The notes under the pieces: model-generated
Databases searched by the model: none
Told to the model about the DNA's origin: nothing
Seen by the model: the letters and a program-made list of their open reading frames with translations, nothing else
Translations under genes and position numbers: made by a program
Shown: piece by piece, positions 1 through 43,221 of the stretch
Position numbering within the stretch: position 1 is the stretch's first letter
How the letters are laid out: every line of letters starts with the position of its first letter
Assembly: GCA_016186995.1 (NCBI GenBank)
Contig: JACPKQ010000006.1
Location: forward strand, 1-43,221
Source: Deltaproteobacteria bacterium
GTDB taxonomy: Bacteria > Bdellovibrionota > JACOXK01
Length of the DNA: 43,221 bases
Direction: 5' to 3'

Positions 1-2
1 TG

Positions 3-224
3 CAAGAAGAAATTGTGCAGAGCCCAAAACATCTTGATATAGGGATGATTTTTGGAACTGGATTTCCGCCTTTTAGAGGTGGCGTTTTAAATTATGCCAA
101 CACCGAAGGGCTTCAGAAGATTTATGAAAATCTTTCTTCTTGGAATGAAAAATACGGAAAACGTTTTATAGTTTCAAACCTTATTAAAGAAATGGCGAGA
201 GACGGTAAAAAATTTTATGAATGA
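3..224 (+). CDS. C-terminal end of a FadB/FadJ-type 3-hydroxyacyl-CoA dehydrogenase (partial)
   Basis: The reading frame is open from the left edge of the window, so only the last 73 residues are seen. The stretch [16 protein letters not shown] is the typical C-terminal signature of the multifunctional fatty-acid oxidation alpha subunit (enoyl-CoA hydratase plus 3-hydroxyacyl-CoA dehydrogenase). The 3' end overlaps the start of the next gene by 8 bases, so the two are probably co-transcribed and translationally coupled in a beta-oxidation operon. Whether the missing N-terminal part carries a hydratase domain cannot be seen here. Confidence 0.85.
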
Positions 225-1065
225 AAAAATAGGAGTAGCAGGGTGTGGCCTTATGGGAAGTGGCATTGCTCAGGTGGCCGCCACCTCAGGGTTTGATGTT
301 GTTCTCTTTGATCTCGAAGAAGATGTGCTTAAAAAAGCACTTTCAAAAATAGAAGCTTCACTTAAAAAATTATCAGAAAAAGGAAAACTCAAAGAAGAAC
401 CTTCAAAAATTCTATCACGAATTCGTATTTCAACGGATTTAAATAACTTTAAAGAAGTTCAGTATGTTATTGAAGCTATTACAGAAAATGAAAAGATAAA
501 ACTTGATTTTTATAGAAAGATAGATGCCCTCTGTGGACAAGAAACCATTTTTGCTTCTAATACCTCTTCCATTTCTATTACAAAATTGGCCTCTGTAACG
601 AAAAGAGGAGATAAAATGGCTGGCATGCACTTTATGAACCCAGTGCCTTTGATGATTCTTGTAGAACTTATTCGTGGAGAAAAAACAGGTGATGTCGCAT
701 TTCAAAAAATACAAGGGCTTTGTAAAAAAATGGGTAAAGAAACCATTGTTGCTAAAGATAGGGCAGGTTTTGCGATTAATCGTATTCTTGTTCCCATGAT
801 TAACGAAGCTGTGTGGGCGTTGCAAGATGGAGTTGCAACTATCGAAGATTTTGATAAGGGGCTCAAGTTAGGATGCAACATGCCCATGGGGCCTTTTGAA
901 TTGGCTGATTTTGTAGGGCTTGATACGGCCTATGCTATTTGTGAAGTGCTTCATCGTGATTTAAAAGATGAAAAATATAAACCTTGCCCACTTTTAAAAG
1001 AGTATGTGGATAAGGGATGGTATGGCAGAAAATCAGGAAGAGGCTTTTATGACTACAGAACCTAA
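217..1065 (+). CDS. hbd: 3-hydroxybutyryl-CoA dehydrogenase
   Basis: This 282-residue protein oxidises (S)-3-hydroxybutyryl-CoA to acetoacetyl-CoA with NAD(P), in the cytoplasm. The N-terminus carries the Rossmann dinucleotide motif [11 protein letters not shown] (about residues 9-19). Other family signatures are [10 protein letters not shown] (about 114-123), [11 protein letters not shown] around the catalytic histidine (about 136-146), and the C-terminal [11 protein letters not shown]. The length is that of stand-alone Hbd proteins, not FadB fusions. It overlaps the upstream gene by 8 bases and leads into crotonase and acyl-CoA dehydrogenase genes, consistent with a C4 acyl-CoA pathway. Assignment to the short-chain substrate is by family resemblance and neighbours. 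Confidence 0.95.
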
Positions 1066-1125
1066 GTTCTTGAAATGGTCAGTTTACAGAAATACGAACT
1101 TAAGTTCTTGGAATGGCAGTGTCTT
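1066..1125 (+). repeat. Two direct copies of a GTTCTTG(A/G)AATGG motif
   Basis: GTTCTTGAAATGGTCAG starts at 1066, directly after the hbd stop codon. A close copy, GTTCTTGGAATGGCAGTGTC, starts at 1104. A third copy with one base difference lies at 19518-19539 in another long intergenic region. This is a dispersed repeat distinct from the palindromic families; its function is unknown. Confidence 0.6.
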
Positions 1126-1164
1126 GCGCTTCATGGCTCGCTGTATTTGTTCCACACGAATTAT

Positions 1165-1203
1165 CTGTCATCCCGGAAGTGCGAAGCACTATCCGGGATC
1201 CAG
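1165..1203 (+). repeat. Palindromic dispersed repeat, family B
   Basis: The element runs from CTGTCATCCCGGA to TCCGGGATCCAG, with inverted arms around a GTGCGAAGCAC centre. Related 'TCATTCC...GGAATCCAG' copies occur at about nine other places in this window. It sits in the 269-bp gap before the crotonase gene; the rest of that gap shows no ORF of note. Confidence 0.8.
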
Positions 1204-1334
1204 TATTTTTAGTATTTACAAACTGTGGGCTGCGCTTTACTTCCGCTCCAGACACAGACCATTCCTGCACATGGTCACGTGGGTTACATATGATTATAAA
1301 AACCTTTCCTATTTTTTTTTAAGAGGAGCTACGC

Positions 1335-2117
1335 ATGGGATATAAAAACCTACTCATTGTCGTAGATAGGGAGGGGATTGCAGTTATTACACTCAACCGC
1401 CCTGAGTCTCTCAATGCTCTTAATATGGAGACGATGGATGAGTTAGACAAGGCACTTACAGAATGCGAAAAAAATGTGACAGTGAAGGCTCTTATTCTTA
1501 CAGGAAGTGGAAAAGCCTTTGTGGCGGGGGCAGATATTACTCAATTCAACGCTCTTTCTCCGGAACAGGCCAAGGAATTTGCCCGCCGTGGGCAAGAGAT
1601 TTTTAACAAAGTTGAAAACTTTCCTCACCCTGTTGTAGGTGCTATTAACGGTTTTGCCTTGGGTGGGGGGTGTGAATTGGCGCTTTCTTGCGATTTTCTC
1701 TATGCCTCGACTTATGCAAAATTAGGGCAACCTGAAGTAAACCTAGGTATTATTTGTGGGTGGGGTGGAACACAACGTCTGGTACGCCATGTAGGTTTGC
1801 CCAAAGCTCGAGAACTTCTTTACAGTGGAGAAATGATCGATGCACACGAGGCCTATCGAATAGGTCTTGTTAATAAAGTGTGTGATCCTCAAAAGTTATT
1901 AGATGAAGTTAAAGCAAAATTAAAACTTATTCTGTCTCGTGGGCCTTTGGCTGTGAGTCGCACAAAAAAAATTGTGAATGATACTTTTAAAGAATCTTTA
2001 GAAAAAGGCCTTCATAATGAACAAGAGGGGTTTTCCTCTCTTTTTGGAACAGAAGATAAAAAAGAAGGGGTGAATGCCTTTTTAGAAAAACGCCCCGCCA
2101 ATTTTCAAGGAAAATGA
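1335..2117 (+). CDS. Enoyl-CoA hydratase (crotonase family)
   Basis: This 260-residue crotonase hydrates trans-2-enoyl-CoA, here probably crotonyl-CoA, to the 3-hydroxyacyl-CoA. The CoA-binding/oxyanion-hole stretch GKAFVAGADI is at about 59-68. Both catalytic glutamates of the rat mitochondrial enzyme are conserved: E114 in GGGCELAL and E134 in GQPEVNLG, with the family's 20-residue spacing. The C-terminal EKRPANF motif also matches true hydratases rather than isomerases. A good ribosome site (AGAGGAG) precedes the ATG. The stop overlaps the next start by 4 bases (ATGA), so it is coupled to the acyl-CoA dehydrogenase. A repeat-bearing gap separates it from hbd, but the order still suggests one pathway unit. 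Confidence 0.93.
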   Translation: MGYKNLLIVVDREGIAVITLNRPESLNALNMETMDELDKALTECEKNVTVKALILTGSGKAFVAGADITQFNALSPEQAKEFARRGQEIFNKVENFPHPVVGAINGFALGGGCELALSCDFLYASTYAKLGQPEVNLGIICGWGGTQRLVRHVGLPKARELLYSGEMIDAHEAYRIGLVNKVCDPQKLLDEVKAKLKLILSRGPLAVSRTKKIVNDTFKESLEKGLHNEQEGFSSLFGTEDKKEGVNAFLEKRPANFQGK

Positions 2118-3253
2118 TTACATTATCTGAAGAACATAGAATGCTTCGAGCGATGGTTCGAGAGTTTGCCGAAAAAGAAATAAAAAAAGAATCGCAAGAA
2201 AATGATAAAGCACATCGTTTTCCTGTAGGGCTTGTCAAACGAATGGGCGAGCTTGGGCTTATGGGTGTTGCTATTCCAGAAGAATACGGTGGCAGTGGAC
2301 TTGATAACTTAGCATATGCGATTGCGGTTGAAGAGGTGTCTCGTGGGTGTGCAGGTACTTCTGTTATTATGAGTGTAAATAACTCTCTTGTGGGTGATCC
2401 GCTTTTAAGATTTGGCACTCCCGAACAAAAACAAAAATATTTAAAACCCTTGGCGAAAGGTGAAAAAATAGCGTGCTTTATGCTTTCAGAACCGCAGTCG
2501 GGGAGTGATGCTACCCATCAAAAAACAACCGCACAGAAAAAAGGGCATCAATACATTCTTAATGGAACTAAAAATTTTATAACCAATGGTCCTCAAGCCG
2601 ATTTCGGAATTGTGTTTGCAATGACTGATCCCTCCCAAGGTGCCAAAGGTGTTTCTGCTTTTATTGTAGAAAAAGGGTGGAAGGGTTTTCGTGTGGGAAG
2701 TATTGACGAAAAACTTGGAATTCTTTGCTCAGGCACCTCTCAAATGCATTTTGATAACTGTGAAGTGCCTGAAGAAAATCTTTTAGGTAAGGTTGGAGAG
2801 GGGATCAAAATTGCTTTTTCAACTTTAGATGGTGGAAGAATTGGAATAGGGGCTCAAGCCTTGGGGATTGCTCAAGCTGCGATGGAAGCTGCCATTACCT
2901 ATGCCAAAGAAAGAAAGCAATTTGGGCGTGCTATTGGCGATTTTCAAGCAATTCAATGGATATTAGCTGACATGGCAACTTCACTTGATGCCACAAGGCT
3001 TCTTGTTTACCAGGCCGCGAACCTTAAAGATCAGGGTAAGCCCTATGCTATTGCGGGAGCTAAAGCCAAACTTTTTGCATCCGAAGTGGCGATGGAAGTG
3101 ACCACTAATGCTATTCAAGTTTATGGCGGTTACGGATATATGAAAGATTATCCACTTGAAAAATATTTTCGAGATGCCAAAATTACACAAATTTATGAAG
3201 GCACGAGTGAAGTGCAACGCATCGTTATTGCCAGAAGTCTTCTAAAAGATTAA
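2114..3253 (+). CDS. Short-chain (butyryl-type) acyl-CoA dehydrogenase
   Basis: This 379-residue flavoprotein introduces the alpha-beta double bond in acyl-CoA and passes electrons to an electron-transfer flavoprotein. Family signatures are CFMLSEPQSGSDA (about 121-133), the flavin-contact segment ERKQFGRAIGDFQAIQW, and YGGYGYMKDYPLEKYFRDAK. The C-terminal IYEGTSEVQR contains the catalytic base E362. The 4-base overlap with crotonase implies translational coupling. Length and motifs fit butyryl-CoA or similar dehydrogenases; exact chain length is inferred from the neighbouring hbd and crotonase. No etfAB genes are in the window. Confidence 0.93.
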   Translation: MITLSEEHRMLRAMVREFAEKEIKKESQENDKAHRFPVGLVKRMGELGLMGVAIPEEYGGSGLDNLAYAIAVEEVSRGCAGTSVIMSVNNSLVGDPLLRFGTPEQKQKYLKPLAKGEKIACFMLSEPQSGSDATHQKTTAQKKGHQYILNGTKNFITNGPQADFGIVFAMTDPSQGAKGVSAFIVEKGWKGFRVGSIDEKLGILCSGTSQMHFDNCEVPEENLLGKVGEGIKIAFSTLDGGRIGIGAQALGIAQAAMEAAITYAKERKQFGRAIGDFQAIQWILADMATSLDATRLLVYQAANLKDQGKPYAIAGAKAKLFASEVAMEVTTNAIQVYGGYGYMKDYPLEKYFRDAKITQIYEGTSEVQRIVIARSLLKD

Positions 3254-3263
3254 TCTTAAAAAT

Positions 3264-4595
3264 ATGCATCGTTTACATCGTAGAAATCTTTGTAAAAAAC
3301 TTCAGAATGGGTTTCTTTTTTCAATAGGATCTGAAGAACTTTCCAGAAATGGTTCTGATGTTAATTTTGTTTTTAGACAAGATTCAAACTTTTTATATCT
3401 TACAGGTGTGGAAGAGCCAGGTTATGCCTTTATTTTAGATTTATCTAGAAATTATTTTCATCTTTTTATTCCAAAAGTAGATGCAAAACACATTGTATGG
3501 CTAGGTCATGTTCCAGATCTTTCTGAGTCAAAAAAAGTTTTTGGTGCGGATAAGGTTTCATACATCACTGATCTGGAAATAGAGCTTAAGAAAATTTCTA
3601 AAACGAAAGATCTTTATTTCCTTAAAACAAATCATGAGAAAGGGCTTAAGCTTTGTAAAAAATATTTCAGAATAAAACCCGAAGAAAAAAAACTCCATTG
3701 TGCCCTTGCAGAATTAAGAATTAAAAAATCGAAAGAAGAAATAACTCTTATGAAAGAAGCAGCCGAGATGACATCGTTGGGGCATATTGAGGCCATGAAG
3801 AAAACTCGCCCCGGGCTTTATGAATATCAGATTCAATCTTATTTAGAACAAAAATTTCTTGAGAAGGGCGCTCAACATTGCGCTTATCCCTCTATTGTGG
3901 GGGCTGGTAAAAATGCAGCTATTCTTCATTATCATCACAACTCTTCACAATTACAAAAAGGAGATCTTCTTTTGATTGATGCTGGGGCTGAGGTCAAAGG
4001 CTATGCTTCAGACGTAACGCGAACTTTTCCTATTTCTGGAAAATTTACGCAAAAACAAAAAGACATGTACGATCTTGTTTTAAAAATGCAAGAAGAGTGT
4101 ATTCAAGGGGTAAAGCCGGGTGTTTTATTTTATGATCTTCATCTTTTGTCAGCTCGTATTCTTCTCAAGGGGCTTAAAGATTTAGGGCTTCTTAAAGGTT
4201 CTGTCGAAAACATGCTTCGAAAGGGTGTGGATAAGCTTTTTTATCCCCATGGTCTGGGGCATTTTTTAGGTCTTGATGTTCATGATGTTGTGCCTCCCCC
4301 CGTCATTGCGAGGAGCAGAGCGACGAAACAATCACGTCTTCGAGCCAGTCGTAAACTAGAAGAGAACAATGTTATTACCATCGAGCCAGGTGTTTATTTC
4401 ATACCTGCGCTTTTAAAAGACCCCAACAACAGAAAGAAATTTAAAGATTTTGTTCATTGGAGTAAAGTTGACCCATATCTTCAGTTTGGTGGTATTCGTA
4501 TTGAGGATGATGTTGTCATTACCCCCAAAAAACCTCTTATCTTAACCCACAAATGTCCTAAGAAAGTGAACGATCTAGAAAATATTAAAAATTAA
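3264..4595 (+). CDS. pepP: Xaa-Pro aminopeptidase P (M24B) with a repeat-encoded insertion
   Basis: This dimetal aminopeptidase of 443 residues cleaves N-terminal residues preceding proline. The N-terminal creatinase-like domain includes FRQDSNFLYLTGVEEPGYA (about 34-52). The pita-bread catalytic domain supplies the metal ligands: Asp in IDAGAEVKGY, Asp in ASDVTRTF, His in HGLGHFLGLDVHDV, Glu in TIEPGVYF and Glu in GGIRIEDDV. Between HDV and the EPG motif lies PVIARSRATKQSRLRASRK, an insertion not expected in the family and encoded by dispersed repeat family A. All ligands remain in frame, so the enzyme may still be active with an enlarged surface loop. It follows the acyl-CoA dehydrogenase by 10 bases. 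Confidence 0.92.
   Translation: MHRLHRRNLCKKLQNGFLFSIGSEELSRNGSDVNFVFRQDSNFLYLTGVEEPGYAFILDLSRNYFHLFIPKVDAKHIVWLGHVPDLSESKKVFGADKVSYITDLEIELKKISKTKDLYFLKTNHEKGLKLCKKYFRIKPEEKKLHCALAELRIKKSKEEITLMKEAAEMTSLGHIEAMKKTRPGLYEYQIQSYLEQKFLEKGAQHCAYPSIVGAGKNAAILHYHHNSSQLQKGDLLLIDAGAEVKGYASDVTRTFPISGKFTQKQKDMYDLVLKMQEECIQGVKPGVLFYDLHLLSARILLKGLKDLGLLKGSVENMLRKGVDKLFYPHGLGHFLGLDVHDVVPPPVIARSRATKQSRLRASRKLEENNVITIEPGVYFIPALLKDPNNRKKFKDFVHWSKVDPYLQFGGIRIEDDVVITPKKPLILTHKCPKKVNDLENIKN
4301..4346 (+). repeat. Family A palindromic repeat inside pepP, in frame
   Basis: CGTCATTGCGAGGAGCAGAG followed by CGACGAAACAATC is a copy of the family A element seen intergenically at 7681, 11063, 19985 and 36383. It is read in the frame that yields the 'VIARSRATKQS' peptide and does not break the ORF. 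Confidence 0.88.
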
Positions 4596-4702
4596 TTAAA
4601 CCACTTTTACGGTCTCATTTTTGTTGACTTGTGGTATATAAAAATACTGTTAAGAAAAAATGGACAGAACAGACATATTTTCAAAATTTGAAGTTCGAAC
4701 AT

Positions 4703-4727
4703 TGAGTAAGGGAACTCAGTTTTTTTT
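4703..4727 (+). terminator. Weak hairpin followed by a T tract
   Basis: TGAGT and ACTCA arms enclose a six-base loop and are followed by G and eight T residues. This looks like a small intrinsic terminator for the upstream + strand operon, but the 5-bp stem is weak and it lies about 110 bases after the pepP stop. Confidence 0.3.
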
Positions 4728-4772
4728 ACTTATGATTTTTTCTTTAATATACTAAGAATATTATATTACAGA

Positions 4773-5543
4773 GTGTATCAATGTGGGCGAAGATCGTCAA
4801 AATTACCGTCTATTGAATATGATGGACAGAACTGGAAACAATATTTACTGCAAGCTAAGTGGAAAAGATTTAAAAGTCTTCACGAATTGCTTCTTGAAGA
4901 GAATGATCACATTCAAACCTCAATTATAGAAAAAGAAATAGTAAGAGTTAGGACTAAAGAATATTATCGTTATCGAATGCATGCTTTACAAAGTTTTTTT
5001 AGAAAATATGGGAATGGTTTTGATGAGGTTTATGAGATTGGGAGTGGAGCGGGCTTTAATTTGTTTACTTTATATGAATCAAAACAATTTAAGAAACTGC
5101 ATGGGCTCGAAATATCTGAGAATGGTATTGAAGCGTCAAAACAAACTGCTCATTATTTTAAATTAGATAATGTTTACTTTAGCAAAATCGACTTGAGGCA
5201 GGAGAATGATCCTAGTTTTAAATTGATCACTAACAAACTTGTATTTTCATATTATTGTTTGGAACAACTGAAAAAGGATTTATCTATTGTGATTGATAAT
5301 ATTATTAAAGCTCGTCCATCTCGGGTAATCCATATTGAGCCTGTTCCTTTAAAAAACTCGCTTTTAGAGCTCAATTCATATTTTTATTCTCTTGCAAGAG
5401 ACTATTCAAGAAACTTGACCAAGGAGTTAGAAAAAAAGCAACAACAAGGGCTTATCAATATTTTAAATATGGAAAAATGTTACTACGCGCCTACAATAAG
5501 ACACTTTCCTACTATCATTGTGTGGGAACCTAGAATTTTTTAA
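4773..5543 (+). CDS. Putative SAM-dependent methyltransferase-like protein
   Basis: This 256-residue protein carries VYEIGSGAGFNL (about 86-97), matching motif I (glycine-rich SAM-binding loop) of class I methyltransferases. It is followed by an acidic strand end, LHGLEIS, as in motif II. No closer family is recognised. The only canonical start near the N-terminus is GTG at 4773, without a strong ribosome site; the frame is open back to 4710, so the N-terminus is uncertain. The base composition is more AT-rich than the preceding metabolic genes. It lies next to surface-polymer genes, so a sugar or glycopolymer methyltransferase is possible but not shown. Confidence 0.6.
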   Translation: MYQCGRRSSKLPSIEYDGQNWKQYLLQAKWKRFKSLHELLLEENDHIQTSIIEKEIVRVRTKEYYRYRMHALQSFFRKYGNGFDEVYEIGSGAGFNLFTLYESKQFKKLHGLEISENGIEASKQTAHYFKLDNVYFSKIDLRQENDPSFKLITNKLVFSYYCLEQLKKDLSIVIDNIIKARPSRVIHIEPVPLKNSLLELNSYFYSLARDYSRNLTKELEKKQQQGLINILNMEKCYYAPTIRHFPTIIVWEPRIF

Positions 5544-5586
5544 GTAAGTTTTCATACTCTTTCTCTGCCATCCTGAGCTTTTACTT

Positions 5587-5652
5587 TGTCATCTTGAGCG
5601 CAGCGAAAGATATACTTCGTGATTATACCCTTCACTGCATTCAGGGTGACAA
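5587..5652 (+). repeat. Palindromic dispersed repeat, family C
   Basis: GTCATCTTGAGCGCAGCGAAAGATAT... ends in TTCAGGGTGAC. The same design recurs at 22904-22993 and, in opposite orientation, at 29202-29260. A shorter GCCATCCTGAGC fragment precedes it at 5568. Confidence 0.8.
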
Positions 5653-5657
5653 GTTTC

Positions 5658-5700
5658 TTTGTCATCCCGCACTTGGATCCCCGGATCCAGAATTCCTAGA
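5658..5700 (+). repeat. Palindromic dispersed repeat, family B
   Basis: TTTGTCATCCCGC... followed by ATCCCCGGATCCAG is a family B copy placed immediately after a family C copy. Both fill the convergent gap between the methyltransferase-like gene and the sulfatase-like gene. Confidence 0.75.
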
Positions 5701-5709
5701 TTCCTGATT

Positions 5710-7344
5710 TTAAGGTGTCTCAAATAGTTGAGGGGTGATATCGAATGTTGGAATAATGTGTTCTAGTCCTGAAAAGTAAGCTTTATCTTCAAGCAGAGGG
5801 AGTTTTGCATTAAAGTAGCAGTTGAGTAAAACTCTTAGAATATTTACATTGGAGATGTGGTCATATATGAGATGCTCGCATTCTTTTTTAAGATAAATAA
5901 GGTTTAAATTGAAAAATCTTTCTTGAAAGGCTGGCGGTGAGGTGGAGGCTGCTGAAGTTGGAGTGCCATCTTCATAAAGTTGAAAGCCTGAACCATGATC
6001 AGATTGAAATATAATGACAACATTTCCTTTATATTTATCAGTAATGCTATGCGCTAATCCTAATAATTTCGAAGCTACAAAACGAAGTTGTTTGAGATAA
6101 TATTTTTTAGCTGAGTTGATTTCATGAGCTTCATTAATAATATTGGGAGGATTAAGATTTCCATCTTCATCAAAGAAATAAGGCGTGTGTGGACTTAAAA
6201 TATGACAGTAAATAAATTGAGGCTGTTTTTTTTTAGATATTTTTTTTAATATTTCAAAAGCAAGAGGAATACCCGAACTTTTGTAGTGCTGTAGAGTGGC
6301 CCACTTTTTTATAACGGGGCTGATAATGCTTGTATCAATAACTAAATTTATATATCTATTATGGACGAGTAGATAATTTTGAAAAAATCCGTGGTTGCGA
6401 GCACTGATATTGATATCAGCGTAGGGGTTATACTCTGTCGGATAGTACCCACTAGCGCCCCCTATATGAATCGTTTTATAACCTTTATTTTTTAAAAATT
6501 TCAGAATTCTAGTGTTTTGAGCTAATGATTTAGTGGCTTGAGTTAGGCTCATATTTTGTTGTTTATATAGTGTGTGTGAATATTCAAAGTTAAGAGTGGA
6601 TGGTAGGGAGTTGGCAGTTGTTGGATAATTAGAAAAGCTTTTATAGGGAATAATAAAGCCTAATTTTTTAAATTCGTTTTCTATTTCTTGTGTATCAAAT
6701 TTAAAGTAGGCGTTAAGGGTAGAAAAACCCGCAAATTCATCAACGACGACATAAAATATATCAGGATATTGGGATGTTGTTTGAGATTCTTTTTTAGTAG
6801 GTAAATTTTTTGTAGATTGAAAGGTTGCTAAGGCATAAGAAAAAATAAGAGATAGGGACACAATAAGGGTGTATCCTGCAAGAAGTCCTGTTGAAATTGT
6901 GAGAAATTGAGAGAGTTTTTGAAGAGAGCGTTTTGTTATAAGAAGAGAAATGATACCTGTCAGTAATAAAAGAAATGCAAATCCAAAACTAAATCGATAT
7001 CGGAAAAGATTTAAATCAAACTTTTCTAAGAAAAAAACTGAGAGAAAGTTTAATTTTGTGTTTAGAAGCATATGGAGAGAGCTTTCTATGTGTCCAAAAG
7101 AGAAAAATGTGAAGATACAAAGAGAACTTATAAGGCTATTTTTAATGCTATTTTTTATGATTAAATGAAGAATGTTATAAATAAAAATTAAAGCTATGAG
7201 GGCGATAATAATACAAATAATGACAGGAGTTATGAGGATATACTCATGTGAATTATGTGTGTACAGAAAGAGAAATGGATAAACCGTTATAAAGTAAGGA
7301 AACCAGTGCTGAGGAAACTTAGGAAAAATCATTTTTGCTGTCAC
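5710..7344 (-). CDS. Membrane-anchored sulfatase / LTA-synthase-like protein (alkaline phosphatase superfamily)
   Basis: The first ~175 of 544 residues form several hydrophobic membrane segments (around 13-29, 37-60, 72-84, 118-136, 150-172). The extracytoplasmic domain begins near PDIFYVVVDEFAG (194-206), whose acidic residues would bind metal. SNYPTT (238-243) supplies a candidate threonine nucleophile, and FQSDHGSGF further on matches the superfamily's D-H-G metal motif. Relatives transfer or hydrolyse phosphoglycerol, phosphoethanolamine or sulfate groups on surface polymers. Start choices are GTG at 7344 or ATG at 7332. Only 7 bases separate it from the small YLDPGT protein gene upstream on the same strand. 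The exact substrate is unknown. Confidence 0.8.
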   Translation of the reverse strand: MTAKMIFPKFPQHWFPYFITVYPFLFLYTHNSHEYILITPVIICIIIALIALIFIYNILHLIIKNSIKNSLISSLCIFTFFSFGHIESSLHMLLNTKLNFLSVFFLEKFDLNLFRYRFSFGFAFLLLLTGIISLLITKRSLQKLSQFLTISTGLLAGYTLIVSLSLIFSYALATFQSTKNLPTKKESQTTSQYPDIFYVVVDEFAGFSTLNAYFKFDTQEIENEFKKLGFIIPYKSFSNYPTTANSLPSTLNFEYSHTLYKQQNMSLTQATKSLAQNTRILKFLKNKGYKTIHIGGASGYYPTEYNPYADINISARNHGFFQNYLLVHNRYINLVIDTSIISPVIKKWATLQHYKSSGIPLAFEILKKISKKKQPQFIYCHILSPHTPYFFDEDGNLNPPNIINEAHEINSAKKYYLKQLRFVASKLLGLAHSITDKYKGNVVIIFQSDHGSGFQLYEDGTPTSAASTSPPAFQERFFNLNLIYLKKECEHLIYDHISNVNILRVLLNCYFNAKLPLLEDKAYFSGLEHIIPTFDITPQLFETP

Positions 7345-7351
7345 TTCTAAA

Positions 7352-7585
7352 TTATAACTTTGTGTTTGTAGACTTTTTTCTTTTTAGAACTGTATTATAT
7401 ATTTTTTGGAAATAGCTTTTTATATTGAAGAAAATACTTTTAAAAAAGATAAGTGATCCTACTAAGAATGCAAAAAAAAGCTGTAGATAATAACTTGTTG
7501 TGCCAGGGTCTAAATACGCATGGGCTGATGTGCTGACTGTAAGAGCAACGGCCAATATTATTAACATTCTTCGAAATTGTGCCAT
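7352..7585 (-). CDS. Small YLDPGT-motif membrane protein
   Basis: The 77-residue product has an N-terminal export signal (LIILAVALTVSTSAHA, cleavage likely after AHA). Then comes AYLDPGTTSYYLQLFFAFLV, continuing into a second hydrophobic segment and a basic tail. Small proteins with a 'YLDPGxGS' start after the signal peptide are, from general knowledge, frequent near sulfatase-like and exopolysaccharide genes, but their function is not established. It lies directly upstream of the sulfatase-like gene, so a partner or accessory role is the natural guess. The first codon is ATG at 7585. Confidence 0.8.
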   Translation of the reverse strand: MAQFRRMLIILAVALTVSTSAHAYLDPGTTSYYLQLFFAFLVGSLIFFKSIFFNIKSYFQKIYNTVLKRKKSTNTKL

Positions 7586-7680
7586 TGATCTCCTTGTTTT
7601 CAGTTATATCAATGCTTATTTCTGCTTTTGTCAAACCTTAATCATTGCTATAGTATGCCGCTTGTTATTATGAGTATTTT

Positions 7681-7767
7681 TCCTGTCATTGCGAGCGCAG
7701 CGAAGCAATCCCATCGCGGTAGCGATGAGATCGCCACAGTTTCCTAATGGAAACTTCGCGATGACGG
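7681..7767 (+). repeat. Palindromic dispersed repeat, family A (full-length copy)
   Basis: CCTGTCATTGCGAGCGCAGC-GAAGCAATCCCATCGCGGTA continues to AACTTCGCGATGACGGC. It sits between the divergent YLDPGT gene and the glycerophosphotransferase gene. The copy at 11063-11139 is a near match in the opposite orientation, so the two bracket the 7.8-11 kb operon as inverted copies. Confidence 0.85.
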
Positions 7768-7803
7768 CATGGGCACGTGATGGTGGATTAGAAAATATTT
7801 TAT

Positions 7804-8955
7804 ATGCAGCTTATAAGAAAAATATATAAAGCAGTTTTAGATAGTTATTCTTATTTAAAACTTTCGGAAAGAGAGAATAAAATTACATTTTATGCAGAGG
7901 ATGCTGCTAGTTTTGGGCATTTTGAAGCTATTATTACTGAACTGACATATACTTATAAAGTATGTATTAATTATCTTACATCGGATATCCATGATCCTGT
8001 TTTTATAAGAGATGATCCCTATATTCGCCCTTTTTATATTGGTTCTTCTTTTTTAAGAGTTCTTATTTTTTATTTTATTAAAACAAGGGTTTTTGTTATG
8101 ACAATGCCTGATCTTGAAACATTTCAACTTAAAAGGTCTTACGCCAAAGTGCATTATGTTTATATTTTTCATAATATGTTAAGTACCCACATGGTTTTTA
8201 GAAAAGGGGCTTTTGATCATTATGATACTCTTTTTTGTGTTGGGCCTCACCATTTAGAAGAGGTCAGAAAGACCGAATTAAAATATAACCTCAAGAAGAA
8301 GCATCTTGTAAACTATGGGTATAGTCGTTTGGACACTATTTTAAAAAACAAAGGAAAAACACAAATAAAAAAAGAGGGGCATGAGATGAGAGTACTTATT
8401 GCTCCTTCCTGGGGTAAAAATGCCCTTTTAGAATTGTGTGGAAATGAGATTTTAAGTACTTTGGCAAAAACTCATTTTTTAGTAAGGGTAAGGCCTCATC
8501 CTATGACACTAAAAAAGCAACCTAAGGCGATGACTTTATTAAGGGAAAAATATGCTGCGCATAAAAATATTGTTTTCGAATTTGATGTAGCTTCGACACA
8601 ATCTTTGTACGAGTCAGATGTTATGATTAGCGATTGGTCTGGTGCTGCATTAGATTATGCTTTTGGATTGGAAAAGCCAGTTATCTTTATTGACGTACCC
8701 CGTAAGGTTAACAATCCTGAATATGAGAATATAGATGTTATTCCTTTTGAAGTATCTGTTCGTAATGATATTGGCAAAGTTATTTCTGTAAATGAGTTCT
8801 CCAGGCTTCCAGGCATTATTACTGAACTTGTAAAATCAAAACATCTTTATGAAGATGCTATTAAAAAAACGAGAGATAAAAGTATTTTTAATATTGGCAA
8901 CAGTGGGAAAGAAGGGGCAAAAGCAATTTTAGAAATATTAGAGGTTCCACAATGA
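7804..8955 (+). CDS. CDP-glycerol glycerophosphotransferase family protein (TagF/TagB-like)
   Basis: This 383-residue protein resembles the C-terminal catalytic part of teichoic-acid glycerophosphotransferases, which move glycerol-phosphate (or a related polyol-phosphate) from a CDP donor onto a membrane-linked acceptor at the inner membrane face. Diagnostic stretches are LVRVRPHPM (about 223-231) and MISDWSGAALDYAF followed by GLEKPVIFIDVPRKVNNPEY near 280-310. The N-terminal third is hydrophobic in patches, but no clear transmembrane helix is forced. It overlaps the ATP-sulfurylase gene by 4 bases (ATGA). In a Gram-negative context the target is more likely a capsule or LPS-linked polymer than wall teichoic acid. 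Confidence 0.88.
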   Translation: MQLIRKIYKAVLDSYSYLKLSERENKITFYAEDAASFGHFEAIITELTYTYKVCINYLTSDIHDPVFIRDDPYIRPFYIGSSFLRVLIFYFIKTRVFVMTMPDLETFQLKRSYAKVHYVYIFHNMLSTHMVFRKGAFDHYDTLFCVGPHHLEEVRKTELKYNLKKKHLVNYGYSRLDTILKNKGKTQIKKEGHEMRVLIAPSWGKNALLELCGNEILSTLAKTHFLVRVRPHPMTLKKQPKAMTLLREKYAAHKNIVFEFDVASTQSLYESDVMISDWSGAALDYAFGLEKPVIFIDVPRKVNNPEYENIDVIPFEVSVRNDIGKVISVNEFSRLPGIITELVKSKHLYEDAIKKTRDKSIFNIGNSGKEGAKAILEILEVPQ

Positions 8956-10016
8956 TTTTAAAAACAACGATAAGCCCTGAAACACTTCAAGATATTATTT
9001 ATATAGAAAATGGAACTTATCATCCTTTGAGGGGATTTTTAACTAGAGATGAATATTATTCTGTTTTAAATAACATGCTTTTAAAAAATAAAGAACCTTG
9101 GAGTGTTCCTATTACTTTAGATGTTGATGCAGAGGTTTTTAAAAGGGCGCAAAAAGAAGACAAACTTTATTTTGAATATAATGGTTCACTTATTGGATTT
9201 ATGTTTATTGAAGATAGTTTTGAAATAGATGTTTCTCAAGATTGTCTTACTTTTTTTAAAACTCAAGATCTTAAGCATCCTGGGGTTGAGAAAGAGATGA
9301 AACGATCGCAATATAGAATAGGTGGGGTCGTTAAAGTAACTCAAAATAATATTTTAAAAAATGAATTGAATCCTATTTCTACCCAAAATTATTTTAAAAA
9401 ACAGGGGTGGAAAACTGTTTTAGGATTTCAGACAAGAAATCCAATTCATAGAGGACACGAATATCTTCAAAGAATAGCGCTCACTTTGTGTGATGGGCTT
9501 TTTATTAATCCTTCTATTGGTTGGAAGAAAAAGGGTGATTTTAGTGAAGAAGCGGTTATGGTTGCTTATAAGAAGATGCTTGCAGAGTTTTATCCTCATA
9601 ACAGAGTACATCTTGTGGGTTTAAAAAATGTTTTTAGATATGCAGGCCCGAGAGAGGCCATATTTCATGCTCTTATGAGGCGAAATTTGGGTTGTACACA
9701 TTTTCTGATTGGACGAGATCATGCGGGGGTTGGAAATTTTTATGAAAAGTACGAAGCTCAAGAACTTGCAAGAGAACTGCAAAAAAAGGTTGATCTGGGT
9801 ATTACTTTAGTATTGACGAAAGAGCCTTTTTTTTGTAATGCTTGTAATCAAGTTGCTACTGAAGAGTGCTGTGCTCATGAAGAGGGTGAACATGTGACAA
9901 TCAGTGGCACAGCTGTCAGGGAAAGTTTTAGAAGAGGAAAAATTCCTGACAACCGTTTTATGCGAGCTGAAATTTCCGAAGTAATATTAAATTTGAAAAA
10001 GGATATATTCATATGA
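8952..10016 (+). CDS. sat: Sulfate adenylyltransferase (ATP sulfurylase), homo-oligomeric type
   Basis: The enzyme makes adenosine 5'-phosphosulfate and PPi from ATP and sulfate. The 354-residue sequence has HPLRGFL (24-30), PWSVPITLDV (49-58), the nucleotide-binding QTRNPIHRGHE (160-170), GPREAIFHA (232-240), GRDHAG (254-259), a CNAC...CC..H metal-type cluster near 295-310, and the C-terminal SGTAVRE motif. All key motifs of the Sat family are present. It is slightly shorter than usual and carries no APS-kinase extension. No CysC, APS reductase, sulfotransferase or sulfate transporter is in the window. Instead it is overlapped by 4 bases on each side with a glycerophosphotransferase and a pyruvate-kinase-like gene. 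Its biological role here is therefore open. Confidence 0.9.
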   Translation: MILKTTISPETLQDIIYIENGTYHPLRGFLTRDEYYSVLNNMLLKNKEPWSVPITLDVDAEVFKRAQKEDKLYFEYNGSLIGFMFIEDSFEIDVSQDCLTFFKTQDLKHPGVEKEMKRSQYRIGGVVKVTQNNILKNELNPISTQNYFKKQGWKTVLGFQTRNPIHRGHEYLQRIALTLCDGLFINPSIGWKKKGDFSEEAVMVAYKKMLAEFYPHNRVHLVGLKNVFRYAGPREAIFHALMRRNLGCTHFLIGRDHAGVGNFYEKYEAQELARELQKKVDLGITLVLTKEPFFCNACNQVATEECCAHEEGEHVTISGTAVRESFRRGKIPDNRFMRAEISEVILNLKKDIFI

Positions 10017-10975
10017 AAAAACTTATTCTTACGGTAGGCCCCGCTTTTTTTAAAAGTAGTATTCTTACAAAATTTCCTTCAAAAAATTATATTTTTAGAA
10101 TTAATGGTGCCCATAATGATAAAGCAAGTATGGTGGAGTGTATTGAAAAATTAAGAAAGGCCCAACCTGATGCCCACATTTTAATTGATCTTCCAGGTAA
10201 TAAAATCAGGTTAAAAACACTTGAAAGCCCTATCCCTCTTGAAATAGGGAAAAATATTACTTTAAAAAAAGATCAACTTAATTATCCACAGTTTTGTGAG
10301 CTGATTCACCCTGGGGACACCGTATTAGCAGATGACAGTCGTCTTAAATTACAGGTTCAAGAAACTCGTAAAGAGGGTGTTGTTTTAAAATCACAATCGA
10401 ATGGTTCTTTAAAGTCAGGTAAAGGTTTGCATGTAAGAAATATCAATGAACACTTGCCTTTCTTTTTTGAAAGAGATTTGGAAATTATCGAAACAGCTAA
10501 TAAATATAAAATTACTTATTTAGGTTTATCTTTTGTTCGAGATGTGAAAGATATTTTATTGGCTCGTGAAGTAGTTAACAAAGAAATAACACTTATTTCT
10601 AAGGTTGAAACAAGATCTGCTGTTAAAAATATTGATTCTATTTTAACACAGGTTGACCATATTCTCATTGATCGAGGAGATCTATCAGCTGACATAGGGC
10701 TTGAAAAAATTCCTATGTGCCAAAAGTTTATTATTGAAAAAGCTCTATTTTACAACAAAAGGGTTTTTCTAGCTACTGAGTTTCTTAAATATATGACAGA
10801 TAATCCATTGCCATCCATTGCTGAGGTAACAAGCCTTTATAGCGCTATGAAGCAGGGTATTTATGGCATTCAACTTTCTGAAGAAACATCAACAGGGCTT
10901 TATCCTGAAGAATGTGTGGAAATAGTAAATAAAATACTTGAAGAAATTAGCCAAGAGCAGAGTTTTATTCTTTAG
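10013..10975 (+). CDS. Pyruvate-kinase-like protein consisting of catalytic A/B domains only
   Basis: The 320-residue protein aligns with pyruvate kinase from LTVGPA to ETSTGLYPEE but stops where the regulatory C-terminal domain would begin; full-length enzymes are about 470 residues or more. Kept residues: R29 and N31 in FRINGAH, K197 and E199 in ISKVET (phosphoryl transfer and metal), D223 in RGDLS, T255 in LATEFL. Changed: the canonical NFSHG is NGAHN, DTKGPE is DLPGNK (altering the monovalent-cation/K+ site), and KGVNLPG is KGLHVRN. It could use PEP or another enol-phosphate, but it is not a normal glycolytic enzyme. It overlaps sat by 4 bases, implying a dedicated partnership. Confidence 0.82.
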   Translation: MKKLILTVGPAFFKSSILTKFPSKNYIFRINGAHNDKASMVECIEKLRKAQPDAHILIDLPGNKIRLKTLESPIPLEIGKNITLKKDQLNYPQFCELIHPGDTVLADDSRLKLQVQETRKEGVVLKSQSNGSLKSGKGLHVRNINEHLPFFFERDLEIIETANKYKITYLGLSFVRDVKDILLAREVVNKEITLISKVETRSAVKNIDSILTQVDHILIDRGDLSADIGLEKIPMCQKFIIEKALFYNKRVFLATEFLKYMTDNPLPSIAEVTSLYSAMKQGIYGIQLSEETSTGLYPEECVEIVNKILEEISQEQSFIL

Positions 10976-11062
10976 CTTAGAAATTTTGTTAAAAATCCTA
11001 GATTTGCTGGCGCTTTTGTGCTATAAATCCGTCACCCTCTGCGGAAGTCATTTACGCGAAAC

Positions 11063-11139
11063 TTGTCATCACGAGCCCGTAGGGCGTGGTGATCTCATCG
11101 CTACCGCGATGGGATTGCTTCGTTTCACTCGCAATGACG
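11063..11139 (+). repeat. Palindromic dispersed repeat, family A (inverted relative to 7681 copy)
   Basis: TTGTCATCACGAGCCCGTAG...CATCGCTACCGCGATGGGAT-TGCTTCG...CTCGCAATGACG. The central part is the reverse complement of the centre of the 7681 copy. It lies right after the pyruvate-kinase-like gene. Confidence 0.85.
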
Positions 11140-11146
11140 ATACAGC

Positions 11147-11200
11147 GGGAATCTAGGAATTCTGGATTCCAGATAGTCCTTCGGACTTCTGGAATGACAG
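11147..11200 (+). repeat. Palindromic dispersed repeat, family B, overlapping a gene start
   Basis: GGGAATCTAGGAATTCTGGA-TTCCAGATAGTCCTTCGGAC-TTCTGGAATGACAG. The terminal GGAATGACAG holds the ATG (11194) that best starts the following lipoprotein gene, so the repeat appears to supply the start codon and first residues. Confidence 0.8.
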
Positions 11201-12315
11201 AAAAAAAACTTGTGAGATTTTTTAAGTTTTTCTTTTATCTTTTCCTTGCCTCTTTTCTTGCCTTAGGTTGTGGCACTCAAAGTGATCCATATGAAAAAAT
11301 TCGAGATTGGTATAATACGGTTCAATCGTGGCCTGATGACCTTCTCAATGAAATTCCAGATCCTGAAGATTGGGTTGATTTACAATCCTTCTCAGACCCA
11401 CAGTATGTAGGCTTTGGTATTTATCTGGATCGAGAAAGACTTTCTCGATTTAAAGATGCTGCTATTCCAGAAGTTTTAGAAATTTTTGAGAAAGAGGGGG
11501 TTCGAGTTATTCGAGTGAACCGCTTAGCTCCAGGCAGGAAAAACGTCACTATCTCAGAAGAATATGTGACTTCTGAGTCGGGAGAGCTTGCAGATTATAT
11601 GAGTTCTTACAATGCCATGGGTATTTATTTCCCACAATTTAATAATACTATTATGAATTCAGTACCCGCATTTTTAAAAGAGAATAAACCCACCATCGGG
11701 CTTTTTAAAAATGTTACTAAAGAAACAGTTCTGCATGAATATTTACATCATCTCATTTATGAATTTCATGCCGTCAAAGAAAATGGTTTGTCTCTTTATA
11801 CGAGAAAAATATTAGAAAAAAACATACTTGCTATGAGATTTAAAGATATTGAAACTGAGTTTTTAGCATTGAGAGAAAAAAGAAGTAGAGGTGTGTCGCT
11901 ATTTCAAAGTGAGTGGGAAGAAAAATATCTCAATTATTTAGTGGGGCTTTTTAATGAATATAAAAATATTGCGTTTCATGAAAAGTCTCATTTCATTATT
12001 AATCAGTTTTTATTTGATAATCTTTATGAAGTGGGTTTAGAGGTTTCAGATATTTTAGGATTGTTTCAAAATTTTGAGATAGCCTATAGAAGGGTAGAAG
12101 CATCTTTAGAAAAACTCACCCAAGAGGTTCAAAAAGTTCACAATTCTTTAAGTAAAGAAAGCTATTCGCCTACTTTCCAAACTGAGTTTAAAAAAATACA
12201 TGCAGAAGTTTTAGATTTTAAAAACAACTCTTCATTTGAAAAAGAAAAATTACGTTTTTATGAGTGGTATGTGAGAGTTAAAAAAGGTTATCCACGTATT
12301 CTTATTTCTTTTTAA
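11194..12315 (+). CDS. Putative HExxH metallopeptidase-like lipoprotein
   Basis: The product starting at ATG 11194 has 373 residues with a lipoprotein signal: basic start, hydrophobic FFFYLFLASFLALGC, lipidated Cys26. A zinc-protease-like motif HEYLHH lies at 181-186 (HExxH at 181-185), followed by an IYEFHAVKENG stretch. The C-terminal half is helical and charged, with likely coiled-coil character near the end. The family is not recognised. The frame is open further upstream to 11086, but those codons are repeat-derived and lack a signal-like start. Its 3' end overlaps the convergent methyltransferase gene by 14 bases. Proteolytic activity is inferred from the motif only. Confidence 0.72.
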   Translation: MTEKKLVRFFKFFFYLFLASFLALGCGTQSDPYEKIRDWYNTVQSWPDDLLNEIPDPEDWVDLQSFSDPQYVGFGIYLDRERLSRFKDAAIPEVLEIFEKEGVRVIRVNRLAPGRKNVTISEEYVTSESGELADYMSSYNAMGIYFPQFNNTIMNSVPAFLKENKPTIGLFKNVTKETVLHEYLHHLIYEFHAVKENGLSLYTRKILEKNILAMRFKDIETEFLALREKRSRGVSLFQSEWEEKYLNYLVGLFNEYKNIAFHEKSHFIINQFLFDNLYEVGLEVSDILGLFQNFEIAYRRVEASLEKLTQEVQKVHNSLSKESYSPTFQTEFKKIHAEVLDFKNNSSFEKEKLRFYEWYVRVKKGYPRILISF

Positions 12316-12967
12316 ATAAGTCTTCAGCCTTTTTAAGCTGGGCGGAACCTTCCTGTTTTGTTCCCTTATCATGGGTTGCAAAACCATATTTAAGAGCATC
12401 TTTATCAAAGGGTTTTTTAGCAATACACTGGACAAGTGCTTTGTTATTGATTGTAGTTTCCTGGTAGAAGAGAACTCTTAAACCTTCAAGATATTTTAAA
12501 ACCTCATTGGGCTTAAAACAATCATCAGGAGAAACATCTGGATCTTTTTCTATATGAAAAAGATCGGTTGTGTAGTTTTCAATAAGGATAGTGCCCCCTT
12601 GGCAAAGGCCTCGTTTAATTTCAAAAAAGTAACGAGGAACAGGCTTGAAATAAGTCATAATAATAGTATCAAGCTTCATGATAGGGAAAATATAAAAATC
12701 AAGGTCGCATACTTTGGTTTCAAGCGTTACTTTTTTTTCTTCAGCCAATTTTTGGGCTTTTTGAACCGCTTTTTCCGAAAAATCAAAGCCACTCACTTCA
12801 AAACCTTGGGACGCAAGATAAACACTGTTTCGACCTTCTCCCATGGCAATATCAAGGGTTTTTCCTTGGCGCAGGCGCTTTAAGTTTTCTTTGATAAAGG
12901 CTAAAGGTTCTTTTCCATAGATATAGGAATCAGTTTCAAATTTTTGATTCCATTCTTGTTTATTCAT
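12302..12967 (-). CDS. Class I SAM-dependent methyltransferase (TehB-like)
   Basis: This 221-residue cytoplasmic protein has LDIAMGEGRNSVYLASQGF (about 39-57), the glycine-rich SAM loop with the 'G.GRN..YLA..G..V.G.D.S' pattern typical of tellurite-resistance/thiopurine-like small methyltransferases. FDFSEKAVQKAQ is the acidic-loop region, and IENYTTDLF follows later. The substrate is not evident; the C-terminal tail after about residue 185 is lysine-rich. The start at ATG 12967 overlaps the adenosine deaminase stop by 4 bases, so it is translated from the same message as add. Confidence 0.8.
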   Translation of the reverse strand: MNKQEWNQKFETDSYIYGKEPLAFIKENLKRLRQGKTLDIAMGEGRNSVYLASQGFEVSGFDFSEKAVQKAQKLAEEKKVTLETKVCDLDFYIFPIMKLDTIIMTYFKPVPRYFFEIKRGLCQGGTILIENYTTDLFHIEKDPDVSPDDCFKPNEVLKYLEGLRVLFYQETTINNKALVQCIAKKPFDKDALKYGFATHDKGTKQEGSAQLKKAEDLFKKK

Positions 12968-13944
12968 AGGAATAAATCCCTGTATTTTGATTTTTTGCTT
13001 TCAGGTATAAAACTTGCCTTATAAGTTTGTGTCAGAATTTGTTTAAGATTATTTTGACTTAAGCCTACTTTTGAAAGGGCTACTTCATATTCATGGGTCA
13101 GATCAATTCCAAAAAAAAGTGGATCGTCTGTATTAAGGCTGACAGGTAAACCCCTTTCAAAAAACATTTTTACTGGGTGTTTTTCAAGTTGTGTCACAGC
13201 TTGGGTAATAAAATTGCTTGTCAGAGAGATTTCAAAAGGAATTTGTTTTTGAATCATTTCTTTTAAAATATCTTCTTCGTGCATCACTTGAATGCCATGG
13301 CCAATTCGTTCTGCTTTTAAAATATGAACTGCTGTTCTTACGTTTTCGGCAAACTCAGTTTCGCCACTGTGTATGGTGACATGAAGCCCAGCATTGTGGG
13401 CTCTAAAAAACTCAAGAGCAAAATCTGAAGGAGGGAACCCACGTTCTGGGCCGGCAAGATCAACTCCAACAATGTCATCTTGGTATTTCAAAGCAAGGTC
13501 TATTGTTTTAGCACACGCTTCTACGCCATAATCACGTGATGAAATAAGAATAAGCCCTGTGACAAGATCAAAATCTTTTTCTCCCTTTTTAACTCCGTCA
13601 ATGACTGCTTCTACGATTTCTTCCCAAGAGAGCTTGGAACGGTTTGCCATGAAACTGGGGCTAAAGCGAAATTCAACTATTTTAATATTATCTTTGGAGG
13701 CTTCTCTGTGAGCTTCGTAAGTTAGTTTTGAAACGGCTTCTTGAGTTTGAAAGGCATCTTGAATGATTTCAAACTTTTTAAGAACATCTTCAAGGGTTTT
13801 AGATGGGGTGAGGCACAGTTCATCAAAGCCTAAATTTTCCCGAAGATAGGGGCGTGCAGCCTCAAGAGAGAAAGAGGCCTCAAGGTGTCTGTGAAGTTCA
13901 ATTTTAGGTATCTTTTTAAGTTCTTGATAGAGCAATGAATTCAT
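12964..13944 (-). CDS. add: Adenosine deaminase
   Basis: The enzyme deaminates adenosine (or possibly adenine or a related purine) to inosine, using zinc. With the start at ATG 13944 the protein has 326 residues. Metal and catalytic residues are visible: H18 and H20 in ELHRHLEA, the histidine in TIHSGET, IGHGIQVM, and the D-D pair in LNTDDPLFFG. A longer frame reaches 14043 but adds 33 residues of low resemblance and would overlap the divergent mutase gene, so the internal ATG is preferred. Downstream it is coupled to a methyltransferase gene. Deaminase subfamily members with other substrates (adenine, N6-modified adenosine) cannot be excluded. Confidence 0.88.
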   Translation of the reverse strand: MNSLLYQELKKIPKIELHRHLEASFSLEAARPYLRENLGFDELCLTPSKTLEDVLKKFEIIQDAFQTQEAVSKLTYEAHREASKDNIKIVEFRFSPSFMANRSKLSWEEIVEAVIDGVKKGEKDFDLVTGLILISSRDYGVEACAKTIDLALKYQDDIVGVDLAGPERGFPPSDFALEFFRAHNAGLHVTIHSGETEFAENVRTAVHILKAERIGHGIQVMHEEDILKEMIQKQIPFEISLTSNFITQAVTQLEKHPVKMFFERGLPVSLNTDDPLFFGIDLTHEYEVALSKVGLSQNNLKQILTQTYKASFIPESKKSKYRDLFL

Positions 13945-14027
13945 TGTTGAGAAGTGTGTATCAGAGAATCTTGAAAATTCAAAGCCTTTGACAGGAGTAT
14001 GAAATCCTTGATATTTTCCGTTTCGAT

Positions 14028-15662
14028 ATGTTCCAAAAAGCAATTAAAAAAAATGTTCAACAAAACCATTCTGCTCCTAAGCGGAGTTTTACAACTATTT
14101 CAGATATGGAAGTGCCAGCGCTTGTTACACCAGAAGATCTTAAAAAATTTAATGCAAAAGAAAAACTAGGCGAGCCCGGTCATTATCCATACACCCGTGG
14201 CATTTATGAAAGTATGTACAGAGGTAAACTGTGGACGATGCGTCTTTTTGCAGGGTTTGGAACGGCTTTTGATACCAATAAAAGATTTCGAATGCTTTTA
14301 GAGCACGGGCAAACAGGGCTTTCAACTGCTTTTCACATGCCTACTCTTCGTGGGTTTGATTCAGACAATCTTAAAAGCAGAGGAGAAGTTGGGGTAGCAG
14401 GGGTTGCCATTGATAGCTTAGAAGATATGGAAGTTCTTTTTGACAAGATTCCACTTGAAAAAGTGACAACCTCTATGACGATCAACGGTCCAGCTGCCAT
14501 TTTATTTGCAATGTACATTGCGGTTGCAGAAAAACAGGGTGCCGATATCAAGAAAATAAGTGGAACCATCCAAAACGATATTTTAAAAGAATACTTGGCT
14601 CAAAAATTATGGCTCTTTCCACCCAAGCCTTCGATGCGTTTGATCACAGATATTTTTGAGTATGCAGCCGAAGAAGTTCCAAAGTGGAATACCATTAGCA
14701 TTAGTGGCTATCACATTCGTGAAGCAGGCTCTACTGCTGTGCAAGAGCTTGCTTTTACTTTAGCTGATGGTATTGAATATGTAAGATATGGGGTGGAAGC
14801 GGGGCTTAAAGTTGATGCTTTTGCACCACGGCTTTCTTTCTTTTTTAATTGCCACTCTGACTTTTTTGAAGAAATTGCAAAAATGCGTGCAGCTCGTCGC
14901 ATGTGGGCACAAATTATGAAAGAAAGATTTAAGGCCAAAGATCCAAAATCATGGATGTGTCGTTTTCACACGCAAACTTCAGGTGCCTCTTTAACGGCAC
15001 AACAACCTCTTAATAATGTGGCTCGCATAGCACTTCAGGCTATGGCTGCTGTTTTAGGTGGAACACAATCTCTTCATACTAATTCTTTAGATGAAACTTT
15101 GGCACTTCCTACAGAAGAATCAGTCATGGTGGCGCTGAGAACACAACAAATTATTGCAGAAGAAACAGGGGTTGCTCATACTGTCGATCCTTTAGCAGGT
15201 TCTTATTTTATAGAGACCATGACAGATAAAATCGAAGAAGAAGCATGGAAGTATATTCATAAAATTGATGAGTTGGGTGGAATGGTGGAGGCTATTGACG
15301 AAGGCTTTCCGCAAAGAGAAATTACAAATGCTGCTTATCATTATGAACAACAACTGAATCGTGGAGAAAAGGTTCAAGTAGGAGTGAATAAATATCAAAT
15401 TGAGGGAAAAACGCCTATTCATCTTTTAGAAATTGGCGCAGAAGTTGAGAAGAAACAAATTGAAAGAGTGAGAGCTTTAAAGAAAAGGCGTGATCAAAAA
15501 AAGGTAGCAGAGGCTTTAAAAAAATTGAAGCTCACTGCCAAGAGCTCAGAAAATATAATGCCTTCTATGATTCATGCTGCGAAAGCTTATTGTACTTTGG
15601 GTGAAATGTGCGAGGTTTTGTGGGAAGTTTTTGGAGAGTATAAAGACCCAGCTATTATTTAA
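14028..15662 (+). CDS. icmA: Coenzyme-B12 acyl-CoA mutase large subunit, isobutyryl-CoA mutase type
   Basis: This 544-residue TIM-barrel subunit of an adenosylcobalamin mutase has the family blocks [52 protein letters not shown] and [13 protein letters not shown]. Methylmalonyl-CoA mutase uses Tyr89 and Arg207 (P. shermanii numbering) to bind the carboxylate. The equivalents here are F74 (RLFAGFG) and Q192 (YLAQKLW), the Phe/Gln pair of isobutyryl-CoA mutase, with the same 118-residue spacing. The B12-binding domain is absent and encoded by the next gene, as in IcmA/IcmB. Likely reaction: isobutyryl-CoA to and from n-butyryl-CoA. Automatic annotation would probably call it methylmalonyl-CoA mutase. 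No chaperone (MeaB/MeaI) gene is adjacent. Confidence 0.88.
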
Positions 15663-15670
15663 AGGAGTTT

Positions 15671-16081
15671 ATGTCGAGACCTGTAAGAGTATTAGTAGCA
15701 AAACCTGGATTAGATGGACACGATCGTGGTGCTAAAGTTGTAGCTCGTGCGCTTCGTGACGCTGGGTTTGAAGTCATTTATACAGGTATTCATCAAACAC
15801 CTGAAAGCATTGTTCAAACTGCACTTGATGAAGATGTAGATTGTGTGTGTTTAAGTGTTCTTTCTGGTGCTCATAATTTTCTTTTTAGAAAAATTAATGA
15901 TCTTCTTAAAGAAAAGGGTGTTACTGACATGCCGCTTGTGGGTGGGGGAATTGTTCCTGACGAAGACAAGAAAAAACTCAAAAAAGAATGTATGCTCGAG
16001 ATTTTTACCCCAGGAACATCTCTAAAAGAAATTATCCAATTTTTTAAGAAAAACATTAAACCCCGCAGCCTATCTCATTAG
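15671..16081 (+). CDS. icmB: Cobalamin-binding small subunit of acyl-CoA mutase
   Basis: This 136-residue stand-alone B12 domain begins RVLVAKPGLDGHDRGAKVVA. DGHDRG (residues 15-20) is the DxHxxG signature in which the histidine coordinates cobalt in base-off/His-on binding. LSVLSGAH and GGGIVPDED complete the flavodoxin-like fold. An AAGGAG ribosome site precedes the ATG, and only 8 bases separate it from the large subunit gene. It ends 6 bases short of the convergent DUF35 gene. The size and separation match the small subunit of isobutyryl-CoA mutase and related two-component acyl-CoA mutases. Confidence 0.93.
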   Translation: MSRPVRVLVAKPGLDGHDRGAKVVARALRDAGFEVIYTGIHQTPESIVQTALDEDVDCVCLSVLSGAHNFLFRKINDLLKEKGVTDMPLVGGGIVPDEDKKKLKKECMLEIFTPGTSLKEIIQFFKKNIKPRSLSH

Positions 16082-16087
16082 GTTTAA

Positions 16088-16546
16088 CTAGACTGTTTCG
16101 AAATGCTTAATATCAAGAATGGTTCTGGTTTGTTTATTTTTCGGAACGAAAACGGGTTTGACTCGGGCACCTATAGAAAGTTGAGTGCCTTTCAATTTAT
16201 GAATAAGCCCACCTTTGAAACCTTTGAATGTGACAAAGCCTAAAGTAACAGGTTCTTTAAGATCTTTTCCATCAAGATCTTTATAAACTTTTGTCCATGT
16301 TTTAAGAGTTCCTTCAAGTGGGGCTTCTTTATTTGTTTCACATCGTGAAAAACATTTTTCACAAAAATGGCGAGCAGGTAAAAAACTGTGATTGCATTTT
16401 TCACAATAGCTACCCACAATTTTTCCTTGTGTGAGTTGTGTAAAAAACTCTTCAGCAGCTAAACCTGCTGTATATTTATTTGTGACAGGGATATATCCTT
16501 TGACTGACTTAATTGTTTTTGCATTGGATCGTTCTAAAATATTCAT
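16088..16546 (-). CDS. DUF35 zinc-ribbon/OB-fold protein (acyl-CoA-enzyme partner)
   Basis: This 152-residue protein has a rubredoxin-like zinc ribbon, YCEKCNHSFLPARHFCEKC (about 48-66), followed by an OB-fold with GTLKTWTKVYKD and VTLGFVTFKG. DUF35 proteins bind CoA thioesters and form complexes with thiolase-superfamily enzymes, such as archaeal acetoacetyl-CoA thiolase/HMG-CoA synthase, BbsAB and Ltp2-ChsH2. Four genes on this strand (two thiolase-like, two DUF35) form one run, so this is probably a subunit of their complex. A family B repeat occupies the short gap to the preceding DUF35 gene. Confidence 0.87.
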   Translation of the reverse strand: MNILERSNAKTIKSVKGYIPVTNKYTAGLAAEEFFTQLTQGKIVGSYCEKCNHSFLPARHFCEKCFSRCETNKEAPLEGTLKTWTKVYKDLDGKDLKEPVTLGFVTFKGFKGGLIHKLKGTQLSIGARVKPVFVPKNKQTRTILDIKHFETV

Positions 16547-16554
16547 AAAAAAAC

Positions 16555-16585
16555 TCCTGGATCCCGGATCAAGTCCGGGATGACA
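16555..16585 (-). repeat. Palindromic dispersed repeat, family B, inside an operon
   Basis: TCCTGGATCCCGGATCAAGT-CCGGGATGACA fits within the 41-bp gap between two same-strand DUF35 genes, so it would be transcribed and could fold in the mRNA. Confidence 0.8.
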
Positions 16586-16587
16586 TT

Positions 16588-17085
16588 TTAGAGTGGCCTC
16601 CAGTATTTAATATCTGTAATATCTCCCATTCTTTCTTTTTCATCTTTAAACACAGCTTCTACTTTCATACCGATGCATACTTTTTGAGGATCCACTTCAT
16701 TAAGTAAGTGTAAAAACCCAACACGTGGAGATGTTCCATCAACTTCAATAACAGCAGAGATATGAGGTTCTTTAATAAGAGTTGCATCCCAATTTACGTA
16801 ACACAGTGAAAACGTGTTGACTGTGCCTGTTGTTTTAAGCTCACGCCAAGTTATATTTTTTGAAAAACAAAGTTCACAAAAAACTCGCGGTGGGGTCACT
16901 GTGCGTTTGCATGTGTCACAATGAGTTCCCCAAATTCTTCCTTCTTTAAGTCCTTGAAGAAAACGGCCAATGCCCATGCCTGTGTCCCATTCGTAATAGG
17001 CATGTGGATCGCCAAGGGTCGTGCTTATTTCATTATTATCAAAAGCTTTTTTAGATAAATGTGTTCCTCTTAAATCTTTGTGCAT
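16588..17085 (-). CDS. DUF35 zinc-ribbon/OB-fold protein (second copy)
   Basis: This 165-residue protein starts at ATG 17085, whose first base is shared with the TAA stop of the thiolase-like gene (TAATG overlap), with a GGGAGAG ribosome site. A helical N-terminal segment precedes the zinc ribbon HCDTCKRTVTPPRVFCELC (about 71-89). An OB-fold follows with TTGTVNTFSLCYV and EPHISAVIEVDG. Tight coupling to the Cys-containing thiolase-like protein suggests these two are direct partners, in the way DUF35 subunits feed CoA substrates to thiolase-fold enzymes. The longer frame to 17136 is only read-through of the upstream gene. Confidence 0.87.
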   Translation of the reverse strand: MHKDLRGTHLSKKAFDNNEISTTLGDPHAYYEWDTGMGIGRFLQGLKEGRIWGTHCDTCKRTVTPPRVFCELCFSKNITWRELKTTGTVNTFSLCYVNWDATLIKEPHISAVIEVDGTSPRVGFLHLLNEVDPQKVCIGMKVEAVFKDEKERMGDITDIKYWRPL

Positions 17086-18245
17086 TAATCTCTCCCTACA
17101 ACAATAACAGTACCTACTTGCATGAGGTCTCCCCATGCTTGTGCCAATCCTGTTTTTGGAAGGCCTGGCACTTGCCTGGCTCCTGCCTCTTCACGTAACT
17201 GCCAAAAAAGTTCACACACTTTCATAAGCCCTGCTGCGGCAATAGGGTTACCCACACCCAAGAGCCCACCTGACGGGCATACCGGCATGTTACCCGTACG
17301 TGCTGAAATACCTTGAATAGCAAGTTCCGGAGCCTTGCCACGATCCGCTAAAAGTAGCCCTTCTAAGTGATGCAATTCTTTATAAGCAAAAGGGTCATAA
17401 GGCTCTACAATATTAATTTCTTTGCGAGGTTCACGAATGCCTGCCATGTCATAAGCCATGCGTGCTGCTTTTTCGACATATTCCGGATAGGCGAGATCTC
17501 TGTTTGTCCAATAGGATGTATCTAAATTCCAACCCACGCCTTTGATCCACACAGGTTTGTTTGTTATTTTTTTTGCTTTTTTCTCACTTGCTAAAACAAC
17601 AGCACAAGCACCATCGCTCGGTGGGGAAACCATCAAACGATGAACAGGCCAAGCCATAATAGGTGAATTCACAACATCATCAACTGTAACTTCAGCACCT
17701 AGTTGTGCAGCAGGGTGCAAAAGAGCATTGGCTTTATTTTTAACAGACACATGGGCAATGTCTCTTACAGAAATACCATAAGTATTCATGTAACGATTCA
17801 TTTCCATCGCAAAAATCCAAAGGAGATTAGGTTTGAGAGGGCGTTCAATGAGATTATCAAAAATAGTGAGAAAAGCACCTTGCGGGTGTGGCTGACAGCT
17901 CGACATTTTTTCTTCACACACAACCAAGGCTGTTTCAAACATACCAGAGGCTATGTGAAGCCATCCATGGATAGGTGCAAAAACACCCGTTCCACCACCC
18001 ACGTAACAACGAATATAAGGTTTGTTCCAACCCCCACTTGCGTCACTTAAATATTCACCTTTCATGTGAATGCCATCAAAGGCTTCAGGAGCAGTGCCGT
18101 GTATAACGCAATCAATATCATCGAGCGTCATGCCGGCTGCATCAAGCGCTGCTTTCGCTGCTTCAAAGGCAAGTTCTTTGGGGGTTTCTTGCGCGCGTCT
18201 TATAAATTTTGTCATGCCGGCTGAAACTATGCCAACTTTGCTCAT
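17085..18245 (-). CDS. Thiolase-superfamily (SCP2-thiolase-like) protein keeping Cys but lacking the catalytic His
   Basis: This 386-residue thiolase-fold protein starts at ATG 18245 with a clear AAGGAG site. The nucleophile position is C80 in IRCYVGGGTG. PPSDGACAVVLAS and the C-terminal GGLLGVGNPIAAAG are recognisable, but the usual GHPxGATG histidine is asparagine (N333). It overlaps the gene before it by 4 bases and the DUF35 gene after it by 1 base. Loss of the general-base histidine argues against ordinary thiolysis. Thiolase-like aldolases such as Ltp2, which also pair with a DUF35 domain, are a plausible comparison. The substrate is unknown; the nearby B12 mutase hints at branched acyl-CoA metabolism. 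Confidence 0.85.
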   Translation of the reverse strand: MSKVGIVSAGMTKFIRRAQETPKELAFEAAKAALDAAGMTLDDIDCVIHGTAPEAFDGIHMKGEYLSDASGGWNKPYIRCYVGGGTGVFAPIHGWLHIASGMFETALVVCEEKMSSCQPHPQGAFLTIFDNLIERPLKPNLLWIFAMEMNRYMNTYGISVRDIAHVSVKNKANALLHPAAQLGAEVTVDDVVNSPIMAWPVHRLMVSPPSDGACAVVLASEKKAKKITNKPVWIKGVGWNLDTSYWTNRDLAYPEYVEKAARMAYDMAGIREPRKEINIVEPYDPFAYKELHHLEGLLLADRGKAPELAIQGISARTGNMPVCPSGGLLGVGNPIAAAGLMKVCELFWQLREEAGARQVPGLPKTGLAQAWGDLMQVGTVIVVGRD

Positions 18246-19399
18246 GACAAACTCCTTGAAAAAGTAAGTACAGCACCACTTGTAGTAGGAATACCACGCC
18301 AAGAAAGTGCTAAAGCCGTATTTGCTTTTGAAAGTTGTCTTTGGCCTGCCTCTCCGCGAAGTTGTTTGACAACTTCTAAAGCTCGAATAGCACCTGCAGC
18401 TTCTAAAAGAGAGCCACACCCAAGCATGCCCCCAGAAACATTGGTGGGTGTTTTTCCATCTTTATTGAGATCGCCATTTTGAAGTGCCTGGCCTGCTTTT
18501 CCTTTTCCATAAAGCCCGATCGATTCAAGATGTTGTAATTCTTTATAGGCAAAGCGATCATCTATTTCAAAAAAATCAATTTCTTTTATGTTTTTAATAT
18601 GAGCTTGTTTCAAAGCCATGTGTGCTGATGTTTTTGCATAAAGAGCTTCGTCCCAATTTCTGGTTTCTAAAGTAGGGGAGTCTGATGCCCAACCCATGCC
18701 TGTAATCCACACCGGTTTTTTGGAAAGTTTTTTGGCTGTTTCTTCATTGGCTAAAACAAAAACAAAAGCCCCATCAGCTTGTTTTGCTGTTTCAGCTTCT
18801 GTTTGGGGAGTAAAGTTAGGTTTTGATTGAAGCACTTTTTCAACTGTTGTTTGCTCAGGGAATACAGCTAAGTCATTTTGAAGCGCGTTTTTTTTATTTT
18901 TAACAACAACACCTGCAATTTGTTCCAGTGTTGTTTTTGTGTGATGCATGAAATAATTTTTTTCAAGCCCAGCTAGATAGTAGGGGTTTACATTTAAGGG
19001 ACGATTCCATGTTGGATCAAGTGCATAGTTTGTAACATGGTAGTAAGTTTTAAGATTAGAAGCTTTAGAATGTGCTTCAACGACAACAATGTCCATAATG
19101 CCTGTTTTAATCTTCATGGTAGCAACGAGAAGTCCATGGAGAAGATCCCCTGAAATAGTGTGCACAGGTTTTTGAACTGCCCCAAGTTGATCTGGGGTGT
19201 ATTCATCAAAAATAGAGGTTCCTTCAATCAGGTCTTCAGCACACCCTACAAAGCCATCAATATCTTTATGAGAGGCTAAATGAGCATTATCATAGGCTTT
19301 AACAGCAGCTTCATAGACCATTTCTTTATAGGAAACTTGCACTGTTTTGAGTTGGGGTTGGGTAAAGCCGACCCCTACAATAGCAACGTTTTTCGACAT
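18242..19399 (-). CDS. Thiolase-superfamily protein lacking both Cys and His catalytic residues
   Basis: This 385-residue protein begins at ATG 19399 with an AAGGGG ribosome site and heads the four-gene run. It aligns with its downstream neighbour: NVAIVGVGFTQ at the start, QADGAFVFVLA, FFEIDDRFAYKELQHLE, and NVSGGMLGCGSLLEAAG at the end. The nucleophile position reads T81 (HTISGD) instead of Cys, and the GHP histidine is S330 (GCGSLLEAAG). It is therefore likely a non-catalytic or chemically different thiolase-fold subunit, possibly forming a heterodimer with the Cys-containing partner. The overlap of 4 bases with that gene supports 1:1 production. Confidence 0.83.
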   Translation of the reverse strand: MSKNVAIVGVGFTQPQLKTVQVSYKEMVYEAAVKAYDNAHLASHKDIDGFVGCAEDLIEGTSIFDEYTPDQLGAVQKPVHTISGDLLHGLLVATMKIKTGIMDIVVVEAHSKASNLKTYYHVTNYALDPTWNRPLNVNPYYLAGLEKNYFMHHTKTTLEQIAGVVVKNKKNALQNDLAVFPEQTTVEKVLQSKPNFTPQTEAETAKQADGAFVFVLANEETAKKLSKKPVWITGMGWASDSPTLETRNWDEALYAKTSAHMALKQAHIKNIKEIDFFEIDDRFAYKELQHLESIGLYGKGKAGQALQNGDLNKDGKTPTNVSGGMLGCGSLLEAAGAIRALEVVKQLRGEAGQRQLSKANTALALSWRGIPTTSGAVLTFSRSLS

Positions 19400-19517
19400 C
19401 AATAAGCCCCTTTGAAAAAGCTTCCTTAAAACGAAAAGTATCATATAAGTAAAAAACTTCATGTCAAGAAAAGTACTGGAATGATTGTGTTCAAAAGGTG
19501 TTGGCTTAAGAATTTGG

Positions 19518-19539
19518 GTTCTTGAAATGGCAGTGTCTT
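19518..19539 (+). repeat. Third copy of the GTTCTTG(A/G)AATGGCAGTGTCTT repeat
   Basis: This 22-base segment differs by one base from 1104-1125, more than 18 kb away; a less complete copy is at 1066. Confidence 0.65.
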
Positions 19540-19868
19540 CACATAGCTATGAAGTAAGCACTTTTAAAGTCCACACTTTTTGAACACTACCGATGAAATT
19601 TCTGGGTGTTGCTGCCTTAAACTGTGACATGATCTGTCTAATTTTTAGTTTCTTTAAGTATGAGGAAATACATCGGTTTTTTTAAACACCCCTATATTGT
19701 AGATATTTTTGACAAATAAGGAGAGAATATATAAAAAGTATATTTATAAAATAGTTGTTTATTTTCAATATATTACAGCTATTTTATAAAATGGCACATG
19801 AGTTGCTTTTTAATGAAGTAGAGAGGGGCAGATCAGAAAAAAAGTTTAGCCTAATCCATATAAAAATT

Positions 19869-19968
19869 CTTTAAAGCGTTTGCTTTAAGGAGAGAGTTGC
19901 CAGCTCTTGAGCTAGGGTAAAATATTATCCCCCAACCCCCCGATATTTTTTCCTAGCTCAAGAGCTGG
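19869..19968. other. Two adjacent strong hairpins, possible structured RNA or terminator-like element
   Basis: The first stem is TTAAAGC-GTTT-GCTTTAA (19871-19888, extendable by a G-U and a C-G pair). The second is a perfect 17-bp inverted repeat: CCAGCTCTTGAGCTAGG at 19900-19916 pairs with 19952-19968. Its 35-base loop contains AAAATAT/ATATTTT, which can extend pairing, and a C-rich segment. A T-rich tail follows on the + strand (19969-19977), as in an intrinsic terminator, but no + strand gene ends here. It could be a small RNA or the end of a mobile element. Confidence 0.5.
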
Positions 19969-19984
19969 TTTCTTTTTGTGAAGA

Positions 19985-20073
19985 TGTCATCGCGAGGAGC
20001 GTTAAGCGACGTGGCGATCTTCTCAAAATTTAAAAAAAATTTTGAGAGATTGCTTCGCTACACTCGCAATGAC
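19985..20073 (+). repeat. Palindromic dispersed repeat, family A
   Basis: TGTCATCGCGAGGAGCGTTA...GTGGCGATC... and ...GATTGCTTCGCTACACTCGC-AATGACA enclose a central TCTCAAAATT...AATTTTGAGA palindrome. Confidence 0.83.
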
Positions 20074-20104
20074 AATATATATGGCTGGTTTCTTTTTTTA
20101 TCGC

Positions 20105-21190
20105 CTAAAAATGCTTGTGACTTGGTTGGGATATCAAATAATCTTTAATTTCAGAAAAAACGTCATCGTTATCAACAAGGCTTCTTACTTCATCCCATAA
20201 CATAACTCGCTCAACTTTTTGTGAGGCTGCCCCGGTTGACCATACAACTTCGTTATAATCAATTTTTAGAGTTTCAGGATGTACTCTTAGTTTAAGTTCA
20301 AAAGTAACACCACTTGGATATCTTACCTTAACAGCATGAACTTTTTTTCCAAAACCACCTACTTTAAGTTTTTCAAAGGTCAATGCACCTAAGAGTTCTT
20401 CTACAAGTTGTTTTATTGTAATAGTGCTTGATTCTTGAACTGCTTCTTGAACTCTCTTTTTATTTTGAGACATTTCAAGAATAAGTTTTTGTATTTTACT
20501 TGCAAAGTCACCATGAATTTTTAAAGCGTCTTCAAGGGGTAGTTTTTTAACAATGCGTCCACTTTCATCTAAAACCATAATGCCTTTGTAAGATTCTCGA
20601 GCTAAGCCAAGTGCAGGGGGATTTAAAGTAACTTTCATGTTCCCTGTTTGAAAAAAACAAGCCACTTCATAAGGAACAACGCTTATAGGAGAATGAGCAC
20701 GACTTATTTCTGAAATGCGTATGAGATTAAGTGTTGGAGGATGTCCAAAATTCATTTCAAAAATAGCAGCTACTTCTCGTGCCGAAAAACCAGAAATTTC
20801 AAGAAGCTTTGGAAATATAATACTTTCTTGTATCGTCTTCCGAAGGGAAGCTCCTAAACGTTTTACAACCTCAGCTATGCTTTCAGAATCAACTTTGGAA
20901 AGATCATCCATAGCTTCAAGAAGTATTTCTGCTCTTCCTTTAGAAGTATTGCGTGTTATTTCTTTTTTTAAAAAGCGTTCTAAGCAAGCAATATCATCAT
21001 TTGAATACCCATGAATAATAAAGCGAGAAAGTGCCAAGGAAAGATCATCAATGGACGAACTAGGGTGAGAGATCATAACCACTCTTTGTAAAGCCCTTTG
21101 AATTTGAATAGGAGAAAGAGCAAGAGGCTGATGAACAAAAAATAAACTGAAGCTTAAGAGGGTCAGCAAAAACACAAAGAATTTCTTCAT
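20105..21190 (-). CDS. Secreted protein of unknown function
   Basis: This 361-residue protein begins with a clear signal peptide (KKFFVFLLTLLSFSLFFV..., probable cleavage near PLALS). The mature part is mostly helical and charged to about residue 170. A segment with VACFFQTGNMKVTLNPPALG, IMVLDESGRIVKKLP and a C-terminal region rich in beta strands (VRYPSGVTFELKLRVHPETL) follows. No catalytic motif or family is recognised. It stands alone: non-coding DNA with hairpins lies downstream, and a repeat-bearing gap with the divergent arsC lies upstream. A periplasmic or extracellular location is inferred from the signal only. Confidence 0.72.
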   Translation of the reverse strand: MKKFFVFLLTLLSFSLFFVHQPLALSPIQIQRALQRVVMISHPSSSIDDLSLALSRFIIHGYSNDDIACLERFLKKEITRNTSKGRAEILLEAMDDLSKVDSESIAEVVKRLGASLRKTIQESIIFPKLLEISGFSAREVAAIFEMNFGHPPTLNLIRISEISRAHSPISVVPYEVACFFQTGNMKVTLNPPALGLARESYKGIMVLDESGRIVKKLPLEDALKIHGDFASKIQKLILEMSQNKKRVQEAVQESSTITIKQLVEELLGALTFEKLKVGGFGKKVHAVKVRYPSGVTFELKLRVHPETLKIDYNEVVWSTGAASQKVERVMLWDEVRSLVDNDDVFSEIKDYLISQPSHKHF

Positions 21191-21243
21191 AGAATGGGCT
21201 CTTATGAAAGTTTCATGCCAAGAGTTGTAAAATACATTTCAAC

Positions 21244-21326
21244 CTGTCATTCCCGCGGAGGCGGGAATCCAGAAATCCCTAAAAATACTGGATCCCAGAT
21301 AACCCTTCGGGTTTCTGGGATGACAA
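21244..21326 (+). repeat. Palindromic dispersed repeat, family B (long copy)
   Basis: CTGTCATTCCCGCGGAGGCG-GGAATCCAG followed by CTGGATCCCAGATAACCCTT-CGGGTTTCTGGGATGACA: two hairpin halves in one element, between divergent genes. Confidence 0.85.
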
Positions 21327-21471
21327 AGTGGAAACTTTTATAAAATGTTTTCCTGTTTCTAATAAGAGTCATCCTTCTCATTTTTACAGGGTAAAAATTC
21401 CTCATATAGAACAAAAGTTATATTCTAATCTTGACTTTAATAAGAAAAGGCTTCATAAAAATTTTTCAGTT

Positions 21472-21894
21472 ATGACAAAAAAAATAGCATTTATTTGTAC
21501 AGGCAATTCTTGTCGCTCTCAGATGGCAGAGGGTTTTGCTAAAAAAATATTAGGAAAAAGGTGGAAGGTTTACAGTGCAGGTGTTGCTCATTCTCACATG
21601 CAACCCAAAACCGTTGAAGTGATGAAAGAAGTAGGTGTTGATATTTCCAATCAATATTCTAAAGGTTTAGATGCCATTCCTCCTTTAAAAGAAATTGATT
21701 ATTTTGTGACTTTATGTGGATATGCCAAAGATCATTGTCCTGTTTTACCACATGACGTCACAAAAGAGCATTGGCCGATTGATGACCCTTTTCGTTACGG
21801 TGGAAACGAAGAAAAACTTTTAGAAAAGTATAGAGAAGTTCGTGATGACATTGAAAAAAGAGTTCAGGAATTTAAAAAACGCATAGGTGGATAA
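21472..21894 (+). CDS. arsC: Arsenate reductase, low-molecular-weight phosphatase (thioredoxin-coupled) type
   Basis: This 140-residue protein reduces arsenate to arsenite through a cysteine relay. The phosphatase P-loop CTGNSCRS places the nucleophile at C9 and the arginine at R15. The relay cysteines are C82 and C89 in TLCGYAKDHCP, the same spacing and numbering as in the Bacillus subtilis/S. aureus enzyme. The ATG at 21472 is preferred; the 48 upstream in-frame residues do not resemble the family. No arsR or arsenite pump gene is nearby. The next gene starts directly at the following base, so arsC is co-transcribed with an epimerase-like gene. Protein-phosphatase function is less likely given the Cys pair. 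Confidence 0.88.
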   Translation: MTKKIAFICTGNSCRSQMAEGFAKKILGKRWKVYSAGVAHSHMQPKTVEVMKEVGVDISNQYSKGLDAIPPLKEIDYFVTLCGYAKDHCPVLPHDVTKEHWPIDDPFRYGGNEEKLLEKYREVRDDIEKRVQEFKKRIGG

Positions 21895-22866
21895 ATGAAA
21901 GTTTGTGTGACAGGTGGTAACGGCTTTATTGGCTCGCGAGTTGTGAAAGAACTTGTTCGAGAAAACTATGATGTCAGATTGGTTTTAAGAAAAACAAGTA
22001 AAACACAGAGGATTTCAGATTTAAAATTTGAAAAAGTTTATGGTGATATTTTAGATAAAGAGTCACTTCATAAAGCCTTTCAAGGGTGTGATGCAGTTAT
22101 TCATTTAGCCTGTATTTCTTCCTGGGATCAAATTCGCTCAGGTAAGATGGAGGAAGTGGCTGTTCAGGGTTCTCAAAACGTATTTGAAGCAGCATTACAC
22201 AATAAAATAAAAAAATTGATCCATGTCAGTAGCGCTGCTGCAGTGAATGCCAACTCAACTCAAAACAAAATTTCAAACGAAGAAACAAAGTTTACACTTC
22301 AAAATTCAACCCTTATATATGCAAAAGCAAAACATAAAGTTGAAAAAATAGCTTTAGAATACCTCAAAAAAGGATTGCCCATTGTGATTTGTAACCCTTC
22401 AGAGGTTTATGGAGAAAATGATGATGATTTTGTTACTTCCGGTAATTTAAGAGATTTTATTCAAGATTGGCCTACACTTGTGCCTCATGGTGGAACAGGG
22501 GTTGTTTATGTAGGGGATGTTGCAAAAGGAATCGTTCAAGCGCTTCAAAAAGGAAGACCTGGGGAAAGATACATTCTTTCAAGCGAAAATCTCAGCATTA
22601 AAGAATTGGCAGAGCTTGCTTTGGAAGCTGCGGGTAAGAAAAGAAAAGTTATTACATTGCCTAACGGATTACTCATGGGGCTTGTCTCTACTCTCGAAAA
22701 AATTAAAGTAAAACCACCTATTCCTAAAGATGTTTTAGAATATGCAGTAAGGTATTGGTTTGTGGATAATGCAAAGGCTAAAAAAGAGCTTGGTTTTAAT
22801 CCCATTTCAGCCAAAGAAGCCATTAAAAAAACAGTATCCTGGCTTAGAGATTCTCATTACATATAG
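21895..22866 (+). CDS. NAD(P)-dependent epimerase/dehydratase-like (extended SDR) protein
   Basis: This 323-residue protein has the N-terminal TGGNGFIGS cofactor motif (6-14), DAVIHLACISS (66-76), a serine pair at 112-113 and the catalytic Y142-x3-K146 in IYAKAKHK. The pattern is closest to dihydroflavonol-4-reductase/3-beta-hydroxysteroid-like SDRs that reduce or oxidise a ketone/alcohol on a sugar, lipid or terpenoid. The substrate cannot be told. Its ATG follows the arsC stop with no gap, indicating a shared transcript, although a functional link with arsenate is not obvious. Confidence 0.83.
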   Translation: MKVCVTGGNGFIGSRVVKELVRENYDVRLVLRKTSKTQRISDLKFEKVYGDILDKESLHKAFQGCDAVIHLACISSWDQIRSGKMEEVAVQGSQNVFEAALHNKIKKLIHVSSAAAVNANSTQNKISNEETKFTLQNSTLIYAKAKHKVEKIALEYLKKGLPIVICNPSEVYGENDDDFVTSGNLRDFIQDWPTLVPHGGTGVVYVGDVAKGIVQALQKGRPGERYILSSENLSIKELAELALEAAGKKRKVITLPNGLLMGLVSTLEKIKVKPPIPKDVLEYAVRYWFVDNAKAKKELGFNPISAKEAIKKTVSWLRDSHYI

Positions 22867-22903
22867 ATTAAAGTTTTCTAAGAAAACAAACGAAAGAACA
22901 ATT

Positions 22904-22993
22904 GTGTCATCCTGAGGCGAAGCCGAAGGATATAGTTTGTAATTATACCCTTCACGGAGCCTGCACTCACGAAAGTGGGTGTTCAGGGTGACG
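22904..22993 (+). repeat. Palindromic dispersed repeat, family C
   Basis: TGTGTCATCCTGAGGCGAAG...GAAGGATATAGTTTG...AATTATACCCTTCAC...GTTCAGGGTGACG, with an inner CACTCACGAAAGTGGGTG hairpin. It closely parallels the 5587 copy. Confidence 0.83.
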
Positions 22994-23012
22994 ATGGTGC
23001 AAAGGAGAAGCT

Positions 23013-23495
23013 ATGCAACCCAAAATTGGATTAACAGAAAAGTCTTTAACTGGAGTTATTAAAATTTTAAATACTTTATTATCAGATGAGTTTGTTCTTT
23101 ACACAAAAACACTTAATTTTCATTGGAATGTAGAGGGCCCTCAGTTTAACGACCTGCACAAGTTTTTTAACGAACAGTATGAAATACTTTTAGAAAAAAT
23201 AGATGATATAGCAGAACGAATCAGAGCCTTAGGTGGCGTTGCTTTAGGTTCATTAAATGATTTTCTTAAAAATACAAGACTTCAAGAGTCTTCAAACGCA
23301 AAAAGTGCTCAAGATATGCTGAAAGATTTACTCTCATCTCATGAAAGTATTATTCAGCTTTTGAGAAAAGATTTTGTTACTTGTGATGAAAAATACAATG
23401 ATGTTGGAACAAATGATTTTCTTACAGGTCTTATGGAAGAGCACGAAAAAATGGCGTGGATGCTCAGGGCCCTCTTAAGTGGAAAAGGCATTTGA
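23013..23495 (+). CDS. dps: Dps family ferritin-like DNA-protection protein
   Basis: This 160-residue protein should form a 12-subunit shell that oxidises and stores iron and protects DNA. The inter-subunit ferroxidase residues are conserved with Listeria Dps spacing: H37 in NFHWNVEGP, H49 in DLHKFF, D64 and E68 in DDIAERIR. An AAAGGAGA ribosome site precedes the ATG. A family C repeat lies just upstream in the presumed promoter region. It is convergent with the acetoacetyl-CoA synthetase gene, with no spacer between the stops. Confidence 0.94.
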   Translation: MQPKIGLTEKSLTGVIKILNTLLSDEFVLYTKTLNFHWNVEGPQFNDLHKFFNEQYEILLEKIDDIAERIRALGGVALGSLNDFLKNTRLQESSNAKSAQDMLKDLLSSHESIIQLLRKDFVTCDEKYNDVGTNDFLTGLMEEHEKMAWMLRALLSGKGI

Positions 23496-25463
23496 CTACT
23501 TAAAAAAGTTTTTGAATTGTTCCAGGCTTTGGGGGTTAGCAAGGGCGTCTTTGTTTTTTACTTCTTCACCATGAATTATTTGGGTTACGGCCATTTCTAC
23601 TTTTTTGCCACTTAAGGTTCTTGGAATTTCATTAACCTGAAAAATGTATTTAGGTTTGTGACGAGGCGAAGCCTCTTTTTTAATGTTTTCTATAAGTTCA
23701 TTTTTGATTTTATCATCAAGTTTTTTATTTTTTTTAAGCACCACAAAAAGAACAATTTCAATATCGTTATCGGCGTTGTGCCCAACCACAATGCTATCTA
23801 AAATATCCGGGTGAGTTTCAACAATTCGGTCAATTTCTGCAGTACCAATGCGGACTCCACCTGGATTTAATGTAGCATCACTTCTTCCATAAACAATAAC
23901 TCCACCATGTTTTGTAAGCTCAACAAAATCACCATGGCGCCACACACCTGGGTAGTTTTCAAAATAGGCTTTCTTGTATTTTTTGCCATCAGGGTCATTC
24001 CAAAAACTTACAGGCATAGAAGGAAAGGGTGTTTCGCACACAAGCTCGCCCTTTTTGCCTACAACAGGTTTTGCATTCTCATCATAAACTTTGACATCCA
24101 TTCCTAAGCCAAGAGATTGAATCTCTCCAGAATAAACTGGAAGCATGGAGTTACCCAACATGAAACAAGAAATAATATCAGTGCCTCCACAAATACTTGC
24201 AAGCTCAACATCCTTTTTAACATGCTTATAAATCCATTTAAAATTTTCTTCAGAAAGAGGAGAGCCTGTTGAAAGAATAGTACGAAGTGAGGAAAGATCG
24301 ATGTTTTTTGAAGGTTCAACGTGTGCTTTTTCACACGCAGAAAAATATTTGGGGCTAGAACCTAAAACGGTTATTTTATGTTGTTCAGCAAGCTTCCATA
24401 ATTGATCTGTTGTTGGATAAACGGTGGCACCATCATAAAGAACAAGAGTAGATCCACAGGCTAGAGAAGAAACAAGCCAGTTCCACATCATCCACCCACA
24501 GGTGGTGTAATAGGTAATAATATCTTCTCTTTTAAGATCTGTGTGAAGTTTAAGCTCTTTTAAGTGTTGTAAAAGTGTGCCACCTGCTCCATGTACAATG
24601 CATTTAGGAATGCCTGTGGTGCCTGATGAATACATAATGTACACAGGATGATCAAAAGGAAGTTGTTCAAAAAATTGTTCTGAATTGGAGGACTTTTTTT
24701 TCTCCAAAACGTGCGAAAAAAAACACACTCCAATTCTCTCATAATCCTGGATTCCCTTTTCCAAGGGAATGACAGGAGAGTCAAACGTTGAGATGACAGT
24801 GTGTTTTAAAGAAGGAAGTGCTTTTTGAATCATTTTTACTTTATCTAAAACAGGAAAAGTTTTACCATTATAGTGGTAAAAACTAGGGGCAAACAAAACT
24901 TTGGGTTCAATCTGACCAAAACGATCAAGAATTCCTTTAAAACCAAAATCGGGTGAGCAGGATGACCAAATTGCCCCAAGCGCCGTCGTTGCAAGCATGG
25001 CAACCACAGTATCGATACAATTTGGAAGAAGGCTTGCAACCCTATCATTTTTTTGAACTCCAAAATCATTTTTTAAAATAAAGGCAAGTTGCATAACTTG
25101 TTTGTAAAGCTTTGCATAACTCCAGGTAATCATCTCTCCATCTTCCCTATGATAAATAAGGGCAGGTCGTTCATCTTTAAAGCGCAAAAGATTTTCTGCG
25201 AAATTAAGCTTGGCACCTTGAAACCACTTTGTTCCAGGCATAAGAGGTTTACCCATAACTTGTGTATAATCTTTTGAAGCAATCACGCCACAAAACTTCC
25301 ACACTTCTTCCCAAAAAAGCGCTGGGTTTTTGACTGACCACGTGTGGAGTGTTTGGTAAGAGTCGTTTGAAAGAGAGTATTTTTTCTGAACGTGCTTCAG
25401 AAAAGAATACATTTGTGTTTTTTGTATTTTCTCTTGAGAAGGCTTCCAAAGAAGTTCTTTCAT
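23496..25463 (-). CDS. aacS: Acetoacetyl-CoA synthetase with a repeat-encoded insertion
   Basis: This 655-residue ANL-superfamily enzyme activates acetoacetate to acetoacetyl-CoA with ATP. Characteristic features are W-F-G-A-K-L-N-F-A-E-N near the N-terminus, GAIWSSCSPDFG, the P-loop YSSGTTGIPKCIVHG, TTCGWMMWNW, the adenylate-binding region SICGGTD, and the C-terminal catalytic lysine segment PRTLSGKKVE. Just before the P-loop is about 30 residues (PVIPLEKGIQDYERIGVCFF... to SNSEQ) encoded by a family B repeat and a 55-bp family D hairpin in tandem. Both stay in frame. It is coupled by a 4-base overlap to acetyl-CoA acetyltransferase, giving a ketone-body utilisation pair. Confidence 0.92.
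   Translation of the reverse strand: MKELLWKPSQEKIQKTQMYSFLKHVQKKYSLSNDSYQTLHTWSVKNPALFWEEVWKFCGVIASKDYTQVMGKPLMPGTKWFQGAKLNFAENLLRFKDERPALIYHREDGEMITWSYAKLYKQVMQLAFILKNDFGVQKNDRVASLLPNCIDTVVAMLATTALGAIWSSCSPDFGFKGILDRFGQIEPKVLFAPSFYHYNGKTFPVLDKVKMIQKALPSLKHTVISTFDSPVIPLEKGIQDYERIGVCFFSHVLEKKKSSNSEQFFEQLPFDHPVYIMYSSGTTGIPKCIVHGAGGTLLQHLKELKLHTDLKREDIITYYTTCGWMMWNWLVSSLACGSTLVLYDGATVYPTTDQLWKLAEQHKITVLGSSPKYFSACEKAHVEPSKNIDLSSLRTILSTGSPLSEENFKWIYKHVKKDVELASICGGTDIISCFMLGNSMLPVYSGEIQSLGLGMDVKVYDENAKPVVGKKGELVCETPFPSMPVSFWNDPDGKKYKKAYFENYPGVWRHGDFVELTKHGGVIVYGRSDATLNPGGVRIGTAEIDRIVETHPDILDSIVVGHNADNDIEIVLFVVLKKNKKLDDKIKNELIENIKKEASPRHKPKYIFQVNEIPRTLSGKKVEMAVTQIIHGEEVKNKDALANPQSLEQFKNFFK
24682..24736 (-). 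repeat. 55-bp hairpin element, family D, in frame in aacS
   Basis: Arms GAATTGGAG and CTCCAATTC flank T8/A8 tracts and the loop CTCCAAAACGTGCG (+ strand). The reverse complement matches 36499-36553 at 50 of 55 positions. Two of the five differences form a compensatory base-pair change in the stem. It encodes the GVCFFSHVLEKKKSSN part of the protein. Confidence 0.88.
24745..24776 (-). repeat. Family B repeat in frame in aacS, next to family D
   Basis: TCCTGGATTCCCTTTTCCAA-GGGAATGACAGG; it lies 8 bases from the family D element, so the inserted block is composite. Confidence 0.83.
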
Positions 25464-26623
25464 AGGAGTTCAACTGCTAAAGCAACGGCTTCACCACCAC
25501 CTATACAGAGGGTTGCAAGTCCTCTTTTCTTTTTAAGACGTTTTAAAGCATAAAGTAGGGTCACAAGAATACGTGCACCACTTGCACCAATAGGGTGGCC
25601 AAGGGCTACAGCTCCCCCATGTACGTTTACTTTTTTGGGATCAAGTTTAAGTTCATAAATAGCTGCCATCGTGACAACTGCAAAAGCTTCATTAATTTCC
25701 CAAAGATCAACAGAGTCTATACCCCAGTTTAACTTTTGAAGAAGTTTTTGAACTGCTGTAACAGGGGCTGTTGTAAACCATTCAGGTGCTTGGGCAGATT
25801 GAGTAAACCCACAAATTTTTGCCAATGCTTTTCCATTATTTTTTTCTGAAATAACGACTGCTGCACCCCCATCATTAAGGGTTGAGGCGTTAGCCGCAGT
25901 GACGCTGCCTGCTTTATCAAAAACAGGTGGAAGTGTTGCAATTTTATCAAACTTAACACGCATGGGTTCTTCATCTGTGTGAACGAGAACAATTTCTTTT
26001 CCCTGTTTGACTTCAACTGCTACGATTTCATCTTTGAAATAACCTTCCTTAATTGCTTTTTGAGCTTTGTGATAACTTTCAGCTGCGAATTCATCTTGCT
26101 TAGCTCTTGAAAACTTATATTTCTTCACACACATTTCGGCGGCAGTGCCCATATGAAAATTATTATAAACATCCCAAAGCCCGTCTTTAACCATAGAGTC
26201 TACAACTTTACCATGCCCTAGACGATAACCCGTACGTGCTTGTTCAATAAGGTAAGGAGCTCGTGACATGTTTTCCATGCCCCCTGCAACAACGGTTTTG
26301 CTATCCCCTGCAAGAATGGATTGTGCCCCTAACATCACAGTTTTAAGCCCTGAGCCACATACTTTATTAACTGTGGTGCAAGGAATGGTGTTAGGAAGCC
26401 CTGAAAAAATACTTGCTTGACGTGCTGGGGCTTGTCCTAAACCACCTGTGAGAACACACCCCATTAATACTTCATCAATGTCTTCTTTTTTTGTGCCTGA
26501 TCTTTTTAAAGCTTCCTTGATAGCAATACTTCCAAGTTTTGGAGCAGGAATTGTACTTAAAGATTTACAAAAAGATCCAATAGGTGTGCGAACAGCACCT
26601 AAAATAAATATTTCTTTCTCCAT
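25460..26623 (-). CDS. atoB: Acetyl-CoA C-acetyltransferase (thiolase II)
   Basis: This 387-residue thiolase carries all catalytic residues: nucleophile Cys in [10 protein letters not shown] (about 88), His in [13 protein letters not shown], and the second Cys in [11 protein letters not shown]. It cleaves acetoacetyl-CoA to two acetyl-CoA or runs in reverse. It starts at ATG 26623 and overlaps the aacS start by 4 bases. Unlike the two degenerate thiolase-fold proteins at 17-19 kb, this one is intact, so it probably serves the butyrate/acetoacetate route made up of genes elsewhere in the window. Confidence 0.95.
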
Positions 26624-26828
26624 TTTAGAAATGTGAAGGAAGGCGCCTGTCTTGTCAATGTTTCAAAAGATGCAAGTATTCTTTCCTTTAAGATTTTTGG
26701 TCAGACATTAAATTGTTCATTTTTGGGAAGTATTCCTTACATCAACTCTATAAAAATTATATGATTTCCATAGAGCATTTTCTTATTTTTAAAAAAGCTT
26801 CAAATTCTATCTTCTTGGAATGTTTAAG

Positions 26829-26853
26829 ATTCCCGCCTGCGCGGGAATGACAG
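26829..26853 (+). repeat. Short perfect hairpin, family B core
   Basis: ATTCCCGCCTGCGCGGGAAT followed by GACAG, in the 293-bp divergent region between atoB and the M6 protease gene. The rest of that gap is AT-rich and shows no ORF. Confidence 0.8.
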
Positions 26854-26916
26854 TAAGGTTATGGCACAGGATTTGCTTTGTATTAATAACAGTTATTGTG
26901 TCATAAAGGAGTGTGA

Positions 26917-29187
26917 GTGTTTAGGGTTCTTCGAACTCTGACATTGGCAGTTACAATTTTTCTTTCCTTAGAGGTTTCCTCAAAACCATACGATCAAGTT
27001 CATTATGGATGCCTTGCCGATTTTGATGAGTACAAAGAACTTAAAACAGATCTCATCAAATATCGTGAAAGTAGTTTAGGTTCGTTTGAAAGATCCTCTC
27101 GCATTAATTCACGTTTCCCTATTCATACTTCACGTTTTTTACCTGGGGCAGAAGAAGTGACTTATCCACTTACAAGGGTAGATCGCATTCTGGTGGTTCT
27201 TGTCGAGTTTACCGGAGAGAATGAAGGAGAAGGCCCGCTTCATAATAAGATCCCTGAACCTCAGTTTCCAAATACACATACTTTTTGGAAGAAGGATTTT
27301 GATACACAGCACTATGAAGACATGCTTTTTAGTCGTGATCCCAAGAAAAAAAGCATGGCCAATTTTTACTTAGAGCAATCGAGCGGTAGATACACGGTCG
27401 AAGGTAAAGTTGTTGGGTGGTACAAACTTCCAAATGCAGAAAAATTTTACGGTGAAGATGATCCCAACAATGAGGTGTATGGAAAAGACAGGAAAAACGG
27501 CCCTGTGTGGAGAGTTGTCAAAGATGCCATTGAATCGCTTGAAGTACAGGGTGTTGATGTGTCTTACTTTGATCAAGAAGATCGTTATGATTTCGATAAA
27601 GATGGCAATTTTAGAGAACCCGATGGTTATATTGACCATGCCATGATTGTACATGCGGGTATGGGTCAAGAGGCAGGAGGGGGGGAAGAAGGAAGCAATG
27701 CGATGTGGAGTCACAGATCTGTTGCTAACTTTATAATGAACGGCGGGCCTTCTCAAGTTGGGCCACAATATTATAAAAAAATGGGTGGTATTCGTGTGCC
27801 TGGCTTGCAAGACAAGTGGGTACTTGATTACACTCTTATGCCAGAAAATGGTGGAGTAGGTATTTTTTCTCATGAGTATGGCCATGATTTAGGGTTACCC
27901 GATCTTTACGACACGCGTCCTGTAAAGAACTCTCAATCGTCCGTTGCCTTTTGGTCTGTCATGAGTAGTGGCTCGTGGACGGCAGATGAAAATAATATTT
28001 TAGGTACACAACCCACACACATGTCAGCCTGGGGTAAAGAAAAATTAGGTTGGCTTGATCTTGAAGAAATTCATTTAGATCATGTTGCAACTCCAAGACA
28101 AATTGTTCTTGATAGAGCAAGCTTTCAGGGAAAAAACAAACAAGCTCTTAAAATTAATCTTCCTAAACACGAAAAGGTTGTGAAAGTTGCCGAGCCTCAA
28201 AGTGGGGCTTATCTTTTCTTTGGTGGAAGTGGGGATCTCCTCAATTCATTTATGATTAAAAGATTTGATTTAAGAAATGTTTCTCAAGCTACGCTTTATT
28301 TCAAAACATTATACGATATCGAAGAAAATTATGATTATGCCTATGTTGAAGTTAAAAAAGCTGCGTCAGGGTTTCAAACAATTTCTGGCAATATTACAAC
28401 AGATCTGAACCCCAATAGCTTAAACAGAGGTTTTGGTATTACAGGAAAGTCAGACGGGTGGGTGGTGGCCTCCTTTGATTTAACACCTTTTGTTGGAAAT
28501 ATCATTGAGCTTCGTTTCTTTTATGAAACTGACGCTAATATGAACAAAAAAGGCATTGTTGTTGATGATATTTCCATTCCGGAAATTGGTTTTTATGATA
28601 ACGCCGAAGCTGATCAAAGCTGGCTTTCAAATGGGTTTAAAAGATTACATTATGGAGAAAATGTTGAACACCATGATCACTATTATTTAGCTGAATGGCG
28701 TGCTTATCATGGTTATGATTCTGCTTTAGGAAATGTTTATAAAGGTATGCCATTAGGAGAGAATTTACCTTCCATTGAGTTTTATAAATACGTTCCAGGT
28801 CTTGTTCTATGGTATAGAAACCTGAAGTATCAGGAGGGTGATAATAACGTTGGTGTGCACCCAGGAGAAGGGTTTCTGCTCGTTGTGGATGCAAACTCAG
28901 AACCGAGGTTAGCACAAGAAAAAACACCATGGGGAACAACCATTCAGGTTTTTGATGCAGCTTTTGGGTTAAAAACGATAGCGCCATTTTTTATAACAGG
29001 ACTTGATAAAAATCTTCACAAAATAGAGACCTTTGCTAACCCTCTTTTTGATGATCGTAATACTTATTATTCTGAGCTTGATCCAGATAATTCAGTACAT
29101 GTGCCTAACATGGGTGTGGAGTTAAAAGTTTTAGAAACGTCACAAGACGACTCATCCGTTGTCCTTTCTCTTCGTAAAAGAATATAG
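26917..29187 (+). CDS. Secreted M6-family (immune inhibitor A-like) metalloprotease
   Basis: This 756-residue exported protease starts at GTG 26917, six bases after AAAGGAG. The signal peptide is LRTLTLAVTIFLSLEVSSK. The zinc motif is at 319-332, HEYGHDLGLPDLYD (HExxH plus Asp), with DGYIDHAMIVHAG before it and MSSGSW after it, as in immune inhibitor A. The C-terminal third has a beta-rich module (LRNVSQATLYFKTLYDIEENY, GIVVDDISIPEIGF) like the VEG/MAM-type fold of M6 proteases. It would degrade host or environmental proteins outside the cell. It is followed by three more exported-protein genes on the same strand. Confidence 0.9.
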   Translation: MFRVLRTLTLAVTIFLSLEVSSKPYDQVHYGCLADFDEYKELKTDLIKYRESSLGSFERSSRINSRFPIHTSRFLPGAEEVTYPLTRVDRILVVLVEFTGENEGEGPLHNKIPEPQFPNTHTFWKKDFDTQHYEDMLFSRDPKKKSMANFYLEQSSGRYTVEGKVVGWYKLPNAEKFYGEDDPNNEVYGKDRKNGPVWRVVKDAIESLEVQGVDVSYFDQEDRYDFDKDGNFREPDGYIDHAMIVHAGMGQEAGGGEEGSNAMWSHRSVANFIMNGGPSQVGPQYYKKMGGIRVPGLQDKWVLDYTLMPENGGVGIFSHEYGHDLGLPDLYDTRPVKNSQSSVAFWSVMSSGSWTADENNILGTQPTHMSAWGKEKLGWLDLEEIHLDHVATPRQIVLDRASFQGKNKQALKINLPKHEKVVKVAEPQSGAYLFFGGSGDLLNSFMIKRFDLRNVSQATLYFKTLYDIEENYDYAYVEVKKAASGFQTISGNITTDLNPNSLNRGFGITGKSDGWVVASFDLTPFVGNIIELRFFYETDANMNKKGIVVDDISIPEIGFYDNAEADQSWLSNGFKRLHYGENVEHHDHYYLAEWRAYHGYDSALGNVYKGMPLGENLPSIEFYKYVPGLVLWYRNLKYQEGDNNVGVHPGEGFLLVVDANSEPRLAQEKTPWGTTIQVFDAAFGLKTIAPFFITGLDKNLHKIETFANPLFDDRNTYYSELDPDNSVHVPNMGVELKVLETSQDDSSVVLSLRKRI

Positions 29188-29201
29188 GTAACTTCATGTC
29201 T

Positions 29202-29260
29202 GTGTCACCCTGAATGTTCTCTTGTCACGAATTATATCTTTCGCTGCGCTCAAGATGACT
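29202..29260 (-). repeat. Palindromic dispersed repeat, family C (inverted orientation)
   Basis: GTCACCCTGAATGTTC... followed by TATATCTTTCGCTGCGCTCA-AGATGAC is the reverse complement design of 5587-5652. It sits between the protease and lipoprotein genes. Confidence 0.8.
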
Positions 29261-29307
29261 CCAGGTCGTTCTTGAAGTGTGATCTGAGGGCTGATACTAT
29301 TCTTGCT

Positions 29308-30111
29308 ATGCGAAAAGGTATCATTTTTGTTTTCCTCATTTTTTTTACCTTTGTCTCTTGCCAGAAAAAGCCTATTTCTCCACCTCCACCGATAGCTCAA
29401 GAAAAAGTAGAAGAGGTTGCTCAACTTTTAGAACCCGAAATTCCGCCCTTGGAAGTACCTAAAAAAAATCTGCGTGAATTTAAAAACAAACCTTTGTATG
29501 TAGAAGTTTCTGAAATAAATACAGATGATATTTCTGAAATTATTGTTTCTCCAGATAGAAAGCCAACGACTCCGTTGTTTCATGTTGAAAAAGAAGTTTT
29601 AGTGCTTAATCAAAAAACATTTGAAGAGTTTGAAAAAAAAGGGCTTCTCAATGCACAATTAATCGTTTCTTATGAAATTCTTTATGAAGGAAAAATGCGA
29701 GAGATTTCACAGCGTGAATATTTTATTTTTACAAGTTTTCCAAGCATAATAACATTCCACAATAAATTTACAGATAAGTTAGAACTCTCCCCCAGGGAGG
29801 CTCTCCAAAAACTATTTGATCAAAGAATTCTGCCCGAAAAAATAGTGTTTAGTCAAAATGAAGCGGGGGCACTTACCATCGAAGTGGGTACTGTTAAAAC
29901 AACTTTTTATAACGCTAATCAAAAAACTATTTTCAAAGCTGAAAAGCAAGCAGAGCTTGTTCACAAAGTGCTAGCGCCTCTTCCTTTAGAGGTGAAGATA
30001 AATCCAGAAGATATTAAACTTGTTTCAAAAAGTTTAGGGCTTAAAACTTTCACGACAAAAATAAATATTTTAAACCGAGGAGTCTTAAAACAAGTTGAAA
30101 TTGAAGAGTAA
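29308..30111 (+). CDS. Putative lipoprotein of unknown function
   Basis: With the start at ATG 29308 the protein has 267 residues. The signal IIFVFLIFFTFVSC ends in a lipobox with Cys18, followed by a proline-rich linker (KKPISPPPP). The remainder is rich in Glu and Lys, with a repeated LPLEVKINPEDIK-like strand pattern. No known domain is recognised. The upstream start at 29272 adds 12 residues that derive from the repeat and hide the signal, so it is rejected. The 3' end overlaps the next gene by 17 bases, suggesting coupled production with the metalloprotease-vWA protein. Confidence 0.7.
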   Translation: MRKGIIFVFLIFFTFVSCQKKPISPPPPIAQEKVEEVAQLLEPEIPPLEVPKKNLREFKNKPLYVEVSEINTDDISEIIVSPDRKPTTPLFHVEKEVLVLNQKTFEEFEKKGLLNAQLIVSYEILYEGKMREISQREYFIFTSFPSIITFHNKFTDKLELSPREALQKLFDQRILPEKIVFSQNEAGALTIEVGTVKTTFYNANQKTIFKAEKQAELVHKVLAPLPLEVKINPEDIKLVSKSLGLKTFTTKINILNRGVLKQVEIEE

Positions 30112-32728
30112 ATTCAAGGTGCTTTTCATTTTTTTGCTTTGGTCTTTGAAGGCTTATGCCATTTCTTACACCGTTGTTGAAAAACCCAATTTTTGGGGTA
30201 CTGGCATTGGTGAAACCTTTATTTATACAGATCACTTTCTTGTTTCTTTTGATACCAGTGATAGTTCTAAAGAAGAAGCTGTCAAAGTTGCTGAGTATTT
30301 AGAAAAGTCGTGGGATGTTTATGTTAAGCAATATAATTTTAAACCGCCTACACATCGTGTCCACACTATTTTGAAACCCACATTATCAGATAACGCTTTA
30401 GGGCTTGCTTATTTTCCAACGTGGATTTCAAACGCCTATATTGAAATGAAATCAGGTATGGGTCAAACCACTCTTAAAGAAACAGCCTCTCATGAATTTT
30501 TTCATATTGTTCAATATCAATATGATACCAGTGAAAATAGGTGGACGATTGAAGCAACGGCAACTGCTGTTGAAGACGAAGTGTTTCCAGAAACTTTTGG
30601 TTATCTTGTTTTTGAACCCCATTGGTATGAACGTTGGGACAAGGGTTTAGATCTGATGTCTCAAAAAGATTATTTTGAGTATGGTGGCTCTCTTTTTTTC
30701 AAATACATTATGGAAAATGTCAAAGGAACCAATCTTAAAGGGGATGTAGTTCAAGGCATGCCTCTTTTAAGAAGCATTTGGGAATATGCTGCAACGGATA
30801 AAGGAGACAATACATTTTCTGCTATTTCAACTGTTTTAGGTGGGGCTTTAGAAGAAAACTATATTTATCAAAATATTTTTGCCGATTTTGTGGCTTCCGT
30901 TCAGGTGAAGAAAGATGTTTTAAACTATTCTTTTAAAAGAGGAAGTGAAATTATAGGTAAGCTTCACCCAGAAATACTTTATAGCAATTTTTATTACTAT
31001 AATTTTAATCGACAAACAGGCGTGATTTCAGCTGGCCCTGAATATGAATTAAGTTCACTAACCGCAAAATATTTCGAAGTTCTTTTGCCAACTTATAGAG
31101 AAAGTCCTTTACCGCTTTATTTATTTGTAAGTGGACGTTATGGGAACTCTTTCAAAGTGCGTGTTATTGGAGAAGCACACAATAAAAAAGAAGTATTAAG
31201 AGGCGAAAAGGAGGATCGCTCTCCAGCCACTCGACTCACACTCCCCAAAGTAGGTGGAAAAGAAGGTGGAGAGGGTTTTCAAAAAGTTTATGTAGCCGTC
31301 AGTAACCCACTTAAAAGCAAAAAGGAAAGGTTTCAGATTCGTTATATTATAGGGGGTGCTCCGTATCTTAAATCTGTCACAATTGTAAGAGAAGATGACA
31401 AAAAAGCAATTTATCAAGGAGAGTGGGTAGAAGAGAAAGATTCAAGAAGTAGTGTTCACAGTCGAAAGTTAAAAACACAAAAAACACCCATGAAGGCTGA
31501 AGATGGAAAAAGTATCAGACTTGAAGTTGAGCTCAAGTTTTCAGAGCCTCTTTTTTCTTATCCAGAACTTTTTTTATTACAAGGGGCAACACCACTTCCA
31601 GGGGTGAGTTTTATTTCTTCTAAAAAATCCGAAGATTATAGAACCTGGAATGGAACACTTGTGCTTCCACGGCTGGGGGAAGACACAACAGAACTTACTT
31701 TAAAAGTTTCGGCGCGGGATATTAAAGGGGATTATTTAGATACAAATCCCATTTCGGTTGCAGAACTTGAAGACGATGGAAGCAGGTGGTTGCGTTACGA
31801 AGGAGATGGAACACGGGGTACCTATGGTGGGGCTGATCAAAATCACAAGATAACATTTCAATATGAAGGCGGAAAATCCATTGTTCTTCTTGTGGATGCT
31901 TCAGGCAGTATGAAAGACAATGGTAAGATTGAAAAAGCAAAAAACTCTGCCATTGAAACCATTAACAATATTTCTTCTAAAGATGAAGTTTCTTTATGGG
32001 CTTTTTATGATTGTCGTTATATTAAAGTACTTCAAAACTTTACTCATAATAAAGAGCCTCTCATTAAAGCAGTTCAAGGTATTCAGCCTGCTTCAGGAAC
32101 GCCCTTAGCTGAGGGTATTAAGCTTGCAGGTAATTATCTTTTGAAAGAGGCTTCAAACGAAGAAAAAATACTTGTTGTGCTTTCTGATGGTGCGGAAAGT
32201 TGCGATGGAGACCCAGCCGCAGAGGCAAATGCTTTAACAGCGCACAATTTAAAAGTGCAATACGCCCCTTATTTTTCAAAGGGAACAAAAGAAAAGGGTG
32301 ATAAAGAACCCGAAGAGAAAGAGTTACCTCCTCATGAGGATCCAGTGCCACCAGAGGAAAAAGAAAAAGATGAATTTGTACCTTGCGACCCGCAGATATG
32401 GAAATCTTATGAAGTGAAAGAAGAAGGCGAAAAAATTCGTTATTATGTAATTTTTTACGAAGAAAAAGAAGCAGAAAAAAATTGTGTGATTTCTGCTCAA
32501 GTAGAGACCTACGGTGTTTATTATGGTGAAGTTGTTGGGGTAAAAGATTCTTTAAGCTGGGGAATTAATTCACAGCCTTCTCAAACTCAAAAAGAAACAG
32601 CTTATTATAAAACACAACAAAAATTATTTATTGAACTAGGTAGAAAATACAAAGACCAAGCCCATTATACACAACGTGATGCGCTTGAAAGGGTTGATTA
32701 CTTAGTTAGGAAAATACTTAAAAAATGA
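30095..32728 (+). CDS. Exported metallopeptidase-vWA chimera
   Basis: This 877-residue protein starts at TTG 30095 with CCGAGGAG upstream; a GTG at 30119 is an alternative. The signal peptide is KFKVLFIFLLWSLKAYA. An N-terminal zinc-protease-like domain has HEFFHIVQY at 133-141, followed by WTIEATATAVED (E153 or E160 as third ligand). After a beta-rich middle comes a von Willebrand A domain with intact MIDAS: DASGSM at 601-606, ASGTPLAEG, and VVLSDGAES. The vWA loses its expected last strand and helices, and a Pro/Glu-rich linker and a unique C-terminus follow. The C-terminal vWA-like piece instead appears in the next protein, whose gene overlaps by 4 bases. Adhesion or surface processing is a plausible role. 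Confidence 0.75.
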   Translation: MKLKSKFKVLFIFLLWSLKAYAISYTVVEKPNFWGTGIGETFIYTDHFLVSFDTSDSSKEEAVKVAEYLEKSWDVYVKQYNFKPPTHRVHTILKPTLSDNALGLAYFPTWISNAYIEMKSGMGQTTLKETASHEFFHIVQYQYDTSENRWTIEATATAVEDEVFPETFGYLVFEPHWYERWDKGLDLMSQKDYFEYGGSLFFKYIMENVKGTNLKGDVVQGMPLLRSIWEYAATDKGDNTFSAISTVLGGALEENYIYQNIFADFVASVQVKKDVLNYSFKRGSEIIGKLHPEILYSNFYYYNFNRQTGVISAGPEYELSSLTAKYFEVLLPTYRESPLPLYLFVSGRYGNSFKVRVIGEAHNKKEVLRGEKEDRSPATRLTLPKVGGKEGGEGFQKVYVAVSNPLKSKKERFQIRYIIGGAPYLKSVTIVREDDKKAIYQGEWVEEKDSRSSVHSRKLKTQKTPMKAEDGKSIRLEVELKFSEPLFSYPELFLLQGATPLPGVSFISSKKSEDYRTWNGTLVLPRLGEDTTELTLKVSARDIKGDYLDTNPISVAELEDDGSRWLRYEGDGTRGTYGGADQNHKITFQYEGGKSIVLLVDASGSMKDNGKIEKAKNSAIETINNISSKDEVSLWAFYDCRYIKVLQNFTHNKEPLIKAVQGIQPASGTPLAEGIKLAGNYLLKEASNEEKILVVLSDGAESCDGDPAAEANALTAHNLKVQYAPYFSKGTKEKGDKEPEEKELPPHEDPVPPEEKEKDEFVPCDPQIWKSYEVKEEGEKIRYYVIFYEEKEAEKNCVISAQVETYGVYYGEVVGVKDSLSWGINSQPSQTQKETAYYKTQQKLFIELGRKYKDQAHYTQRDALERVDYLVRKILKK

Positions 32729-34227
32729 AATTTAAACTATTTTTCATCATGTTTTTTTTCTCTCTCATCCTGAGGGCTCAACCCGAAGGATCGATATCTA
32801 AGATTCAAGATAATTTTGAGCCAAACGACACAATAGAACAATCAAAACCCATTACTTTTGAAACACCCCATATTTTTTCTTTAAAAGAGCAAACCGATCA
32901 AGATTGGTTTTCATTTGTCATTCCAGCCCTGGGTTCCGACCTCTGGGGGAGACACCTCCCAGGACAGGCTCCGGCTGGAATCCAGGATCAACCTAAGAGC
33001 TATACTACCTTCAATATAGGTGGATTTTCAAACACCTCTCGATATTTTTCCGTAGAAGTTTTTGATCAAAATAAAAAACCCATCCCCATCTTTGAAAAGA
33101 AACAAAATTTACCTTTCACGCTTTTGCTTGAATCAGGAAAATACTATCTTAAAGTAACCCATGCAATAGGCCAACTTTATACACAAAAACTTACGCATCT
33201 TTTTTTAAGCGTAACACCTAACATTGATTCTCTTGAACCCAATGATAAGAAAGAAGAGGCCAGGCCTGCAAAATTTAACCAATATCAATCACTTCATTTA
33301 TTTCATGCAGGCGATCTCGATTATTTTCATTTTGAAATACCTGAACAAGGATATTTTAGAGTTTTTGTAGATAAAAAATATGCTTTGCAAACTCGGTATG
33401 AAATTATTTCTCAAAAAACTAACTTGTCATCCCTGCATACAGCCGAAGGCAACAGCAGGGATCTAAAAAGCGAAGCTACCTTTAAAAATGTTCCCATTTC
33501 TGGTTATGAATGGATTCGTATTGAACCTGGAAAGTATTTTATTAAATTTTATAGATCTGAAGATGGATATAGATTATGGTACAGAAAATATCCGTTCTAT
33601 CTTAAGTTTTTACCTGAGATAGATAGTGGAGTACCTCATACAGATAAACAAAGTGCACGAGTACTGCAATTAGGTAAAGTAGGGTTTTTTTATATTCCTA
33701 TTATGTCTGATCAAAACTATTTTAAAGTAGAAATACCTGAAGAGGGGCGTTATTTTTTAATGGTTCGCCCTGGTTATAAAGAAAATGGAGTGTTTGAAAC
33801 TGAGATTTGTCCTGAAAATGAAAGTAATATGGAGGACAAGTGTGAACAGTTTCAAAATTTTGATAGGTACAAAAATTTTAAGAAAGGAGTGTATTATATT
33901 AACATTTATAGAAAATATCGTTACACATCCTTTATTGATCAAAAATTTGAACTGTTACTTGTCAAAGGTGATGGCGGAAAATCTCCGCTTGATTTTTATA
34001 TTATTGATCTTGAAGGAGGAAATGCAACTGAAGCCCTTAAAAAAGTAACTGAAGCGGCAGGAGGGCATTATGTTCAAGCAAAATCAGAACGAGAGATTAA
34101 ACAAGCCCTTCAAGCGGCTGCCAAACAAAAGGGTCGTTCTTTTCTATGGCTTATGATAGTGGCCGCTATTTTAATAGCTTGTGGACTCGGTGGCTTCTAC
34201 CTCTACAAAAAACGTAATCCCCTTTGA
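32725..34227 (+). CDS. Membrane-anchored periplasmic/surface protein with PPC-like repeats and a vWA-like tail
   Basis: This 500-residue protein has a signal peptide (KFKLFFIMFFFSLIL) and three beta-sandwich-like repeats beginning NFEPNDTIEQ..DQDWFSFVIP, SLEPNDKKEEA..DLDYFHFEIP and GVPHTDKQSA..QNYFKVEIP. These resemble pre-peptidase C-terminal (PPC) domains. Residues 423-465 (DFYIIDLEGG...AAGGHYVQAKSEREIKQAL) match the final strand and helices of a vWA domain. A transmembrane helix at about 473-493 and a basic KKR tail follow. Three dispersed-repeat copies lie in frame: at the signal/mature junction (32764), in repeat 1 (32916) and at 33424. Coupled by 4 bases to the vWA protein; probably its partner. 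Confidence 0.7.
   Translation: MKFKLFFIMFFFSLILRAQPEGSISKIQDNFEPNDTIEQSKPITFETPHIFSLKEQTDQDWFSFVIPALGSDLWGRHLPGQAPAGIQDQPKSYTTFNIGGFSNTSRYFSVEVFDQNKKPIPIFEKKQNLPFTLLLESGKYYLKVTHAIGQLYTQKLTHLFLSVTPNIDSLEPNDKKEEARPAKFNQYQSLHLFHAGDLDYFHFEIPEQGYFRVFVDKKYALQTRYEIISQKTNLSSLHTAEGNSRDLKSEATFKNVPISGYEWIRIEPGKYFIKFYRSEDGYRLWYRKYPFYLKFLPEIDSGVPHTDKQSARVLQLGKVGFFYIPIMSDQNYFKVEIPEEGRYFLMVRPGYKENGVFETEICPENESNMEDKCEQFQNFDRYKNFKKGVYYINIYRKYRYTSFIDQKFELLLVKGDGGKSPLDFYIIDLEGGNATEALKKVTEAAGGHYVQAKSEREIKQALQAAAKQKGRSFLWLMIVAAILIACGLGGFYLYKKRNPL
32764..32798 (+). repeat. Family C repeat in frame at the signal-peptide end
   Basis: CTCATCCTGAGGGCTCAACC-CGAAGGATC encodes LILRAQPEGS, right at the hydrophobic core/cleavage region. 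Confidence 0.65.
32916..32989 (+). repeat. Family B repeat in frame
   Basis: TGTCATTCCAGCC... and GGCTGGAATCCAGGATC arms enclose a CTGGG...CCCAG-type inner stem. It encodes the segment from VIPALGSDLW to AGIQDQ inside the first PPC-like repeat. Confidence 0.82.
33424..33463 (+). repeat. Family B repeat in frame
   Basis: TTGTCATCCCTGCATACAGC...AACAGCAGGGATC encodes LSSLHTAEGNSRD; the palindromic CCCTG/CAGGG arms are preserved. Confidence 0.8.
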
Positions 34228-34256
34228 CTTAAAATTCTTTTCTTGTCATCCTACCA

Positions 34257-34859
34257 ATGATGTCAATCAAAATAAAACCTCTGAGTCTCGTGGGGCCTAT
34301 GGGATGTGGAAAATCTACCTTAGCACCACTTTTAGCCAAAGAACTTCAATGGCATTATTTTGATACCGATCAAATCGTTGTTCAGAATGAGACTTTGCTT
34401 TCCTGTCATTCTGAGCGAAGCGAAGAATATAGATCCTTCATGAGAAGTTTTGGAAGATTGCCTCAGGATGACAGAGGGAATAAGTTAAAGGCACTAGAAA
34501 TATTTCAAAAAAAAGGAGAACTTTATTTTCGAGAGCAAGAATATCAGGTTTTGAAAAAGATTTTTGAAGAAAATAAAAATAGTTATTTTGTTATTGCGTT
34601 AGGAGGTGGAACACTTGTCTTGGAAAAAAATAGAGATCTTCTTGTTTCTCAAACAAAAAGTATTTTTTTAAAAACTTCACTAGAAGAAATAGAAAAACGT
34701 CTTTTTTTAGAAGATAGGCCTTCTTGGTGTTCTACTTGGCTTCAAAAAGTATATCCTCAAAGAATTGGGTTTTATGAAATGAGTGATATTATTATTGATA
34801 CAGATTTTAAAAATCCTTCTCAGATTGTAAAAGAAATTGTTTCTGCTCTGAGTTCGTGA
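34257..34859 (+). CDS. aroK: Shikimate kinase with a repeat-encoded insertion
   Basis: This 200-residue kinase phosphorylates shikimate in aromatic amino-acid synthesis. The Walker A motif is GPMGCGKST (13-21). The FDTD motif (shikimate-binding Asp) is at 35-38, followed later by EIFQKKGELYFREQE with the shikimate-binding Arg, ALGGGTL, and a lid segment with DRPSW. Between FDTDQIVVQNET and ALEIF lies about 28 residues (SCHSERSEEYRSF... to DDRGNK) encoded by a family C repeat; typical kinases are about 170 residues and have only a few residues there. Two ATGs (34257, 34260) are adjacent. The 3' end overlaps the convergent DAHP synthase gene by 40 bases. Confidence 0.9.
   Translation: MMSIKIKPLSLVGPMGCGKSTLAPLLAKELQWHYFDTDQIVVQNETLLSCHSERSEEYRSFMRSFGRLPQDDRGNKLKALEIFQKKGELYFREQEYQVLKKIFEENKNSYFVIALGGGTLVLEKNRDLLVSQTKSIFLKTSLEEIEKRLFLEDRPSWCSTWLQKVYPQRIGFYEMSDIIIDTDFKNPSQIVKEIVSALSS
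34402..34474 (+). repeat. Family C repeat in frame in aroK
   Basis: CCTGTCATTCTGAGCGAAGC-GAAGAATATAGATCC...GATTGCCTCAGGATGACAG, a complete element with both terminal TGTCAT/ATGACA ends. Confidence 0.88.
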
Positions 34860-35605
34860 ACAAGTTTTTCGTAAGTTTTAAAATCAAGTGCTTGGCGCCC
34901 ATCACTTAAAGCTGTGTGCGGAGTAGGGTGAATTTCAATCATGAGTCCATCAGCGCCACTGACCAATGCTGCTTTTGCAAGTTTAGAAACATAGTGCGCA
35001 TGGCCCACCGCATGGGAAGGGTCTACCATAATAGGCAAGTTTGTTTTTTCTTTAAGAATAACAACGGCAGATAAATCAAGCGTATTACGAGTCGAAGGCT
35101 CAAAGGTTCGAATACCTCTTTCACACAAAATAACATTTGGGTTTCCTTCACGTGTAATGTACTCGGAAGCCCATAACAACTCTTCTATTGTCATCATCAT
35201 ACCTCTTTTAAGAAGAACGGGTTTTCTTTGCCGACCTGCCTCTTTAAGAAGATAGGGGTTTTGTGAACTGCGAGCGCCTATTTGAAGAACATCAACATAC
35301 TCATAGGCCAGTTTTATTTGTTCAGGTGTTGCTACTTCTGTCACTGTAAGAAGATTAAATTCTTCCCCAACTTCTTTAAGAAATTTAAGGGCTTCTTCAC
35401 CTAAACCTTGAAAACTTTGAGGGCTTGTCCTTAGTTTAAAACTACCCCCCCTTAAAAGAGGTGTTTCAGTTACTTTAAGAAAAGCAGCTATTTCTTTGAT
35501 TTGGTTTAAGCTTTCGACAGCACAGGGACCTGCACAAAGAAGTTTTTTTTCTCCACCTATACTCACCCCGTTTTTTCTTAAAGTAATTTCTCTGGTTTTT
35601 TCCAT
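34820..35605 (-). CDS. aroF: 3-deoxy-7-phosphoheptulonate (DAHP) synthase, AroA/KdsA-related type
   Basis: This 261-residue enzyme condenses PEP and erythrose-4-phosphate, the first step of the shikimate pathway. Motifs include LCAGPCAVES, RGGSFKLRTSPQSFQGLG, DVLQIGARSSQN, PVLLKRGM, CERGIRTFE and MVDPSHAVGHAHYV. It lacks any regulatory ACT, ferredoxin-like or chorismate-mutase domain, so it may be unregulated or controlled through a partner. ATG 35605 with AAAAGGAC upstream is preferred over 35665, whose extra residues are not conserved. It is convergent with aroK; the two genes overlap by 40 bases at their 3' ends. Confidence 0.92.
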   Translation of the reverse strand: MEKTREITLRKNGVSIGGEKKLLCAGPCAVESLNQIKEIAAFLKVTETPLLRGGSFKLRTSPQSFQGLGEEALKFLKEVGEEFNLLTVTEVATPEQIKLAYEYVDVLQIGARSSQNPYLLKEAGRQRKPVLLKRGMMMTIEELLWASEYITREGNPNVILCERGIRTFEPSTRNTLDLSAVVILKEKTNLPIMVDPSHAVGHAHYVSKLAKAALVSGADGLMIEIHPTPHTALSDGRQALDFKTYEKLVHELRAETISFTI

Positions 35606-35667
35606 GTCCTTTTTAAAGATATCCGATACGTATGTTAGGAGTGAACCTTTAAAAAAGGAGAGCAATC

Positions 35668-35997
35668 ATGGTAGGAGAAGGCGTTATTAAATATTGTATC
35701 GAAGAACATTGTGCAAGCCAGGCTCTCACAAAGGGATATTGCAGACTTCATTATATTAAAAATTGGAAGCATCTTAAAATGCAAGAAAAACTTAAATCTG
35801 AAAGACAACTTAATGAATACATTGAGCGTATGATGGATAAATATCCTGCAGATTACATTAAAATGATTCGAGAAGATCTTGCTTCAGATAAAGACCTGAG
35901 TGATCTTTTAACCCATGATCACTCAGATTCAGAGCATGAAGTGCTTGATGAAGATACTTTTGAAGTTCTTGAAGAACTCAAAAAGGGTATTAAATAA
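35668..35997 (+). CDS. Small C3H zinc-knuckle protein of unknown function
   Basis: The 109-residue product starts at ATG 35668 after an AAAAAGGAGAG site. C10, C15, C25 and H28 in YCIEEHCASQALTKGYCRLHY form a compact C-x4-C-x9-C-x2-H metal site, followed by a basic KNWKHLKM helix, a charged helix, and an acidic C-terminus (DHSDSEHEVLDED). I recall similar 'GYCRxHYxxNW' small proteins mainly in deltaproteobacteria-like genomes, of unknown function. The basic-then-acidic arrangement would suit nucleic-acid or RNA-polymerase contact, but that is a guess. The DCC protein gene follows 5 bases later. Confidence 0.75.
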   Translation: MVGEGVIKYCIEEHCASQALTKGYCRLHYIKNWKHLKMQEKLKSERQLNEYIERMMDKYPADYIKMIREDLASDKDLSDLLTHDHSDSEHEVLDEDTFEVLEELKKGIK

Positions 35998-36002
35998 CTT
36001 TC

Positions 36003-36353
36003 ATGTTTGAAAAGCGTCCTCTTATTATTTACGATGGTGACTGTCGCATTTGTTGCCGCTGGATTAACTTTCAAAAACATAAAATCAAAAAGAATCTTTT
36101 TTACTCTCCTTATCAAGATGTGCCGCAAGATTTTTTGAATATACCTTTAAAACAATTTCAAAAAAGTCTTCATTACATTGATGAGAAAGATCATGTTTTT
36201 GCAGGAGCTTATGCTGTGTGTAAGCTGTGGTCTTATAGGGAACATTTAAAATGGGTTCTTTGGCTTTATGAAAATATTCCCGGTTTTTCATTTGTGGCCG
36301 AGTTGCTTTATCAGTTAGTTGCAAAAAATAGAGCTCGTTTTCAAAAACCCTGA
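36003..36353 (+). CDS. DCC family (DUF393) thiol-disulfide oxidoreductase-like protein
   Basis: This 116-residue protein starts LIIYDGDCRICCRW. The DGDCxxCC motif (C14, C17, C18) defines the DCC family, predicted to have a thioredoxin-like fold. LHYIDEKDHVFAGAYAV and the WLYENIPGF stretch are also typical. The physiological substrate is unknown. It is probably co-transcribed with the zinc-knuckle gene; a repeat-filled gap follows. Confidence 0.87.
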   Translation: MFEKRPLIIYDGDCRICCRWINFQKHKIKKNLFYSPYQDVPQDFLNIPLKQFQKSLHYIDEKDHVFAGAYAVCKLWSYREHLKWVLWLYENIPGFSFVAELLYQLVAKNRARFQKP

Positions 36354-36382
36354 TTTATATCTTCACTAGTCCTATCTTTTGC

Positions 36383-36479
36383 CTGTCATTGCGAACGAAT
36401 GTGAAGCAATCCCCTAGAATTGATTTTTCAATTCTAGGAGATCGCCACGGGTTCTTTTGAGAACCCTCGCGATGACAGA
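36383..36479 (+). repeat. Palindromic dispersed repeat, family A
   Basis: CCTGTCATTGCGAACGAATG-TGAAGCAATCC, a central CTAGAATTGA...TCAATTCTAG palindrome, then GAGATCGCCACGGGTTC...GAACCCTCGCGATGACAG. It is the first of four repeats filling 36354-36739, a 386-bp stretch without a gene. Confidence 0.85.
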
Positions 36480-36492
36480 GGGAGTCGTATCC

Positions 36493-36559
36493 ATGAGAGA
36501 ATTGGGGTGTGTTTTTTTTCGCACGTTTTGGAGAAAAAAAATATCCCCAATTCAGAACC
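36493..36559 (+). repeat. Family D hairpin element (intergenic copy)
   Basis: Core 36499-36553: GAATTGGGG / CCCCAATTC arms, T8/A8 inner arms, loop CGCACGTTTTGGAG. Flanks ATGAGA and CAGAAC are shared with the aacS copy, so the element is about 65 bp. Confidence 0.88.
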
Positions 36560-36600
36560 AAGGTTGTTCATGAGGGCTATCAAGAACCTAAGTATCGAAC

Positions 36601-36625
36601 TAAAAAATATGCCCCAATTCAGAAG
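36601..36625 (+). repeat. Partial family D copy
   Basis: AAAAAATATGCCCCAATTC followed by AGAAG matches the 3' half of the neighbouring complete copy. Confidence 0.65.
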
Positions 36626-36639
36626 CAAAGTCGAATAAA

Positions 36640-36671
36640 TCCTGGATTCCAGCTTTCGCTGGAATGACAGG
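36640..36671 (+). repeat. Palindromic dispersed repeat, family B
   Basis: TCCTGGATTCCAGCTTTCGC-TGGAATGACAGG, a perfect GATTCCAGC/GCTGGAAT hairpin. Confidence 0.82.
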
Positions 36672-36739
36672 AAAGCCATTTTAAGAACCAGGTTTTTGAT
36701 GGCTTGCGTTTTTTGTAAGTCTTGTTTAAATCTCTCTTG

Positions 36740-38059
36740 ATGCAGAGAAAAAAGGTTTTCATTAAAACATGGGGGTGTCAGATGAACCTCTATGATTCAG
36801 AACGTTTGTATAAATCTTTAAGCGGACAATATGAGCCTACTTCTTCAGAAGAAGAGGCTGATCTTATTCTCTACAATACGTGTTCTGTCCGGGGAAAGTC
36901 CGAGCAGAAAATAAGAAGTACTTTAGGAGAAATTAAAGATCTTAAAAAGAAAAAACCTCACCTTGTGATTGGGGTTGGAGGGTGTGTGGCCACACAAGAG
37001 GGTAAAAAACTTCTTAATAAAGTTTCCCATTTAGATCTTGTTTTTGGTGTGGATCAGATTGAAGAAATTCTACTTTTAATTGAAAAAGCAAAAAAGAAAG
37101 AACGCTTGAGTCAAATCTCATTTAAAGAAGAATATTCTTTTTACGCAACAAACACCATTGTTGATAATAAAAATTTTTCAAAGGTTTCAAGTTATGTTTC
37201 AATTATTCAAGGATGTGAAAAGCCCTGTACGTTTTGTATTGTTCCAACAACACGTGGTTTTGAAAAATCAAGAAACCCACAAGAAGTTATTAATGAAATA
37301 CAAAGTTTAGTAGATGCGGGAACGAAAGAAATTATTCTTTTAGGACAAAATGTAAATGCCTACCGAACAAAAAATACAAGTTTTGAAGATCTCATCACAT
37401 TAATAGAAAAAAAAGTGACAGGTTTAAAGCGCCTGCGTTATATTACTTCTCACCCTAATGATGTAAGTAAAGAAATTGTACAAATTCATAAAGAAAGTTC
37501 TCTTTTGGCAAAGCACATTCACATGCCTATACAAGCAGGCTCGACGCGTATTCTTAAACGTATGGCACGACTTTATTCAAAAGAAGAGTATTTAGAAAAA
37601 GTAGAAAGTATTCGTTCTCAAGTAAAAAATATTTCTATTAGCTCTGATATTATTGTTGGCTTTCCAGGAGAAAGGGATGTGGATTTTGAAGAAACACTAG
37701 ATGTTGTTCGCAAAAATCAGTTTGATCAGGTTTATGCTTTTAAATATTCTCCAAGGCCAGGAACCCCTTCAAAAGAAAAGTTGAATGACGATATTCCAGA
37801 AGAAGTAAAAGATGAAAGACTGCAAAAAGTTTTAGATGTAGTGGATCAAGTGATGCTTCAAGGAAACAAATTGTATGAAGGAAAAGAAGTGGAAGTGCTT
37901 GTTGAAGGCGCTTCTAAAACGAATCCACACATGCTTACAGGGAGAACCAGTAATAATAGAATTATTAACTTTCCTGGAGATATTTCTTTAAAAGGTGAAC
38001 TTTTACCCATACAGATTAAGAAAGCCTTAGTCTATTCTTTAGAAGGGAGTCTTTCTTAA
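36740..38059 (+). CDS. miaB: tRNA-2-methylthio-N6-dimethylallyladenosine synthase
   Basis: This 439-residue radical-SAM methylthiotransferase modifies adenosine 37 of tRNAs. The N-terminal UPF0004 domain has three cluster cysteines in KTWGCQMN, NTCSVRG and GGCVATQ. The radical-SAM triad is CEKPCTFC, with LLGQNVNAY and the HMPIQAGS segments, and a C-terminal TRAM domain ends the protein. ATG 36740 gives an N-terminus matching the family; a TTG at 36722 would add six residues. Confidence 0.95.
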   Translation: MQRKKVFIKTWGCQMNLYDSERLYKSLSGQYEPTSSEEEADLILYNTCSVRGKSEQKIRSTLGEIKDLKKKKPHLVIGVGGCVATQEGKKLLNKVSHLDLVFGVDQIEEILLLIEKAKKKERLSQISFKEEYSFYATNTIVDNKNFSKVSSYVSIIQGCEKPCTFCIVPTTRGFEKSRNPQEVINEIQSLVDAGTKEIILLGQNVNAYRTKNTSFEDLITLIEKKVTGLKRLRYITSHPNDVSKEIVQIHKESSLLAKHIHMPIQAGSTRILKRMARLYSKEEYLEKVESIRSQVKNISISSDIIVGFPGERDVDFEETLDVVRKNQFDQVYAFKYSPRPGTPSKEKLNDDIPEEVKDERLQKVLDVVDQVMLQGNKLYEGKEVEVLVEGASKTNPHMLTGRTSNNRIINFPGDISLKGELLPIQIKKALVYSLEGSLS

Positions 38060-38138
38060 TATTGACTCCCTGTGTCATTTCGTGTACATCCATGAAGTCA
38101 AAAAGGTCCCCTTAAAAAGTAATTGAGTACCTGAAAAA

Positions 38139-39602
38139 ATGGATAAGTTTATAGAAACACTCACCTTTGATGATGTTCTTTTAGTTCCCGGTAGTTCTGA
38201 AATCTTGCCTTCTGAAACAAATCTTAGAACAAAACTGACAAGGAATCTTTCTCTGAATATTCCTATTATAAGTGCTGCCATGGATACCGTAACAGAGGCT
38301 AAAACTGCCATTGTTATGGCTCAAGAAGGTGGTATTGGGATTTTACATAGAAATCTTTCTCAAGTGGCTCAAGCTCGTGAAATAGAAAAAGTTAAAAAAT
38401 CTGAAAGTGGAATGATTCTTGATCCTATTACCGTGCGCCCTGATCACAAAGTAGGTGAAGCTCTTAAAATTATGGAAGAGTATAAAATTTCAGGTCTTCC
38501 AGTAACGCAAGATGGCAAGTTGGTCGGAATTCTTACAAATCGTGATCTTCGTTTTGAGACTCATATGGATCTTAAAATTTCTGATCTTATGACATCCAAA
38601 AATCTTGTGACAGCACCCGAAGGAACAAGTTTAGAAAAAGCTCAAAAAATTCTTCATAAACATCGTATTGAAAAACTTCTTGTTGTAAATGAAAAGGGAG
38701 AACTTAAAGGACTTATCACTATTAAAGATATTGAAAAACGTATTAAATATCCTTTGGCTAATAAAGATAAATTAGGAAGATTGATGGTGGGTGCTGCTAT
38801 TGGCGTAACAGGAGATTATTTAGAACGTTTAGAAAGATTAGCTGATGCATCTGTTGATGTTGTTGTGATTGATACAGCACATGGAGATTCGAAAAAAGTT
38901 TTTGAAGCGGTAAAAGCAGCTAAAAAAAGATATCCAGAACTTGAACTTGTGGCAGGAAATATTGCAACAGGAGAAGGTGCAAAACATCTTATAGATTTAG
39001 GAGTTGATGCGGTAAAAGTAGGAATGGGGTGCGGTTCTATTTGTACAACACGCATTATCTCGGGTGTTGGTATGCCTCAGATGACAGCTATTTTGAATAC
39101 AGCCAAAGTTTGTAAAGAAGCGGGGGTTCCACTGATAGCTGATGGAGGCATTAAACAATCTGGAGATATTACAAAAGCATTAGCAGCAGGGGCTCAATCT
39201 GTAATGCTCGGCAACATGCTTGCAGGAACAGATGAGAGTCCAGGAGAAACAATCTTTTTCCAAGGAAGAACTTATAAAGTTTATCGAGGTATGGGGTCTT
39301 TAGGGGCTATGCAATCAACTTTTTCGAGAGATCGTTATGGGCACGATGGAGAAAATTATTCTTCAACAAAGTTGGTTCCTGAAGGAATAGAAGGGCGTAT
39401 CCCTTACCGTGGTAATTTAGGGGCAGTGTTACACCAACTTTTAGGAGGCATTCGTTCTGGAATGGGGTATGTAGGATGTTCCACTATTTCTGAACTTCAA
39501 GAAAAAGCCCGCTTTACTCGTATTACAGCACATGGGTCTACCGAAAGCCATGCACATGATGTAACGATTACAAAAGAAGCTCCTAATTATAGATTGCAAT
39601 AA
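38139..39602 (+). CDS. guaB: IMP dehydrogenase
   Basis: This 487-residue enzyme oxidises IMP to XMP, the committed step to GMP. It starts [12 protein letters not shown], carries two CBS domains (about 95-205, with [18 protein letters not shown] and [14 protein letters not shown]), then [12 protein letters not shown] and the active-site loop [11 protein letters not shown] with catalytic C302. The moving flap [13 protein letters not shown] and the C-terminal [13 protein letters not shown] are intact. There is no strong ribosome site before the ATG. The guaA coding frame begins almost at its stop codon, which is unusual (see guaA). Confidence 0.96.
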
Positions 39603-39603
39603 T

Positions 39604-41040
39604 AATGAAAGAATCTTAGAAGAAATAAAAAAGAAAAAATCGAAAGCGATTATTCTTTCAGGAGGGCCTGCTACCGTTTTAGAAAAAGCATCTCCTCGTG
39701 TTTCAAAAGAAATTTTTGAATTGAATATTCCCATTTTAGGAATTTGTTATGGAATGCAGCTCATGAGCCAATTGCATGAAGGAAAACTCTCTCAATCTTC
39801 AAAAAAAGAATTTGGGAAAGTAACGATGAGACTTCAAGAAAAAAATTCTTTGTTTTTAGATGTTCCCTCTATTTCACAAGTATGGATGAGTCATGGTGAT
39901 AGATTAGAAAACTTACCACAAGGTTTTAAAGTTTTGGCTACGTCAGAAAATTCACCTATTGCAGCGATGGCACATAGTGAAAAACACTTTTATGCTCTTC
40001 AATTTCATCCTGAAGTCATTCACACAACATACGGAAATCAGATTTTAAAAAACTTTGCACGAACGATTTGTAATCTTAAAGAAACGTGGACAATGGAATC
40101 TTTTATAGAAACCGCACTTGTTAAGGTAAGAGAGCAAGTTGGAAGTGAAGGCGATATTTTATGTGGTCTCAGTGGAGGAGTGGACTCTACAGTGTGTGCT
40201 CAGCTTTTAGCAAAAGCAGTGGGTGAGAGAGTCAAGTGTGTACTTGTAGATACAGGCCTTTTAAGGTTAGGAGAAGTAGAACAAGTAATTGAAGCTCTTA
40301 AGCCTGTTGGTATTAAAGTGCATGGTGCCCACGCCCAAAAAGATTTTTTAGAAGCGCTTCAAGGTGTGATAGATCCAGAAAAAAAGAGAAAAATCATAGG
40401 GCATAAGTTTATAGAAGTATTTGATAAAAAATCGAGTGAATTCAAAAATATAAAATATTTAGCTCAAGGAACTCTTTATCCTGATGTGATTGAATCTGTT
40501 TCAGACTGTGGCCCTTCAGCCACTATTAAAAGCCATCACAATGTAGGTGGTTTACCTAAAAAGATGAATTTGAAGTTAGTAGAGCCTTTAAGAGAGCTTT
40601 TTAAAGATGAAGTAAGGCGTGTTGGTTTAGAGCTCGGACTTTCAAAAGAATTAGTAGGGCGGCATCCATTTCCAGGGCCTGGTTTAGCTATACGTATTTT
40701 AGGAGAAGTTACAGAGGAAAGAGTAGAGGTGCTTCAAAGGGCGGATGCTATTTATATTGAAGAGATTCACAAGGCTGGACTTTATGATGAAATTTGGCAA
40801 GCCTTTGCAGTGCTTTTACCTGTAAAATCCGTTGGTGTTATGGGAGATGCGCGAACCTATGAAAATGTTTTAGCTTTAAGAGCTGTAACAAGTGTCGATG
40901 GAATGACAGCTGATTGGTATTCCTTCCCACATGATGTTTTAGGAAAAATCTCAAATCGAATTATCAATGAGGTAACGGGTGTCAATCGTGTTGTTTATGA
41001 TGTGTCATCAAAACCACCCGCTACCATCGAATGGGAATAA
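39604..41040 (+). CDS. guaA: GMP synthase, apparently missing its first ~38 residues
   Basis: The enzyme aminates XMP to GMP using glutamine. Homologous sequence is already present at 39604 (ERILEEIKKKKSKAIILSGGP), directly after the guaB stop. The usual opening strand and helix (ILDFGSQYTQLIARR-like) is absent and there is no room for it. The glutaminase Cys is in GICYGMQ and aligns about 38 residues earlier than Cys86 of E. coli; FHPEV supplies His/Glu. The ATP-pyrophosphatase loop SGGVDST and the dimerisation domain are intact to the end. The only standard start in frame is TTG 39721, which would also remove the SGGP motif. A deletion, a non-standard start (ATT/ATC) or an assembly gap are possible. 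Confidence 0.85.
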   Translation, partial: NERILEEIKKKKSKAIILSGGPATVLEKASPRVSKEIFELNIPILGICYGMQLMSQLHEGKLSQSSKKEFGKVTMRLQEKNSLFLDVPSISQVWMSHGDRLENLPQGFKVLATSENSPIAAMAHSEKHFYALQFHPEVIHTTYGNQILKNFARTICNLKETWTMESFIETALVKVREQVGSEGDILCGLSGGVDSTVCAQLLAKAVGERVKCVLVDTGLLRLGEVEQVIEALKPVGIKVHGAHAQKDFLEALQGVIDPEKKRKIIGHKFIEVFDKKSSEFKNIKYLAQGTLYPDVIESVSDCGPSATIKSHHNVGGLPKKMNLKLVEPLRELFKDEVRRVGLELGLSKELVGRHPFPGPGLAIRILGEVTEERVEVLQRADAIYIEEIHKAGLYDEIWQAFAVLLPVKSVGVMGDARTYENVLALRAVTSVDGMTADWYSFPHDVLGKISNRIINEVTGVNRVVYDVSSKPPATIEWE

Positions 41041-41047
41041 AAAGTAA

Positions 41048-41380
41048 TTAATAATCTTCGTCTGTTGTGGGTTCATCAGGCGTTGTTTCTTCTGGCGTAG
41101 ATTCTTCATCGGCTGGTGGAGCAGGTTGTGGTTCAATTTCTTCTTCCAAAGGTTCTTGGTAACCTTTTTCAGTCTCACTACTTTTTTCGTTCGTATCACT
41201 TGTAGCAGTGTTATTTTCTTCTGTAACAGCATTATCTTTTTCTTCGTTTTGAAGATCCAGACTTTCAGTTTCTTCAACATCTTCTACAGTATTATCTTTC
41301 TGAGAAGTCTTGAGTAAGGTGTACCCACCTACAACAAGAGCCAGAACAAGTAACCCACCTAACAATATTTTTTTATTCAT
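41048..41380 (-). CDS. Acidic low-complexity membrane-anchored protein
   Basis: This 110-residue protein has a single N-terminal membrane helix (KKILLGGLLVLALVVGGYTLL). The remaining ~80 residues are almost entirely Glu, Asp, Thr, Ser, Pro and Asn (for example EEEIEPQPAPPADEE), so it is probably disordered in the periplasm. ATG 41380 is preferred because GGGAGG lies at the right distance; the GTG at 41386 is too close. It follows the 5'-nucleotidase gene by 55 bases on the same strand. No function is recognised. Confidence 0.7.
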   Translation of the reverse strand: MNKKILLGGLLVLALVVGGYTLLKTSQKDNTVEDVEETESLDLQNEEKDNAVTEENNTATSDTNEKSSETEKGYQEPLEEEIEPQPAPPADEESTPEETTPDEPTTDEDY

Positions 41381-41381
41381 A

Positions 41382-41437
41382 GACACCTCCCTGTGGTGTT
41401 AATTTTCACGAATTCTCTCACGCCGTGAGAAGGTGTC
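41382..41437 (-). promoter_or_regulatory. mRNA leader that can hide the ribosome site of the acidic protein
   Basis: On the minus strand GACACCT (41437-41431) can pair with AGGTGTC (41388-41382), which includes part of the GGGAGG ribosome site. Between them is a small hairpin TCTCAC-GGC-GTGAGA (41430-41416). The TGA stop of the upstream nucleotidase gene (41438-41436) overlaps the left arm, so terminating ribosomes would open the structure. This is a structural inference only. Confidence 0.4.
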
Positions 41438-42941
41438 AATTAAATTTAATACGCCCTTCTATTTGAGGAGAGATAGCTTTTTTAGTTAAAATATACTGTT
41501 TCAAGGCGCCTGAAATAATGTAACCACTGTCTATCTTCTTTTTATCTTTAAGCATTTCATACCCATCCCCACCATTGGCAGTAAAATCATTAGCAGCCAC
41601 AGAATAAACTTTATTGCCATCAAGAGGTGCTCCATTAATAAGCACATCTTGAATGTGGTTATCTTTGATTGTCATCTTGATGCCAGAAACTTGTAAAAAA
41701 CCACCCGCAGGTCGTGGAAGACTTGCTGATCTATTAAGCACTTCAAGAAGTTCAGAGCCAGTGAGATTGAGAGTTACGATAGTGTTATTAAATGGAAAAC
41801 TTCTTCTAATATCGCCAAAAGTGATGGTACCTTGGTTCATAGAGGCCCTAATTCCACCACCATTGTGGATGGCAACATCTGCTTTGGTGAGATCACGAAA
41901 AGCGTCTGTGACAAGGTTTCCTAAATTTGTTTCTCCACTTCGAACGTTTTCACGTATCCCATCAAGGACTACCTTTGATGTACCTAGAGGCTCTTTCATA
42001 AGAACCGCTGCTTTATCTAACCAAGGTTTTAAAAATGAAAGCATTTCAGGATCTTCAGGAATATTTTCATCAAGTTTATGCATAATATATTCATAGTTTT
42101 TTATTTTTTTCGTGTGTTTATCAATTTTAAGATGAAGTTCTCCAAGATATTGTGCAAAATGCTTTGCTTGTAAGATAAGTGCATTATTTTCTTGAACGGG
42201 TTGTTCTAAAAGATTGTGGTTATGACCACCCACAATCACAGAAAGCTCTGGGATGTTTTTTGCAAGTGTTGTGTCACCTGATTCTTGTATTTCAAGAGTG
42301 CCATCTGGATAAAAACCTAAATGACTCATGGCAATAAAAAAATCAACTTGACCTTTAAGTTCATCAACAACTTTGCGAGCTTCTTCTGATGCATTTTTAA
42401 ATTCAATATCTTTAATAACATTTACATTTGAAATGTATGCTGAATCTGTTGTTGTAAAACCAAGAATGGCAATTTTTAGACCATTTATTTCTTGAAGCAA
42501 GAAAGGTTGAAAAAGACGACTTTTTGTTGTTTTGTCATAAACATTAGTTGAAATAAACGGAAATGTTGCCCAAGCTCCTTGTTGTTTTAAAAGTGTCAGT
42601 GGATTGTCAAACTCGTGATTACCCGGGGTCATGGCATTAAAGCCCAAAAGATTCATGCCTTTAAAGCTGGGTTCTCCAAGGTTTAGGTCTGACTCAGGCG
42701 CTCCTGTATTAATATCACCACCTGAAAGGACAAAAACATTTTTATTTTCTGAGCGTATTTTTTTAATGATTGTTAGTTGTTTAGCAAAGCCACCTTGGTT
42801 CTGATCATTCGCCCAACAATAACCATGGTGATCATTGGTGTGTACAATGACAAGATCCAGTGTTTTATTTTGATTGAGGAGTAAAAGTCCACCCACTAAG
42901 AGTGCAGTGAATAGTGAAGTTGAGACTAGAATTTTTTTCAT
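41436..42941 (-). CDS. Exported 5'-nucleotidase / metallophosphatase (UshA-like)
   Basis: This 501-residue protein begins with a signal or membrane-anchor segment (ILVSTSLFTALLVGGLLLL). The metallophosphatase domain has VIVHTNDHHG, LSGGDINTG, TPGNHEFDN, MSHLG and VGGHNHN, supplying the dinuclear metal ligands. The C-terminal nucleotide-binding domain has NLGNLVTDAFR, IHNGGGIRASM and AANDFTANGGDGY. It would hydrolyse nucleotides or sugar nucleotides in the periplasm; with adenosine deaminase elsewhere in the window, salvage of external purines is plausible. The acidic protein gene follows on the same strand. Confidence 0.9.
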   Translation of the reverse strand: MKKILVSTSLFTALLVGGLLLLNQNKTLDLVIVHTNDHHGYCWANDQNQGGFAKQLTIIKKIRSENKNVFVLSGGDINTGAPESDLNLGEPSFKGMNLLGFNAMTPGNHEFDNPLTLLKQQGAWATFPFISTNVYDKTTKSRLFQPFLLQEINGLKIAILGFTTTDSAYISNVNVIKDIEFKNASEEARKVVDELKGQVDFFIAMSHLGFYPDGTLEIQESGDTTLAKNIPELSVIVGGHNHNLLEQPVQENNALILQAKHFAQYLGELHLKIDKHTKKIKNYEYIMHKLDENIPEDPEMLSFLKPWLDKAAVLMKEPLGTSKVVLDGIRENVRSGETNLGNLVTDAFRDLTKADVAIHNGGGIRASMNQGTITFGDIRRSFPFNNTIVTLNLTGSELLEVLNRSASLPRPAGGFLQVSGIKMTIKDNHIQDVLINGAPLDGNKVYSVAANDFTANGGDGYEMLKDKKKIDSGYIISGALKQYILTKKAISPQIEGRIKFN

Positions 42942-42969
42942 TTTTATTTCCTTTAAAGTGCCTTCGAGG

Positions 42970-42999
42970 TAACATTGACCAAAACATTCGTCAATGTTA
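42970..42999. promoter_or_regulatory. Perfect inverted repeat in a divergent promoter region (putative operator)
   Basis: TAACATTGAC (42970-42979) and GTCAATGTTA (42990-42999) are perfect 10-bp arms with a 10-base spacer. They lie midway in the 68-bp gap between the divergent nucleotidase and glutaredoxin genes. Symmetry and position suggest a dimeric regulator site; no T tract follows on either side, so a terminator is less likely. Confidence 0.55.
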
Positions 43000-43009
43000 C
43001 TTCATTTCT

Positions 43010-43221
43010 ATGGCTCAAGTAGAAATTTACACTGCTGATTATTGTTCCTATTGCAAGGCAGCAAAAGCCTTACTCAAAAATAAGGGTGTTGTCTTTCAAG
43101 AAATTGATGTAACACACGACTTAGAAAAAAGAGCAGAAATCGCAAAGCGTTCTGGACAGAAAACAGTACCTCAAATTTTTATTAATGATCAATCTATTGG
43201 GGGTTTTTCGGATTTAAAGGC
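43010..43221 (+). CDS. grxC: Glutaredoxin (partial, runs off the window)
   Basis: The ATG at 43010 opens a frame with VEIYTADYCSYCKAAKALL, a glutaredoxin active site with CSYC in place of the commoner CPYC. KTVPQIFINDQSIGGFSDL follows: TVP is the cis-proline glutathione-binding motif and GGFSDL the C-terminal helix start. About 70 residues are visible of an expected 80-90. It reduces disulfides with glutathione in the cytoplasm. Divergent from the nucleotidase gene across the putative operator. Confidence 0.92.
   Translation, partial: MAQVEIYTADYCSYCKAAKALLKNKGVVFQEIDVTHDLEKRAEIAKRSGQKTVPQIFINDQSIGGFSDLK

Follow-up and report, generated by a model that had tools for sequence, protein, structure and literature searches.

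An operon for a TagF-like transferase, an ATP sulfurylase and a short pyruvate kinase: a candidate sulfate-activation cassette for surface glycans

In a Bdellovibrionota genome, the gene for an ATP sulfurylase (Sat) overlaps at one end a gene for a teichoic-acid-type transferase and at the other a gene for a shortened pyruvate kinase (PK). What could these three enzymes do together? We examined this locus in the 43,221-nucleotide stretch of DNA in which it lies (the window) and compared it with related loci in other genomes.

A three-gene unit with overlapping junctions

The features at and around the operon are:

5710..7344, minus strand: membrane protein with a sulfatase/alkaline-phosphatase-superfamily domain (PF00884); recurrent partner
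7352..7585, minus strand: small YLDPGT membrane protein, about 77 aa, from a motif scan of the loci; recurrent partner of TagF-like genes
7685..7737, plus strand: left arm of a 53-nt inverted repeat
7804..8955, plus strand: TagF-like GT-B transferase, 383 aa (PF04464, AF2 model); proposed to transfer the activated group
8952..8955, plus strand: ATGA overlap of the TagF-like stop and the Sat start, read from the sequence
8952..10016, plus strand: Sat, ATP sulfurylase, 354 aa (PF14306 and PF01747; NF003166 above cut-off)
10013..10016, plus strand: ATGA overlap of the Sat stop and the PK start, read from the sequence
10013..10975, plus strand: short PK-like protein of 320 aa, limited to the A and B domains (PF00224)
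11086..11138, minus strand: right arm of the 53-nt inverted repeat

Both junctions (7804-8955 with 8952-10016, and 8952-10016 with 10013-10975) are four-base ATGA overlaps, as the first-pass annotation of this DNA had reported, and the same overlap of four between Sat and PK genes occurs in 7 further loci. That the three genes are one functional unit is supported. The AT-richness noted earlier was also borne out, with 30-33% GC here against 34-44% in the surrounding DNA. The inverted repeats (92%) do flank the operon on both sides as described, but their family is dispersed, with additional copies elsewhere within the window, and we did not adopt them as functional parts of a pathway. The YLDPGT protein had no Pfam match. 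Relatives of the PF00884 membrane protein adjoin a TagF-like gene at one other locus (L080), and different PF00884 genes border the cassette at three (L021, L027, L028).

Sat matched PF14306 (117 bits) and PF01747 (259 bits) and scored 412.7 bits against NF003166, over the cut-off of 387; its TIGR00339 score of 303 bits was below 323. It comprises a PUA-like domain and a catalytic domain with QxRN, HxxH and GRDHAG motifs (QTRNPIHRGHE at residue 160, GRDHAGVG at 254), and its closest solved relative is the ATP sulfurylase 8a8d (E 4.9e-90). Its motifs are ordinary, in line with the earlier description of a canonical Sat. It is the single Sat of the genome, and the lack of a nearby APS kinase or reductase extends further than the neighborhood: neither CysC nor CysH is encoded anywhere in the assembly, which is 93% complete, and the only PAPS_reduct match (PF01507), a weak one, is TilS. 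Sat is thus unlikely to serve cysteine assimilation by an APS/PAPS-reductase route, and the cysH or cysC elsewhere in the genome that the first-pass annotation had set as counter-evidence did not turn up in the assembly. At 93% completeness, a CysC gene could be missing from the assembly.

The short PK matched PF00224 (181 bits) and scored 243 bits against the pyruvate-kinase equivalog TIGR01064, under its cut-off of 306. Its AF2 model (pLDDT 94) superposes on muscle PK with Z 36.7. The protein ends at residue 320 and has no C-terminal allosteric domain; in the alignment the equivalents of R73, N75, D113, R120, K270, E272, D296 and T328 are all present and the PEP, Mg and nucleotide residues are retained, confirming the earlier description of a PK core with its phosphoryl-transfer residues. 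The cation motif is DLPGNKIR, where full-length PKs have D[TLI]xGP[EK]. Leu113 and Lys117 occur in the window PK and in every relative covering the motif, and this pair is the published signature of K+-independent PKs (PMC4284704, PMC5501398, PMC8835810). Thus the altered cation site pointed out earlier is real, but judging from its residues it is largely this known signature, and by itself it is no evidence for a new substrate. Four more substitutions in active-site motifs are specific to the family (F76G, S77A, A293D and M360Q, in approximate muscle-PK numbering). Three of them (F76G, A293D and M360Q) are invariant or almost so among short PKs and found in 0/17 other PKs. Since these changes fall in active-site motifs, and a docking study places A293 along the PEP site (PMC11207066), the enzyme may act on a substrate other than PEP. 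Short PKs formed a single clade with support of 100 in a tree with the 17 other PKs, among them the genome's own second PK, a full-length enzyme encoded on a separate contig.

Recurrence of the Sat and short PK pair

Relatives of the short PK were recovered by an alignment scan of genome contigs; a single-sequence scan gave no match. Sat accompanied the short PK in 22/26 loci, window included. Among Campylobacterota, 6/397 genomes carried a short PK, all six with Sat, and four of these were new, bringing the total to 26 of 30 loci across many phyla. This recurrence, on which the proposal of a functional pair had been made to depend, rules out chance adjacency. Not counted as short PKs were the proteins of L044 (25% identity, 445 aa) and L008/G299 (open frame of 476 aa). 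Plasmid and phage records held PKs at only about 30% identity, which were pyruvate kinases where PK-annotated, and viral contigs held no PK relatives.

The usual gene order is CysC-Sat-PK. CysC is encoded at the same locus in 15/26, with a PK-CysC fusion in two, and in Campylobacter relatives it is retained at a separate locus. A CysQ-like phosphatase is present at L012, L020, L033 and L088, and a sulfotransferase at L012, L033 and L045. Many of the cassettes stand in polysaccharide loci, in agreement with the surface-polymer setting suggested earlier, and the cassette is also found in Woesearchaeota assemblies. At two loci (L028 and L042) the short PK lies with NTP transferases, and Sat is not among the neighbors. 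From this company of CysC, CysQ-like, sulfotransferase and polysaccharide genes, we conclude that the Sat-PK loci are a cassette that activates sulfate (APS/PAPS) for surface glycans and that has probably moved horizontally. The first-pass annotation had proposed an undescribed pathway. The recurrent unit upholds part of that proposal, but ordinary sulfate activation explains most loci, since the genes found in relatives mean that an exotic substrate is not required there. None of the open-access papers searched describes this set of genes or joins PK, ATP sulfurylase and sulfation. That a dedicated PK family is conserved in such a cassette, across many bacterial phyla and in Woesearchaeota assemblies, indicates that one step in the activation of sulfate has yet to be accounted for.

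A set of TagF-like, Sat and PK genes without CysC was found in the window genome and in two distant genomes (G384 and G376), all three of them draft or metagenome assemblies. PF01583 is absent from all three, as is PF13469 (Sulfotransfer_3), the only sulfotransferase family searched. The PKs of the three loci are not monophyletic (AU p 0.0002), so the pairing without CysC originated, or was put together anew, on at least two occasions. The motifs of these PKs resemble those of the remaining short PKs.

A possible role for the TagF-like transferase

The TagF-like protein matched PF04464 with 36.5 bits (cut-off 22.1), and its profile matched TarL (E 5.6e-6). Its AF2 model (pLDDT 90) matched TagF (3l7m, Z 22.2) and TarL (8va1, Z 20.8), tied with UDP-GlcNAc 2-epimerases; structure comparison of the model alone cannot assign a function. 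Elsewhere in the phylum, homologues lie beside phosphonate or phosphoramidate-type pathways. They adjoin phosphonopyruvate decarboxylase or PEP mutase in L080 and L082, and a PRK05849/PEP-utilizer enzyme with an NTP transferase in L083 and L084; L083 additionally encodes a CDP-amidate-hydrolase-like protein nearby. No CDP-polyol gene was noticed in the window. We infer that the enzyme is flexible as to its nucleotide-activated donor and transfers that donor's terminal group. The tree of TagF-like proteins was poorly resolved and did not group the Sat-PK-associated members, so no specialized APS clade can be claimed. The L043 protein was too divergent (19-22%) to be placed in the same subfamily.

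The route to sulfated glycans is usually given as Sat, CysC, PAPS and a sulfotransferase. The reading we favor, tentatively and with somewhat less than even confidence, is that the operon represents the widespread (CysC)-Sat-short PK cassette in a form lacking CysC, and decorates surface glycans through a TagF-like enzyme that uses APS. Sat, to judge from its conserved motifs, would convert ATP and sulfate to adenosine 5'-phosphosulfate (APS). The short PK would most likely use PEP to keep the ATP level high and the ADP level low around the cassette; such ATP regeneration, the default reading, is slightly less than an even call, and counting against it, it is not obvious why a cell that has an ordinary PK should keep another for this purpose. 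TagF draws on CDP-glycerol, transferring its glycerol-phosphate and setting CMP free. By analogy, the TagF-like GT-B enzyme, whose kind would transfer to a glycan the group at the end of a nucleotide-activated donor, might take the sulfuryl group directly from APS and release AMP. We regard this transfer, in a branch with neither APS kinase nor recognized sulfotransferase, as the likeliest course, though at somewhat less than even odds; we know of no precedent for it by a GT-B enzyme acting on glycans. The YLDPGT and sulfatase-superfamily membrane proteins, which co-occur with these genes, may act downstream at the membrane. If APS is the donor, sulfation would need neither PAPS nor an enzyme of the sulfotransferase fold, and one transferase family would be re-used with exchangeable cassettes for sulfate, phosphonate and phosphoramidate.

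The CysC beside Sat-PK in most relatives raises the alternative of PAPS-based sulfation in the window genome too, with an APS kinase unseen in the missing 7% or of an unrecognized family, a sulfotransferase outside PF13469, and the TagF-like protein as an ordinary polyol-phosphate transferase belonging to the same polymer locus. The draft state of all three assemblies and the separate CysC locus of Campylobacter relatives fit this as well. We nevertheless consider it rather unlikely because three separate genomes sharing a close TagF-like gene all lack CysC, and TagF-like homologues lie beside other nucleotide-activated headgroup pathways and not a recognized CDP-glycerol pathway. In a still less probable alternative for the CysC-less branch, the short PK would act as the APS 3'-kinase, with PEP as phosphate donor, and PAPS would arise without CysC. 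PKs do bind adenine nucleotides, and the genomes with the close TagF-like gene lack CysC; yet the same PK family co-occurs with CysC, twice fused to it, the PK fold acts on the beta-phosphate end and not on ribose, and the motifs of CysC-less members do not stand apart. We judge this very unlikely. An ordinary assimilatory or dissimilatory Sat next to an unrelated PK paralogue would suit the ordinary Sat motifs, but with no CysC or CysH in the assembly and the adjacent pair recurring across phyla it is scarcely credible.

A different product altogether is improbable, though less so than these last two. Here the PK-like enzyme would make a tetrahedral phospho-compound resembling sulfate, Sat would adenylylate it, CysC, where present, would 3'-phosphorylate the product of Sat, and a sulfotransferase-like or TagF-like enzyme would carry out the transfer. 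The scheme shares the kinase, nucleotidyltransferase, transferase logic of the phosphoramidate pathway, Sat-PK is a constant core to which CysC is optional, and TagF-like homologues otherwise accompany phosphorus-based groups. The near-fixed PK substitutions and the two loci pairing a short PK with NTP transferases also agree with it. Against it, Sat retains the classical sulfate-site motifs, the PK all its PEP, Mg and nucleotide ligands, and the CysQ-like and sulfotransferase neighbors are consistent with plain sulfate. That one or other novelty applies, either APS as sulfuryl donor for a teichoic-acid-type GT-B enzyme or an undescribed activated phospho-group made by Sat and a remodelled PK, seems to us nearly an even matter. 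The CysC-less version makes APS as a direct sulfuryl donor for surface polymers testable, and the sharing of the TagF-like transferase suggests that a single enzyme family lies behind several unusual surface groups.

Comparison with known systems

The Campylobacter jejuni HS:19 cluster (cysD-cysN-anion permease-cysC-sulfotransferase) is non-assimilatory and lies by the capsule locus (PMC8743553). It resembles the window cassette in placing sulfate activation beside a capsule locus without sulfate reduction, and surface-glycan sulfation has been proposed for it (PMC8743553). It uses CysDN and no PK, whereas the window cassette has Sat and PK, and it has the CysC and sulfotransferase that the window is without. 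In the methyl-phosphoramidate modification of Campylobacter capsules (cj1415-cj1418, cj1421/1422; PMC3907429), a small group is likewise activated and then added to capsule, and genes of this type adjoin the TagF-like homologues of L083/L084. In the window, Sat-PK replaces its glutamine kinase, cytidylyltransferase and amidohydrolase. With the wall teichoic acid polymerases TagF and TarL, the window transferase shares PF04464, the GT-B fold and the F-H and RPHP histidine motifs; it differs in being short and single-domain, with 13-15% identity by structural alignment and exchangeable partner pathways. The short PK is like the K+-independent PKs in its L113 and K117 signature and its PEP, Mg and nucleotide residues (PMC4284704), and is distinguished from them by the lack of a C domain, by P114, N116, A293D, F76G, S77A and M360Q, and by its dedication to a Sat operon.

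The three-gene operon and its flanks

The first-pass annotation had described three overlapping genes in the window. Family searches upheld their identities and a 4-base ATGA overlap is present at both junctions (TagF-like/Sat and Sat/PK) of these plus-strand genes. Two further genes are divergent from the operon.

5710-7344, minus strand: membrane protein with a sulfatase-superfamily domain
7352-7585, minus strand: YLDPGT small membrane protein
7804-8955, plus strand: TagF-like transferase
8952-10016, plus strand: ATP sulfurylase (Sat)
10013-10975, plus strand: pyruvate-kinase-like protein of 320 residues (short PK)

The stretch is AT-rich and, as first described, inverted repeats flank the operon. 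These are copies of a 53-nt repeat (7685-7737 and 11086-11138) with relatives elsewhere in the window (20046-20077 and 36403-36413). Neither Sat nor a close short PK was found in seven other genomes of the same class; horizontal acquisition, or else loss from relatives, is the probable explanation.

The two inverted copies bracketing the operon might be a trace of past mobilisation. The start of an open reading frame at 11086-12315 falls within a repeat; the ATG at 11194 is the likely true start, giving a lipoprotein-like protein with an HExxH motif (HEYLH) and no family match. At 4302-4355 and 34404-34484, dispersed repeats also seem to lie in frame within coding genes. These genes are M24-peptidase-like (VIARSRATKQS...) and shikimate-kinase-like (CHSERSEE...), and the arrangement recalls the protein-coding palindromic elements of Rickettsia.

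Recurrence of Sat with the short PK

Among 369 genomes of the phylum, short-PK relatives occur in three besides the window genome, each with Sat adjacent. One has the APS kinase CysC beside Sat, one has a TagF-like gene, and one has a PK-CysC fusion followed by a sulfotransferase. A fourth match (G299) was left out of this count since its open frame is 476 residues long. Scanning 84,980 species genomes yielded 26 loci; three of these are records of the three phylum genomes, and L044 was set aside as it does not encode a short PK. The window and the other 25 loci contain Sat in 22 of 26 cases and CysC in 15; one of the four loci lacking Sat (L041) ends at a contig edge. Carriers include assemblies of Planctomycetota, Omnitrophota, Campylobacterota, Bacillota, Ignavibacteriota, Lentisphaerota, Margulisiibacteriota, and Woesearchaeota. 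In a separate sample of Campylobacterota, 6 of 397 genomes have the short PK, all with Sat adjacent and one arranged CysC-Sat-PK-CysQ-like. Two of these six had already been counted, giving a combined total of Sat in 26 of 30 loci. The pairing therefore recurs across many phyla, and the 4-base Sat/PK overlap is found in seven loci besides the window.

The short PKs form a single clade (support 100). The structure predicted for the window protein (pLDDT 94) matches the PK A and B domains at Z 36.7. Alignment showed that R29, N31, D59, R66, K197, E199, D223, and T255 are kept, the residues assigned to PEP, Mg, and nucleotide binding in PKs. The family is distinguished by four substitutions: two turn RLNFSH into R[IL]NGAH, one turns ARGD into DRGD, and one turns MLS into QLS. 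None of them was seen in a comparison set of 17 other PKs, most of which came from the genomes that carry the short PKs; a few short PKs retain the Ser of the first motif. In a docking study A293 lines the PEP site (PMC11207066). The altered cation site noted earlier is present (DLPGNKIR), but most of it is known chemistry since the motif contains Leu113 and Lys117, by which K+-independent PKs are recognised in the literature (PMC4284704, PMC5501398, PMC8835810).

Another PK is present in at least 20 of 26 short-PK genomes. Thus, the short PK is a dedicated copy. Its simplest role would be to supply Sat and CysC with ATP regenerated from PEP, a role that would suit the two PK-CysC fusions. The altered active site leaves room for a different substrate. 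In two loci the short PK has no Sat nearby and adjoins sulfatase-superfamily and NTP-transferase genes (L028:7777-12527, with PEP mutase and phosphonopyruvate decarboxylase also downstream, and L042:7141-16438); these may point to a second use.

Sulfur genes and the CysC-less branch

The window genome assembly (1.68 Mb, 30 contigs, 93% complete) contains one Sat, that of the operon, and two PKs, the short PK and a full-length PK on contig 5. Sulfotransfer_3 had no match in this genome. Its single PAPS-reductase match was rejected as the tRNA-lysidine synthase TilS, adjoining an FtsH-like gene. The initial remark that Sat has no APS kinase or reductase nearby thus extends to the whole assembly, where neither CysC nor CysH was found, making it unlikely that Sat supplies cysteine synthesis by PAPS/APS reductase.

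A close TagF-like, Sat, and PK set occurs in three genomes (window, G384, and G376), all draft or metagenome assemblies. Of the carriers without PF01583 (CysC), these three have an intact Sat neighbourhood; in two others, G371 and G385, the contigs break inside Sat. A single clade was rejected for both the PK (AU p 0.0002) and the TagF-like sequences (p 0.007) of the three genomes, suggesting that the combination was probably assembled more than once. TagF acts on the beta-phosphorus of CDP-glycerol, with CMP as the leaving group. By analogy, the TagF-like protein would attack the sulfur of APS and release AMP; on the gene content of these three genomes, the economical reading is that APS itself would be the donor.

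Partners of the cassette and known systems

TagF-like genes were found in 8 of 369 phylum genomes (E 1e-25 or better), two of which pair it with Sat-PK (window and G282); a Woesearchaeota locus (L027) is a third case. Elsewhere its partners are exchangeable. In L082 it comes after phosphonopyruvate decarboxylase, which scored above cut-off, and a PsrA-type Fe-ADH, which scored below cut-off. L080 has a cytidylyltransferase-PEP-mutase fusion (above cut-off) close by; no recognised activation genes were found at L081. Gene sets of phosphoramidate type accompany it outside Campylobacter at L083:8242-13283 and L084:4725-8912. At L083 the TagF-like gene is followed by a PRK05849 protein, which scores above cut-off at 948 bits and belongs to the family of the Campylobacter glutamine kinase Cj1418, and by a gamma-glutamyl-CDP-amidate-hydrolase-like protein (89 bits, below the cut-off of 250) as well as an NTP transferase. 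The NTP transferase of L084 is accompanied by a PPDK_N/PEP-utiliser protein. The loci where the YLDPG protein occurs with the TagF-like gene are the window, L027, L080, L081, and L083, and also L084, where it is fused and reads INPG; this protein was not found in CysC-type loci. We infer a transferase module that would combine with exchangeable activation cassettes and would transfer the terminal group of a nucleotide-activated donor.

Neighbours of the Sat-PK cassette include CysQ-like phosphatases (L012, L020, L033, and L088), sulfotransferases (L012, L033, and L045), a TauE/SafE-type transporter, transporters of the Na/H-exchanger type, proteins of the sulfatase superfamily, and genes for sialic-acid-type sugars and ABC export. 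These are the contents expected of a PAPS-based glycan-sulfation cluster, suggesting that the cassette is used for glycan sulfation. In Campylobacter taeniopygiae a stand-alone CysC beside ispG (L064:2294-2563) seems truncated, and another open reading frame overlaps its end.

A limited search of open-access literature found no paper in which PK and Sat are brought together in a sulfation cluster. Confirmation of direct transfer from APS, or of a new activated group, could make the CysC-less TagF-like version categorically new. C. jejuni HS:19 has a non-assimilatory sulfation cluster next to its capsule locus that, unlike the Sat-PK cassette, is without a PK (PMC8743553).

Follow-up and report, generated by a model that had tools for sequence, protein, structure and literature searches.

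Palindromic repeats that can occupy a protein gene without breaking its reading frame are known from Rickettsia as Rickettsia palindromic elements (RPE). Several other kinds of short hairpin are dispersed in genomes. REPINs, which are moved by RAYTs, are short, non-autonomous extragenic palindromes present in many copies per genome; in them two REP sequences are conserved while the spacer varies, and compensatory changes in their stems have already been described (PMC3116915). Mitochondrial repetitive and double hairpin elements are also dispersed, occur within genes as well as elsewhere and come in related stem types, and those of sponge mitochondria conserve their stems and vary their loops (PMC2800124). 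Finally, template switching can make or mend perfect stems by copying one arm of a hairpin (PMC8794818).

Here we describe a hairpin repeat, D, in the genome of a deltaproteobacterium (GenBank assembly GCA_016186995.1; 1.68 Mb in 30 contigs). D shares several features with REPINs, being a short, non-autonomous, mostly extragenic palindrome with many copies and compensatory stem changes, and it shares with the mitochondrial elements its dispersal, its presence within a gene and its related stem types. The likeness to RPE seen here is in-frame insertion, which concerns one gene, aacS, and a contrast is that just 1 of the 20 full D copies lies in a conserved gene. D nonetheless differs from each of these systems: unlike REPINs it has unpaired ends and a conserved loop, in a genome where we found no Y1 transposase, and it reverses the sponge pattern by holding its loop constant and letting its stem vary. 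It differs from MITEs of DNA transposons in having neither terminal inverted repeats nor a target-site duplication, and from derivatives of group II introns or retrons in that its genome has no match to reverse transcriptase. D is probably a foldback repeat, small (about 80 bp), dispersed and non-autonomous, which was met in no other genome searched.

Results and discussion

Two hairpins and the element around them

The stretch analysed (hereafter the window; 43,221 nucleotides) is one complete contig. The first-pass annotation had described two hairpin copies of 55 bp each, at 24682-24736 (minus strand, inside aacS) and at 36499-36553 (intergenic), and both are exactly as described. Sequence inspection bore out their common architecture of outer arms, T8/A8 inner arms and the loop CGCACGTTTTGGAG, and also the double change between them, the outer arms being GAATTGGAG/CTCCAATTC in the aacS copy and GAATTGGGG/CCCCAATTC in the intergenic one, with a G-C pair replaced by A-T. 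A half copy claimed at 36601-36625 is real. What needed revision was the size of the element: 55 bp is the length of the hairpin core, whereas D as a whole covers about 82 bp at 36486-36567 and has conserved unpaired ends. The features are as follows.

36486..36567, plus strand: complete D element, with left end CGTATCCATGAGA, hairpin at 36499-36553 and right end AGAACCAAGGTTGT; extent set by the information profile across 34 complete copies
36499..36553, plus strand: hairpin core of the intergenic copy, with arms GAATTGGGG/CCCCAATTC, T8/A8 and loop CGCACGTTTTGGAG
24677..24744, minus strand: D copy in aacS, read in frame; extent by homology, the outer ends being partly diverged or lost
24682..24736, minus strand: core of the hairpin in aacS, carrying the double change from G-C to A-T
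24747..24776, no strand assigned: second palindromic repeat (CTGGATTCCC...GGGAATGACAGG type), abutting the aacS D copy and also within the open reading frame
23496..25463, minus strand: aacS, acetoacetate--CoA ligase, the host gene; 655-aa open reading frame, whose repeats lie in a linker that varies between relatives
36601..36635, plus strand: right half of D (TAAAAAATATGCCCCAATTCAGAAGCAAAGTCGAA), continuing into another repeat module; full copy L012 has the same right end followed by the same module

Pairing is possible between the C that opens the loop and the G that closes it, which leaves 12 unpaired bases. The two window copies form an inverted pair (66 nt, 92% identical), the intergenic one lying upstream of the miaB open reading frame, which starts at 36722. 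RNA folding z-scores ranged from -2.5 to -8.5 for six D copies. We rejected a reading of D as a terminator, as its T run lies within the stem and not downstream of it.

The genome is also rich in mosaics of TGTCAT...ATGACA-type palindromic modules. Repeats of this type, belonging to several families, lie in the window at 7685-7737, 11086-11138, 21243-21272, 24747-24776 and 26828-26853.

Size and forms of the family

Across the genome the D unit measures about 80 bp, with the conserved unpaired ends CCATGAGA...AGAACCAAGGTTGT flanking the hairpin. The 12-base loop GCACGTTYWGGA had 19 exact matches, all 19 in D elements, and its reversed pattern had none; the loop version CGCACGTTTWGGAG occurs 13 times, and one further full copy, L099, combines a D stem with a changed loop. 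Stems fall into three main types, the T8/A8 type (5 copies), the TTTTTTGC/GCAAAAAA type (8 copies) and a longer type starting GAGTAGGGACTGGGTGTTTTG (5 copies: L044, L046, L050, L055 and L059), with one intermediate copy, L060.

A genome search allowing 3 mismatches placed the right-end motif at 76 sites and the left-end motif at 60, some chance matches included. Complete elements, for which both ends were required, number 34: the hairpin is full in 20 and shortened at the tip in 14. D halves, and copies that other repeats interrupt, come on top of this figure. The shortened forms have lost the loop and tip and kept the ends and basal stem, and five of them, in different flanks, have the same minimal form, GAGTAGGCTACTC, with at most one base changed. 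The flanks of the 34 complete elements differ as well, information falling to background outside about RTCCATGAGA...AGAACCAAGGTTGT. Since 14 of the 34 complete copies lack the tip, the ends and basal palindrome appear sufficient for a copy to exist, and D copies may have multiplied as units recognised by these parts. Other hairpin modules often interrupt D or adjoin it, and some D copies have longer flanking repeats in common, so that part of the spread of D may be duplication of composites. We also asked about enclosure of D copies in outer stems of their neighbours, which was not significant overall (p 0.10), single nestings of the module E inside D being plain.

Upkeep of stem pairing

The 19 loop-bearing copies, compared over 17 stem pairs, gave 316 Watson-Crick, 5 G-U and 2 mismatched cells. 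Among the 10 distinct cores, 9 of the 17 pairs change on both sides, and cells changed on both sides numbered 22 against 6.5 expected, a count reached in none of 500 shuffles. The covariation score was 0.446 (at most 0.12 with slid partners) and 98.8% of distinct cells were paired (39-62% when partners were slid), in an alignment that leans towards structure, as cores were cut with the outer ends as anchor for the arms and the loop as anchor for the inner stem, internal-loop bases being omitted. Independent double changes include the G-C to A-T replacement in the aacS copy and another such replacement in L010. Neither of the outcomes named at first pass as refuting, an absence of more copies or many unpaired substitutions in the arms, occurred.

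The same annotation had read the double change as selection on pairing. Upkeep of pairing is strongly supported by the counts above, but selection is one possible cause of two, as template switching also yields paired changes (PMC8794818). In our reading selection, template switching or both keep the D stem able to fold. It is possible, although we would not expect it, that switching of DNA templates between the arms (quasi-palindrome correction) homogenised them without any selection for pairing. Such switching has been documented in RNA hairpins (PMC8794818), and the near-exclusive Watson-Crick pairing of D, with few G-U pairs, is what arm copying predicts. Four composites (L116, L123, L129 and L135) consist of the D left end followed by right-arm sequence and the neighbouring module in inverted orientation, an arrangement that suggests arm-mediated inversion or template switching. 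Arm copying can, however, invert loops, and in D the loop sequence and its orientation to the ends are constant in 19 of 19 copies, the 12-base loop varying at two positions only. Between stem types the arms differ at 1-7 of 17 pairs and the loop at 0-2 of 12 sites. This constancy of the loop argues that template switching alone is insufficient. Pairing in D is probably kept because a folded strand, whether RNA or single-stranded DNA, is needed, with template-switch mending of mismatches as a help.

Hairpins that appear to take part of their stem from the target

The likeness to template-switch hairpins, which bears on D, bears especially on E, a module nested with D in this genome; such hairpins lack a conserved core (PMC8794818), whereas the apical core of E is identical from site to site. 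The E core, GGAGGATCYACACYGGGCGGAGGGG, occurs in 16 copies in this genome and in 2, 12, 4, 1 and 1 copies in five relatives of the class, with none in the other 362 of the 368 phylum genomes searched, and E matched no Rfam family. It sits at the tip of stems of 24-42 bp whose sequence is locus-specific (L155-L204, in this genome and in relatives G002 and G004-G007). In the relatives these stems differ from copy to copy, except for inner stretches beside the core that some copies have in common. The stem is lost in 2 of 18 copies; where it is present, 446 cells are Watson-Crick, 15 G-U and 17 mismatched, and the orthologous E hairpins of the congeners G006 (L180) and G007 (L181) show four matched double changes in the inner 20 pairs. 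E cores with degenerate stems were also seen within open reading frames (L190 in G004, L191 in G005).

The gene names given here for E and F sites in relatives (purS, purQ, ligA, purC, acyltransferase-like) were read by eye from translations. Between purS and purQ, E is present in G005 (L207) and G004 and absent from the congener G006 (L208) and from G003. The left E arm of G005 aligns with native G006 sequence over 89 nt, the right arm repeats that native flank in inverted orientation, and from the start of purQ onwards the sequence is native again. This is the one well-documented filled and empty pair for E, and E may possibly have been lost from G006 rather than gained in G005. At other sites the left E arm takes in the 3' coding end of ligA (G002) and the right E arm the 3' end of an acyltransferase-like gene (G005, L179). 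A second core, F (GAAGTAAAGCGCAG...GAGCCATGAAGC), lies just after purC in G002 (L209), where its stem takes in the final codons of that gene; copies of the F core in the genome of D include L003, L010 and L020. From these alignments E appears to gain part of its stem from the target, and F perhaps does so too.

These sites raise a further explanation of D itself, as one of a set of class-wide conserved-core hairpins that form part of their stem on insertion by copying flanking DNA inverted, D having later spread with its stem ready-made. E appears to behave in this way in relatives and F lends it support, but D arms are common to many copies, its outer ends are unpaired, no target-derived stem was seen for it and its loop was not found outside its own genome, and we consider this account of D rather doubtful. 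An origin of D by a target-derived stem, as in E, is thus offered as a hypothesis only, given its common arms and unpaired ends. For the class as a whole, we tentatively picture tiny core-defined hairpins that would acquire a long stem on insertion, one arm being native flank and the other a newly made inverted copy, as by snap-back-like synthesis, with matched changes then maintaining the pairing of the inner stem; E and F would be such hairpins, and D a relative spreading with its stem.

Genomic setting and distribution

Full D copies are intergenic except for the one in aacS (1 of 20 in a conserved gene). Every kind of intergenic arrangement is represented among them, codirectional with or against the genes, convergent and divergent, and they showed no gene-strand bias and no rule of orientation to neighbouring genes. 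In relatives from other genera of the class, the aacS linker lies between acyl-adenylate motifs and is variable, of similar length and without D. In G001, of the same family, the linker holds a different palindromic repeat (GTCATTCC...GGATGACA type; L137), also in frame, which indicates that this linker tolerates such insertions; tolerance of D there may come from the added residues being read through.

D DNA had 48 matches in its own genome, none in G001 and chance-level matches only elsewhere among its phylum relatives; it was not found in 58 other genomes of the phylum. Scanning GTDB contigs with the D loop gave 22 stretches, all unrelated on inspection; in viral contigs D had two matches, both unrelated and A/T-rich, and E had none. 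Rfam 15 covariance models found no match in the window and none for D loci at E<=1. We call D species-restricted on this distribution.

This setting bears on whether D could be a cis-acting RNA hairpin, kept for the host through a role in mRNA stability, processing or regulation. A conserved loop on a covarying stem is what a bound RNA would show, and the opposite of the sponge mitochondrial repeats, with their conserved stems and free loops (PMC2800124). The position and orientation of D relative to genes are nevertheless not fixed, it was not found in relatives, the 14 shortened copies dispense with loop and tip altogether and Rfam offered no match, all of which make such a role unlikely.

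Signatures of mobility

We found no target-site duplication: direct repeats in the flanks did not exceed the length seen in permuted pairs (permutation p 0.92). The true D ends also have no terminal inverted repeats, CCATGAGA and AGAACCAAGGTTGT falling beyond the palindrome and having no complementarity to each other. Nor was there an empty and filled site pair for D among the relatives compared. The first-pass suggestion of a link to a REP-associated transposase was not upheld, since Y1_Tnp (PF01797) had no match in this 93%-complete genome and the same search was positive in 5 of 14 control genomes. Reverse transcriptase (RVT_1, PF00078) likewise had no match, so that neither of the two mobilising enzymes sought is present among the sequences available. 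That D is a REP or REPIN moved by a RAYT is accordingly very improbable and largely refuted, for although extragenic palindromes with compensatory changes also fit REPINs (PMC3116915), the Y1 domain is absent from a genome of which roughly 7% is missing, and no obvious REP doublet organisation was seen by eye among the 34 D copies, each a single hairpin.

Our statements on mobility have a comparative basis. For D as a dispersed foldback repeat, multiplication could proceed through an enzyme supplied in trans or through the replication and repair machinery.

D is a clean natural data set of matched stem changes in mobile hairpins, in which selection can be set against template switching. It suits this question in that its loop and ends are fixed, its stems are free and its shortened forms reveal which parts are dispensable. 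A limited literature search found no description of a target-built stem as a mode of insertion. If this reading of E is true, the E core would be mobile and would construct its stem out of target sequence.
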